From Sphingobacteriaceae bacterium (GTDB lineage: Bacteria > Bacteroidota > Bacteroidia > B-17B0 > Aurantibacillaceae), in assembly GCA_947480015.1 (NCBI GenBank), contig CANKBS010000029.1, positions 1 through 49,331 on the forward strand: a stretch of DNA of 49,331 bases, in the 5' to 3' direction. The position numbers were made by a program, and so were the translations under genes. How positions within the stretch are numbered: position 1 is the stretch's first letter; the number at the start of each line of letters is the position of its first letter. The notes below the pieces were generated by a model that did no database searches, was not told where the DNA came from, and saw only the letters and a list, made by a program, of their open reading frames with translations. This document shows positions 1 to 49,331 of this stretch, in pieces.

Positions 1-2
1 CA

Positions 3-80
3 AGGACTGGCTCCATTAAAGAGCCAAAGCCCGCAGTTGGAAATAATTTGACGACTGGTGAAAAACAACAAAAAAATTAA
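3..80 (+). CDS. Possible C-terminal tail of an upstream gene (partial)
   Basis: Frame 3 is open from the window edge to a TAA at 78-80 and gives a 25-residue tail rich in Lys, Gln, Asn and Pro. It ends 33 bases before the toxin gene. The stretch is too short to assign a family and may be chance, but a short unstructured polar tail is typical of a real protein end. Nothing else is visible in the first 113 bases. Confidence 0.25.
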   Translation, partial: RTGSIKEPKPAVGNNLTTGEKQQKN

Positions 81-113
81 CTAATTTTAAAATGAAAATG
101 TCCTTAGTTATTT

Positions 114-476
114 ATGCATAAAAGTTCAGATTGGTTTGACGACATACATACAGATAAGAAATTCGAAAAGCAGGTTAACGATGACCGAAAGTTGGTAAAG
201 GAGTTTGGCAAACTTCGTGCAGAGAAGATCACTGCAAGGCTTGCTCAACTGCGTTTCGCAACCACGCTTGAAGAAGTGAGAAACTTACCTGGCAACTTTC
301 ATGAACTTAAATATAATCGCAAGGGGCAATGGGGCTGTGACTTAGATCAGCCATATAGGCTGGTTTTTACACCACATGAAAGACCTATTCCCACCGGTGA
401 GCAAGGTCAATATATTTGGACTGAAATCCGAGGGGTAGAAGTTATAGAAGTAATAAACTATCACAAAGAAAAGTAG
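114..476 (+). CDS. higB: HigB/RelE-type toxin of a type II toxin-antitoxin module
   Basis: The 120-residue protein has the size and layout of the HigB branch of the RelE superfamily: a helical basic N-terminal half (Lys-Glu-Phe-Gly repeats, about 20-60), then a strand-rich half with Leu-Lys-Tyr-Asn at about 65-68, Tyr-Arg-Leu-Val-Phe at about 81-85 and a C-terminal strand with Val-Ile-Glu-Val. Known members cleave ribosome-bound mRNA. The antitoxin gene begins 2 bases after the stop codon, so toxin-first order, as usual for hig modules, is seen directly. Whether this copy is active is inference. The start at 114 is the first ATG after the A/T-rich leader. No clear TAnnTTTG promoter was found. 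Confidence 0.8.
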   Translation: MHKSSDWFDDIHTDKKFEKQVNDDRKLVKEFGKLRAEKITARLAQLRFATTLEEVRNLPGNFHELKYNRKGQWGCDLDQPYRLVFTPHERPIPTGEQGQYIWTEIRGVEVIEVINYHKEK

Positions 477-478
477 TC

Positions 479-1567
479 ATGGCAAAACAGAACCAATATT
501 TTCCACAGACAGTTCCACATCCGGGTAAAACCCTGGAGGAAAAATTGAACGAAATGGAAATGGGCCCAAAGGAGTTTGCACTTCGTACAGGGAAACCTGA
601 AAAAACAATTATTGCAGTTCTTAAAGGCGAAAGCTCAATCACACCTGATATGGCTGTGCAGTTTGAGAGTGTCACTAAAATACCGGCTAACTTTTGGATG
701 AACCATCAAAGGGGGTATGACGAATATCTTGCTAGAGAAAAACGTCAAGCTGTAATCGAAGAATCTGTTACTTGGGCGAAGAAATTTCCACTAGGAGATA
801 TGATTAAAAAAGAGTGGTTGCCGAAAGTATCAACCATTCAAGAAAAAACACAAGAGATGTTAGTTTTCTTTGGTTTTTCCAATCATACCGCATGGGAAGA
901 TTATTATTTCAAACAACAATTAAAAGTAGCTTTTCGTATTTCATTAGCTCAAACTAAGGAACCGTATGCAATATCTGCTTGGCTGCGCAAAGGGGAGCTA
1001 CAAGCCTCCGAGTTAGATGCAGAAGAGTATTCAGAAAATAAATTTAAAGATGCACTACCAGAATTGAAAACCATCATGGCGAAGCATCCAAAGGATTTTT
1101 TTAATCAGTTACAAAAAATATGTTTGGAGGCCGGGGTTAAAGTAGTACATACACCATGTATAAATAAAGCTCCTATCAGCGGTTCTACTCGTTGGTTAAA
1201 TGATACTCCTTTTATTCAACTTACTGGTAGGTACAATAGAAACGATAGTTTTTGGTTCACTTTTTTTCATGAGGCAGGCCACATCTTATTACACGGAAAA
1301 AAAGATATTTTCTTAGAAAAGGTAGATTACTCCGATAAAGACCTCATAAAAGAAAGAGAAGCAGATCGGTTTGCCGTGAAGTGGACACTGAGCGAAGAAG
1401 AGGAAGAAGAAATAGTTTCAACAACACTTCTCACTGATGCACATGTACGTCATTTCGCAAAAAAATTCGATACTCATCCTGCTATAATTATTGGGAGGTT
1501 GCAGCACAAAAAGCTTATACCATATACATTGGGTAGGGATTATTTTGAGCCGGTGGTTTTTGAATAA
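479..1567 (+). CDS. higA: HigA-type antitoxin fused to an ImmA/IrrE-like zinc peptidase
   Basis: The 362-residue protein has two parts. Residues about 10-75 form a HigA-type XRE helix-turn-helix (phrases such as GPKEFALRTGKPEKT and PANFW are typical). Residues about 210-320 form an ImmA/IrrE metallopeptidase with the zinc motif HEAGH at about 264-268 and a downstream Glu in EREADRFA that would supply the third ligand. Classical HigA is about 100 residues, so this is the long fused version. The N-terminal part should bind DNA and the toxin; the protease part may regulate antitoxin level, by analogy with ImmA acting on ImmR. It is translationally coupled to the toxin (2-base gap). The neighbouring reverse transcriptase suggests a defence island. 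Confidence 0.82.
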   Translation: MAKQNQYFPQTVPHPGKTLEEKLNEMEMGPKEFALRTGKPEKTIIAVLKGESSITPDMAVQFESVTKIPANFWMNHQRGYDEYLAREKRQAVIEESVTWAKKFPLGDMIKKEWLPKVSTIQEKTQEMLVFFGFSNHTAWEDYYFKQQLKVAFRISLAQTKEPYAISAWLRKGELQASELDAEEYSENKFKDALPELKTIMAKHPKDFFNQLQKICLEAGVKVVHTPCINKAPISGSTRWLNDTPFIQLTGRYNRNDSFWFTFFHEAGHILLHGKKDIFLEKVDYSDKDLIKEREADRFAVKWTLSEEEEEEIVSTTLLTDAHVRHFAKKFDTHPAIIIGRLQHKKLIPYTLGRDYFEPVVFE

Positions 1568-2130
1568 AAGGCTTCAAAAATGTTATTTCTAGCTAATTAA
1601 AGTTGAGTTCCTCAAAACCCTTGATGAGTGGCATAAATCAACGGATTAGGCCTAAAATCTGCAATTAGACCTTGTGAATGCTGTCATTTTGGCGTAAATT
1701 TTCTTTGGAATGAAACTTGTTAGAAGTTAAACGCCCTTAGAAACGTCTAAGGGGTTGAATGTTTAAGTTTATTGTTCGCAGGTAAAGTTGCAATAACTGT
1801 GCCAGCATTGTCAGACCATCTGACAGTTCTATCAATTTACACCCTGTAATCAAATATAAGAAGATTACGAGTAATTTGATGGTGAATTTAGAAGCTTTCA
1901 TAACATTTATATTGTTAAAAAGACCTCTTGGGTTTTTACTCAAAATGTCCGAGCAGAAAAGGGTTGATGATTTTTTGCAAGGTTCCAAGGCAACAAAGGC
2001 GGTTCAGTCTAACCGTTGGTAATCTTGGATAGGTTGCGATTAAATTCGCAATGTGAAATGCCACAATAACCGTTAATTCAGTTTTGATTGGCTAAGGGTG
2101 GATTTAGACTTGTACGGGTGCAAATCCCAA
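1568..2130. other. Gene-free leader with many short hairpins upstream of the reverse transcriptase
   Basis: No convincing gene lies here. By eye the stretch holds several perfect short inverted repeats: 1734-1741/1746-1753 (8 bp, 4-base loop), 1809-1815/1819-1825 (7 bp, 3-base loop), 1849-1855/1874-1880 (7 bp), 2000-2004/2011-2015 (5 bp) and 2034-2039/2046-2051 (6 bp, 6-base loop). A minus-strand open frame at 1737-1988 contains an inner Met at 1901 followed by a lipoprotein-like hydrophobic stretch ending in Cys. It resembles no family I know and is probably chance. The hairpins could belong to a long non-coding RNA tied to the reverse transcriptase. Confidence 0.45.
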
Positions 2131-2217
2131 AATGATTGAGGCAATCATTAGTTGACCAACGGAAAACGTTGTGCATTAGCCGGAAAAGTTAAGACTGATT
2201 ATGCTTTCCGGCTAATG
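2131..2217 (+). ncRNA. Candidate structured RNA just upstream of the reverse transcriptase
   Basis: Three hairpins sit back to back, ending 14 bases before the ATG of the reverse transcriptase: 2131-2138/2142-2149 (8 bp, 3-base loop), 2157-2161/2167-2171 (5 bp, 5-base loop) and 2174-2186/2205-2217 (13 bp perfect, 18-base loop). Seen directly: the pairing. Established knowledge: retrons and several defence-associated reverse transcriptases (for example DRT2 and DRT9) use a non-coding RNA encoded just beside the enzyme gene as template or scaffold. Inference: this leader plays that role. It lacks the domain V signature of a group II intron, as far as can be seen. The RNA ends are not known and it may extend upstream to about 1730. 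Confidence 0.45.
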
Positions 2218-2231
2218 TCCCAATAAAAGTG

Positions 2232-3830
2232 ATGCATAAAGACTCTCTCTATACTGATGAAATATGGAATCGCTTTTCAGAAAAATTTGGCTCTTCGGCC
2301 GAGGACTTCGAGCTAAAAACTTACCCACAATTTGACCCATATTTTAATTTTCCGGAAAATAAAATAGTACTTCAGCAACTTCTTAAAGATGAGAAACTAT
2401 TAGGCGTAGCCCAACATCCTTTTCTGCCATTTGTAAAAATCCTAACGAAGACCCCTCGTTATAGATGGCAAGAGGATGATGGCGAATACATGCTTGAAAC
2501 CAAAATCCGACCTATTGCGTTTGCTTCACATTTTGATACTTATATTTATGCGTATTATTCATTCGCTCTAACTTTAAAGTATCAAGAGTATATCCGTAAA
2601 CATGAGTTTCAAGATTGCGTCTTAGCGTATCGCAGTGATTTAGATGGCAAGTGTAACATTCAATTTGCCAAAGAAGTTTTTGATGCAATAAAAAATAAAA
2701 TCAAGAATAAAAAGTCATGCAGTGTTATTGCTTTGGATATAACCGGCTATTTTGATAATATCGATCATGGTAAGTTAAAAGAAAAATGGTGCAAGATTCT
2801 AAATTTGCCTGAATTGCCAGTTGATCAATATAAAGTCTTTCGTTCTTTAACCAATTACGCATACGTTAATAAGGATAGCATTTTAAGGCATTTTAATATT
2901 GATTTGAAGCAACTTAAAAAAGAAGATATAAGATGGCAAACATTACTTGATCTTATTCCTGATGAAATTGCTGGACCAACTTTTAAGCAAAAATTTAAAC
3001 TACTGAAGGAACGTAAATTGATAATGACAAATATGCCTAAGAAGCATAAAGGAATACTGCAGCATAAAGGTATTCCGCAAGGTTCAGCAATGAGCGCTTT
3101 ACTATCAAACATTTACTTAATTGATTTTGATAAATGGCTTTGGGATCTGAGCCAAAAACTTGATTTTACGTATAAAAGATATTGTGATGATCTAATTGTG
3201 ATTTGTGATACTGATCTGGTGGATGAAATAAACAGAAAGATACTTGCAGAAATTTCTAACTACAAACTAACCATTCAAGAAAAGAAAACAGAACTAATTG
3301 AGTTTTTACCCAATTCTAAAGGCAAAATAAGGGCATTCAATAGAAGGGAAATAATAAAATATGGTAGCAAAATTAATGCGAGCAATGAACAAAAATTTTA
3401 TAAAAATCTTCAGTACTTGGGCTTCGAATTTAATGGTCAAAACGTTTATATTAGACCCGGCAGCTTATCTCGCTATTTTCGTAAAATGAAGGGGCGAATC
3501 ATTAAAACTGTGATGATGTCCTATAGTGATAAATCAGGCTTTAACAAAATTAAGCGCAGGCAAATTTATTTCCGCTATTCTCATTTTGGTACTCGTAATT
3601 TTATTACTTACGCAAAGAACGCGGCCAAAGAGTTTTACAAAAATGGTGAGGGTTTACTGAGGTCTGGCATGAATTCATCTAGTATAAAACGACAGATTGC
3701 CTCACATGTAGATATTATAGAGAAGGAAATACGTTCAAAGAGCAATCAAAGGTTCGATCATAAAGAGTATGTTAGGAAGAAAAAAAAGGAGGTTGGTAAG
3801 CGACAGAAGTACATTCCCCTAAAAAAATGA
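2232..3830 (+). CDS. Reverse transcriptase of the UG/defence-associated (DRT-like) type
   Basis: The 532-residue protein carries a complete reverse transcriptase core. Motif 0/1 is around RPIAFASH (93-100), motif A is LDITGYFDNIDH (catalytic Asp about 169), motif B is GIPQGSAMSALLSN (280-293), motif C is YCDD (317-320) and motif E is LQYLGFEF (393-400). The N-terminus has TYPQFDPYF (30-38) and LAYRS (131-135), a pattern I associate with the unknown-group (UG) or DRT enzymes. About 130 residues after motif E form a basic helical tail. Retron VTG, DGR-type motif B (SQ) and a maturase X/HNH domain are not visible. A GTG three bases upstream (2229) is an alternative start. A structured leader precedes it and a small gene follows by 75 bases. 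The exact DRT class is not assigned. Confidence 0.85.
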   Translation: MHKDSLYTDEIWNRFSEKFGSSAEDFELKTYPQFDPYFNFPENKIVLQQLLKDEKLLGVAQHPFLPFVKILTKTPRYRWQEDDGEYMLETKIRPIAFASHFDTYIYAYYSFALTLKYQEYIRKHEFQDCVLAYRSDLDGKCNIQFAKEVFDAIKNKIKNKKSCSVIALDITGYFDNIDHGKLKEKWCKILNLPELPVDQYKVFRSLTNYAYVNKDSILRHFNIDLKQLKKEDIRWQTLLDLIPDEIAGPTFKQKFKLLKERKLIMTNMPKKHKGILQHKGIPQGSAMSALLSNIYLIDFDKWLWDLSQKLDFTYKRYCDDLIVICDTDLVDEINRKILAEISNYKLTIQEKKTELIEFLPNSKGKIRAFNRREIIKYGSKINASNEQKFYKNLQYLGFEFNGQNVYIRPGSLSRYFRKMKGRIIKTVMMSYSDKSGFNKIKRRQIYFRYSHFGTRNFITYAKNAAKEFYKNGEGLLRSGMNSSSIKRQIASHVDIIEKEIRSKSNQRFDHKEYVRKKKKEVGKRQKYIPLKK

Positions 3831-3905
3831 CAGATATTACTGTATTAAGGTCGGTGGGATAAAATTTTATGGGTTTTGTTTTTTATTATACTATTTAAAT
3901 GAAAA

Positions 3906-4148
3906 ATGAAAACATCAAATTTAAGACAAGCGGTCCGTAAACTAATGTTTGAAGAACTAAAAAGAATCGAAACTACAGTTCATGCCGCCATTGAGCGGGA
4001 TGAAAACAAGAGCCCACATGAAGGAGGCTCTGGACAAATCCAAATTGAGTCAAACTCAGAATCATTTCGCAGTAAGATCACTGCCGACATTATCAAGTCG
4101 CTTATAAGGGACCTTAACAGAGAAGAAGATGAGTATTCAAAGAGTTAA
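3906..4148 (+). CDS. Small charged protein downstream of the reverse transcriptase, unknown
   Basis: An 80-residue ORF in the same direction as the reverse transcriptase, starting 75 bases after its stop. It is hydrophilic and likely helical at both ends (residues 1-30 and 55-80), with a Gly/Ser-rich middle, and has no signal peptide or membrane segment. The helical, Arg/Lys/Glu-rich ends might bind nucleic acid or a partner protein. I recognise no family. The A/T-rich upstream region (ending ctatttaaatgaaaa) could hold its own promoter. Its link to the reverse transcriptase rests on position alone. Confidence 0.5.
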   Translation: MKTSNLRQAVRKLMFEELKRIETTVHAAIERDENKSPHEGGSGQIQIESNSESFRSKITADIIKSLIRDLNREEDEYSKS

Positions 4149-4521
4149 AGTTAAATAGGAGGAGTTTATTAAATCTTCAATAGCTGATATCTTAAACAGT
4201 TTTGTGGATAGTAAGCCTAATACTTTTAATGTCCCTAGCACATCAGGCATATTACTGATAATTAATCTATTAGACCATCTTCGTCCTCTTTTAGTTCATC
4301 ATAAAACAATGCAAGTGTGAGACAGTCTGCATAAAACTCGTTCGATATTGGTTCAGTCAGGGCTACTTTTACAGAGCGGAGAATGAGCAACAGAGCGTGG
4401 ACAGAGTGTAGAATGAGATACAGAACGGAGAAGTAGAGTTTGTGTTTAAAATTTTTGAATGACAGCTTGAAATAGTTTAATCCAAGGCCTTGCCATTTGA
4501 ATTCTAACAAATCAACGCCCC
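4149..4521. other. Low-information stretch with a degenerate 30-bp tandem repeat
   Basis: No convincing gene. A minus-strand frame (4262-4510, 82 codons) ends in an acidic tail (Asp-Glu-Leu-Lys-Glu-Asp-Glu-Asp) that looks protein-like, but its hydrophobic middle overlaps a DNA repeat, so it may be a remnant. The repeat is two copies of a 30-base unit at 4371-4400 and 4401-4430, each beginning acagag and sharing 23 of 30 bases by my count. A half-unit also recurs at 4390 and 4420. Confidence 0.4.
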
Positions 4522-4914
4522 CTAAAACATAAAAAAGTAAAAGAATATGATCACCTGCATTCTGCGTAAACCATCTGCTTTGCCAATTTGATGACCTGAG
4601 CCGTCATACACATAATCCCCATCCAGTTTCCCGATCTGTTTGCCATTAGCGCTGTATAAATAATTGCCATCCAATTTTCCCACGTGATGTCCCGAACCAT
4701 CATACAAGTAATTGCCGTCTAACTTCCCGATCTGGTGACCGCTTCCATCATAAATATAATTACCATCCACCTTTCCGATCTGATGTCCCGAACCATCGTA
4801 ATAATAGTTCCCGTCAACTTTGCCTATCTGATGACCCGAACCATCATACATGTATTGAGCCCTGGCTAGGCCAAATGAAAGACACAGGAGGGAGATCAGA
4901 ATCTTTAATTTCAT
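4522..4914 (-). CDS. Secreted tandem-repeat protein (beta-flower-like repeats)
   Basis: The 130-residue protein starts with a signal peptide (about 1-19, ending Ala-Arg-Ala-Gln) and is then six copies of a 16-residue unit of the type YDGSGHQIGKVDGNYx (about 21-115). It ends in a short aromatic tail (IIFFYFFMF). The fifth copy is the most divergent (SANGKQ in place of DGSGHQ). The repeat alternates a Gly/Asp turn with a short strand, like 4-fold beta-flower or similar small beta-repeat proteins. Function is unknown. The 48-bp DNA unit is nearly identical between copies, so copy number could vary by recombination. It lies 51 bases downstream of the M1 peptidase gene on the same strand and might share its transcript. 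Confidence 0.75.
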   Translation of the reverse strand: MKLKILISLLCLSFGLARAQYMYDGSGHQIGKVDGNYYYDGSGHQIGKVDGNYIYDGSGHQIGKLDGNYLYDGSGHHVGKLDGNYLYSANGKQIGKLDGDYVYDGSGHQIGKADGLRRMQVIIFFYFFMF

Positions 4915-4965
4915 GTTGTCAATCCAATAAAGTAATTTTAAAAATCAGAAAATTAAAAACAGAAT

Positions 4966-6990
4966 CTATTGCTTGATTATTTTTTGTGAATACTGCGTAT
5001 GACCTTCTGCATCGCTTACACGAATCATATAGACACCCGAAGCAAAAGCACTCAGATCAAAACTTGTTTGTACTTCCAGTTTTTTATCAAGCACTACTTT
5101 TCCGTTTATATCGGTCATTTGTACTTTGCCGGGGGCATTGAAAGGATTCTGAATATTAAGCAGACCTTTGCATGGATTTGGTCCAATGCTGATACCATTA
5201 TATTTTGTGGCCAGTTCTTCAATACCATTGGTGTTGGGTGGGGTAACCACCGGACGAATACCTAAGGTAGCATCGCGGGCCGGACCAACGGTTTTATTAA
5301 TGATCCAGTTATTCGGATCGCAAACAACAGCCGTGATGGTACCGGTTAAACAAAAGGAATAATTTTCTACGGCATTGTTTTGAATTAACCGCACCGTGGT
5401 GTCGGCTTTACCGGCTCTGCTGATCTTGTATTCAAGCGGAGTAATAAACAAAGGTGTTACCGAAGGCATACTCACAGTTTCGCTGGTCTGAATAAAACAG
5501 GTGTCGCGATCAAAATTATATTTCACATTAAAAGTGGGGTAACCTTCTCCGTAATACCACTGATTAAAAAACTGTGTGGCATTAATACCGCTTTGTACCT
5601 GATAAAAGTTTTTAAAATCAACCGCGCTGGCCGTGCTGTTTTTATAAGTGTTCTGGAAATTGCGCAAACAATTAAACCAAACCGAATCGTTATTGGTTAA
5701 AAATTGTAAGCTTCTAATAATAGCGCCGCCTTTATCATAGGTTAAACGTGAACTAAAAATACGTGATGCATTCATGGTATCGGCATTGGTAAAAAATACC
5801 GAACCTCCGGGCTGACTCATCACACTGTTATGAGCGGAGTTGAGGTTAGGCATAAAATTAGGCGGATCTAAATACTGCGCCACCAAATGTTCGGTATACG
5901 AAGCAAAACCTTCGTTCATCCAAATATCGCCCCAGGTTTTACAAGTCACATTATCACCCCACCATTGGTGACCAAGTTCATGCGCATCTACATAATAATC
6001 AAAAAAACCAATGCTGGTCATGGTTTGATGCTCCATGCCGCCTCCAAAAGGAGCCATACAATGACCGTATTTTTCTTTGTAAAAAGGATACATGCCATAC
6101 ATTTTGCTTTCAAACTCTAATACCTGTGGCATTTTATTTAAGGTTACTTTTTGACCTGTGATCCAGCTGGCATTATTAAAAGCCCCATCGTAAATATAAT
6201 TCTGAATTAAAATAGAATCGTTGGGAAGATACATAGGCTTGGCATATAAATTATATTCCTTGTACTTGGCCACGGCCACCGAAATGAGGTAATAATCAAT
6301 GGGCGTGCGCGATTTCCACTCATAACGTTTTTTACTTCCCACCGTTACCACATTTTTTAATAAGCCATTAGAGCCGGCTTTGTTCAAAGAATCAGTAGTA
6401 ATAAATACCCAACTCGAATCTATTTTATCGGTGAGCATTTGTTTGCAGGGCCACCAGTGGTAGGCAACCAAACTTTCGCTTAAACTCCAGGTCGCCTGAT
6501 TGCCCCAGGCTCCTGAGGTAGCATTGCTAAAACCCGAGCCAATGGCCGAACCACCAACCGGTGGATTGCCTTTATAATAAACGATGGTGGTAAAACTTGT
6601 TCCTGTTGTTAAAGCCGGATTCACCCTTACCTTTACCATACTATCTTGACGTATAAATGGTTTATTTACGCCATTTACATAAATGGAATCAATGGTGTGA
6701 TTCTGATGTAAGAGGGTTTGAAAGGTATCTAAAACTGCAGCCGTTACCTTGGCAACGGTTTTCACATTGCCGCTAATGTATTTATTGATGCGCTCCACAT
6801 TCACATTTAAATGCACAAACTTTACGTCGTATTTTATTTCGTGTACGATTTGTGGACTCAACGCTGAGGTTTTGGCCTGTTGGTTAAAGTAAGCCCCCAT
6901 AGAACCTTGTTTGGCTTTGGCGCAGGCATGTTCTTGTGCTGTTAAAAGTGTCGACACAAAAAGAAATAGGAGAATGCTGATTTTTTTCAT
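4966..6990 (-). CDS. Secreted M1-family metallo-aminopeptidase with T9SS sorting domain
   Basis: The 674-residue protein has a signal peptide (1-18), an M1 N-terminal beta domain, and the catalytic domain with the substrate motif GGGMEHQ (about 315-321) and zinc motif HELGHQWWG (about 337-345), followed by NEGFA some 20 residues later for the third zinc ligand. The final about 80 residues (NPCKGLLNI, then GVYMIRV near the end) are a T9SS type A sorting domain, so the enzyme is expected to cross the outer membrane and be released or anchored at the surface. M1 enzymes remove N-terminal residues from peptides. The 141-base gap to hemE contains the divergent promoters. All key residues are present. 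Confidence 0.93.
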   Translation of the reverse strand: MKKISILLFLFVSTLLTAQEHACAKAKQGSMGAYFNQQAKTSALSPQIVHEIKYDVKFVHLNVNVERINKYISGNVKTVAKVTAAVLDTFQTLLHQNHTIDSIYVNGVNKPFIRQDSMVKVRVNPALTTGTSFTTIVYYKGNPPVGGSAIGSGFSNATSGAWGNQATWSLSESLVAYHWWPCKQMLTDKIDSSWVFITTDSLNKAGSNGLLKNVVTVGSKKRYEWKSRTPIDYYLISVAVAKYKEYNLYAKPMYLPNDSILIQNYIYDGAFNNASWITGQKVTLNKMPQVLEFESKMYGMYPFYKEKYGHCMAPFGGGMEHQTMTSIGFFDYYVDAHELGHQWWGDNVTCKTWGDIWMNEGFASYTEHLVAQYLDPPNFMPNLNSAHNSVMSQPGGSVFFTNADTMNASRIFSSRLTYDKGGAIIRSLQFLTNNDSVWFNCLRNFQNTYKNSTASAVDFKNFYQVQSGINATQFFNQWYYGEGYPTFNVKYNFDRDTCFIQTSETVSMPSVTPLFITPLEYKISRAGKADTTVRLIQNNAVENYSFCLTGTITAVVCDPNNWIINKTVGPARDATLGIRPVVTPPNTNGIEELATKYNGISIGPNPCKGLLNIQNPFNAPGKVQMTDINGKVVLDKKLEVQTSFDLSAFASGVYMIRVSDAEGHTQYSQKIIKQ

Positions 6991-7131
6991 GATACGTTTT
7001 ATTTGAAAGCTTCTTCCTGATACTTATGTGGAACAGGCCAAAGGATAAATTTAATTAAAAAATTAAAGAAAGACGGGCCAAAGCGGCGAATTATTTTTCT
7101 GAAATGCAAAATTTGCTCGTAACTTCGCACG

Positions 7132-8160
7132 ATGTTAAAAAACGACTTACTCATTAGAGCAGCCAAAGGATTAGAAGTGGAACGCGCTCCGGTTTGGCTG
7201 ATGCGTCAGGCCGGCCGTATATTGCCCGAATACAAAGCCACCCGCGCCCGCGCCAAAAATTTTATCGATTTTGTTAAAACCCCTGAACTGGCCTGCGAAG
7301 TGAGCATTCAGCCGGTTGATATTTTAGGTGTTGATGCCGCCATTATTTTCAGTGATATTCTGGTAATTCCCGAAGCCATGGGACTGCCGTACCAAATGAT
7401 CGAAGCCAAGGGTCCCTGGTTTGAAAACACCATTAAATCAAAAGCCGACGTAGATAAATTAAAAATTGCCGATGCCGGCGATCTCGATTATGTGATCAAA
7501 GCCCTGCAATTAACCAAAAAGGAATTAAATAACCGTGTGCCTTTGATTGGCTTTGCCGGAGCACCCTGGACCCTTTTCGCCTACATGATTGAAGGCAGTG
7601 GAAGCAAAACATTCAGCAAAGCCAAACAGTTTTTATACACCCAACCCGAAACCGCTCATCTTTTATTGGAGAAAATCACCCAAAGCACCATCAATTACCT
7701 GAAGGGCCAGGTAGCAGCGGGTGCCGATATTTTACAGTTGTTCGATTCATGGGCCGGTGTGTTGAGTCCGGATATGTATTACGAATTTTCATTGAACTAC
7801 ATTTCAAAAATTTGTGATGCCCTTTCGCCATTAGTGCCGGTAACGGTGTTTGCCAAAGATGCGCATTATGCCACTGAAAAAATTTCTCAAACAAGTTGTT
7901 CTTCCATTGGTCTCGACTGGACCATCAATCCTCAATCAGCCCGTTCACAAGCCGGAAACAAAACCCTGCAGGGCAATGCCGATCCTTGTTTGTTGTATGC
8001 CAGTGAAGAAAAGATTATTCGTGAGACAAATCAGATGCTGAAAGCATTCGGGAAAAACAAGTACATCTGTAATCTGGGACATGGTTTGTATCCGGATTTG
8101 GACAAAGAAAAAGTAAAATTCTTTGTGGATCTGGTGAAGAACTATAAGTGGAATTCCTGA
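7132..8160 (+). CDS. hemE: Uroporphyrinogen decarboxylase
   Basis: The 342-residue protein matches HemE in length. The signature [12 protein letters not shown] lies at about 19-30, followed by LPEY, and the second signature [16 protein letters not shown] lies at about 142-157. It decarboxylates the four acetate side chains of uroporphyrinogen III to give coproporphyrinogen III in cytoplasmic heme synthesis. The conserved Arg and Asp residues of the substrate pocket (the N-terminal RQAGR and FSDIL at about 88-92) are present. The gene stands alone here. hemA lies about 40 kb away, so heme genes are scattered in this genome rather than clustered. A TAACTTCG stretch just upstream resembles the -7 box but with one mismatch. 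Confidence 0.96.
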
Positions 8161-8284
8161 TAATTCACATTTTTTTAGAATTGTATCGGCCAATGGTACC
8201 AAAGGCGTCGGCCAACGGTGCTTAAGACTTACAACCAACTGAACTAAATGGTATATTTACTTTTTATTTTTTAAAAACAACAGC

Positions 8285-9043
8285 GTGTTTAAATATATTG
8301 GAGCAGCCTTAGGCTTTTTTCTCTTAGGCAAAAGTTTTTTCGGGGCCATTATTGGATTTTCAATTGGTTCCTTCATCGATAATTACGTATCGGGCAAACC
8401 CGCTGCCGGTGGAAGTACCGAAGACATGTTTGATTATTACCGACGCACCGCTGCAGGAAGTAATAACGATTTTGCCACCATGCTCTCGGCCTTGTCGGCT
8501 GCGGTTATGAAGGCCGACGGGAAACCTTTAAAAGTTGAATTGGAATTCATCAAATCATTTTTCTCCAAACAATTTGGTCCACAGTATTTAAACACCAATT
8601 TAAAAACCCTCAAACATTTTTTAGAAAGCGATCACATTCCACTCGATCAGATTTGCGGCGATATTAGTTCACGCACCCAAGTGGAAGTGCGGATTCAGTT
8701 ATTGCATTATTTGTTTGGCATTGCCAAGGCCGACGGACATGTTGCGGAAGAGGAGATCCGTTTATTAAAACGTATTTCGGATCTGTTGCAGATTCCGAAT
8801 TCGGATTTCGAAAGTTTGAAGAACATGTTTTACAGAGATGTCAATTCAGATTACCATGTATTAGGCATTGAACCCGGTGCTACCGAAGAAGAGATCAAAA
8901 AAGCATACCGACAAATGGCCATTCGTTATCACCCCGATAAAGTGATTCATATGGGTGAAGAATATCAGAAAGGTGCCAAAGAGAAATTTCAGAAAATTCA
9001 GGAAGCTTACGAAGCCATTAAAAAGGCCAGAGGCATTGCCTAG
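8285..9043 (+). CDS. DjlA-like membrane protein: TerB domain plus C-terminal J-domain
   Basis: The 252-residue protein has a Gly-rich hydrophobic N-terminus (about 1-35, one or two membrane segments), a TerB-like helical domain (about 55-175, with repeated KADG motifs MKADGKPL and [11 protein letters not shown]) and a C-terminal J-domain (about 185-252) with the HPD motif needed to stimulate Hsp70 ATPase. This order is that of DjlA, a membrane-anchored DnaK co-chaperone. The start is GTG at 8285; no ATG fits before the hydrophobic segment. It follows hemE by 124 bases with no visible terminator, so partial co-transcription is possible. Confidence 0.87.
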
Positions 9044-9050
9044 ACAAGGA

Positions 9051-9317
9051 TCATTCCAGTAATTTTACGAGCTCATTCAAATCCATGTTTTTTACGTATT
9101 CGTATAAAATAAGTGGATTTTCCTGCACTTCCACAGAGGCTAGTTCATTTTCGGTTCGGTTAAAAAACACTTCCACATAATAATTGTCTACCAAAAACAA
9201 AGAGATATTACAATCGTAATACACCTTTTCAGAGATGATCTCGCTGTATTTCCACAAAAATTCGGCCTTATCAGCCATGCTGAGTTTTATGAAATCTTTC
9301 TTTTCCATCTCTAACAA
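9051..9317 (-). CDS. Small conserved-looking cytoplasmic protein, unknown
   Basis: An 88-residue acidic protein convergent with the TerB/DnaJ gene (7-base gap between stops). It is alternating helix and strand: an N-terminal helix (ADKAEFLWKYSEIISEK), strands YYDCNISLFLVDNYYVEVFFN, and a C-terminal Leu/Glu helix. It has no signal peptide or membrane segment. The composition and tight convergent packing support a real gene. Met-4 (start at 9308) is an equally good start. I recognise no family with confidence. Confidence 0.65.
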   Translation of the reverse strand: MLEMEKKDFIKLSMADKAEFLWKYSEIISEKVYYDCNISLFLVDNYYVEVFFNRTENELASVEVQENPLILYEYVKNMDLNELVKLLE

Positions 9318-9401
9318 AGTTACTACATGGCGCAGTGAAGCATTGCTATAAATTATAGAATCTTTGAAAATTGTGCTGCAAGGGCTGATGCAGGCTTATT
9401 T

Positions 9402-9536
9402 GTATAATCCTCAAAACCAAATGTGTCTGGAATCAAAACGAAAAGTATGTGCTAATTCACCAGTGTTTACCGGGTCTTTAAAAAAAAGAGTACGCCCAAT
9501 TTGTACTTTTGGATTTAAAAGGGTTTACCCCCTATC
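9402..9536. repeat. Truncated copy of the MITE-like element (left 135 bp)
   Basis: This stretch matches 11056-11190 with a single mismatch (T at 9446 versus C at 11100) and no gaps. It begins with the same terminal sequence TATAATCCTCAAAACCAAA (from 9403) but lacks the right-hand third and the right inverted terminus. It ends 60 bases downstream of the T9SS propeller gene, whose other side carries the full copy. An ORF running through it (9364-9585, plus strand) is not considered real. Confidence 0.85.
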
Positions 9537-9596
9537 GTTTAAGTTGGGTTTAAAATATAAAGCAAAAATAAAGCGAATAATTTAAAAAGAAATTAT

Positions 9597-10829
9597 TTAT
9601 TCCTTCAGAATTTTTATTAACTGGCGTTCTTTTTCGGTACGAAGATCCAAGAAATAAAGACCAGAAGAAAGAAAACTAAGATCAAGCTCTTGTTGTAAAT
9701 CAAAGTCGTTTTTTGAAAAAACAATTTGACCAATAGTGTTACTTATAATAAAATTTGCGGTTGAAATAAATTTTGATTTGAAATGAAGACTTTTTGTTGT
9801 AGGGATTGGAAAGATTTTAATTACAGATTCATTTAATTTGTTTTCGTCTATTCCAGTAAATACAGTTGACTTATAATTCCATCTTAAAATAACTCCGTTA
9901 TTTCCAGTAATGATTGCAATACTATCATTAAGAAAAGAAAGCTTTATTAATTGAGATTTAATCCCAGTATTATAGATTGACCAGGTTTGCCCTAAATCAG
10001 TTGTTTTTGCAATGCTAGCATTATTTTGCATATCGGCCCCCACAACATAACCATTATTACCATTTCTAAACGAAATACCATTGGAATAATGCAAAGGTGC
10101 AAGAATGTTCTGCCAAGTATTACCACCATCTGTTGTTTTAGCAAAATATGAATCACCCCATATATCAGGAGACGAAACTGCAAAAATTGAGTCCTTATTT
10201 AGGAAAAAAAAATCATTAGGGAGGCCAGCAAAAGTCCATGAATATGGCCATGAATTACCACGGTCTTTAGAAAGATAAAATAAGCCTCCGGGATATGGAA
10301 AATTCGCACCTCCCATAATCACCATACTGTCCCCGTATGTTTTGGCAATATCTATAGAGTACAACGGTGAAGTACTAGTTGACCATGTAATTCCTCCATC
10401 AAGGGTTCGGAGTAAATTATTCATTATCCCTTTATCAGTAATACCTTCAAGGGTGTCAAAAAATGCAACACAGCTAGGTGCAAAGCCAGTGCTCCATTTG
10501 TTTTTCCAATTAAGACCACCATCAATTGATTTGTAAAGAATGGAACCATTTCCATTGGCAAGTAAGTATAAGGTATTAGTATCAAGTCTTTGTAAGTAGT
10601 AATAATAGTTGGAAGGGCCGGGGCACGGTAACGGAATTAACTGCTTGCATTCATTATAACTTTTTACTAGGTAATTATTTGTGTTACTGCAAATAACAAT
10701 GTTTTTATCAATTATAGATAAATTGTTTAAGGCTTCGCTTGTTCCTGAATTAATTTGTGTTATCTGTGAATAAGAGCAAGTAATCGAGCAGCCAAGAATT
10801 AACCTAAGTATTTTGTCCTTTGAGAACAT
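9597..10829 (-). CDS. Secreted beta-propeller (BNR/YCF48-like) protein with T9SS sorting domain
   Basis: The 410-residue protein has a signal peptide (about 1-21) and repeated blades bearing the S/T-x-D-x-G-x-x-W motif: SIDGGLNW, TLDGGITW, SKDRGNSW, TTDGGNTW and TTDLGQTW. Such motifs mark BNR, sortilin or photosystem-stability (YCF48) type propellers. The last about 75 residues (IKIFPIPTT, then GLYFLDLRT and a Lys-rich end) are a T9SS sorting domain. It is probably a surface or released protein. The gene is more AT-rich than its neighbours and is bracketed by direct copies of a mobile-element-like repeat, which suggests it arrived or was duplicated by recombination. Ligand or substrate is unknown. 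Confidence 0.82.
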   Translation of the reverse strand: MFSKDKILRLILGCSITCSYSQITQINSGTSEALNNLSIIDKNIVICSNTNNYLVKSYNECKQLIPLPCPGPSNYYYYLQRLDTNTLYLLANGNGSILYKSIDGGLNWKNKWSTGFAPSCVAFFDTLEGITDKGIMNNLLRTLDGGITWSTSTSPLYSIDIAKTYGDSMVIMGGANFPYPGGLFYLSKDRGNSWPYSWTFAGLPNDFFFLNKDSIFAVSSPDIWGDSYFAKTTDGGNTWQNILAPLHYSNGISFRNGNNGYVVGADMQNNASIAKTTDLGQTWSIYNTGIKSQLIKLSFLNDSIAIITGNNGVILRWNYKSTVFTGIDENKLNESVIKIFPIPTTKSLHFKSKFISTANFIISNTIGQIVFSKNDFDLQQELDLSFLSSGLYFLDLRTEKERQLIKILKE

Positions 10830-10832
10830 AAA

Positions 10833-11055
10833 TTATTCTTTTAGTATTTTTATTATTTGCCGTGCTTTTCAGTAAGGAGTTCTAATGGTAAATGGCTGCC
10901 TTTTTTGACAAGTTGTAAATATAGTCTCTTTAGTTGAATTTTTAGTGATGAATTGAAACGAAAACGAGCTCTGCTGAGGAGCAACTCGCTAGGGATAAAT
11001 TCATCCGACAGAATCAGGCAGGGCTTTGTTATTGTAACACATAATTCTATTAATA
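10833..11055 (-). pseudogene. Remnant 3' end of another T9SS-domain gene
   Basis: On the minus strand, the last 11 codons before a TAA at 10833-10835 read KARQIIKILKE, closely matching the ERQLIKILKE end of the adjacent propeller gene. The bases before them (cttactgaaaa) match its preceding residues Arg-Thr-Glu-Lys only after a one-base shift. Further upstream the similarity fades. It lies 3 bases before the start of the propeller gene and runs into the MITE-like element, so it looks like the leftover tail of a duplicated or replaced gene. The open frame 10853-11074 in another phase is not a real gene in my view. Confidence 0.4.
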
Positions 11056-11056
11056 G

Positions 11057-11263
11057 TATAATCCTCAAAACCAAATGTGTCTGGAATCAAAACGAAAAGC
11101 ATGTGCTAATTCACCAGTGTTTACCGGGTCTTTAAAAAAAAGAGTACGCCCAATTTGTACTTTTGGATTTAAAAGGGTTTACCCCCTATCCTGAGAAGCC
11201 TGTATTATCATAACCTACAAAGTCACTTTTAAGAACCTTGTACTTTTGGTTTTGAGGATTATA
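11057..11263. mobile_element. MITE-like element with 19-bp perfect terminal inverted repeats
   Basis: The element starts with TATAATCCTCAAAACCAAA (11057-11075) and ends with its exact reverse complement (11245-11263). It is 207 bp long. The left 134 bp recur at 9403-9536. A 12-base inner motif TTGTACTTTTGG occurs at 11155-11166 and again at 11239-11250. No transposase is encoded. No obvious target duplication was seen; the flanks are attag and tttgg. On the minus strand the element reads as an open stretch broken by a run of eight T. This is a non-autonomous element or a mobile repeat; the mobilising enzyme is unknown. Confidence 0.65.
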
Positions 11264-11284
11264 TTTGGAAAAGGGCTTATTTAA

Positions 11285-11749
11285 TTATTTCGGACCAATG
11301 GGTTCAGGAATACTGTGATCGGGTTTTGCTTTAGCCTGTTTTTTTACAGCCCTGTTATGTTTGGCTTCTTTTTCCTTTTTTTCACGGGCGTCATCTTCAG
11401 CGGCTTGTTTTTCAGATTCTGCCTTTGCTTTAACCGCATCTTCTTCAGCCGCTTTTTTGCGGGCCTCTTTCATTTTTTCTTCCTTCTCTTTATCTTTTTT
11501 TGCCTGTTCAGCTTCTTTGTTTGCTTTTTTCTCAGCTATCTTTTTGGCTTCGGCTTTATCTTCTTCTCTGGCTTTTTTCTGACCCTCGGCTTGTTTGGCA
11601 CGTTTTTCTTCTCTGGCTTTTTCTTTGGTCTTTTCTTTTTCTGTTTTAGGCTCTATGGCTTTGGGCACAATGACATTCTTAGCCGGCGCTGTTTGTGCCG
11701 ATACCTTAAAAATAATCAAACTGCAAAAAATAAGAAGGATCTGTTTCAT
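11285..11749 (-). CDS. Secreted Lys/Glu/Ala-rich coiled-coil protein
   Basis: With the start at 11749 the protein is 154 residues: a signal peptide (about 1-18, ending SAQ) and then a long charged, Ala-rich helical segment of repeated Glu-Lys-Ala blocks (about 35-140) with a short Pro-rich tail (IPEPIGPK). A further upstream Met at 11797 is open but would place 16 extra residues before the signal peptide, so it is less likely. The composition resembles the periplasmic stalk of TolA, but there is no TolA C-terminal domain and no membrane anchor after the signal. The function is unknown. Low-complexity coding explains the long shadow frames on the other strand. Confidence 0.7.
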   Translation of the reverse strand: MKQILLIFCSLIIFKVSAQTAPAKNVIVPKAIEPKTEKEKTKEKAREEKRAKQAEGQKKAREEDKAEAKKIAEKKANKEAEQAKKDKEKEEKMKEARKKAAEEDAVKAKAESEKQAAEDDAREKKEKEAKHNRAVKKQAKAKPDHSIPEPIGPK

Positions 11750-12015
11750 AGCGTTTAAATTAAAAATCCGAATAATCATCAACCATTCAGAATGCAATAA
11801 GTAAAGATACTAAAAAACAACAAAATTGCGAAGCCTCTATCAAGCTCAACAAACGCCGACTCCCTGCCTCTTATAGTCTAACAAATCCCTAAAACATAGT
11901 GGCCTTTGTGCCAACCTTTGTGCACTTTGTGGTTAAAACGGTATGGTAATAACAGTTCATGGTCCAAATTCAACAACTCATCTGCTTTCTTATTTATTTG
12001 CGCTTAAGCCTTGCT

Positions 12016-12023
12016 TAGTTTTG
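12016..12023 (+). promoter_or_regulatory. Candidate -7 box upstream of the TonB receptor gene
   Basis: TAGTTTTG fits the Bacteroidota -7 consensus TAnnTTTG and lies 19 bases before the ATG at 12043. A TTTG at 11997-12000 could be the -33 element, but the 15-base spacing is shorter than usual. The rest of the 290-base gap (11750-12015) shows no other signal. Confidence 0.4.
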
Positions 12024-12042
12024 ACCCAACAAAACAAAAACC

Positions 12043-14421
12043 ATGAAAAACACATTTATATTATTTCTGATGCTCCTTCTCAGCATTAACTCACAGGCTC
12101 AAAAAAACGAAGCGCCATTACAGGATATTCGCGGTGTGGTGCTCGATAAACAATCACAAAGTACCTTACCCGGTGCTAATGCCATTTTACTTGGTAGCGA
12201 TGCGGTTAAAGGCGCAGTTAGCGATATGGACGGCCGTTTTAAGATTACCGATGTAAAACCGGGTCGTTACGATATTAAAATATCTTACATGGGTTACAAA
12301 GAAATTGTATTGCCCAATGTGGTGGTTACTGCCGGAAAAGAAGTGGTGTTGGAAATAGGCATGGAAGAAAACATCAATGCCTTACAAGAAGTGGTGGTAT
12401 CGGGCAGCAAAAAAAATGAGACCAATAATGAAATGGTTTCGGTGAGCGGTCGTTCCTTTAGTATGGAAGAAGTGAACCGTTATGCTGGCGGTCGCTCCGA
12501 TCCTTCACGATTAGCCGCTAATTTTGCCGGCGTGAGTTCGCCCGACGATTCACGAAACGATATTGTGATCCGCGGAAATTCACCTAGCGGCGTGCTCTGG
12601 CGTATTGAAGGTTTAAATGTGCCCAACCCGAACCACTTTAGTACCGTGGGCACCACAGGTGGACCAGTAAGTGCCATTAATACCAACATGATTAAAAATT
12701 CCGATTTTTTTACTTCTGCTTTTCCTTCCGAATATGGCAATGCCAATGCCGGTGTTTTTGATTTGGGATTCAGAACCGGTAATTCCGAAAAATACGAACA
12801 TACCTTTCAAATAGGCGCGCTTACAGGGCTTGAGGCTATGACCGAAGGACCCATCAACAAACAAAAAGGCTCTTCTTATTTAATTGCTTACCGGTATTCA
12901 TTTACCGGAGTAGCCCAAAAATTAGGTATTCCAATTGGAACAGCGGCTACACCTTTTTATCAGGATCTTTCTTTTAAGATTAATGGCGGCAATACAAAAT
13001 TCGGACGCTTTACTTTATTTGGTCTGGGTGCAAAAAGTCATATTGATTTTTCACACAATAAAATTGATACCACCGACCTCTTCGCTAATCCTACTAAAGA
13101 CAGTTATTTTACCAGTGATATTGGCATTGTGGGCATGAAACATTTTATCAAGATAAATGAACGTTCGTATGTAAACACCCTTATTGGCGCTACTTATAAT
13201 GGCAGTAATTATTTGGAAGATAATGTGGCTACCGACCTAAAACCAACGATTCGCTACATTGAAAATAAAACCAGTCAGATGCACTATTCCATAAACAGCT
13301 CTTATAACTGCAAGGTAAATTCAAAACTCTTTATTAAAACCGGAATTATTTCGGAAGTGCTAAACCTGATGTTAAACGCCCGTCAACGCGATTCCAATTC
13401 GGTGTGGAGACAGTACTGGGATTATAATGATTATACGTTATTACACCAGGCTTATGCTCAGGCAAAATACCGCTTCACCGAAAAACTCACCATAAATGCA
13501 GGTTTACATGCTCAATTATTAACGCTTAATAATTCAAGTTCCATCGAACCACGTTTGGGATTAAAATACCAAATCAATCAAAAGCACAGTTTTAGTGCGG
13601 GTTACGGCATGCACAGCCAGATGCAACCTTTGGATGTGTTTTTTTACCGCTCGCAACTCGCTGACGGCAGTTACGTTCAAAGCAATAAAAATTTAGGTTT
13701 TACCCGCAGTCAGCATTTTGTAATTGGTTACGATGTGTTGCCGGTTAAGGACTGGAGAATTAAAACAGAATTCTATTATCAAACCTTATCCAATGTACCG
13801 GTTACCATTCAACCAAGTAGTTATTCGATGTTGAATACCGGGGCCAGTTTTATGCCGAACGATCAAACCTATTTAACCAATGCCGGAACCGGCACCAATT
13901 ATGGCGCTGAGTTAACTGTAGAGAAATTTTTCAGCAAGGGATATTATGTTTTACTCACTGGAACGGTTTACGAATCGAAATACAAAGGCAGTGATAAAAT
14001 AGAACACAATACGGCCTTTAACGGAAAATATGTTTACAATGTATTAGGAGGAAAAGATTTTAAAGTGGGTAAAGACAAACGCAATGTTATTTCCATTGGT
14101 GTAAAAATGACTCAGGCAGGCGGACGTTATTATACGCCGGTTGATCTGGCGGCTTCACAGGCTGCTCAAACCCAGGTGTTGCAAGGCGATAACATGGCTT
14201 ATTCACAACGCATTCCCGATTTTTTCCGTCTCGATGTAAAAACCGGATTTACCTATAACAGCAAACATTCTAAAGTAGCGCATTCGGTTTTCTTTGATGT
14301 ACAAAACGTTACAAACAATAAAAATGTGTTTGCCCGTCGTTACAATCCGGTAACCAAGAGCACTAACACCGCTTATCAAATTGGTCTATTCCCTAATTTT
14401 GTTTACAAAGTTCAGTTTTAA
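12043..14421 (+). CDS. TonB-dependent outer-membrane receptor with carboxypeptidase-like N-domain
   Basis: The 792-residue protein has a signal peptide (1-19), a CarboxypepD_reg-like beta domain (about 28-110, with GVVLDKQSQSTLPGANAILLG cut short by me, and YDIKISYMGYKEI), a plug domain (about 115-235, with VIRGNSPSGVLWRIEG-like core) and a 22-strand barrel ending in the aromatic YKVQF typical of BamA-inserted proteins. It should import an unknown ligand using TonB energy. There is no SusD-type partner downstream. Instead a tiny lipoprotein and a LytS/LytTR two-component pair follow on the same strand, hinting at regulated expression or sensing. The ligand cannot be told from sequence. Confidence 0.9.
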   Translation: MKNTFILFLMLLLSINSQAQKNEAPLQDIRGVVLDKQSQSTLPGANAILLGSDAVKGAVSDMDGRFKITDVKPGRYDIKISYMGYKEIVLPNVVVTAGKEVVLEIGMEENINALQEVVVSGSKKNETNNEMVSVSGRSFSMEEVNRYAGGRSDPSRLAANFAGVSSPDDSRNDIVIRGNSPSGVLWRIEGLNVPNPNHFSTVGTTGGPVSAINTNMIKNSDFFTSAFPSEYGNANAGVFDLGFRTGNSEKYEHTFQIGALTGLEAMTEGPINKQKGSSYLIAYRYSFTGVAQKLGIPIGTAATPFYQDLSFKINGGNTKFGRFTLFGLGAKSHIDFSHNKIDTTDLFANPTKDSYFTSDIGIVGMKHFIKINERSYVNTLIGATYNGSNYLEDNVATDLKPTIRYIENKTSQMHYSINSSYNCKVNSKLFIKTGIISEVLNLMLNARQRDSNSVWRQYWDYNDYTLLHQAYAQAKYRFTEKLTINAGLHAQLLTLNNSSSIEPRLGLKYQINQKHSFSAGYGMHSQMQPLDVFFYRSQLADGSYVQSNKNLGFTRSQHFVIGYDVLPVKDWRIKTEFYYQTLSNVPVTIQPSSYSMLNTGASFMPNDQTYLTNAGTGTNYGAELTVEKFFSKGYYVLLTGTVYESKYKGSDKIEHNTAFNGKYVYNVLGGKDFKVGKDKRNVISIGVKMTQAGGRYYTPVDLAASQAAQTQVLQGDNMAYSQRIPDFFRLDVKTGFTYNSKHSKVAHSVFFDVQNVTNNKNVFARRYNPVTKSTNTAYQIGLFPNFVYKVQF

Positions 14422-14433
14422 ATATGCACAACC

Positions 14434-14538
14434 ATGTCAAACATATTAAAAAGCGTTTTTTTGTTATTGTTTATCTGGCTTACCTGTGGCATAAACTGCA
14501 GTCGCTCAAAAAAAAAGCAGCACAAAAAAATTGATTAA
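14434..14538 (+). CDS. Tiny putative lipoprotein (34 residues)
   Basis: An ATG at 14434, 12 bases after the receptor stop codon, opens 34 codons that end 9 bases before the histidine kinase start. It has a hydrophobic signal-like stretch (LLLFIWLTCGINC) ending in Cys residues that could be lipidated, followed by a Lys/Ser/His-rich tail. It is small enough to be missed by length-filtered gene calling. The close packing between two same-strand genes supports translation, but no family is recognised and it could be chance. Confidence 0.4.
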   Translation: MSNILKSVFLLLFIWLTCGINCSRSKKKQHKKID

Positions 14539-14547
14539 ATTTATACC

Positions 14548-15570
14548 ATGCAAAAGAAAAAGAGCCGATTTATATACATGATTGTGGTGGGCATCATCAT
14601 TTCTATTCTGCTCGACAAGATAGCCGGTGCCAAACCCATTATCGATCATTCCCGCTTCTTCGATCTGCTTACCTCTATCATTATCACCATCATGGTATGG
14701 GAAGGAAATTTGTTTATTGATGATTTTATGAATCGTCATTTTCCCTGGGAAAAAAAGCCCGGAAAACGCATCCTGATTCATTTGCCAGCCATTATTCTTT
14801 ATAGTGCCGGAATCATTCATCTGTCTATGCTGACCTTTAATAAATTCGTTTGCAATTTCCCTGAAGAGGTGCGCGATCGTTTTATGGTGGTAGCAGTTAT
14901 TGTAGGCGTTTTAATTTCACTTATTTTATTATCGGTTGAGGTGAGTACACAATTTTTTGGCAACTGGAAAAGGTCTTTAGTAGAAGTTGAAAAATACAAA
15001 GCCGAAAGTCTGCAGGCCCAATTACAAAATTTAAAAGATCAGATAAACCCACATTTTTTATTTAATAACATGTCGGTACTTTCTTCTTTGGTTTATAAAG
15101 ATCAGGATAAAGCCGTTGATTTTATTAATCAGCTTAGCAAGGTTTACCGTTATTTGCTCGATACCCGTAGCAGCGAACTGGTAAGTCTTGGCGACGAACT
15201 TACTTTTATAAATTCGTATATTTATTTGCTTCAGATTCGTTTTGATAAAAATTTAATTTTTGATCTCGATCTGCCTAAAGAAGAAGAGCAAAAACTACTT
15301 CCTCCCATGGCCCTTCAGGTATTAATTGAGAATGCGATTAAACACAACGAAATTTCGAACGAGTTGCCCTTAACCATTCACATTAAAATTCACAGCAATA
15401 AACTGGAAGTAAGTAATACCTTGCAATTAAGAACAGTTGCAGAAGAAAGTTCTAAAACGGGTTTACAAAATATCCGCGACCGCTATCATTTTTTTACCGA
15501 AGAACAGGTGGAGGTCATACAATCACCAGGTGTTTTTACAGTTAGAATCCCCTTATTACAAAGTAAATGA
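14548..15570 (+). CDS. LytS-family sensor histidine kinase
   Basis: The 340-residue protein has four membrane segments (about 9-25, 38-52, 78-96, 112-132), a short coiled linker, then the His_kinase (PF06580-type) domain with NPHFLFN and the phospho-acceptor His at about 169. The ATP-binding part has LIENAIKHN (Asn about 262) and the late Gly motif TGLQNI. There is no periplasmic sensor domain, so the stimulus is probably sensed in or at the membrane. The response regulator gene overlaps its stop by 4 bases, so the two are co-translated. Confidence 0.93.
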   Translation: MQKKKSRFIYMIVVGIIISILLDKIAGAKPIIDHSRFFDLLTSIIITIMVWEGNLFIDDFMNRHFPWEKKPGKRILIHLPAIILYSAGIIHLSMLTFNKFVCNFPEEVRDRFMVVAVIVGVLISLILLSVEVSTQFFGNWKRSLVEVEKYKAESLQAQLQNLKDQINPHFLFNNMSVLSSLVYKDQDKAVDFINQLSKVYRYLLDTRSSELVSLGDELTFINSYIYLLQIRFDKNLIFDLDLPKEEEQKLLPPMALQVLIENAIKHNEISNELPLTIHIKIHSNKLEVSNTLQLRTVAEESSKTGLQNIRDRYHFFTEEQVEVIQSPGVFTVRIPLLQSK

Positions 15571-16322
15571 AGGCTATTATCATAGAAGACGAAAAATTGT
15601 CGGCCGAACATTTAGCCACGCTGCTTAAAAAGATAGATGCCACTATTGAGATCATTGCTTATTTTGATACGGTAAAAAAAACGGTAGAAGAATTTAAAAA
15701 AGGCTTAAAGGCCGATCTGCTATTTGTGGATGTGCATTTAGCTGATGGCATCAGCTTCGAAATTTTTTCAAAGATCAGTATTGAAACACCGGTTATTTTT
15801 ACCACCGCATATGACGAGTATGCCATTAAAGCTTTTAAGATCAACAGTGTGGATTACCTGCTAAAACCCATTGCTATTGCCGATCTGCGGACTGCTTTGG
15901 AAAAGTTTAAAAAACTCAATCAGACCAATCCAAACACCATTATTGAGAACATTACTAACGCCTACCAAACGATCAGCAAACAATACAAAAACCGTTTTAT
16001 GGTTAAAATCGGCGATAGTATTTCTTCCATAAAAACCGAAGACATTGTTCATTTTATTTCGGAAGACGGCATGGTATTGCTGGCTACCGATACGGCTAAA
16101 CGATTTGTGATCGATTACACCCTCGATCAACTCGAAAGTATGGTGGCGCCTGATATGTTTTTTAGAATAAATCGAAAAGTACTGGTGAACATAAAAAGTA
16201 TTCAAAAAGTAAGCGCTTATTTTAATTCACGATTAAAATTAAATTCAAGCACCCTTAACGACGAGGATTGTATTGTGAGCCGTGAACGGGTGAACAATTT
16301 TAAAGCCTGGCTCGATAAATAA
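15567..16322 (+). CDS. LytTR-type response regulator
   Basis: The 251-residue protein has a receiver domain (1-120) with phospho-acceptor Asp at 55 (LLFVDVHL), acidic pair Glu-7/Asp-8, Thr at about 79-80 and Lys at 100 (YLLKP), then a LytTR DNA-binding domain (about 140-245; RINRKVLVNI and SRERVNNFKAWL are typical). Start codon ATGA overlaps the kinase stop. It should bind paired 9-10 bp repeats in promoters; the TonB receptor gene upstream is an obvious but unproven target. Confidence 0.94.
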   Translation: MKAIIIEDEKLSAEHLATLLKKIDATIEIIAYFDTVKKTVEEFKKGLKADLLFVDVHLADGISFEIFSKISIETPVIFTTAYDEYAIKAFKINSVDYLLKPIAIADLRTALEKFKKLNQTNPNTIIENITNAYQTISKQYKNRFMVKIGDSISSIKTEDIVHFISEDGMVLLATDTAKRFVIDYTLDQLESMVAPDMFFRINRKVLVNIKSIQKVSAYFNSRLKLNSSTLNDEDCIVSRERVNNFKAWLDK

Positions 16323-16341
16323 AAATTTAAAAAATGAAAAC

Positions 16342-17271
16342 ATGCACACTTTATTAGGGGGCAATGGTACCATCGGTTCGGTACTGGCCAAAGAACTCAG
16401 CAAGTATACAAACAAGATCCGTTTGGTGAGTCGTAATCCCAAAAAGGTAAATTCTACGGATGAACTTTTTTCGGCCGATTTGTCTGATGTAACTCAATTC
16501 GACAAAGCCATAGAAGGTTCGGAGGTGGTTTATTTATTAGTGGGTTTTGATTACAGTATTAAAGTGTGGCGCGAAAAATGGCCGCGCCTGATGCGGGCTG
16601 CCATTGACGCCTGTAGTAAACACAAAGCCAAACTGGTATTTTTTGATAATGTGTATTTGTACGATGTGAACGAAATCGGACACATGACAGAAAACTCCAA
16701 ACACAATCCCCCCAGCGAAAAAGGCAAGGTGCGTAAACAAATTGCAGACATGATGCTGGATGCCATTAAAGATGGCAAACTACACGGACTCATAGCGCGC
16801 TCAGCCGATTTTTACGGTCCGGATAATGACAAAAGTTTTTTAATAGAAGTGGTGTATAAAAACATGCTGAAAGGAAAAAGCTCGAATTGGTTTGTGGATG
16901 CCACTAAAAAACATTCCTTCACTTATACACCCGATGCTGCCAGAGCCTTGGCTTTGTTGGCCAACACAGCCGATGCTTTTGATCAGGTTTGGCATTTACC
17001 AACTGATAAAAACACCTTAACAGGAAAAGAATGGATCGAAATTTTTGCCAAAGAAATGCAAGCGAGTGCAAAGTATTCGGTCTTACCCATTTGGATGTTA
17101 AAGTTGTTAGGCATTTTTATTCCCTTTATGCGTGAAATGCCGGAAATGATGTATCAGTATGATCGCAGCTACTTTTTTGATAGTTCCAAATTTGACAAAC
17201 GTTTTGATTTTAAAACAACCACTTATCAAGATGGGGTGAAGGAAATTGTGGAGATGGGGAAGAGGGTTTAG
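16342..17271 (+). CDS. NAD(P)-dependent epimerase/dehydratase-family protein
   Basis: The 309-residue protein has an N-terminal Rossmann fold with the dinucleotide motif LGGNGTIGSVLAKEL (4-18), basic residues after strand 2 (VSRNPKK) that favour NADP, and an atypical/extended SDR layout with FDNVYLYD and GLIARSADFYGP. The usual YxxxK catalytic pair is not obvious, so it may be a non-catalytic NmrA-like or atypical SDR. The substrate is unknown. It starts 19 bases after the regulator gene and may belong to the same transcript. The C-terminal about 60 residues include a hydrophobic stretch (PIWMLKLLGIFIPFM) that fits a substrate lid. Confidence 0.82.
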   Translation: MHTLLGGNGTIGSVLAKELSKYTNKIRLVSRNPKKVNSTDELFSADLSDVTQFDKAIEGSEVVYLLVGFDYSIKVWREKWPRLMRAAIDACSKHKAKLVFFDNVYLYDVNEIGHMTENSKHNPPSEKGKVRKQIADMMLDAIKDGKLHGLIARSADFYGPDNDKSFLIEVVYKNMLKGKSSNWFVDATKKHSFTYTPDAARALALLANTADAFDQVWHLPTDKNTLTGKEWIEIFAKEMQASAKYSVLPIWMLKLLGIFIPFMREMPEMMYQYDRSYFFDSSKFDKRFDFKTTTYQDGVKEIVEMGKRV

Positions 17272-17342
17272 TCTGGGAATTGATTCTGATAAAGGTGCTT
17301 TTTATCAACACAACATATACGCTTGACAAGTTATAATGCCTT

Positions 17343-17531
17343 TTATTTAACGAGCTTTTCAAGAAGTTCTTTGTCCTCAGAGAGTATTTGACGTCGTGTA
17401 AGTGTCAATTTGATACTATCACTCGATTGATGTTGCAGATCCTTTAACAAATCAAGTATGTCTTCCAGTAATGCTTCTGGAACACTATCAAGAACTTTTT
17501 GGATCTCGATTTTTATTTCCGTTTTGGTCAT
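17343..17531 (-). CDS. Orphan antitoxin-like small protein
   Basis: Starting at Met 17531 the protein is 62 residues: an amphipathic helix pair (about 3-35, TEIKIEIQKVLDSVPEALL then EDILDLLKDLQ) and a basic tail with LTRRQILSED. This layout is common in the antitoxins that pair with RelE/ParE toxins in Bacteroidota. No toxin gene sits on either side, so it may be an orphan or a remnant. An upstream Met at 17582 is open but would overlap the terminator stem of the SDR gene, so it is rejected. Family assignment is tentative. Confidence 0.55.
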   Translation of the reverse strand: MTKTEIKIEIQKVLDSVPEALLEDILDLLKDLQHQSSDSIKLTLTRRQILSEDKELLEKLVK

Positions 17532-17571
17532 AGTCAAATATACAAACAAATAAACATTTTTATAACTCAAA

Positions 17572-17604
17572 AAAAGCCCCACAACACAGCGTTATGGGGC
17601 TTTT
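17572..17604 (-). terminator. Rho-independent terminator of the SDR gene
   Basis: AAAAGCCCCA (17572-17581) pairs with TGGGGCTTTT (17595-17604), a 10-bp stem with a 13-base loop. On the minus strand it is followed by a U-rich tract, 25 bases after the SDR stop codon. Confidence 0.8.
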
Positions 17605-17628
17605 GTAAAATAAACAGTTCAGTACTTT

Positions 17629-18396
17629 CTAATAAGCACTCCAGCCTCCATCCACTACCATAATATGACCATTTACAAAACTAGCATCATCACTGGCTAA
17701 GAACAAAGCCGCTTTTGCAATTTCATTAGGCTCACCGGTTCGTGGATTTAAGGCCATACCACTCATAATGCGGTCGTTTACCAAAGGGGTAATTTTACTC
17801 ATATCGATGGTTTCAGCAATGTTTGTATTCACCGCTCCCGGGGCAATACCATTACAACGAATGCCCGATTTAGAATACATATAACCGGTGTTACGCGTTA
17901 AGCCTACCAGAGCATGTTTACTGGCTGTATAAACGGCCCCGGCGACACCACCTTTTAATCCGCCTACCGAACAGATATTTATTATTACGCCATTACCGTG
18001 GGATAGAAAAATTTTCACCGCGGCACGCATGGCTTTAAACGGACCCTCCACATTTATTTTCATCACCTTTTCCCATAATTTATTATCCACTTCTCCAACC
18101 GGTTGAAAATTATCCATAATGCCGGCATTGTTTACCAGGATGTCTAAAGTGCCGTAGGTTTTTGTCGCCACTAAAATCATGTTCTCAATGTCTTCTTCCT
18201 TAGCCATATTAGCAAGGACTGTGGTGACTTCGCCACCTTTTGCATGAATTTCGGTTTTTAAAGCATCCAATCTTTTCTGATCAATGTCAGTTGCAATTAC
18301 TTTACTGCCTTCGGCTGCGAATAACAGAGCTATGGCCTTACCCATGCCCGAACCGGCTCCGGTAACAAGAGCTACTTTTTTATCTAACTTTTTCAT
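17629..18396 (-). CDS. Short-chain dehydrogenase/reductase (SDR)
   Basis: The 255-residue protein is a classical SDR. The cofactor motif TGAGSGMG lies at about 13-20, Asp at about 38 (ATDID) suggests NAD preference, NNAG is at about 89-92, the catalytic Ser lies in NICSVGG and the catalytic pair is YTASK at about 157-161. It ends with DGGWSAY, the usual VDGG tail. All catalytic residues are present. The substrate is unknown. Its start is supported by a strong ribosome binding site, rare in this genome. The neighbours give no pathway clue. Confidence 0.92.
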   Translation of the reverse strand: MKKLDKKVALVTGAGSGMGKAIALLFAAEGSKVIATDIDQKRLDALKTEIHAKGGEVTTVLANMAKEEDIENMILVATKTYGTLDILVNNAGIMDNFQPVGEVDNKLWEKVMKINVEGPFKAMRAAVKIFLSHGNGVIINICSVGGLKGGVAGAVYTASKHALVGLTRNTGYMYSKSGIRCNGIAPGAVNTNIAETIDMSKITPLVNDRIMSGMALNPRTGEPNEIAKAALFLASDDASFVNGHIMVVDGGWSAY

Positions 18397-18400
18397 AAGA

Positions 18401-18407
18401 TCTCCTT
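18401..18407 (-). promoter_or_regulatory. Strong Shine-Dalgarno site for the SDR gene
   Basis: On the minus strand AAGGAGA lies 4 bases before the ATG at 18396. Most genes here have only A-rich leaders, as is usual in Bacteroidota, so this full match is unusual and fixes the start. Confidence 0.6.
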
Positions 18408-18518
18408 TTTATGGTATAAAATTACCATGCAAGGAAGACGATTGCTATGATTAGCATCATTGACAAATGCAAAAAGGAAGGATTTAAGAATAATTAATAA
18501 AAAAGATTGATTTCAGTT

Positions 18519-19112
18519 TTATTTAAAAAACTTATTGAATAACAGGTAAAAGGCAATGATAGCACCCAATGAACAAAGTAAAATCACAATACTCTGATTG
18601 GTGTTTGGTTTTTCATTTCTGCCACCGTCCTGCGTTTTTTGAATGACTAACAGGCGATGCAGCCCTAAATTCTCACGTAAAAATTTAGCCTCGTCGTAAT
18701 AGTCGTTACCGTAAGTAAAGCTGTAAAAATCTTCTTTGTCAACTTTAAAAAATTTGCGACTCCGGCTACACCAGTCCATCATAGCATTATCTATTTGTTT
18801 ATAGCTGCTGTAAATGATCCATTCGTCACCCACCGAAAATTTTTGTTCGCAGTCAACATGACAATCAAATAACACTTTAAATTCTTTGGCCGCATTACCC
18901 TTGTATAATTCGTCGATCGAAAAAACCGCCTCGCCAAATTTATGATCACAGTCTTTAACTGAAATTAGTTTACCCTTAAAAATGATCTCGTATTTGTTGC
19001 ATTCTTCTATACTAAGTCTGGTAAGTGGACACTCACAAGCCAGAGCCGGTTTAGCAGCGAAGGAAAACAATAAAATAAGTATGAAAATTTTAAGAGTAAT
19101 GGCTCTAGTCAT
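18519..19112 (-). CDS. Secreted/membrane protein with an NTR (TIMP-like) fold
   Basis: The 197-residue protein has a signal peptide (about 1-25, cleaved before a Cys-Glu-Cys-Pro start), then a beta domain (about 26-125) with the pattern of bacterial TIMP/NTR-like proteins: CECP start, IIFKGKLISV, FSIDELYKG and GDEWIIYSS. Six or so Cys residues could form disulphides. A C-terminal membrane segment (about 173-193) with a Lys/Phe end anchors it. The start overlaps the end of hutH by 8 bases, so it is likely co-transcribed with it. The function is unknown; NTR domains bind metalloproteases or other ligands in eukaryotes, but that need not apply here. Confidence 0.7.
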   Translation of the reverse strand: MTRAITLKIFILILLFSFAAKPALACECPLTRLSIEECNKYEIIFKGKLISVKDCDHKFGEAVFSIDELYKGNAAKEFKVLFDCHVDCEQKFSVGDEWIIYSSYKQIDNAMMDWCSRSRKFFKVDKEDFYSFTYGNDYYDEAKFLRENLGLHRLLVIQKTQDGGRNEKPNTNQSIVILLCSLGAIIAFYLLFNKFFK

Positions 19113-20598
19113 TCAACTGAGTTTTTAGAAATTGTTGTGATGCCTGCATGAGTTCGTAAACCACTTCATCCTGCTTCATAAAGGGCACTACTTTTCTATA
19201 AGCCTCAAGCAGACTTTCAATTTTTTCGGAAGAACGGGCCGGTCGTCTGAATTCAATAGCCTGTGCGGCATTCAGCAATTCAATGGCCAAAACTTTTTCA
19301 ACATTATTCACCACCAAAAAACATTTGGTCGCGGCATTGGCTCCCATACTCACATGATCTTCCTGACCGTTACTGCTTACTATGCTGTCTACACTTGCCG
19401 GTGTACATAATTGTTTGTTCTGACTTACGATACTGGCGGCGGTATATTGTGGAATCATAAAGCCGGAATTTAAACCTGCACTGGGTGCTAAAAAAGCAGG
19501 TAGCCCACGCTGCCCTGAAATTAAAAGGTACGTTCGGCGTTCTGAAATATTTGCGAGTTCAGCCATGGCAATGCATAAAAAATCAAAGGCTAGGGCCAAA
19601 GGTTGTCCGTGAAAATTACCCCCGCTTAAAATTTCATCCTCTTCCACAAAAATGGTTGGATTATCCGTCACCGAATTTATTTCTGTTTCGAAAACAGAAC
19701 TTACATAATGTAAGGTATCTTTGCTGGCCCCATGCACTTGCGGCACACATCGGAAAGAGTAAGGATCCTGAACCTGTGCTTTTTTACGACTGATCAGTTC
19801 ACTGCCTTCCAGATGTTTGCGAATACTTTGCGCCGTTTGTAACTGACCGGCATGTGCACGAATGGTATGCAAATGATCTTTAAAGGGATCGATGCGGGCA
19901 TCAAAGGCATCGATAGAAAGCGCAGTGATAAGATCGGCAGCTTTACTTAAACGATGTGATTTTAATAAACAATAAACACCGTAAGCACTCATGAATTGGG
20001 TGCCATTTAATAAAGCCAGACCTTCTTTCGATTTTAATTTAATAGGACGTAACGACTTTTGTTCAAACACCAAATGGGTATCGAGTTTAGAGCCTTTGTA
20101 ATTTACTTTTCCTAATCCCAATAAAGGCAAACTCAAATGGGCCAAAGGCGAAAGATCGCCACTGGCTCCCAAAGAGCCCTGCTGATAAACAACCGGATAA
20201 ATTTTATGATTGATGAGCTCGCATAATTTTTCAACGGTACTTAATTGTACGCCGCTTTTGCCATACGACAAAGATTGAATTTTTAAAAAAAGCATGAGTT
20301 TAACCACGTCTTGCGGCACTTCATCGCCCATGCCACAGGCGTGACTTTTAACGAGGTTCACCTGCAGTAATTCAATGTCTTTATCAGGAATGATCACATT
20401 GCATAAAGAACCAAAGCCGGTGTTAATGCCGTAAATGGGACCATCATTCGATTTTAGTTTTTTATCCAGATAAGTGCGGCAATCAAGAATTGTTTTTTTT
20501 GTTGCGGCAGAAATTTCTACCTGCGCCTCTTTGTCATTTAGAAAAGAGTCGAGTTCTTTAAGGGTTAAGCGTTTGTTATGGTCAATCGTAAAGGTCAT
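19105..20598 (-). CDS. hutH: Histidine ammonia-lyase
   Basis: The 497-residue protein is a full-length member of the aromatic amino-acid lyase family. The tripeptide ASG at 145-147 (in GSLGASGDLSP) forms the MIO electrophile. SHAC at about 85-88 favours histidine over tyrosine as substrate, and NGTQ and the downstream QDxxS-like segment (QVQDPYSFRC) are present. It converts histidine to urocanate and ammonia in the cytoplasm. No hutU, hutI or hutG gene is in the window. It sits between hisS (2-base gap upstream) and the NTR-like gene (8-base overlap), so hisS and hutH, a user and a degrader of histidine, may share a transcript. Confidence 0.94.
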   Translation of the reverse strand: MTFTIDHNKRLTLKELDSFLNDKEAQVEISAATKKTILDCRTYLDKKLKSNDGPIYGINTGFGSLCNVIIPDKDIELLQVNLVKSHACGMGDEVPQDVVKLMLFLKIQSLSYGKSGVQLSTVEKLCELINHKIYPVVYQQGSLGASGDLSPLAHLSLPLLGLGKVNYKGSKLDTHLVFEQKSLRPIKLKSKEGLALLNGTQFMSAYGVYCLLKSHRLSKAADLITALSIDAFDARIDPFKDHLHTIRAHAGQLQTAQSIRKHLEGSELISRKKAQVQDPYSFRCVPQVHGASKDTLHYVSSVFETEINSVTDNPTIFVEEDEILSGGNFHGQPLALAFDFLCIAMAELANISERRTYLLISGQRGLPAFLAPSAGLNSGFMIPQYTAASIVSQNKQLCTPASVDSIVSSNGQEDHVSMGANAATKCFLVVNNVEKVLAIELLNAAQAIEFRRPARSSEKIESLLEAYRKVVPFMKQDEVVYELMQASQQFLKTQLND

Positions 20599-20600
20599 TT

Positions 20601-21977
20601 CTATTTATTTAATAAGTCAATGATTTGTTCTAAGTTGAGTGATTGTTGTTCGCCGCTGCCCATGTTTTTAAAAGCAAATTGGCCGCTGCCCATTTCGTTG
20701 CTGCCAACGGTACATACAAAGGGGATGTTTTTTTTATTGGCGTAATCAAATTGTTTGCCCAGTTTTTTAGTCAAGTCCGGATAAATTTCGCAACTGATGT
20801 TGTTGGCTCTTAGTGAGGCAGCCAGTTTCAGACAAAAATATTGAGAGGCCGCATCAAAGTGAGTGAATAACACTTTGCAGGAAGCGGTTTTGGCAATGCT
20901 TTCCGGAAATAAATTTAATTCTTCCATCACATCGTAAATACGATCAATACCAAATGAGATGCCAACGCCACTCATGTTAGGCAGTCCAAAAATTCCGGTA
21001 AGATCGTCGTAACGGCCGCCACCTAAAATGCTGGGTGTAAAAGTTCCGGCATTGGCTTTTACTTCAAAAATAGTTCCGGTGTAGTAATTAAGTCCGCGTG
21101 CTAAAGTAATATCCAGTTCCAGCGCCGCATGTTTACAAACAGAATTGTTCAATAAAAATTCAATTTCTTCTAAACCCTTAGCTCCTGTGGCATTTGAGCC
21201 TACCAGGTTTCTCAGCACTTCTACCTTTTCAAGATTAGAACCTTTAAAATCTAAAAGTGGTTGTAATTTGGCAATGGCAGCGGTAGAAATTCCTTTTTCG
21301 TTTAATTCGTTGTTCACCCCCTCTTTACCAATTTTATCCAGCTTATCTATGGCAACCGTTATATCAATAATTTTAGCAGGCTCATCAATCACTTCCGAAA
21401 GCGCCGTTAATATTTTGCGGTTATTAAATTTCAAAACAACCGGCACTTTTAATTCTGAGAAGGAAGCATCCATCAAAGCGATCAGGTCCAGTTCATTTAA
21501 TAAAGAGTCTGAACCGATCACATCGGCATCACACTGGTAAAACTCACGGTAGCGGCCTTTTTGCGGACGGTCGGCGCGCCATACCGGTTGGATCTGATAA
21601 CGTTTAAAAGGAAAAGTAAGTAAGTGTTGATTCATCACCACAAAACGGGCAAATGGTACGGTAAGGTCGTAACGCAAAGCTTTTTCGGTTAGCTCCTCAG
21701 AGTTACGAGAGGATTCGAGCGATAATTCAAATTCTTTATGGAGTAGGTCCTTATTTTTACTTTCGTGTATGCGGGAGTTTAAAATTTTAAAAATCAGCTG
21801 ATCCCCTTCATCCCCGTATTTACCGGTTAAAGTACCGATGTTTTCCATGGCCGGGGTTTCGATAGCCTGATAGCCAAACAACTCAAAGTTTTTGCGTACC
21901 AGGTTTAAGATATAAAGCCGCTTCTGCATTTCTGCAGGTCCAAAATCGCGGGTTCCTCTGGGGATGGAAGGTTTCAT
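20601..21977 (-). CDS. hisS: Histidyl-tRNA synthetase
   Basis: The 458-residue class II synthetase has motif 1 near the N-terminus (PRGTRDFGP at 4-12), motif 2 (RYQIQPVWRADRPQKGRYREFYQCD region, about 124-148), the HisRS signature ARGLNYYTG at about 295-303, GGGRYDDL, and motif 3 (GVGISFGIDRI). The C-terminal anticodon-binding domain covers about 370-458. It charges tRNA-His with histidine in the cytoplasm. It is in line with bacterial/Bacteroidota HisRS in length. A TAAGTTTG box sits about 20 bases upstream of its ATG. hutH follows 2 bases after its stop. Confidence 0.96.
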   Translation of the reverse strand: MKPSIPRGTRDFGPAEMQKRLYILNLVRKNFELFGYQAIETPAMENIGTLTGKYGDEGDQLIFKILNSRIHESKNKDLLHKEFELSLESSRNSEELTEKALRYDLTVPFARFVVMNQHLLTFPFKRYQIQPVWRADRPQKGRYREFYQCDADVIGSDSLLNELDLIALMDASFSELKVPVVLKFNNRKILTALSEVIDEPAKIIDITVAIDKLDKIGKEGVNNELNEKGISTAAIAKLQPLLDFKGSNLEKVEVLRNLVGSNATGAKGLEEIEFLLNNSVCKHAALELDITLARGLNYYTGTIFEVKANAGTFTPSILGGGRYDDLTGIFGLPNMSGVGISFGIDRIYDVMEELNLFPESIAKTASCKVLFTHFDAASQYFCLKLAASLRANNISCEIYPDLTKKLGKQFDYANKKNIPFVCTVGSNEMGSGQFAFKNMGSGEQQSLNLEQIIDLLNK

Positions 21978-21997
21978 GTATTAATTGAAATATGCCG

Positions 21998-22005
21998 CAA
22001 ACTTA
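21998..22005 (-). promoter_or_regulatory. Candidate -7 box of hisS
   Basis: The minus strand reads TAAGTTTG, matching TAnnTTTG, 20 bases before the hisS ATG. No good -33 TTG is seen at the expected distance, so support is partial. Confidence 0.4.
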
Positions 22006-22296
22006 CTAAAAAGATGGGGATTAGGGGAGGGAAATTGGGCAAATAACAGCAGAACGCCAATCTGTCCGGAAACCTTGCGGGTCAATACTTTGGCAGCTTT
22101 CAGACCAAACAGAACAGATTATTTCTAAACCTTTTACGGAATTTTTTGTTGAAACGAAGGGTAAAAGTCTGTATGGAAGTCTAGTCACTAAAACCATGAA
22201 TCAACCCTTGCGCCGCCAAATGATTCGAGCAAAATCCATTCAGACCAAAAAACTTCGCCAAATTTTACATAAATGGCAAAATTTAAGGGCGGAAAC
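22006..22296. other. Intergenic region between divergent hisS and TonB receptor genes
   Basis: I see no gene here. A plus-strand frame at 22196-22339 (47 codons, very basic) is probably chance. Two similar 18-base stretches (cggaaaccttgcgggtcaa near 22069 and cggaaacttgcgggacaa near 22290) form an imperfect direct repeat about 220 bases apart. A weak hairpin aaatttt/aaaattt is centred near 22275. Confidence 0.4.
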
Positions 22297-22327
22297 TTGC
22301 GGGACAAAAAAAGTTTCCATAGTTTTG
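22297..22327 (+). promoter_or_regulatory. Promoter of the TonB receptor / DUF4249 operon
   Basis: TTG at 22297-22299, 20 bases of spacer and TAGTTTTG at 22320-22327 fit the Bacteroidota promoter TTG-N(17-23)-TAnnTTTG well. The expected start of transcription is about 22333, leaving a leader of about 45 bases before the ATG at 22380. Confidence 0.6.
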
Positions 22328-22379
22328 CGACTGCTTTAATGACACCTAAATTTTTAGATTAATAGAACAAAAATACGTT

Positions 22380-24731
22380 ATGAGACTCAAAATTTTTACC
22401 CTCCTTTTTAGTTGCACCATCGGCCTTTTTGCCCAGGAAAAAGCAAGTATTAGCGGCTACATTAAAGATGGCAAAAACGGGGAATCCTTAATTGGTGCTA
22501 CCGTTTCAAAAATGGGAACGAATATTGGCACCTATGCCAACGAATATGGTTTCTTTTCCATAGCACTTCCTAAAGGTCAGCATGTGATTGAAGTGTCCTT
22601 AATTGGGTATCAAACTTTTACTTTTTCTATCGACCTGCAAAAAAGTATTTCTAAAACATTTGAATTATCGGAAGAAGGAAAAAATTTGGATGAGGTTGTG
22701 ATTACAGGTGAGGCCGAAGATAAGAACGTAAGGAGCGTTGAGATGAGTGTGGCTAAACTCGACATTAAACAAATTAATAAAATTCCGGCATTACTAGGTG
22801 AGGTAGATGTGATCCGCGCCATTCAGCTATTACCGGGTGTTACAACAGTTGGTGAAGGCGCCAGTGGATTTAATGTTCGTGGTGGAAACATCGATCAGAA
22901 TTTAATTTTACTCGATGAAGCTCCGGTGTATAACTCCTCTCACTTATTCGGATTTTTCTCAGTGTTTAATCCCGATGCCGTGAAAGACGTCAAACTTATT
23001 AAAGGTGGTATTCCATCGCATTATGGTGGACGCGTTTCGTCTATATTAGATGTGCGTATGAAAGAAGGGAACAGTAAAAAAACCACGGTTACAGGCGGTA
23101 TCGGTACCATCTTTAGTCGCGTGAGTATTGAAGCCCCCATTATTAAAGACAAAGCCAGTTTTATCATTGCCGCTCGACGCAGTTACATTGATGCGCTGGT
23201 GAAACCATTTTTAAAAAGCACCAATGCTTTAAAACATGCCGATTTTTTCTTTTATGATTTAACGGCAAAATTTAATTACCGCATCAACGATAAGAACACG
23301 GTTTTTGCCAGTGGTTATTTGGGAAGAGATGTATTTGGTGCATCCATCTTTAGTTTTAACTGGGGTAATGCCACGGCTACCACACGCTGGAATCACATCT
23401 TCAATAAAAAATTATTTATGAATGCCACAGCCTTTTATAGTAATTACGATTACTCGCTGGCCTTTGTGGCAAATAACGGACAAGGTTTTAAATGGAAGAG
23501 TAACATTATTAATTACTCCGCTAAAACAGATTTTATACATTACACCAATGCCCGCAACACCATCCGTTTTGGCGCTCAGGCTTTGATGTATGATTTTTTA
23601 CCTTACAATGCTACCGGCACATTTGCTAACGGTACTGTAAAATTCAAAGCCGATAAACGCTACGGTGTAGAATATTCGGCATACGTGGGTAACGAACAAA
23701 AAGTTACACAAAAATTCACCATCGAATATGGTTTACGTGTGAGTATGTATACGTATAATGGAAAAGGCAAGGCGTATTATTTTAGAGATACCACGCCAAA
23801 CACGGCCATGGCTTTAGCCGATACCAAAACTTTTACACCCGGAGAACTTATTAAATCCTATGTAAATCCTGAACCACGTTTATCGATGAATTATGTGTTA
23901 AATAAACACAGTTCGGTAAAAGCCTCGTATAACCGCATGGCACAATACATTCAATTGATTAGTAATACGGCTGCCTCTACACCTTTAGATGTTTACACCA
24001 TTGCCTCCAACAATTTAAAACCTTTATTGGCCGATCAAGGAAGTCTAGGTTATTTCAGAAATTTTAAAGACAACATGTTCGAAACCTCGGTAGAGGTGTA
24101 TTATAAATATTTACAAAATCAATTGGATTACATCGACAATGCCGATCTCTTTATTAATCCAACCGTTGAAAATCAACTATTGCAGGGACTTGGCCGTGCT
24201 TATGGTGCAGAGTTTTATGTGAGAAAATCAAAAGGGAAATTACAAGGCTGGGTGTCTTATACTTTAAGCAAAACGCAACGCTTGGTGAGAGGTATTAGCA
24301 ACGACAATTGGTTTTATAGTCGTTACGATCGTACGCATGTGTTAAACTCTTCGGTAAATTACGACATCACCAAACGCTGGAATGTTTCGGCGAACTTTGT
24401 TTTTTTAACCGGTGTTCCGGGAACCTTTCCGAATGCAAAAATTCAAATCCAAAATCTCAACATACCATATAATACCGACGGAACAAGAAACAACTACCGT
24501 ATTACCCCATATCACCGTTTAGATATTGGAGCCACGTATGCGTTTAAAAAGAACGAAACCCGCCGTTACAAACAAACTATTGTGTTAAGCGTGTATAACG
24601 TGTACAATCGACGAAATGCCTTTAGTATTTATTTCCGTACAAAGGACGGCGAGCCTTTACAAACCGAGGCCGTGCGTTATTCCATCATCGGAACTTTTGT
24701 GCCGGCCATAACTTATAACTTTAATTTTTAA
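22380..24731 (+). CDS. TonB-dependent receptor paired with a DUF4249 lipoprotein
   Basis: The 783-residue protein has a signal peptide (1-19), a CarboxypepD_reg-like domain (about 22-105; ISGYIKDGKNGESLIGATV at its start), a plug (about 110-235; GFNVRGGNIDQNLILLDEAP inside) and a barrel ending in ITYNFNF. It is an outer-membrane gated channel powered by TonB. The DUF4249 gene begins 20 bases after its stop, a partnership common in Bacteroidota and thought to be analogous to SusC with a surface lipoprotein. The substrate is unknown; no carbohydrate enzymes or metal genes are adjacent to suggest one. Confidence 0.92.
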   Translation: MRLKIFTLLFSCTIGLFAQEKASISGYIKDGKNGESLIGATVSKMGTNIGTYANEYGFFSIALPKGQHVIEVSLIGYQTFTFSIDLQKSISKTFELSEEGKNLDEVVITGEAEDKNVRSVEMSVAKLDIKQINKIPALLGEVDVIRAIQLLPGVTTVGEGASGFNVRGGNIDQNLILLDEAPVYNSSHLFGFFSVFNPDAVKDVKLIKGGIPSHYGGRVSSILDVRMKEGNSKKTTVTGGIGTIFSRVSIEAPIIKDKASFIIAARRSYIDALVKPFLKSTNALKHADFFFYDLTAKFNYRINDKNTVFASGYLGRDVFGASIFSFNWGNATATTRWNHIFNKKLFMNATAFYSNYDYSLAFVANNGQGFKWKSNIINYSAKTDFIHYTNARNTIRFGAQALMYDFLPYNATGTFANGTVKFKADKRYGVEYSAYVGNEQKVTQKFTIEYGLRVSMYTYNGKGKAYYFRDTTPNTAMALADTKTFTPGELIKSYVNPEPRLSMNYVLNKHSSVKASYNRMAQYIQLISNTAASTPLDVYTIASNNLKPLLADQGSLGYFRNFKDNMFETSVEVYYKYLQNQLDYIDNADLFINPTVENQLLQGLGRAYGAEFYVRKSKGKLQGWVSYTLSKTQRLVRGISNDNWFYSRYDRTHVLNSSVNYDITKRWNVSANFVFLTGVPGTFPNAKIQIQNLNIPYNTDGTRNNYRITPYHRLDIGATYAFKKNETRRYKQTIVLSVYNVYNRRNAFSIYFRTKDGEPLQTEAVRYSIIGTFVPAITYNFNF

Positions 24732-24751
24732 TCACCCAATCGCTATCAAAA

Positions 24752-25639
24752 ATGAAAACGTTTTTAAACTATTTAGTTCTTGTTCCAACGCTACTGCTGT
24801 TAAGTGCTTGTCAGGATGTGGTACAGATCAAACTCGACGAAGGATCGAAACTTTATGTGATTGATGCCTTTGTAAATAGTTTGCCCGGTAAACAAACCAT
24901 TCGCATTGTAACCAACGATTCGTATTTCTCCAACCGCGAAGCTCCTCCTGTTTCTGGAGCCTCAGTACTGGTGAAAGATCTTACGGCAAATAAACAATAC
25001 CAATTTATTTACAACAGCAACGGAAATTACGTTTATAATGCGGGCTTAAACGATAGCATGGCACAGGTAAATCATCAGTATGAATTAAATGTGAGTATTG
25101 ATGGAAATACCTATACGTCTCTAACCATTCAAAAACGTCCGGCTGGTTTAGATAGTATTTCCGCTGAATTAAATGATGGTAAAGGTGGAGGTTTTGGTCC
25201 ACCCCGCGACCCTTATTATAATTGTATGTTATGGGCTAAGGATAAGGTAGGAACAGAAACGGATTATTACTGGATAAAAACTTTTCGTAACGACACCTTG
25301 TTTTCAGGTTCAGGCGATATTAATATTTCTATTGACGGCACTAACGGTCCGGTGAGTGACGTGCCTGTTGATTCCACCGATTTTACTCCACCCATTACCT
25401 TTTTAGGTTTCAAAAACTACAAATTTGGAAACACCTGTAAGGTGGAGATCCATTCCCTGACGCATGATGCTTATTTCTTTTTTATACAAGCCAGTGCACA
25501 AATTAATAATGGCGGTTTATTTGCCACTACGCCCGAAAACGTCAAGACCAATATCGTTACCCCCGAAGGTGTTAAAACCAAAGCAGTGGGTTGGTTTAAC
25601 ATGGCCAGTGTGGTAACGAAGACAAAAGTGGTGAAATAA
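24752..25639 (+). CDS. DUF4249 outer-membrane lipoprotein
   Basis: The 295-residue protein begins with a lipoprotein signal (LLLLSAC, lipidated Cys at about 20) and continues as a DUF4249 beta protein: KLYVIDAFVNSLPGKQTIRI near the start, PPVSGASVLVKDL, and HDAYFFFIQAS near the end. It follows the TonB receptor by 20 bases, so they form an operon. DUF4249 proteins are presumed surface partners of the receptor; no biochemical role is known to me. A terminator-like palindrome lies about 130 bases downstream. Confidence 0.88.
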   Translation: MKTFLNYLVLVPTLLLLSACQDVVQIKLDEGSKLYVIDAFVNSLPGKQTIRIVTNDSYFSNREAPPVSGASVLVKDLTANKQYQFIYNSNGNYVYNAGLNDSMAQVNHQYELNVSIDGNTYTSLTIQKRPAGLDSISAELNDGKGGGFGPPRDPYYNCMLWAKDKVGTETDYYWIKTFRNDTLFSGSGDINISIDGTNGPVSDVPVDSTDFTPPITFLGFKNYKFGNTCKVEIHSLTHDAYFFFIQASAQINNGGLFATTPENVKTNIVTPEGVKTKAVGWFNMASVVTKTKVVK

Positions 25640-25766
25640 AATTTCTGTCAGTCAGGAATGAGAGTGGTTTTTGAATTCCCAGATGAAGGTATATCGTTAA
25701 CCGGAAACAGTGGAGCCTTTTAAGTAGTCTCTTATTTAGATCCAGAAGCAGCGTAATCAATTTATT

Positions 25767-25788
25767 CGGCCCCTCCGGGGCCGTTTTT
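25767..25788 (+). terminator. GC-rich hairpin with T tract, likely terminator
   Basis: CGGCCCC (25767-25773) pairs with GGGGCCG (25777-25783) around a 3-base loop and is followed by five T. It could end the TonB receptor/DUF4249 transcript. It is also the first member of the palindrome cluster described next. Confidence 0.55.
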
Positions 25789-25809
25789 AATGATAGGAGA
25801 TTTATTTTT

Positions 25810-25925
25810 AGTGATGTTTTGCTCCTCCGGAGCAAGAATAGTTTAATTAATGTATTAAATGCTCCGTAGGAGCGTACTGTTTATAATAAAGTCACTTCCA
25901 GCGATGTTTTGAGCTCCATAGGAGC
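25810..25925. repeat. Cluster of REP-like palindromes (GCTCC-nnn-GGAGC)
   Basis: Three palindromes of one type lie at 25821-25833, 25861-25873 and 25913-25925, each five bases GCTCC, a three-base loop (TCC, GTA, ATA) and GGAGC. The first and third are preceded by similar text (gtgatgtttt, gcgatgttttga). Together with 25767-25783 they fill the 415-base gap after the DUF4249 gene. No gene is seen in 25640-26054. They could be REP-type repeats or remnants of a non-autonomous element. Confidence 0.7.
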
Positions 25926-26054
25926 GACCTGATTTGAATGCCGATCAAAAAGGTATTCAAATGGCAAAGTTAAATTAGTAACAGTATAAGTAACCGTTTA
26001 TTTATTAGGTAAAAATAAAGCAAGGATGTTTGTACATTTACAACAGATAATACT

Positions 26055-26534
26055 ATGAAAACACTTTTGTATCTTCTTGCTTTTTTGTTCCTGATAAATG
26101 AAGGCTTTTTGGCACAGTCAAAAAAGGAAGTGAAAAAAAACAAGATTAACATTGCTACAGTTACTGTTACAGAAAATGGAAAAACCCTGAACGAAAGCAG
26201 TCGGAAGTTTGATGCCAAAGGCAATGAAATTGAATTTGTAGATTATAATAAGGAAGGTAAGATTAAAGAGATTCACCGTTATAAATATAATTCGAATGGT
26301 GATGAGGTTGAAGATGAACAAAGCGATGCTACAAATAAACTCGTTCAGAAAAAAATAACCAAATACAACATGCTTGGCGAAAAAACAGAAGAACTGTTTT
26401 ATGACCCTGCTAACAAACTCATAAAAAAACACAGCTATACCTACGATAACAAAGGACTCAAAACCGAACGCAAAACCATAGATGCAGAAGGGAAAGTTAT
26501 TGCTATTAAAAAACACAGCTATAGCTTCAAATAA
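26055..26534 (+). CDS. Secreted YD-repeat-like small protein
   Basis: The 159-residue protein has a signal peptide (about 1-18, FLAQS) and then repeated strand-turn units of the sort KYNSNGDEVEDE, KYNMLGEKTEEL and TYDNKGLKTERK, each about 22-25 residues. This resembles RHS/YD or toxin_WXYD-type hairpin repeats found in many Bacteroidota secreted proteins. The function is unknown. It is followed by the VTC-domain gene with a 3-base gap and is probably the first gene of a three-gene operon ending at 27924. Confidence 0.72.
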   Translation: MKTLLYLLAFLFLINEGFLAQSKKEVKKNKINIATVTVTENGKTLNESSRKFDAKGNEIEFVDYNKEGKIKEIHRYKYNSNGDEVEDEQSDATNKLVQKKITKYNMLGEKTEELFYDPANKLIKKHSYTYDNKGLKTERKTIDAEGKVIAIKKHSYSFK

Positions 26535-26537
26535 AAC

Positions 26538-27302
26538 ATGCTAAACAACCTTTTAAATAGCTTTGAACCTATTTCCCTCGATGAGATGGATAATGTGAAA
26601 CTCATGGACCGAACAGACACCAAGTACACCTTTCATTCAGAGATTCTACCAACTGTTCTTGAGCAACTAAAAGATTCTTACCGTGTTTTACGCATTAATG
26701 ATACTTACCAGAGTAATTATAAAACCTTGTATTACGATACCAACGAGTTGAGTTTGTATTACAAACACCATAGCGGCAAACTGAATCGCTACAAAGTACG
26801 CCACCGCAGCTATGTAGATTCTAACATCGGGTTTTTAGAAGTAAAATTTAAAAATAACAAAGGACGCACCATCAAAGACCGCATCAAAAACAACGAGGTT
26901 TTATTACAATGGACAGAAGAGGCCCGACATTTTTTAGCTAAAAAAACACCTTATCTACCCGATACCTTAGTGCCTAATTTATGGGTGAATTATTCGCGCA
27001 TTACTTTGGTAAATAAAACCAGTAACGAACGTCTTACCATCGATCTTAATCTGGAGTTTATTAAAGGCGATCGCGAAAAAAGCATGAAGAGTCTGGTCAT
27101 AGCTGAAGTGAAACAGGAAAAAAATCAGCCTTCGCGGTTTAAAGAATTGATGAAACAACTGCGCATTCGCGAAGGTTCCATTAGCAAATACTGTATGGCA
27201 GTTGCGCTTACCGGCGAACAAGTTAAAATTAACAGCTTCAAAGCAAAATTAATTCAATTACAAAAAATAACACAACATGACAGTATTACAAATAGCCGCT
27301 GA
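26538..27302 (+). CDS. VTC-domain polyphosphate polymerase-like protein
   Basis: The 254-residue protein matches the VTC catalytic tunnel domain: DRTDTKYTF near 28-36, YKTLYYDT at about 61-68, NRYKVRHRSY with clustered basic residues at about 84-93, FLEVKFKNNKGR at about 99-110, and AEVKQEK near 187. These Lys/Arg/Glu residues line the phosphate tunnel in yeast Vtc4. The predicted role is making or handling polyphosphate. The downstream DUF4956 membrane protein overlaps it by 26 bases, a very common bacterial pairing. Whether the bacterial enzyme makes polyphosphate in this organism is inference. Confidence 0.88.
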   Translation: MLNNLLNSFEPISLDEMDNVKLMDRTDTKYTFHSEILPTVLEQLKDSYRVLRINDTYQSNYKTLYYDTNELSLYYKHHSGKLNRYKVRHRSYVDSNIGFLEVKFKNNKGRTIKDRIKNNEVLLQWTEEARHFLAKKTPYLPDTLVPNLWVNYSRITLVNKTSNERLTIDLNLEFIKGDREKSMKSLVIAEVKQEKNQPSRFKELMKQLRIREGSISKYCMAVALTGEQVKINSFKAKLIQLQKITQHDSITNSR

Positions 27303-27924
27303 AGAAAACATAACGCCTGAAACAATAATGGCCATGAAGGAATTTATTGTGAAGTTTGGCGTGCGTCTGCTCATCAATTTAACATCGGTGTTTATTCTCA
27401 TTCGTTTTATTTATTTTAAAGTAAACCAACACCGCGAACTGTTTCTCACTTATTTTGTGTTTAACCTCGTTATCTTTTTAATGTGTTTTTTTCTGAACAA
27501 GGTTAAAATAAGTATGGGTGCAGCATTCGGACTCTTTGCCGTTTTCGGCATGTTGCGTTACCGCACCGAAGACCTCAGCATTAAAGACATGACTTATTTG
27601 TTTTTAGTGATTGCCATTGGTTTGTTAACAGCTGTGGTGAAACTCGAAGACATTGCCTATTACTATGAGTTTATTTTTATAGCAGCCATCAATCTGTTTA
27701 TTCTTCTGCTTACTTTTCTATTGGAAAGTAATTGGCTCATGCGCAAAGAAGTGGCGAAAAGCATCACCTACGAAAACATCGAATTAATTAAACCCGCTCG
27801 TAAAGCCGAACTAATGGCCGATCTGGAAGAACGCATGGGCGTAAAAATTAACCGGATGGTCATTTCTAAAGTTGATTTTCTTAAAGACGTGGCTATTATT
27901 AAGATCTATTATTTTGAGGAGTAG
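27277..27924 (+). CDS. DUF4956 membrane protein, partner of the VTC protein
   Basis: The 215-residue protein has four membrane segments (about 28-47, 57-74, 82-98 and 107-150 region) and a cytoplasmic C-terminal ferredoxin-like domain (about 155-215, with EERMGVKINRMVISKVDFLKDVAIIKIYY-like alternation). The motif FGMLRYRTEDLSIKDMTYLF in the middle is typical of DUF4956. Genes for VTC and DUF4956 proteins are regularly adjacent, and here they overlap. It probably anchors the polymerase or moves its product. The start at 27277 is the only ATG that precedes the first segment. Confidence 0.88.
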   Translation: MTVLQIAAEENITPETIMAMKEFIVKFGVRLLINLTSVFILIRFIYFKVNQHRELFLTYFVFNLVIFLMCFFLNKVKISMGAAFGLFAVFGMLRYRTEDLSIKDMTYLFLVIAIGLLTAVVKLEDIAYYYEFIFIAAINLFILLLTFLLESNWLMRKEVAKSITYENIELIKPARKAELMADLEERMGVKINRMVISKVDFLKDVAIIKIYYFEE

Positions 27925-27932
27925 TAAATTTA

Positions 27933-28571
27933 TTATTTCTTAGCACTCACTTTATAATCCATCACATTTAATTCAGCTTCACAAAAAAAGTATTCTTCTG
28001 CTATGGCATTCGAACAAACAATCACCATGCGCTCTTTACAATAAGCACCAATTAAATGTTTATACCATTCAATGGCCTTGCGGTCTAAATTCGAAACGGG
28101 CTCGTCGAGCAGTAACAGCTGGGTGTCGGCTAATATGGCCAGTCCAAGTTTTAAGCGCTGTTTCATGCCACTCGAAAATTGTTTGATGAGTTTATCTTTG
28201 GCTTCTTTTAATTCAATAATAGAAAGTAAATCCTGGGCACTTAAATTTTTAAGAAAAGGTTTAAAAATCTGCGCATGTTCGATCATCTCCATCAAGGTAA
28301 AATCTTCTACCAATTGCAAGTAGGGTGAGGCTAAAGAAATGGATTTGCGTAAGTGATCGGCTTCAATTTTTTTATCTCCCAAACGGTAAATAACTTCACC
28401 TTCATTAGCACTTACAAAGCCGCTCAACACCTGTAAGAGCGTCGATTTGCCCGAACCATTGCCGCCTAAAATTACCAGTTTTTGATTGGCCGCAATTTCC
28501 AGTGACAGATCTCTGAAGATCCATTCTCTGTTAAATTTTTTTCCGAGTTTATTAATTGAAAGTGAGATCAA
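27933..28571 (-). CDS. ABC transporter ATP-binding subunit
   Basis: The 212-residue ATPase has Walker A GGNGSGKST (about 35-43), the signature FSSGMKQR (about 133-140), Walker B LLLLDEP (about 152-158) and D-loop SNLD. The usual switch His is replaced by a Ser/Asn region (VIVCSNAIAEEYFF), so that residue may be missing. No permease gene lies in the window. It is the last gene of the lpxC-fabZ/lpxA operon (10-base gap), a neighbourhood that suggests a link with envelope assembly. The cargo is unknown. Confidence 0.87.
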   Translation of the reverse strand: MISLSINKLGKKFNREWIFRDLSLEIAANQKLVILGGNGSGKSTLLQVLSGFVSANEGEVIYRLGDKKIEADHLRKSISLASPYLQLVEDFTLMEMIEHAQIFKPFLKNLSAQDLLSIIELKEAKDKLIKQFSSGMKQRLKLGLAILADTQLLLLDEPVSNLDRKAIEWYKHLIGAYCKERMVIVCSNAIAEEYFFCEAELNVMDYKVSAKK

Positions 28572-28581
28572 GCTTTTGTTT

Positions 28582-29355
28582 TTATATCCCTCTTACAATA
28601 CCGTCTTTCTGATTGCGGATAAAATCCACTATCTGTCGGCGTATAGCTGTATCAGGCATTTCATTCTCTACTATTTCAAGAGCGTTACTTACATTATGTC
28701 CGCGTACAAAAATAATGCGGTAAATGTCTTCAATTTGTTTGATGGTTTCTTTATCAAAACCCCTGCGCATTAAGCCGATCGTATTCACACCAATAAACTG
28801 CAATGGCTCGCGGGCCACGCGAATATAGGGCGGCACACCTTTACGCACCAGTGAAGCACCCGAAACAAAAGAGTGTGCGCCAATATTCACAAATTGCTGA
28901 GCGGCTACCACACCTTCAATGATCACAAAATCCTCTACGGTGATATGTCCGGCTAAACTGCCATTGTTAGCAATGATCACATTGTTGCCGATGGCACAAT
29001 CGTGACCTAAATGTGTGTAACACATGATCAGGCAATTGTCGCCCACCTTGGTGGTCATGCGATCGGCCGTGCCTTTGTGAATGGTGGCGTATTCGCGGAT
29101 GGTGGTGTTTTTTCCGATAATGGTATTTGATTTTTCGCCTTTGTATTTGAGATCCTGATTCACAATGCCAATTACGGCACCGGGAAATATTTTGCAACCG
29201 CTGCCAATAATGGTATCGGGATAAATAACGGCATTGGGATGAATAAAACAATCGTCTCCAATTTCAACATCTTCATAAATCGTAGCGAAAGCTTCGATGG
29301 TAACGTTCTTACCTATTTTTGCTTTCGGACTAACGTTGGCGAGTGGAGAGATCAT
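28582..29355 (-). CDS. lpxA: UDP-N-acetylglucosamine acyltransferase
   Basis: The 257-residue protein has the left-handed beta-helix hexapeptide repeats over about 1-190 (ISPLANVSPKAKIG, NVTIEAFATIYEDVEIGDDC region) and a helical C-terminal domain (about 195-257). The catalytic His lies in HLGHDCAIGNNVI (about 117-129). It moves a hydroxyacyl chain from ACP to UDP-GlcNAc, the first step of lipid A synthesis, in the cytoplasm. It follows the lpxC-fabZ gene by 9 bases. Length and fold match LpxA rather than LpxD. Confidence 0.95.
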   Translation of the reverse strand: MISPLANVSPKAKIGKNVTIEAFATIYEDVEIGDDCFIHPNAVIYPDTIIGSGCKIFPGAVIGIVNQDLKYKGEKSNTIIGKNTTIREYATIHKGTADRMTTKVGDNCLIMCYTHLGHDCAIGNNVIIANNGSLAGHITVEDFVIIEGVVAAQQFVNIGAHSFVSGASLVRKGVPPYIRVAREPLQFIGVNTIGLMRRGFDKETIKQIEDIYRIIFVRGHNVSNALEIVENEMPDTAIRRQIVDFIRNQKDGIVRGI

Positions 29356-29364
29356 ATAACTAAA

Positions 29365-30795
29365 TTAAGCTAATTGAGGTTCGGTACTTTTCACTTCGCT
29401 GTTTTTTACCTTCACAATCTGCGCCATCATTTCGGCTTCCATTACCGGTTTGTTGGCTACATAAGCTACTCCGCGCATGTGGCAAATACCTCGGCGAATA
29501 GGCGTAATGAGGTTTAAACTAAATACCACGGTATCGCCCGGAATTACTTTTTGTTTAAACTTCACACCATCAATCTTCATAAAATAAGTGAGGTAGTTTT
29601 CAGGATCCGGTACCGTTTTTAAAACCAATACCCCGCCGCATTGGGCCATGGCCTCAATGAGCATCACACCCGGCATTACCGGATTATCCGGAAAATGGCC
29701 TTTAAAAAATTCTTCGTTAAGCGTTACATTTTTTACACCGATCACATGTTCTCCCGATAACTCCATAATTTTATCCACCAAAAGCATAGGCTGACGGTGA
29801 GGTAAAATTTTCATAATGTCGGTAATATTCAATAATGGTGTTGCGTTCAGGTCAATTTTCGGATAATCTTTTTCCTGCTTTTGTTTTTTAGCCAGGGCTT
29901 TTAATTTTTTAGCAAAATCAACATTACCGGCGTGACCAGGACGGGCGGCCAACACATGAATCTTCATGGGTTTTCCTACCAAAGCCAGATCACCCACAAT
30001 ATCTAATAATTTATGACGGGCCGGCTCGTTGAAAAAACGTAATTGGGTGTTGTTTAATACCCCGCGGCCTTTTACTTCCACATCCGGCTTGTTAAACACC
30101 TTGCGTAAATTATCGAGTTTTTCTTTGTCAATATCGCTATCCACCAATACTATGGCGTTATCCAGGTCACCACCCTTAATGAGGTTGTGCGCCAGTAAAG
30201 CTTCTAATTCTCTTAAAAATACAAATGTTCTGCAAGTAGCAATCTCTTGTTTAAACTCACGCAGGTTATACATGGAGGCATGTTGCGTGCCCAGTACTTC
30301 GCTGCCATAGTCAACCATCACCGTCACACGAAATTCATCCTGTGGTACGGCCAGCATTTCTACTTTTTTTATCGGATCCTCAAACGTGAGGTTTTCAGTC
30401 AGTTCAAAATAATCGCGTTCGGCCTCTTGTTCAACAATACCGGCTTCTTCCAGCAATTCAATAAATTTAATCGAGCTGCCATCCATAATAGGCATCTCAG
30501 GACCGGTAACCTGTATGAGGCAGTTATCGATACCCAAGCCCATCAAAGCGGCTAACACATGCTCGGTGGTATGTACACGAACACCTTTCTTTTCAAGCGT
30601 GGTGCCACGAGAGGTATCCACAACCAGATCGGCATCGGCTTCAATAATGGGATGACCTTCCAGATCAACCCGTTGAAACTTATACCAATGGTTTTCCTCT
30701 GCAGGATTAAAGGTAATGGTAACCGGTTTGCCGGTGTGTAAACCCACACCTGAAATGGAAACCGCCTTCTTAATGGTTCTCTGTTTATCGCTCAT
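29365..30795 (-). CDS. lpxC-fabZ: Fused UDP-3-O-acyl-GlcNAc deacetylase / 3-hydroxyacyl-ACP dehydratase
   Basis: The 476-residue protein joins two enzymes. Residues about 1-300 are LpxC, with zinc and catalytic motifs TTEHVLAAL (about 76-84) and EPARHKLLDIVGDLAL (about 257-272). Residues about 320-470 are FabZ, with LPHRQPMLLVDKI and the catalytic motif GHFPDNPVMPGVMLIEAMAQ. LpxC performs the committed lipid A step; FabZ dehydrates hydroxyacyl-ACP and competes for the same precursor. The fusion is characteristic of Bacteroidota. It heads the operon with lpxA and the ABC ATPase. A TATCTTTA stretch just upstream is a weak -7 candidate. Confidence 0.96.
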   Translation of the reverse strand: MSDKQRTIKKAVSISGVGLHTGKPVTITFNPAEENHWYKFQRVDLEGHPIIEADADLVVDTSRGTTLEKKGVRVHTTEHVLAALMGLGIDNCLIQVTGPEMPIMDGSSIKFIELLEEAGIVEQEAERDYFELTENLTFEDPIKKVEMLAVPQDEFRVTVMVDYGSEVLGTQHASMYNLREFKQEIATCRTFVFLRELEALLAHNLIKGGDLDNAIVLVDSDIDKEKLDNLRKVFNKPDVEVKGRGVLNNTQLRFFNEPARHKLLDIVGDLALVGKPMKIHVLAARPGHAGNVDFAKKLKALAKKQKQEKDYPKIDLNATPLLNITDIMKILPHRQPMLLVDKIMELSGEHVIGVKNVTLNEEFFKGHFPDNPVMPGVMLIEAMAQCGGVLVLKTVPDPENYLTYFMKIDGVKFKQKVIPGDTVVFSLNLITPIRRGICHMRGVAYVANKPVMEAEMMAQIVKVKNSEVKSTEPQLA

Positions 30796-30854
30796 ATCAC
30801 ATTCAATTAATAGTTTTTAAAGATAGTAAAAATTAGAGAACGCTTAAAATTTTA

Positions 30855-31760
30855 TTAGTCAAAAGCCAAATAGGGGAGCAGCTTTGTATAGAGGGCCGGG
30901 TCGTTAAGAATTTCCTTTAAATTGGTAGCATTGAGGCTGGTTTTACGGCGCCAGTCGAAAAGAGATTTGGTAATTTCGTAACTTAAATACGGGTGTTTAT
31001 TGATGCTTTTAAAATCGTCTTTATTCAGGTTTATTTTTTTGATGAGACTCGCATTTATTGTCACCGAATTTTTTACTTTTTGAAATAGTTCCTCGTTAAA
31101 GCCATACACCTCTTTGAGCTGTTCAACACTTACAAAACCACCTAGCATGCTGCGGTATTTTACTATGCGTTTGGCATAAGATGGGCCAATGCCGTTTAGT
31201 TCGGTCAAAGCAGTACTATCCGCAGTGTTTAATTCAATCACTTTTGTGTTTTGAGATTTTTTCGGAAGTATCGTTTCTCTAACCGGTTCAGGTTTTGGCG
31301 CGCTCTGTTGAATTTCGTTTTTAACGGAAATTAAAATATAGGGCTCTAATTCTGCATAAAAAGAATCAGACATCCCATACACTTTTTTGAGGTCACTTTT
31401 TTGTTTGAAAATGAAACCTTTATTTCTGTATTTAATAAATGTTTTGGCCGATCTTTCTCGGAAGCCAAGGGATATCAGTTGTTCCAGACTAACGGTATTG
31501 GGGTCGAATTCAAACTTTTTTGAACGGCTTGTTTTCTCTTCGACCGTTGTGTAAACTTTTTTTTCGGTGGATGCCGCTGTTGAATCGAGTTTCATTTCAA
31601 TGAGCGGAAGATTTTGCACAATGATTTTATCGGGCTGAATAAAATAAGGGTAAGTAATTCGGATGAGCAACAGGAGCAAACTGATGCCAAGCAGTACCAG
31701 CAAGCCATTGCGCTGTTGTTTGTTAAAGCCGAAATAATTATACAGAAAGTTTTTGATCAT
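30855..31760 (-). CDS. ComEA-like helix-hairpin-helix protein
   Basis: With the start at 31760 the protein has 301 residues: a membrane segment (about 16-36), a charged linker, and three helix-hairpin-helix repeats (about 80-140, 175-235 and 240-300). The middle one, with IELNTADSTALTELNGIGPS and AKRIVKYR, matches ComEA best. Membrane-anchored ComEA binds incoming DNA, so a DNA uptake or binding role is likely but not shown. A longer start at 31799 lies further inside the permease gene; the chosen start still overlaps that gene by 23 bases, so the two are translationally coupled. Confidence 0.82.
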   Translation of the reverse strand: MIKNFLYNYFGFNKQQRNGLLVLLGISLLLLLIRITYPYFIQPDKIIVQNLPLIEMKLDSTAASTEKKVYTTVEEKTSRSKKFEFDPNTVSLEQLISLGFRERSAKTFIKYRNKGFIFKQKSDLKKVYGMSDSFYAELEPYILISVKNEIQQSAPKPEPVRETILPKKSQNTKVIELNTADSTALTELNGIGPSYAKRIVKYRSMLGGFVSVEQLKEVYGFNEELFQKVKNSVTINASLIKKINLNKDDFKSINKHPYLSYEITKSLFDWRRKTSLNATNLKEILNDPALYTKLLPYLAFD

Positions 31761-33180
31761 GTTTACTTCGTTTAAAAAAGTAATAAACCGGAACGCCAAG
31801 TGCCATAATGCCTAATCCAAGCAAGGTATTAAAGGTTTTAAAAAGAAGCAAATCGATACAAATAGCACCGGCTAAAATAATGTACAGCGCGGGAATCACC
31901 GGATAACCCAGGGCTTTATAAGGACGAGGAGCATCGGGTTCGGTTTTGCGCAAATAAAATAAAGCAGTGATGGTGACGATGTAAAAAATTAACGAAGCAA
32001 AAGTACAGTAGTCGAGCAGCGAACCGTAAGAACCGCTTAAGCAGAGTAGGGAAGCCCAAATACCTTGCAACCAGAGGGCTTTAGAAGGTACGGCATTTTT
32101 ATTAATAAAGGCGGCCGATTTAAAAAATAAATTTTCATGCGCCATCGATTGAAATAAACGGGCGCCTTGCAGAATTAATCCATTATTACAACCAAAGGTA
32201 CTGATGATGATGAGTAAGGCCATGATGGAAGCCGAAACCTCACCAAACACCGGATACATGGCGGCAGAGCCCACCCGGTCGTTTTGAGCAAAAGCAATGC
32301 CTCTTTCAATAACACTTTGTCCATCGGGCGAACCCAGGGCCGGCAATAACATAAAATAAGCCACATTAGCGAGAATATAAAGCAGGGTCACGATGAGTAC
32401 ACCAATAAGTAAACCCAGTGGAATGTTTTTCTGTGGTTGTTTTATTTCTCCGGCAATAAAGGTTACGTTGTTCCAGGCATCGCTGCTAAACAAAGATCCT
32501 ATAAGCGCCACGCCCAGAGCACCCAGTAAAGCTGTTAATGAAAAATTACCCGAACCGCTAGTAATCGCTCCGCCAGGTTGAAAAGGCAAAGCAATGTTGG
32601 TATGCCAGTATCCACTCTTATAACCGGCCGCAAAACCTATAAGGATGAGTCCTAACAAAGCCAATAATTTAGTACTCGTAAACAAACGCTGAATAATTTT
32701 ACCATTGTTGATGCCCAGGGTATTTAAATAAGTCAATAAAAAAATGGAAGCCATGGCAAGCATCTGCGTGCTCGAAATAGTAAAAGATCCCAAAGTCATC
32801 AGAATGTGTTTTTCATCAAAAAAGGGAATGAATACCCCGCAGTATCTGGCAAAAGCCACAGCCACAGCGGCAATTACCCCGGTTTGAATCACGGTAAACA
32901 CCGTCCAACCATAAACAAAGGAACTCAGTTCGCCATAGGCTCTTTTTAAATAGATGAATTGTCCCCCTGCACTGGGCATCATACCGGCCAGTTCGCCATA
33001 ACTTAAGGCGGCAAAAATCGTAATAACCCCACTAATGATCCAGCACATGAGCACCCAAAATGGAGAGCCCAAAACACGCATCATATCGGCACTCACAATA
33101 AAAATACCCGAGCCTATCATCGAGCCTGAAACCAACATGACTGTGTCGAACAGATTTAAACTTCTTTTTATGTCAGGCAT
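31738..33180 (-). CDS. APC-family amino-acid permease
   Basis: The 480-residue protein has about 12 membrane segments and the APC family start FDTVMLVSGSMIGSGIFIV (about 10-28), where the unwound Gly-Ser-Gly of helix 1 binds the amino group. GELAGMMPSAGGQFIYLKRAYG is the conserved helix 2-3 region. The C-terminus is short and basic (FKRSKHDQKL). It imports or exchanges amino acids across the inner membrane; the residue specificity is not readable. It is coupled to the downstream ComEA-like gene by overlap. Confidence 0.9.
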   Translation of the reverse strand: MPDIKRSLNLFDTVMLVSGSMIGSGIFIVSADMMRVLGSPFWVLMCWIISGVITIFAALSYGELAGMMPSAGGQFIYLKRAYGELSSFVYGWTVFTVIQTGVIAAVAVAFARYCGVFIPFFDEKHILMTLGSFTISSTQMLAMASIFLLTYLNTLGINNGKIIQRLFTSTKLLALLGLILIGFAAGYKSGYWHTNIALPFQPGGAITSGSGNFSLTALLGALGVALIGSLFSSDAWNNVTFIAGEIKQPQKNIPLGLLIGVLIVTLLYILANVAYFMLLPALGSPDGQSVIERGIAFAQNDRVGSAAMYPVFGEVSASIMALLIIISTFGCNNGLILQGARLFQSMAHENLFFKSAAFINKNAVPSKALWLQGIWASLLCLSGSYGSLLDYCTFASLIFYIVTITALFYLRKTEPDAPRPYKALGYPVIPALYIILAGAICIDLLLFKTFNTLLGLGIMALGVPVYYFFKRSKHDQKLSV

Positions 33181-33307
33181 ATGAGATTTTGTTTTAAAGA
33201 TACTTAAATTAGTAGCCTAATATATCCATTAATCTATAAAGTAGAAAACGGATAGAGGACGCAACCAACAAATTTTTAGCACGCGGTACTATAACCGCCT
33301 TTGAATT

Positions 33308-33850
33308 ATGAAAATTATAAGTGAACGTATTAGTATTTTAAAAAAAGAACAGGTGTTAAGTGTGGTGATCTTACCCACCACCGACAAAAAAAAATTAGGA
33401 CTTTTATTTTTATGGTTAATGGCTTGGTCGGTATGTGGCATCATTGTTTTTGTCAATTATTTTAAACTCACCGATCAAAATGCCAAACTTTTTATCATTG
33501 GTTATTTGTCGTTTTGGTTTTATTTCGAATTCAATATTATCCGTTCCTATTTATGGAAAAAATTTGGTCGCGAAAAATTATGGATTCAAAATGGCATCCT
33601 GCATTATCAGCGCGAACTCAACAATAAAGGAAAAATTGAGGAGTTTAATCTCGACCTCATTAGCAAAGTTCAGCTTGTGCCACTAAACCCTAAGAGCCTT
33701 GCCGACACCATCAATCAAAGCTTTTGGGTGAAAGGTGGCGAACGTCTGGAGTTTTTTACGCAATCAAAAACCGTTCGTTTTGGCATGCAAATTAGCGATG
33801 CAGAGGCTCAAACTATTTTACGGGATATCAATCCGCTTATTCCAAATTAG
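33308..33850 (+). CDS. Membrane protein with a PH-like C-terminal half, unknown
   Basis: The 180-residue protein has a basic N-terminus, two membrane segments (about 30-50 and 60-80) and a soluble C-terminal half (about 90-180) of alternating strands (KLWIQNGILHYQRELN, LISKVQLVPL, KTVRFGMQIS) ending in a helix, the layout of bacterial PH-like (bPH) membrane proteins. The function is unknown. It stands alone, divergent from the permease, with 127 bases between them. Confidence 0.65.
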   Translation: MKIISERISILKKEQVLSVVILPTTDKKKLGLLFLWLMAWSVCGIIVFVNYFKLTDQNAKLFIIGYLSFWFYFEFNIIRSYLWKKFGREKLWIQNGILHYQRELNNKGKIEEFNLDLISKVQLVPLNPKSLADTINQSFWVKGGERLEFFTQSKTVRFGMQISDAEAQTILRDINPLIPN

Positions 33851-33954
33851 GGAATATTCGGGCATAATTTTGTTTTTAACACTTTTCTTCGCGAGCTAAA
33901 TGAGGGGCTAAAATTTATGAAGCAAATTTCATATATTTAGCCATTCTTGATATT

Positions 33955-36231
33955 ATGAAAAAGTTTTTATTCAGTTCCTTGTTTGCATTTAGTTTTATTC
34001 TAAATGCTCAAACCAATCAACCGCGTATTTGTGGTACCCCGGTATTACCGCAACAATACGAAACCTGGGTTCAACAGCTCGCCACGTCAAATCCCGGTAA
34101 ATACGGGGGAGGCAGCACACAATCGGTTTTTTATATTCCGGTTATTGTACATGTGATTCATAACAATGAACCACTTAATAGTAATACCGCCACTTCCGGT
34201 GGTAACCTCAGCGCCTTGCAGGTGCAGGATCAGATTAACATTTTAAATAAAGATTATAACGGAATTAATGCCGACACCAATTTAATTCCCGCTGTTTTTA
34301 AACCGCTCTTGGGCAAATTCAAAGTGAATTTTTGTCTGGCTGTGGTTAATCAAACCGGCGGCATACTGGCCGAGCCAGGCATCGACCGCATTAACCGTTC
34401 AACAATGGGATGGACAGCCCCACCATACTCTCAAACTTATATCGATGCAACCATTAAACCGGCCAGTATCTGGAACACCAGCAAATACCTAAACATTTGG
34501 GTGAGTGGTTTAAGCGGTGGTTTATTGGGTTATGCTACTTTCCCGAGTCCCGGCACTTCCGGACTTGCCGGCTTAACCGGAAGTTTTGGATCGACAACCA
34601 GTGATGGTGTAGTGATATTAAACACCTCTTTTGGAAGTATTGGAACAGCAGCAACCGGCCAGTATAATAAAGGCAGAACGGCTACGCACGAAATTGGTCA
34701 CTGGATGGGACTGCGCCATATTTGGGGAGATGGCACTTGCGCCACCGATTATTGTAACGATACACCACCGGCACAAACGGCTAATTATAATTGCCCTACT
34801 TTTCCATATCATGTGGGAACCTGCAGCGGTAACACCACCGGCGAAATGACTATGAATTATATGGATTATACCAACGACGCCTGTATGTATATGTTTACTG
34901 CCGATCAGAAAAACAGAGCACAACTCATCTTAACTAATTCGCCTATGCGTGCAGCCTTAATTACCTCTACCGTTTGTAATTTGCCAACCGTTGGTAACGA
35001 TGTGGGTTTAAGTTTTGTGTCGCAACCAACATATTCCCAAACCTTGCTTTGTAATAATACAATCAATCCCGTGGTGAGCATTACCAATTTTGGTTCTACC
35101 ACATTAAATTCAGTACTGTTAACCTATAATGTGGATGGGCTAAACACGCAAACACAAACCTGGACGGGCACTGCCGCACCAAATACAACCTTTAACTATA
35201 CCCTCAACACCATTAATAATTTAGGTTTTGGTGCGCATGTGTTTAGTGTGAATGTGTCTTCACCCAATGGTGGAGCAGATAATAATTTATCAAATAACAA
35301 CAACACACAAAACTTTACTATCATCAATAACATGATCTTAACTGCTTTTTCTGCCACTACCTGTGTAGGAACACCTGTCCAGTTATCGGCCAGTGGTGCT
35401 ACAAGTTATAGCTGGAGCAATGGTAGTAATGCTCAAAGTATTTCAGTGAGTCCGGCTTTAACCACCGTGTATACTGTAACAGGAACAACCGGAGCCTGTG
35501 TGGTTCCTAAAACACTCACGGTTACCGTTGTTACGACGCCTACCATAACTGTTAACAAAACTTCTGTTTGTGAAGGGGTTCCCACAACCATTACGGCAGC
35601 GGGCGCAACAAATTACACCTGGGATGACGGCGAAACAACGGCAAGTATAGTAGTTACTTTATTCAGTACCGGTTCGTTTACGGTGAATGGATCAAGCGGC
35701 ATAGGTTGCTCGGCCACAACAAGTTTTACCATTGCGGTTAATCCTAATCCTGCCCTTTCTATGTCGGCCTCCAATGTGGGTTGTGCCAGTTGCACTAATG
35801 CAACCGTAACGACTTACCCAAGCGGCGGCACACAGCCTTATACGTATGCATGGACACCCGGCGGAGCAACCACTGCTGCAGCACCTAATGTTGGCATTGG
35901 CTGTTATACCGTAACCGTTAGCGACTCAAAAGGTTGTAAGGCAATCGACTCTGTTTGTGTTAGATTTGATACCGGCCTATTAAATTATTATTCTAATAAA
36001 TTAGAGGTAACCGTAACGCCAAATCCAAATCAAGGCCAATTTGATCTTAATTTCTCCAACGAAGGATTAAAATCTATTGAGATCAGTGATGTGAGTGGTC
36101 GTTTAATTGAGCGCCATCAAACATCATCTAATTTAATGCACTTCGATTTTAGCGCTTCGGCCGCAGGTCTATACTACATAAACATACGTAGCGACAAGGG
36201 TTACAGCCACATAAAAATGTTAAAAGAATAA
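33955..36231 (+). CDS. Pappalysin-type (M43) metalloprotease with Ig-like repeats and T9SS domain
   Basis: The 758-residue protein has a signal peptide (1-19) and an M43 catalytic domain (about 50-330) with zinc motif HEIGHWMGLRH (about 245-255) and Met-turn MNYMDYT (about 301-307). A CARDB-like segment follows (about 345-455), then short Ig/PKD-like repeats built on SYSWSNGSNAQ and NYTWDDGETTA, and a T9SS sorting domain (NPNQGQFDLNF, then GLYYINI). It should be a secreted zinc endopeptidase. A terminator follows 20 bases after the stop. Confidence 0.93.
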   Translation: MKKFLFSSLFAFSFILNAQTNQPRICGTPVLPQQYETWVQQLATSNPGKYGGGSTQSVFYIPVIVHVIHNNEPLNSNTATSGGNLSALQVQDQINILNKDYNGINADTNLIPAVFKPLLGKFKVNFCLAVVNQTGGILAEPGIDRINRSTMGWTAPPYSQTYIDATIKPASIWNTSKYLNIWVSGLSGGLLGYATFPSPGTSGLAGLTGSFGSTTSDGVVILNTSFGSIGTAATGQYNKGRTATHEIGHWMGLRHIWGDGTCATDYCNDTPPAQTANYNCPTFPYHVGTCSGNTTGEMTMNYMDYTNDACMYMFTADQKNRAQLILTNSPMRAALITSTVCNLPTVGNDVGLSFVSQPTYSQTLLCNNTINPVVSITNFGSTTLNSVLLTYNVDGLNTQTQTWTGTAAPNTTFNYTLNTINNLGFGAHVFSVNVSSPNGGADNNLSNNNNTQNFTIINNMILTAFSATTCVGTPVQLSASGATSYSWSNGSNAQSISVSPALTTVYTVTGTTGACVVPKTLTVTVVTTPTITVNKTSVCEGVPTTITAAGATNYTWDDGETTASIVVTLFSTGSFTVNGSSGIGCSATTSFTIAVNPNPALSMSASNVGCASCTNATVTTYPSGGTQPYTYAWTPGGATTAAAPNVGIGCYTVTVSDSKGCKAIDSVCVRFDTGLLNYYSNKLEVTVTPNPNQGQFDLNFSNEGLKSIEISDVSGRLIERHQTSSNLMHFDFSASAAGLYYINIRSDKGYSHIKMLKE

Positions 36232-36251
36232 TACACCTTTATTGAATCATT

Positions 36252-36282
36252 AAAAGGCTCGGCTTAGTCCGGGCCTTTTTTT
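36252..36282 (+). terminator. Terminator after the pappalysin-like gene
   Basis: AAAAGGCTCGG (36252-36262) pairs with CCGGGCCTTTT (36269-36279), 11 pairs with one G-T, loop of 6, running into seven T. Confidence 0.85.
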
Positions 36283-36455
36283 ATGTTGGATCATGCAGCT
36301 CCAAAAACAAAACTTAACGGTTAACGATTAACTATTAATTCATCAAAACGGAGTGTTTTAACAAGTCAATCATTAAAGCCTGAAATTGATGATGGTTTAA
36401 TATGTTAATTTTCATCACACCTTGTTCTATTTAAAACTTATTTCAATTATTTTAA

Positions 36456-36463
36456 TATCTTTG
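36456..36463 (+). promoter_or_regulatory. Candidate -7 box of the CUB-domain T9SS gene
   Basis: TATCTTTG matches TAnnTTTG and lies 30 bases before the ATG at 36494. No convincing -33 element is at the right distance. Confidence 0.45.
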
Positions 36464-36493
36464 TTATACTAACTAATTAAAACAATTAAAACC

Positions 36494-38749
36494 ATGAAAA
36501 ATTTTTACGCCCAAACAAACAAATCAGTTTCGGATACTGATTCGGGTTCGCCCTCAAAAACCGGACCAAGGGGTCGCTCTCTGAAGGTTTTTTTATTGGC
36601 AGCCCTTTTGACTTTGGGTTTCTTATCACAGGCTCAGTTGTTGATTCCCTTTAGTGGAACGACGTCACTGGCTTGCGGTACCAATACATTAATCAAAGAT
36701 CACGCCGGTAATACAACCTATGCAAACAATGCCAACGGTTATGTTGTTATTGATGGTGGGTTTCAAGGTGTGGTAAATTTACAAGGTAATTATGTAACAG
36801 AATCGTGTTGTGACTTTATCCGTATTTATAACGGTATTGGTACAGGCGGAGCCTTGTTAGCCAGTTATTTTGGTACGGGTTTTGCTAACTTCACCAGCAC
36901 ACCGGGCCAAACAATTACGGTTCAGTTTCAGTCTGATGGATCGGTAGTGTACAGTGGCTTTACCTTTAGCTGTGTAGCAACCGGTGCTTGTTTTGCAACA
37001 CCTTGTTCAACTGCTCCGGGTAGTAATACCATTATCCCTGCCACCTATTCTACTTGTCCCGGTTTAGCTAATCCTATTCTTAATTTAGTAAACTCCTACA
37101 ATGTATTTGGTATCAACTACCAATGGCAATCATCAACGGTTTCTCCGGTAGGTCCATTTACTCCAATTCCGGGTGCAACATTAACTTCTGCGCCATTACC
37201 TACTTTAGGCATTACTACTTGGTATCAAGCAATCATCACTTGTACAAACACCGGTGGTAATTTTGTTACTGCAGCTAGTCAATTTTATGTTGCCGGAACA
37301 ACGACCAATTCGGTACCTTATGTTGAAGATTTTGAAAACATACAAGGTCCTAATCGTTTACCTAACTGTTCGTGGTATGCCGGAAATATCGGTTCAAGTG
37401 TAACCACTTACACCGCATCTCAAAGTAACAACCGCGTACCGCATAGTGGTTCACGTTTTGCTTCTTTTGGTTTACCTTCAACTAACAACATCGTTTATTC
37501 AAATGGTATCCAAATGAGTCCGGGTATTACTTATTCAGCGGCATTGTGGTACGCTACCGAATATTTTGGTTATAACAACTGGTCAAATTTATCCATACTC
37601 ATTGGTAGTGCACAAGCTACTACGGGCTTAACACAAATTGTTTCAGTTGGGCCTGCTGTGAGTGGTCCGCATAAAATATTAGGAGGAACATTTACGGTTC
37701 CTAGTCCGGGTATTTATTACATGGTTATTAAAGCTACTGCCGCTGCAGGTTCAGCACTTTATTTATCATGGGATGATCTCTCCGTTACGATTCCTTGTTC
37801 TGGCGCAGGTTCTGTTAATTCTCCAACGCTTTCATTGAGTCAAAACGCATACACCATTTGTTCAGGTGATGCCATTACATTAAGTGCAAGTGGTGCAGAC
37901 ACGTATTTATGGAGCACAGGTGCTACCGGTGGAAGTACGACCGACATACCACTTACGGATAAAACCTACACCGTTTGGGGAACCAACGCCTTAACGGGTT
38001 GTATGAGCTATTCATTAATTACTGTAAAGGTTAATCAATCACCGTCTGTTTTGGTATTTGCAAGTTCACCAACTATTTGTGTTGGTAAATCTGTTAATAT
38101 TACTGCGGTAGGTGCCGGTTCATACGTTTGGAGTAATGGTGCTTCTACCCCGGTAATTACCGTTACACCTTCTTTAACGACTACATACAATGTTAATGGT
38201 ACCAATGCGAATGGTTGTAGCTCAGCCGGCTCAGCAGTAATTACCGTTAAAAACTTACCTGCAATTAGTCCAAGTAGCAGCCAAAGTGATGCTTGTATTG
38301 GAGATCTAATTACCTTAACTGGTAACGGAGCACTCACTTACCAATGGTTATCGAGTGCAACAGGTGTATTACTTCAAGGTAGTCCAATTAGTATAGTGAT
38401 CACTGCAAATACGGTTTACACAGTAAGCGGTACCGATGCAAATGGTTGTGTTGGTAAGGCTACACTCAATCAAAACGCTAACATTTGCGCAGGTATTAAT
38501 AAATTCTCAAGCAGCGCAAACGGCGTTCGTGTTTATCCTAATCCAACAAGTGGTGAGTTTACAGTTGAATTTAATTCGGCTTACAATAAATCACTTGAGG
38601 TACTTGATTTAACCGGCCGTGTGGTATTATCGAATACTAGTGCTGACGAAAAAGTAAACTTTAGTATTAAAGCACTTGCAAACGGTATTTATTATTTGAA
38701 AATTAAATCAAATGATGCTGTTGAAGTGATTAAAGTTGTAAAACAATAA
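36494..38749 (+). CDS. CUB-domain adhesin-like T9SS cargo protein
   Basis: The 751-residue protein has an extended N-terminus (about 30 polar residues) before the signal segment (about 31-47, VFLLAALLTLGFLSQAQ). It continues with a CUB domain (about 60-165, with CDFIRIYNGIGTGG), an Ig-like domain (about 170-275), a jelly-roll/MAM-like domain (about 280-435, PYVEDFEN to LYLSWDDLSV), three Cys-containing Ig/PKD-like repeats (about 445-665) and a T9SS sorting domain (about 670-751). It is expected on the cell surface or released; the domains suggest binding. It is paralogous with the next gene from the Ig-like domain onward. Confidence 0.88.
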   Translation: MKNFYAQTNKSVSDTDSGSPSKTGPRGRSLKVFLLAALLTLGFLSQAQLLIPFSGTTSLACGTNTLIKDHAGNTTYANNANGYVVIDGGFQGVVNLQGNYVTESCCDFIRIYNGIGTGGALLASYFGTGFANFTSTPGQTITVQFQSDGSVVYSGFTFSCVATGACFATPCSTAPGSNTIIPATYSTCPGLANPILNLVNSYNVFGINYQWQSSTVSPVGPFTPIPGATLTSAPLPTLGITTWYQAIITCTNTGGNFVTAASQFYVAGTTTNSVPYVEDFENIQGPNRLPNCSWYAGNIGSSVTTYTASQSNNRVPHSGSRFASFGLPSTNNIVYSNGIQMSPGITYSAALWYATEYFGYNNWSNLSILIGSAQATTGLTQIVSVGPAVSGPHKILGGTFTVPSPGIYYMVIKATAAAGSALYLSWDDLSVTIPCSGAGSVNSPTLSLSQNAYTICSGDAITLSASGADTYLWSTGATGGSTTDIPLTDKTYTVWGTNALTGCMSYSLITVKVNQSPSVLVFASSPTICVGKSVNITAVGAGSYVWSNGASTPVITVTPSLTTTYNVNGTNANGCSSAGSAVITVKNLPAISPSSSQSDACIGDLITLTGNGALTYQWLSSATGVLLQGSPISIVITANTVYTVSGTDANGCVGKATLNQNANICAGINKFSSSANGVRVYPNPTSGEFTVEFNSAYNKSLEVLDLTGRVVLSNTSADEKVNFSIKALANGIYYLKIKSNDAVEVIKVVKQ

Positions 38750-38765
38750 AAATCATTCAGTAATT

Positions 38766-38801
38766 AAAACCTCCTTTCGATATTCGGAAAGAGGTTTTTT
38801 T
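38766..38801 (+). terminator. Terminator after the CUB-domain gene
   Basis: AAAACCTC and, after a one-base bulge, TTTC (38766-38778) pair with GAAAGAGGTTTT (38787-38798), followed by more T. Confidence 0.85.
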
Positions 38802-38975
38802 GTGATATATGTTTTTTATTGAAATTAAATCCTTAGAAATAGACAAAGCATTTAAACTTTAACAGAAAAATTATAGCATTATCCTGATTATTTATTAAAT
38901 TTATTAATCAATCATTTACCAAGCGAAGTTGCCGAAAATCGTTTTAAAGAGTAGGCAGAACTAAACTTAAAAACC

Positions 38976-41324
38976 ATGAAAAAAATTTACGCACTTTTTA
39001 TTGTATTTATTTTATTTGGAATTGATGCAAAGGCACAGTTGCCAACGTATTCCAACACCAGTGTAGCAGCCGGTGCAAATGCCTTTCCGCTCAACAGTAG
39101 CACTACACAAAGAAGGGTTCAATGGTTTATTCCACCCAACAGTTTAGGGGCTGTGCCTCCGGGAAATAACATTACAGTGGTGTATTTTCAAACCGGCTCT
39201 GCAGCCACCCGTGCTTATCCCATCATTAATGTGAAATTAAAAGTTGGAGCAGGTACCGGTTTAACAGGCATAGCAACAGGTCCACCGGAAGCCGGCATGA
39301 CCACTGTTTATACAGGCATTAATCAAACGATTTCTTCTACCCTAGGTGGCTGGATTAGTTTTACCTTAACAACGCCTTTTCTTTATGATCCGACATTACC
39401 GCTCATAGTAGAATTAGAACACAATGCTACTACAGGTACCGGACCAACTATTTATCAGGCAGTGAGTATTCCGGGTCCGGGTAACGGCCGTCAATGGATG
39501 GATTATGCGGCTCCCAGTATTACTGGCGTAGGAACCCAGCAGGTTAATTTCGGAATTGATGTGATACCGTCAACACCTTGTACCACGGCTCCACCGGCAA
39601 ACAGCATTTTGCCTTTAACCTTCACTACCTGTCCGGGTTTACTTAATCCAAACTTAACCTTAGCAAGTACCTATTCTTTTGGCGGTATCACTTATCAATG
39701 GCAATCTTCAACGGTTTCTCCGGTTGGACCATTCACCTCCATTTCAAATGCAACCTTAAGTTCTGCACCGGTTCCAACCATTGGTGTGAGTACTTGGTTT
39801 CAAGTGGTGGCAACCTGCACCAATACGGGTGGCACAACTACCTTAACACCAACAGGCTATGTAGTGGGTAGTTCAGTGGTTAAAACCGTACCTTATGTAG
39901 AAGATTTTGAAGGTATTCCCATTAATAACCGTTTACCTAACTGTTCGTGGTATGCCGCAAATTTAGGAACTACAGTGACCAGTTACACCACCTCTGCGAG
40001 TGATAACCGGGTACCGAGAAGTGGAAATAAATTTGTGTCCTTTGGTCAACCTTCCACAAACAATATCGTTTATAGTAATGGCATTACCATGAGTCCGGGT
40101 ATTACCTATTCGGCTGCCCTTTGGTATGCCACCGAATACTTTGGGTATAACAACTGGACATCACTTTCTATATTGTTAGGAGCCAGTCAGTCGGTCACCG
40201 GATTAATACCAATTGCCACAATCAGTCCTGCTGTGAGTGGAGCCTATAAAGCATTATCTGGAACCTTTACCGTTTCGTCGCCGGGTGATTATTATATTGC
40301 CATTCGGGCCACTGCTTCAACAGGGTCTGCGCTGTATCTTTCATTTGACGATTTGTCGGTGACTATCCCTTGCAATGGCTTGGGGGCTATAAATGCACCT
40401 ACGCTTAGTGTTTCGGCGCCGGCAACTACGGTTTGCTCGAATGTGGCGGTTAATTTAACAGCAAGCGGTGCCGACACGTATACATGGAATACCGGTTCAA
40501 CAAGTAGTGCCTTGACTGATAATCCATCCGTAAGTCAAACTTACACGGTATGGGGAACCAATTTACTTACAGGATGTGTGACACAAAAAACACAATTGAT
40601 ACAGGTAGATCCTGCGCCTAACGTGTATGTTTTTGCAAGCACACCTTCAGTTTGTATAGGCCAACCTGCCATTTTAACAGGCTTGGGAGCTGTTAGTTAT
40701 GTGTGGAGCAACGGCGCTAGTACATCCGTCATTACGGTGAGTCCTACGGTCAATGCAGCTTATAATGTGATTGGGACTGCATTAAATGGTTGTACCGATC
40801 AAAAATCTCAAAACATTCAAGTTAAGGCATTGCCAAACGTAAGTGCCAACAGCAGTTCAAGCGAATCCTGTAAAGGCGAAATGATTACTCTCAGCGGAAA
40901 TGGAGCAGTTACTTATCAATGGTTAGCCAGCGGAAGCGGTGTGGTGTATTTAACAAATCCTGTAAATGTTGTATTAAATGTACCAACCAACTTTACCTTA
41001 ACCGGAACCGATGCAAACGGTTGTACAAATAAAACCACCCTTTCACAAAACGTAAATGCTTGTACCGATATAAAAGCAAACATGTCGGCAACTGGTGGTT
41101 TAAAGTTATATCCAAATCCGGGTAAAGGGTATTATACACTTGAAACCAATTCGGATGTCATGAAAACTATTGAAGTGCTTGATTATACAGGCAAGCTCAT
41201 TATGTTGACAAAAAGTTCGGAACAAAACATCAGCATCGATTTGAGCAACCTTGCCAATGGGATTTACTATGTAAAGGTAAGTGCCAATGATAAAAACGAG
41301 ATCATTAAAGTAGTGAAAAACTAA
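38976..41324 (+). CDS. Adhesin-like T9SS cargo protein, paralogue of the upstream gene
   Basis: The 782-residue protein has a signal peptide (1-20) and a unique N-terminal beta domain (about 22-200) with no CUB motifs. From about 205 it follows its neighbour: Ig-like domain (YQWQSSTVSPVGPFTSI), jelly-roll domain (PYVEDFEG to LYLSFDDLSV), three Ig/PKD-like repeats with SYVWSNGAS, and a T9SS sorting domain (LYPNPGKGYYTLE, GIYYVKV). Tandem duplication followed by replacement of the first domain is the simplest explanation. Its job is probably surface binding; the ligand is unknown. Confidence 0.88.
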   Translation: MKKIYALFIVFILFGIDAKAQLPTYSNTSVAAGANAFPLNSSTTQRRVQWFIPPNSLGAVPPGNNITVVYFQTGSAATRAYPIINVKLKVGAGTGLTGIATGPPEAGMTTVYTGINQTISSTLGGWISFTLTTPFLYDPTLPLIVELEHNATTGTGPTIYQAVSIPGPGNGRQWMDYAAPSITGVGTQQVNFGIDVIPSTPCTTAPPANSILPLTFTTCPGLLNPNLTLASTYSFGGITYQWQSSTVSPVGPFTSISNATLSSAPVPTIGVSTWFQVVATCTNTGGTTTLTPTGYVVGSSVVKTVPYVEDFEGIPINNRLPNCSWYAANLGTTVTSYTTSASDNRVPRSGNKFVSFGQPSTNNIVYSNGITMSPGITYSAALWYATEYFGYNNWTSLSILLGASQSVTGLIPIATISPAVSGAYKALSGTFTVSSPGDYYIAIRATASTGSALYLSFDDLSVTIPCNGLGAINAPTLSVSAPATTVCSNVAVNLTASGADTYTWNTGSTSSALTDNPSVSQTYTVWGTNLLTGCVTQKTQLIQVDPAPNVYVFASTPSVCIGQPAILTGLGAVSYVWSNGASTSVITVSPTVNAAYNVIGTALNGCTDQKSQNIQVKALPNVSANSSSSESCKGEMITLSGNGAVTYQWLASGSGVVYLTNPVNVVLNVPTNFTLTGTDANGCTNKTTLSQNVNACTDIKANMSATGGLKLYPNPGKGYYTLETNSDVMKTIEVLDYTGKLIMLTKSSEQNISIDLSNLANGIYYVKVSANDKNEIIKVVKN

Positions 41325-41340
41325 TTCTGAAACATCCTGT

Positions 41341-41375
41341 AAAACCTCCTTCCAAATTGGGAAGGAGGTTTTTTT
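41341..41375 (+). terminator. Terminator after the second adhesin-like gene
   Basis: AAAACCTCCTTCC (41341-41353) pairs perfectly with GGAAGGAGGTTTT (41360-41372), 13 pairs, loop of 6, then more T. It closely resembles the terminator of the upstream paralogue. Confidence 0.92.
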
Positions 41376-41504
41376 ATGCGATCTTGTTTACTAGTGTTTA
41401 TTAAAAACGGGAATTTTTTTGAATACGATAAATGCTAGTCCCGGAAATATAACAATCTCCCAGTAGTTAATCAAAAAAGGAAACATGATTTCAGGAGATT
41501 GAAA

Positions 41505-41529
41505 ATATAAAAAAAGCCATTTAAATGGC
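41505..41529 (-). terminator. Minus-strand terminator after the decayed DUF4349-like gene
   Basis: GCCATTTAAATGGC (41516-41529) is a perfect 14-base palindrome. On the minus strand it is followed by six or more T (aaaaaaa on the plus strand at about 41509-41515). It lies about 60 bases after the stop of the remnant. The stretch 41376-41504 shows nothing else. Confidence 0.55.
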
Positions 41530-41591
41530 GCAAGTGTCAGTGGTTCATAGGTGTCTTAAGGGGCAGCACTTGCCATGAAGTAAGAGCTCAT

Positions 41592-41875
41592 TTAACGAGG
41601 TTGATAAATTTCAACTGTCATGTTGGTATAGTTTACCTGATCGGCCAATTCATAGGATTCCATTTCTGTTTGATCATTGAGTGCTTGTGATAACAACATC
41701 TTTTACCCTGAATTTACTGTGGGCGGTTTTAATAAAATTGTGCGTGATACCATTGGTGGTATCGGCGCTAAGGCTAGGCATAAAGGCATTTACAGAATCG
41801 ACAATCAGTTTTGAGTGTGCTCGATATGGGGCTCACTTTCATGTTTTTGCAGGAGGGCCCACTGGAAAATAAAAA
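41592..41875 (-). pseudogene. Decayed DUF4349-like lipoprotein gene
   Basis: The minus strand carries two protein-like pieces in different frames. The upstream piece reads SKLIVDSVNAFMPSLSADT and ends FIKTAHSKFRVKDVVITS, which resembles the start of a DUF4349 domain. The downstream piece reads ESYELADQVNYTNMTVEIYQ and a stop at 41592-41594, which resembles its end. The roughly 100 residues expected between them are missing and the frame shifts at the junction. Further upstream the frame breaks again near 41850. A perfect palindrome with a T tract follows, fitting an old gene end. A plus-strand ORF at 41681-41872 is its shadow. Confidence 0.55.
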
Positions 41876-42030
41876 ACGGTAAACTAAGGTGTAGCTTTTT
41901 TTCAGTAAAGCGATAAGTTTCTAAGCACCTGATAACAGGCCTTAGAACAAAGTGTAAACGTGTTTATGGTGACGGATTTTATTATTTATACCACCAATTG
42001 AAAAAGGTAACCTGCCTTTGTTTTTACAAT

Positions 42031-43095
42031 TTAGTGAAGAATTTTAAAAACCAATTCTTTTAGGAGTTCACCATAGCTTACACCCGAATTGTCTACTCCT
42101 TTTGATTTAAGGTCGCATTCTTTCAAATGAGAGAAGATCTGTTTGAGCTTGGAGCTGTTGTAATTTAATGCCGCCTTGGCATAACCGTCAATAAAAAACG
42201 GATTAACGCCCATGGCCGATGCCGCGGCAAATTTACTTTTATCGGCTAGAAATTGATATTTTAATATTTTGCTGAAGTAACCAAACAAGGAAGCCATCAC
42301 AAGAGGCCCCGGGTTTTCTTTTTCATTTGCTGCAAAATGAATAATGATGCGGTTGGCTTTTAAAACGTCTTTTTTAGCTAAGGCATCTTGTAATTCAAAC
42401 ACGTTATAGTCTTTGCTTATACCAATATTATCCTGAATAAGTTCGGTAGTTATTTCCTTACCGGCGGGCAAACTAATAAGCAGTTTGTTTATCTCATTTG
42501 AAATTTTGCTGAGGTCGTTTCCTAAAAATTCGGCGAGTAGAAAAGAGGCTTTGGGATTAATGGTATATTTTTTTTCTTTTACGTAGTCGTTAATCCAATC
42601 GGGAACCTGATTATCATACAGCTTTTTTGTTTCCAAATACACCGCTGTTTTTTGAAGGGCTTTTGCCAGAGCACTTCGTTTATCGATGGTTTTATATTTA
42701 AAACAAAACACTAAAATGCTGGTTGGTTGCGGGTTGCTAAGGTAATGGGCCAATTGTTGAGCGCCATTGTTGGATGTGTTTTTTGAGGTGGAACCTTCTT
42801 CATCGCTAGCCGCACCTTTATTTAATTCTTTGATGTTTTGAGCTTCCTTTACGATGACAACATTGTATTCGCTCATCATCGGAAATTGTTTCGCTAAGCC
42901 TAACACGCTTACTAAATCAACATCTTTCCCATACACAATGGTTTGATTAAATTCACGATCGGCTTCTTCCAATACATTGTTTTCAATGTAATCACTAACT
43001 AGGTCAATGTAGTGAGCCTCTTCTCCGCTTAAAAAATATACCGGTTTAAATATTCTACGTTTTAGATCAAGTAAGATCAGGTTGACTTCTTTCAC
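42031..43095 (-). CDS. holA: DNA polymerase III subunit delta
   Basis: The protein of about 354 residues has the HolA layout: PVYFLSGEEAHYID near the N-terminus, an AAA-like domain (about 1-200, with VVIVKEAQNIKEL in place of a Walker B), a lid and the C-terminal collar domain (about 210-354). It opens the sliding clamp as part of the clamp loader. The start is uncertain. An ATG at 43155 would overlap the upstream kinase gene by 50 bases and add 20 unusual residues, so I favour GTG at 43095, which places KEVNLILLDLKRR at the N-terminus, 10 bases after the kinase stop. Confidence 0.88.
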   Translation of the reverse strand: MKEVNLILLDLKRRIFKPVYFLSGEEAHYIDLVSDYIENNVLEEADREFNQTIVYGKDVDLVSVLGLAKQFPMMSEYNVVIVKEAQNIKELNKGAASDEEGSTSKNTSNNGAQQLAHYLSNPQPTSILVFCFKYKTIDKRSALAKALQKTAVYLETKKLYDNQVPDWINDYVKEKKYTINPKASFLLAEFLGNDLSKISNEINKLLISLPAGKEITTELIQDNIGISKDYNVFELQDALAKKDVLKANRIIIHFAANEKENPGPLVMASLFGYFSKILKYQFLADKSKFAAASAMGVNPFFIDGYAKAALNYNSSKLKQIFSHLKECDLKSKGVDNSGVSYGELLKELVFKILH

Positions 43096-43105
43096 AATTA
43101 TTTTT

Positions 43106-45097
43106 TTAAGTTTTTTTAATATCAAAACGGAATGAACTGCCGTTTTCGTTTTCAATTATCAGTTTAGAATCGAGTTGATCGATAAGTATAAGTACTAATT
43201 CCATGCCAAGTGTTTTACTTTCTCCTTTTTCAAAATCATCCGAAACGCCAATGCCATTGTCTTTCACCACAACGGTGTAATTTCCCTCATTTTTTAATAA
43301 AGCAACGGTTACGGTTCCTTTTTTTCCTAATGGAAAAGCATGTTTATAAGCGTTGGTCACCAGTTCATTAATAATGAGTCCAAGCGGCACCGCCCCGTCA
43401 ATGGGCAAACGACTATCGGTTGCCACTATGTCGGTTACCAGCTGGATGCCGGTGGCAGTTACCGTAGCTTCAATTTGTTTGACCAGATTTTCAACGTATT
43501 CGCTTAAATTAATATTAGCGATGGTGGTTTTTTGGTACAACATTTGATGGGTTAAGGCTATGGCATTGATGCGTTGTTTCGCTTCAAATAAAATAGCTGA
43601 TGTTTTTTCATCATCTAGTTTACTCATCTGTAAATTAAGCATGCTGGTAATGATCTGTAAATTGTTTTTTACGCGATGGTGAATCTCTTTGATAAGCGCT
43701 TCTTTTTCCTTTAACGATTGTTCAATCTGAGCATTCTGATTTTTAATTTGTTTGTTCTTAAACTGTAATTGCGTTTCCCGTTTTTTAAATAGGCGGTTAT
43801 TAATGAATAAAAAAACAATGATAAGCGAAAGTATGAGAACACCTGCCAGCAAGTAAGCTCTGTATGAGCGCTGTCGGGCATCATCCAATTGAATTTGTTT
43901 GATGAGATTTTCCTTTTCCGCAAATTCCATTTCCCGCTGTTCAATATTAAAAATTACCGATTGATTCACCACGTCTTGTTCCTTTTCTAGAGCAGCAAAA
44001 CTGTCGCGCATGGCAAAGTAAGTTCGGTAACTTGCGCTCGACAACCGGTAATCGGAAATGAGGTTATAATAACTTGCTACCGTTGGCAAAAACTTAAGTT
44101 GTAAGCTGGCGTTATTTCGTAAGCGCTTTCGCAAAACATCATAGGCCGAGTCGATATAAGCTTTCGCCAACTCTTTATTGTTTTGTAAAACATAACACTG
44201 AACGAGTAAATTATAAGCGTTAAAAACACTGCCATAATTATCCGCAAGGGAACTATAATAAATGTCATTTTTAAGTAAAGGAATGGCCTCATTAACGGCG
44301 CCTTTATTAAAATAACTTAATGCTAAGTTGCCATCTATTAATCCTTTATAAATAGCGTAAAAAACTTCATTTCCGCTTTCAGGCTTTTTAATGGCCAATA
44401 TTTTTTTTGCGCGTAAAAAATAAAATGCGGCGGTATCTGATTTTTTTAAAGAATTGTAAAATACACCCATGTCGTTGTAGTAATTCAAGGCCAGCGCGGT
44501 GTCTTTCTGATCTACGGCACGGTATTCCTTGCGACGCTCCATCAGGGCCTTATCAACTAAACCCACTTCAAAATAAATAGTACTTTTTTTAACGCCAAAG
44601 TCAATTTCCTCGCCGGGTAGTTTGTTTTTCCATTTTAACTCGAGTATGTGATTTATTTCAATGGCCTTATTATAATTTCTGATTTTTAAAAAACTATTTT
44701 TTAAGGCGGCCCAGCATTTAAGCGAATCGTTGATGTTACGGGTGTGCCGTTGAAGGCAATTTTCGAGAATAAAAACAGACTTGGCGTAATTACGTTCATA
44801 CATTTCTTTATCCGCTTCTATTTTATCGAATAAAAATTTTACTTCTTTATTTACACTGGGTGGTGTTTGAAAAACAGATTTACGAATCCGAATAAAGGTG
44901 TCTTGAATTAACGGATAAATATCTTTTATTTCTTCAAATGAATAGGAGGCTACTAAACGAATTTTTTCGTTGGGATCAGCTAAATTAAAATCATGCAAAA
45001 ATTTAGCCTTGTTTATTTGTGCTTTCACACCTAATACAAGGCAAAAAAATAAAATCAGAGATAGGATGATTTTTTTCACATTATTTTTTTTAAGCAA
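43106..45097 (-). CDS. TPR sensor histidine kinase of the HisKA_2 type
   Basis: The 663-residue protein has a signal sequence (about 8-26), a long helical TPR-like sensor region (about 30-390, presumably periplasmic), one membrane segment (about 414-433), a coiled linker, and the HisKA_2 box EIHHRVKNNLQ with the phospho-acceptor His at about 473. The ATP-binding domain follows (NELVTNAYKHAF with the key Asn at about 575, DNGIGV, and GMELV). No response regulator is adjacent, so its partner is elsewhere. It precedes holA by 10 bases, so the two may share a transcript although their functions are unrelated. Confidence 0.9.
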   Translation of the reverse strand: MLKKNNVKKIILSLILFFCLVLGVKAQINKAKFLHDFNLADPNEKIRLVASYSFEEIKDIYPLIQDTFIRIRKSVFQTPPSVNKEVKFLFDKIEADKEMYERNYAKSVFILENCLQRHTRNINDSLKCWAALKNSFLKIRNYNKAIEINHILELKWKNKLPGEEIDFGVKKSTIYFEVGLVDKALMERRKEYRAVDQKDTALALNYYNDMGVFYNSLKKSDTAAFYFLRAKKILAIKKPESGNEVFYAIYKGLIDGNLALSYFNKGAVNEAIPLLKNDIYYSSLADNYGSVFNAYNLLVQCYVLQNNKELAKAYIDSAYDVLRKRLRNNASLQLKFLPTVASYYNLISDYRLSSASYRTYFAMRDSFAALEKEQDVVNQSVIFNIEQREMEFAEKENLIKQIQLDDARQRSYRAYLLAGVLILSLIIVFLFINNRLFKKRETQLQFKNKQIKNQNAQIEQSLKEKEALIKEIHHRVKNNLQIITSMLNLQMSKLDDEKTSAILFEAKQRINAIALTHQMLYQKTTIANINLSEYVENLVKQIEATVTATGIQLVTDIVATDSRLPIDGAVPLGLIINELVTNAYKHAFPLGKKGTVTVALLKNEGNYTVVVKDNGIGVSDDFEKGESKTLGMELVLILIDQLDSKLIIENENGSSFRFDIKKT

Positions 45098-45146
45098 CTA
45101 TAATTAAATCTCATTCAAAAGTAAAGTTCTTCCGGCAAAAATCTTA

Positions 45147-45480
45147 CTATTTTATTGTAAAACATTCTTTTTTAAAAGACTCTACGCGCGCACTGTCTAA
45201 ATGGTTTGTGATGATTCCATTTTTGTTTAGCTGATAGGTTATTTTAATCTTACCGTTTAAACTTACCGGTGCACTGTAAGCTCGGCCACTAGTAACATAA
45301 ATATACGCGAATCCACCCCGTTTACAACTAAGCTGTGTATGGAGGTGTCGTTACGCGGAGAAAGATCTTTAAACGTAACGAGCACTATATATTTGATCAT
45401 TGGTTTAACGTTTTGTATCTAGCAGCCTGTAAAATCAGTTGTTCTATTTTCGCAAAGGTTGTTTGTTTAGGCCAACTAAA
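45147..45480 (-). pseudogene. Frameshifted remnant of an unknown gene
   Basis: On the minus strand three protein-like pieces follow each other in different frames: one near 45480-45410 (KIEQLILQAARYKTL), one from a Met near 45402 (MIKYIVLVTFKDLSPRNDT) and one ending at a TAG at 45147-45149 (SAPVSLNGKIKITYQLN, then IITNHLDSARVESF). Together they suggest a decayed small gene of about 110 codons. I do not recognise the family. The rest of 45098-45509 shows nothing. Confidence 0.4.
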
Positions 45481-45509
45481 TAGAAATTACGGCAAGTTAT
45501 AGCGCAATT

Positions 45510-47051
45510 TTATCCGGCCCAGCCGTCACGGTCTAAACTGCGGTATTGAATGGCTTCTGCAAGGTGATTGGTTTCAATATCCTTCGAATGTGCTAAGTCG
45601 GCAATGGTGCGTGCCACTTTTAAAATGCGATCATACGCACGGGCACTTAATCCCAAGCGCTCCATGGCGTTTTTTAAAAGCGTATTGCCTGCATCGGCAA
45701 GTATGCAATAACTACGCAAATCTTTAGTCCGCATTTGTGCATTACAATGTATTTCTTTTTCTTCCTTAAAACGCTCACTCTGAATTACGCGGGCTTTCAT
45801 CACACGTTCACGAATGTCTTTACTTAGTTCGGCTTTTTGTGGTTTATTGAGTTCGCTAAAAGGAACAGGGGTCACTTCAATGTGTAAATCGATACGGTCT
45901 AAAAGTGGACCGGAAATTTTATTGAGATATTTTTGCACGAGTCCGGGTGCGCACACACATTCTTTTTCGGGATGGTTGTAATAGCCACACGGACAGGGAT
46001 TCATGCTGGCTATGAGCATAAAACTGGCTGGGTACTCAACACTAAATTTAGCGCGACTGATGGTTACCACGCGATCTTCAATGGGCTGGCGCATCACTTC
46101 TAAAACCGTGCGTTTAAATTCGGGTAATTCATCTAGAAACAAAACGCCGTTATGCGCTAAACTAATTTCACCGGGTTGAGGGTTGTTGCCACCGCCAACC
46201 AAAGCAATGTCGCTAATGGTGTGGTGTGGGCTGCGGAAGGGACGTTGCGTGACTAGTCCAGACGCGTTCTTTCCGGTTTTACCGGCTACCGAATGAATTT
46301 TGGTGGTTTCCAAAGCCTCATCAACAGTAAGTGGTGGTAAGATACTTGGCAAACGTTTGCTTAGCATGGTTTTACCCGCACCGGGCGGACCAATCAGAAT
46401 GGCGTTATGCCCACCTGCTGCCGCTATTTCGAGGGCACGTTTAATATTTTCCTGACCTTTTACATCGGCAAAATCAAATTCAAGGGCTTCCACTTCCATT
46501 AAAAATGCGGCTTTCAAATCGATCTCTGCCCTTGGTAAATCTTTGGATGCAATAAAAAAGTCGATTACCTGTTTGATGTTATTGGCGTATAATACTTCTA
46601 AGCCATTTACAACAGCAGCTTCAGAGGCATTTGACTCAGGAAGGATGATGCCTTTAAACCCATCTTGGCGCGCTTGAATGGCAATGGGCAGTGCGCCACG
46701 AATAGAGCGGAGTTCCCCATCAAGGGCCAGTTCTCCCATAATAACATAATCGGAAATTTTTTCGGCTGGAATTTGACCGCTTGCCGCTAATATGCCCATG
46801 GCAATGCTTAAATCATAGGCTGAGCCTTCTTTACGAATATCGGCCGGAGCCATGTTAACGGTAATTTGTTTTCCCGGAATTTTATAGTCGTGATGTTTTA
46901 ATGCCGTATGAATGCGTTGCTGACTTTCTTTTACCGCATTATCGGGTAATCCAACAAGGTAAAAATTTACACCAACCTGAATACTAACCTCTACAGTAAT
47001 CTTAGTGGCATTAATTCCCTGAACAGCGTATCCAAAAGTCTTCACCAGCAT
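45510..47051 (-). CDS. comM: YifB/ComM family Mg-chelatase-like AAA+ ATPase
   Basis: The 513-residue protein has an N-terminal Lon-like fold (about 1-165, [15 protein letters not shown]) and an AAA+ domain with Walker A GPPGAGKT at 221-228, Walker [10 protein letters not shown] at about 309-317, and a four-Cys zinc-like cluster ([17 protein letters not shown], about 352-370). The C-terminal Mg_chelatase_C domain covers about 415-510. ComM is a hexameric helicase that promotes branch migration during integration of transformed DNA. With the ComEA-like protein at 30855 it hints at competence, although other com genes are not in view. Confidence 0.93.
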
Positions 47052-47109
47052 AGGTCCAATTTAACAATTTAAATATCACTATTAATTTTTAATTTTTTAA
47101 TTTTTTTTG

Positions 47110-47117
47110 TAGGTTTG
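47110..47117 (+). promoter_or_regulatory. Candidate -7 box of the small secreted protein gene
   Basis: TAGGTTTG matches TAnnTTTG 17 bases before the ATG at 47135. The upstream T-rich tract gives no clear -33 element. Confidence 0.45.
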
Positions 47118-47134
47118 GTTAATATAACTAAATA

Positions 47135-47569
47135 ATGAGAAAATTAATTCTATTCAGCGCAATACTATGGTCATTTAACTCCTTTGCACAGGAAAAACAA
47201 GTCGAATTGAACTGTTACAACAAATGGGCAGCTAAATTCGAAGATAGGGGCGCAGAATCAGTAACAGATGGTATTTATGATGATGTGATTATTACTAACC
47301 GTCAGGGGTCAAAAGCTACTTGTTTAAATGGCAAAGCCGAAGTGCGTAATGGACAAGTTGTGAAATTTTATGTGCTTTTAAGCGATGGTTCTCATGAAGA
47401 AGTAAAACGTACCTGGAAAAACAATTCTGATAAAAACGTTACTATCATTAACGGTATAAGCAAAAGCATGGTGTCGGTGCACGGCGAACTCATCAATGTT
47501 TTGTGGCCTTCACGCATCAAAGCTAAAAAGGCTAAACCTACCGCAGCAGCTGATCCAACCGATGATTAA
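47135..47569 (+). CDS. Small secreted protein, unknown
   Basis: The 144-residue protein has a signal peptide (about 1-18, FNSFAQ) and a compact beta-rich domain (about 20-125) with two Cys (CYNKW and TCLNG) that could pair. The tail is Lys/Ala/Pro-rich. Repeated strand patterns (VIITNRQGSKATC, QVVKFYVLLSDGSHEEVKRTW) point to a small beta sandwich or barrel. I recognise no family. It stands alone between comM (divergent) and hemA. Confidence 0.75.
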   Translation: MRKLILFSAILWSFNSFAQEKQVELNCYNKWAAKFEDRGAESVTDGIYDDVIITNRQGSKATCLNGKAEVRNGQVVKFYVLLSDGSHEEVKRTWKNNSDKNVTIINGISKSMVSVHGELINVLWPSRIKAKKAKPTAAADPTDD

Positions 47570-47643
47570 GCCTGACAACAATCATGCTTTAAAAATTTTT
47601 AATGACAATTATATGACAATTAAAATTCAATTAAGTACCATCT

Positions 47644-48885
47644 TTGCGGTATCAATTGGAAACCTTTAAAGTCATAGCTTTCACACACAAAAACATTCCA
47701 CTGGAATTACTGGGTAAGTTGCACCTCTCGCAGGATGAACAAACGCAGGTTTTAGGAGCTTTAAAAATCAATTTTGATTTAGACGAGTTATTGTTTTTGA
47801 ACACCTGTAATCGCATTGAGTTGTTTTTACGCTGCAAACGCGAAATTTCGGATACATTTTTAACCGAGATCGTACTGTTTTTAAACTCCCGTTTAAGCTC
47901 AGCTGAGTCAACTAATCTTGCAATTGCTTCCGAAATATATGAAGGCAACATGGCTGTTGAACATCTTTTAAAAGTGGCTTCTTCACTCGATTCCTTAGTT
48001 GTTGGTGAACGTGAAATCATCACTCAGGTTAGAAAAGCTTATGATTTTTGCAATGACTTGGGATTAACCGGCGATTTTATGCGTTTAATCACCAAACAAA
48101 CCATCGAAACCGCCAAAGACATTTATACCAATACCGATATTGCTAAAAACCCAGTTTCAGTGGCTTCCTTAGCTTACCGTCAATTACGCGACCTTGGCAT
48201 TAAAAACGACGCCCGCATTTTATTTGTTGGCAGTGGTGAAACCAATACGGTATTGGCCAATTATTTTCAAAAACACGAGTTTGCCAATTTCACCGTATTT
48301 AACCGCACCCTTCAAAACGCCGAAAAATTAGCCGCTGTTTTACACGGTAAGGCTTTTGAATTAAAAGAACTGCAACATTTTAAACAGGGTTTTGATGTGC
48401 TTATTGTTTGTACATCCAGTTCAGAAACCATCATTAGCAAATCCATTTACGCTTCTTTATTAGCCGGCGAAAGTTCTAAAAAAGTGATCATCGATTTGGG
48501 ATTACCTTCTAACGTTGATCAAGATGTTTCAAAAAGCAAACAGGTTCATTACATCGACATCAATTCTATTCGTACCCAAGCTGAAGCCAATTTACAATTA
48601 CGTAAAAATGAAATTGTAAAATGCGAAGTGATTATAGCTAATCGTGCCGCTCAGTTTAACAGCATTTATGCCGAACGTCGCGTTGAACGTGCCTTTGGTG
48701 ATGTGCCGAAACAAGTGCGAGCAATTAAAGAGCTTGCTATGAACGAAGTGTTTGCAAAAGAAATAAATTTACTCGATGTGCAAAGTAAAGAAGTGCTTGA
48801 AAAAGTACTCAGCTACATGGAGAAAAAATACAATGCCGTTGCTATAAAAACCGCGAAAGAAGTTTTTAAAACAAATCCCAGTTAG
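47644..48885 (+). CDS. hemA: Glutamyl-tRNA reductase
   Basis: The protein of about 413 residues has the catalytic Cys in LNTCNRIELF (Cys about 55), the segment SLDSLVVGEREI (about 115-126, part of the conserved GExQI-type motif), a Rossmann domain with FVGSGETN (about 196-203) and a C-terminal dimerisation helix. It reduces glutamyl-tRNA to glutamate-1-semialdehyde, the first step of heme synthesis. There is no ATG: the frame is open only after a TAA at 47632-47634, and the choices are TTG at 47644 or TTG at 47656. A CATCTTTG stretch, one base off the -7 consensus, covers the start, so the leader would be very short. Confidence 0.93.
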   Translation: MRYQLETFKVIAFTHKNIPLELLGKLHLSQDEQTQVLGALKINFDLDELLFLNTCNRIELFLRCKREISDTFLTEIVLFLNSRLSSAESTNLAIASEIYEGNMAVEHLLKVASSLDSLVVGEREIITQVRKAYDFCNDLGLTGDFMRLITKQTIETAKDIYTNTDIAKNPVSVASLAYRQLRDLGIKNDARILFVGSGETNTVLANYFQKHEFANFTVFNRTLQNAEKLAAVLHGKAFELKELQHFKQGFDVLIVCTSSSETIISKSIYASLLAGESSKKVIIDLGLPSNVDQDVSKSKQVHYIDINSIRTQAEANLQLRKNEIVKCEVIIANRAAQFNSIYAERRVERAFGDVPKQVRAIKELAMNEVFAKEINLLDVQSKEVLEKVLSYMEKKYNAVAIKTAKEVFKTNPS

Positions 48886-48891
48886 TTTGTC

Positions 48892-48911
48892 AAAACCTGA
48901 ATCGTTTCAGG
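48892..48911 (-). terminator. Weak hairpin between hemA and the acyltransferase remnant
   Basis: CCTGAA (48896-48901) pairs with TTCAGG (48906-48911) around a 4-base loop. On the minus strand it is followed by four T. It could end the minus-strand acyltransferase transcript. Confidence 0.35.
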
Positions 48912-48925
48912 AAATTCACCCACCA

Positions 48926-49216
48926 TTAAGCACTAAAGCGATCTTTCAATTTCAAAAAGCCTGTTTCAAAAAAACGGTAAGAAAGTCTGCTGAAAATAAT
49001 TGTGACCGTTAAGGTAATTAGTGCTTGAAAAATAAATAAGGCAAAGTTGGTTTCAAGTTCTGAACGAAATAAGGTTCTGAAAATAAACGAAAAAATAAAT
49101 AACCAAAACATGTGGTAACAATATAAACCATATGAAATCCTTCCTAATGACGTTAGAAATTTAAGTTTCGAAATTTTAAAAAGTGGAATTGCAAATAAAA
49201 AGTGGACAAAAAACAT
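48926..49216 (-). pseudogene. C-terminal fragment of an OafA-type acyltransferase
   Basis: The 96 remaining residues contain membrane segments (about 1-13, 32-48, 58-77) and the pattern LGRISYGLYCYHMFW and SRLSYRFFE typical of the C-terminal end of acyltransferase 3 (OafA/YrhL) membrane proteins of about 350-380 residues that acetylate sugars. The first about 270 residues are missing because the sequence upstream belongs to an insertion sequence. The gene is therefore interrupted. The Met at 49214-49216 lies at the junction and is unlikely to be the native start. Confidence 0.72.
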
Positions 49217-49331
49217 TTAGCTTTAAGCCGCGTTTTTTAGTTTATTGTTGATTAATTTTTCGTGTTCCAAAATTGTCAAATTATTTAGTTTTTTATGCCT
49301 TCTATTTTTGTTATACCAGGTTTCTATATAC
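49203..49331 (-). mobile_element. End of an IS3-family insertion sequence (continues beyond the window)
   Basis: A transposase tail on the minus strand reaches the window edge. The element's outer end is probably near 49203, where TGGACAAAAAACA could be a terminal repeat beginning TG, but the exact junction with the acyltransferase fragment is not certain. The opposite end is outside the window. Confidence 0.6.
49223..49331 (-). CDS. IS3-family transposase (OrfB), C-terminal 35 residues, partial
   Basis: The minus strand is open from the window edge to a TAA at 49223-49225. It begins YIETWYNKNRRHKKLN and ends in a Lys/Asn-rich tail. The Tyr-Ile-Glu-x-(Trp/Phe)-Tyr-Asn-x-x-Arg-Arg-His pattern is the conserved end of the rve integrase domain in IS3/IS150-type OrfB, covering the region after the catalytic Glu. 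The rest lies outside the window. Confidence 0.8.
   Translation of the reverse strand, partial: YIETWYNKNRRHKKLNNLTILEHEKLINNKLKNAA

Follow-up and report, generated by a model that had tools for sequence, protein, structure and literature searches.

The window, by which we mean the whole stretch of 49,331 nucleotides analyzed here, most likely carries an anti-phage system of the DRT2 type, from a Bacteroidota clade, in which a leader RNA is copied into tandem repeats encoding a stop-free Neo protein. The DRT2 identity, the RNA structure, the template limits and the open frame are supported by sequence, tree, covariation and predicted fold. The RNA binding, phage trigger, priming, jumping, second strand, transcription, toxicity and defence we infer from the work on Klebsiella DRT2.

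In the Klebsiella system, the template lies between two ACA motifs, has a length divisible by 3 and, when its reverse complement is concatenated, contains an open frame; the RNA is pseudoknotted (PMC12039810). According to the available text of the two source papers, phage infection triggers the RT-RNA complex to copy the template repeatedly with template jumping, the repeats become double-stranded and transcription at the junctions yields the toxic Neo (PMC12039810, PMC11100668).

The reverse transcriptase is a DRT2 of a Bacteroidota clade

2232 to 3830, plus strand: DRT2 (UG2) reverse transcriptase, 532 aa (PADLOC, NCBIfam, PDB 9c0i, tree)

The open reading frame has its ATG at 2232 and an in-frame GTG at 2229. 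A preliminary description of this DNA had recognized a complete reverse transcriptase (RT) core, which we confirm with D169, GIPQGS at residues 280-285 and the YCDD active site at residues 317-320; D169, G280-S285 and Y317-D320 show no variation across the 22 aligned members of the clade defined below. The PADLOC Drt2 profile scores 434.1 bits (E=2e-130), compared to 91.3 bits for the best non-Drt2 family. All 22 members match the NCBIfam Drt2 model (NF041746) at 1e-10, with the window's RT at 389.5 bits against a cut-off of 390, so that naming by the cut-off only would narrowly miss Drt2 by 0.5 bit. The nearest solved sequence is Klebsiella DRT2 (PDB 9c0i, E 8.5e-60). A structure model built on the 22 clade sequences (mean pLDDT 85) aligns to 9c0i_A over 417 of 425 residues with Z 31.3 and rmsd 3.3, while the runner-up entry reaches Z 21.2 and the DRT9 structure Z 17.4, far below. 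Scores stay well under the cut-offs of the retron profile retron_St85_RT (47 bits, cut-off 235) and the group II intron maturase profile TIGR04416 (68.9 bits, cut-off 300). RVT_1 has one match in the window's genome.

Scanning genome contigs with an 8-sequence alignment gave at least 531 relatives, of which the best 80 were kept. Nineteen of these 80 (L026-L044) show 39-63 % identity, and two further close members (L106 and L108) came from 348 genomes of Flavobacterium, the genus of L026. The window and these 21 loci, 22 in all, are defined as clade A; its 19 named loci are all Bacteroidota. In a quick tree of 96 proteins chosen out of 109 extracted, 89 DRT2 rows separate from 7 non-DRT2 RTs (97*), an outgroup with long branches. 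Twenty of the 22 clade A members sit on one starred branch (96), L043 and L044 attach weakly (59), and 18 loci with Klebsiella-type ACA templates form a separate group (98). Among viral contigs, 100 pattern matches included no relative, and the matches in plasmid (29) and phage (3) records were all below 60 % identity.

Across the 348 Flavobacterium genomes, 36 carry DRT2-like RTs at 1e-30, mostly 32-38 % identical to the window's RT and in groups other than clade A.

The RT is therefore a DRT2 by sequence profiles, tree and predicted fold, and belongs to a Bacteroidota group apart from the Klebsiella type. The preliminary description had correctly seen a UG/DRT-class enzyme that is neither a retron nor a group II intron RT, as family scores, the best structural match and the tree placement it had recommended now bear out. 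Its further claim of an uncharacterized system does not stand, since sequence, tree and predicted fold all indicate DRT2, the mechanism of which is published (PMC12039810, PMC11100668).

The leader encodes a conserved structured RNA

1731 to 2228, plus strand: DRT2-type non-coding RNA of about 500 nt, ends inferred from conservation (leader alignments, covariation)
1734 to 1753, plus strand: 5' handle hairpin, 8 bp in the window, immediately 5' of the template (weak consensus support)
1914 to 2228, plus strand: 3' scaffold, 10 helices, 315 nt (covariation)
1924 to 1927, plus strand: CCUC, 5' strand of a proposed pseudoknot with GAGG (2138-2141) in the loop of hairpin 1
2132 to 2148, plus strand: hairpin 1, its loop in the proposed pseudoknot (fold, covariation)
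2157 to 2171, plus strand: hairpin 2 (fold, covariation)
2173 to 2218, plus strand: hairpin 3, a stem of 13 Watson-Crick pairs with one outer G-U (fold, covariation)

Three back-to-back hairpins had been noticed ahead of the RT gene, one with a perfect 13-bp stem ending 14 bases before the start codon. All three are present, and the 13 Watson-Crick pairs of hairpin 3 do end at 2217, 14 bases before the ATG. The region 2129-2231 folds at -33.3 kcal/mol; 200 dinucleotide shuffles average -17.0 (sd 2.9), and none of them is as good (z -5.6). The leader is larger than was described, about 500 nt of RNA, and these hairpins make up just its 3' end. Conserved blocks run from the 5' hairpin through a TCCCATTAAAA-like end directly before the RT in alignments of 9 and 11 leaders.

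The 3' scaffold, a structure of 61 pairs in 10 helices drawn from the window's sequence, has 87.5 % of cells paired across 11 members and both-side changes at 39 of the 61 pairs. No shuffle out of 500 was as high on pairing or on double changes, and slid versions of the structure pair 32-46 %. RNAalifold, unaided, predicts 50 pairs, 35 with both-side changes. Hairpins 1, 2 and 3 correspond to helices 8, 9 and 10, for which 80, 82 and 95 % of cells are paired in the 11 aligned members and both-side changes affect 2/6, 2/5 and 11/14 pairs. Covariation in the leaders of homologues, which the preliminary description had suggested looking for, is thus strong in the 3' scaffold and extends to the three hairpins. 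The 5' hairpin is weakly supported, with 4 of 6 predicted pairs showing both-side changes in alignment A3.

RNAalifold also gave a hint that bases after the second GUU pair with the loop of hairpin 1. The resulting CCUC/GAGG helix has 93 % of cells paired, a value reached by none of 500 shuffles; its 3 double-change pairs are equalled or beaten by 124 of the 500. We propose, by pairing counts, that the 3' scaffold is pseudoknotted. Very likely the leader RNA is both scaffold and template. The leader had been described as template or scaffold, and for the hairpins it is the scaffold role that covariation supports; the template is predicted upstream of them, at 1761-1913.

A covariance model of the 3' core, with the window in its training set, has a single match in the window's own genome. 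Outside the training set it finds 8 of 11 clade members at E <=1 and 4 of 11 at <=0.01, all at the expected place, plus a chance match in the window (E 0.83). It matches none of 36 loci of other DRT2 clades, so RNA homology between clades is not established by this model. Rfam has no match in positions 1-6000 of the window at E <=1, none in L026 at E <=0.1 and none at gathering score among the remaining 20 clade A leaders.

A predicted template carries a hidden antisense frame

1761 to 1913, minus strand: predicted template, 153 nt, its reverse strand a 51-aa Neo unit that is stop-free through the junction
1761 to 1763, plus strand: GUU-1, proposed jump motif and first template bases (role of ACA-1)
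1914 to 1916, plus strand: GUU-2, where the cDNA end is proposed to land (counterpart of ACA-2)

By analogy with the ACA rule, we searched for the template as a variable stretch bounded on either side by the same short motif. Klebsiella-type ACA motifs at both template ends are absent from the window; GTT at 1761 and 1914 flanks a variable stretch about 220-370 nt upstream of the three hairpins. With these limits, the length is divisible by 3 and antisense frame 0 is open through the junction in 20 of 22 clade A members, which are related sequences rather than independent trials. This count comprises 8 of 9 leaders in the first alignment, 10 of 11 in the second, where motifs were chosen before lengths were computed, and both L106 and L108, which were fetched later and used as a held-out test. 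Passing templates measure 141-171 nt. L044 fails at 154 nt, and L042 fails with the aligned limits (148-149 nt), passing at 129 nt only with a post hoc TTTAAA motif.

The end motifs of the 20 members compared are GTT/GTT in 17, ATT/ATT in L037 (a matched change at both ends), the mismatched GTT/GCT in L043 and, in one, a TTT/TTT set afterwards. A scan that uses no motif, and asks only for a length divisible by 3 and a frame open through the junction, returns window positions 1756-1920 in at least 10 of 11 leaders. It finds nothing on the sense strand at 9 or more of the 11 leaders and nothing in 5 column permutations. In a second set, from which L044 had been excluded beforehand, the scan gives 165 nt in 10/10 leaders and, for the sense strand, at most 63 nt, at 8/10 only. 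For 13 Klebsiella-type leaders, selected for fitting the ACA rule, it gives 123 nt in 13/13 (the published unit is 120) and 72 nt at 12/13 on the sense strand. The published ACA rule together with the split sigma70 promoter (at least 10/12 letters) was recovered in 18 of 61 further loci.

One alternative is a DRT2 that copies repeatedly but whose cDNA is itself the effector, with no encoded Neo, as in DRT9. To our knowledge, no protein is encoded by the cDNAs of DRT9 and DRT10. These class 2 UG RTs use an ncRNA to make repetitive cDNA, as the present one is predicted to do, and in the available text of PMC12632851 they act via that cDNA. The poor conservation of Neo, with 20 units only 14-43 % identical to that of the window, fits such a scenario as well. 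It gives no reason, however, for lengths divisible by 3 and an open junction frame in 20 of 22 members, and we regard it as improbable.

Slightly less probable again is a cDNA of another extent, with the antisense frame belonging to an ordinary small gene or arising as a side effect of RNA structure. In its favor, dinucleotide shuffling of single templates leaves frame 0 open in 0.8-7 % of cases (L106 and L108 excluded), and in L040 the frame is open 150 nt past one template end. But frame and length hold together across units of 141-171 nt, the column permutations give nothing, and stops occur at varying distances outside the template, 19 of 20 members having one within 150 nt past one end and 16 of 20 past the opposite end. 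A decayed, inactive DRT2 is very unlikely: the RT frame and catalytic residues are intact, the scaffold helices are kept and the Neo frame is open. The original view of a system of unknown kind with the hairpins as template, to which an RNA lacking an Rfam family and an RT 0.5 bit under the Drt2 cut-off lend something, is barely credible when profiles, tree and fold all indicate DRT2, the covariation of the hairpins is that of a scaffold and the frame signal sits upstream of them. A DRT2 with an encoded Neo is the reading we consider most likely.

The substitution pattern was tried as a coding test for the Neo frame and rejected, being mixed across pairs. Among six frames, pN/pS is lowest in the Neo frame for window/L026 (0.58) and L035/L036 (0.65); for L026/L106 the Neo frame stands at 0.55 versus 0.52 in another antisense frame, and for window/L106 it ties at 0.77. 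AlphaFold2 models the 51-aa Neo unit as two helices (pLDDT 72, pTM 0.43).

Promoter candidates at the junction and ahead of the RNA

1768 to 1794 (approximate), minus strand: candidate Bacteroidota promoter at the Neo unit's end, reading TTG, 19 nt, TAAACTTA
1682 to 1720, plus strand: candidate ncRNA promoter region, with a TGNCA-N3-TGNCA repeat at 1682-1694 and a sigma54-like TGG..TTG at 1706-1720

The primary promoter of Bacteroidota is TTTG / TAnnTTTG, according to the available text of two papers (PMC6847099, PMC9723704). Scores of single sequences against such a promoter average 6.5 compared to 5.9 for shuffles and are mostly not significant; we therefore used an offset profile across members. 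Over 130 offsets in 21 clade members (L044 excluded), the best mean match starts 10 nt before the junction with z 4.4, a signal to which the conserved jump region contributes. The window's own best offset is -11. The layout in clade A is TTG, about 20 nt, TA(A/C)CTT(T/A)A, the junction and then an in-frame ATG, found at +9 or +12 in 18 of 22 members; an out-of-frame ATG at +7 precedes the in-frame +12 in 8 of 22. We consider this a candidate junction promoter of the Bacteroidota type.

Upstream of the ncRNA, 12 of 22 clade A members have the TGNCA-N3-TGNCA repeat with 7 or more of its 8 letters. A TGGCA..TTG element with sigma54 spacing scores at least 10.5 of 22 in 15 of 22 members and lies 54-57 nt from GTT-1 in 13 members. 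Of the 15 good matches, 13 lack the C that usually follows the -12 G. A single rpoN-type match occurs in the window's genome. From these sequence elements, the clade A ncRNA may be regulated.

Other Bacteroidota DRT2 groups

A second Bacteroidota DRT2 group, clade B, was scanned through 12 leaders (L110-L114, L117, L118, L120, L078, L099, L100 and L104). An antisense stop-free interval of about 150 nt occurs in 12/12, and conserved TATCTTTG-like and TTTG-like elements lie on opposite sides of the likely junction. Limits set by an ATACC motif give a length divisible by 3 in 8/12. The promoter profile, for which 8 of the 12 sequences were used and the other four dropped, has its best offset 8 nt past the junction (z 4.0); the -33 element precedes the junction.

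A third group, clade C (L119, L121, L122, L123 and L125), has a leader of another kind, in which CAATGACTCAG..GGGTAC is conserved. Its antisense frame is open in 5/5 over 144 nt, and the sense strand is open as well, over 84 nt.

Neighboring genes

Positions 114-1567 of the window encode a candidate toxin resembling HigB, with a Pfam score under the cut-off. It is followed by a HigA-type protein that carries an M78 peptidase domain and also matches PADLOC PD-Lambda-2_B at 1e-35. Judged by sequence, this pair is possibly a second defence or toxin-antitoxin unit beside DRT2. The HigB/HigA-like genes and an 80-aa ORF at 3906 were rejected as parts of the system, having no tblastn match at 1e-3 in the 21 clade loci, which extend a few kb either side in a search that shows no positive control. 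On the minus strand at 4522-4914 is a gene for a 130-aa secreted-looking protein made of 24-aa repeats of the YDGSGHQIGK type; a tandem repeat at 4658-4848, with 48-bp half units, lies within it.

Comparison with known systems and proposed mechanism

The likeness to Klebsiella DRT2 (KpnDRT2) covers the RT, alike in family and fold (417 residues aligned at Z 31.3), an upstream ncRNA made of a 5' hairpin, template and pseudoknotted scaffold, a template between two short identical motifs with a length divisible by 3, an antisense frame that is free of stops and has an ATG close to the junction, and a helical Neo prediction. Antiparallel helices are likewise predicted for Neo in the available text of Tang et al. 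(PMC11100668). The differences are in the parts. The RNA is about 500 nt compared to 280 in Klebsiella DRT2, the unit 153 nt compared to 120, the jump motif GUU rather than ACA, and the candidate promoter one of Bacteroidota type just before the junction, where Klebsiella DRT2 has a junction-split sigma70 promoter. The scaffold of 315 nt is unlike the Klebsiella-type RT-12 (RF03016), which matches the 3' part of the Klebsiella-type leader L063 at 69.6 bits and L066 at 36.7 bits, under the gathering score of 44.2, and is not matched by the window, L026 or 20 other clade A leaders. The Neo sequence aligned to no published Neo in this analysis. The system is of a known kind, but its sequence points to an RNA without an Rfam family and to changes in jump motif and unit length, and probably to a promoter that also differs from the Klebsiella type.

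By analogy with Klebsiella DRT2, the RT would bind the RNA of about 500 nt via its pseudoknotted 3' scaffold and, upon phage infection, copy positions 1761-1913. At GUU-1, the nascent cDNA end (AAC) would re-pair with GUU-2 and copying would restart. The tandem-repeat cDNA would then become double-stranded, each junction placing a promoter from the tail of one unit ahead of the ATG that starts the next. The junction transcript would encode a stop-free Neo of 51-aa two-helix repeats, leading to cell arrest.

Among the papers on DRT2 and Neo that were listed, titles and abstract beginnings include no description of the clade A RNA or Neo, and the available portion of a 2025 DRT2 structure paper has no mention of "Bacteroid" (PMC12596737). 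In the available text of Tang et al., ncRNAs are said to be predictable in divergent DRT2 clades, with Neo annotation more challenging and other mechanisms raised as possible (PMC11100668). Clade A is one such divergent clade, now with a proposed template, jump motif and Neo and with held-out support. The Neo question in divergent clades thereby becomes directly testable, and the motif-free scan provides a way to look for such hidden genes.

These results suggest that what is conserved is the logic, namely two short identical motifs, a length divisible by 3 and a junction promoter, and that motif, promoter, RNA and Neo sequence change while this logic persists. We tentatively extend this to a conjecture that could well prove wrong: the DRT2 hidden-gene trick may have been rebuilt around Bacteroidota transcription, with a new RNA family, a GUU jump, a TTTG/TAnnTTTG junction promoter and at least two clades with different layouts (beside the junction in A, split in B), the clade A ncRNA being maybe inducible via the sigma54-like promoter and upstream repeat. 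If the ncRNA is inducible in this way, the template RNA would be made on demand.
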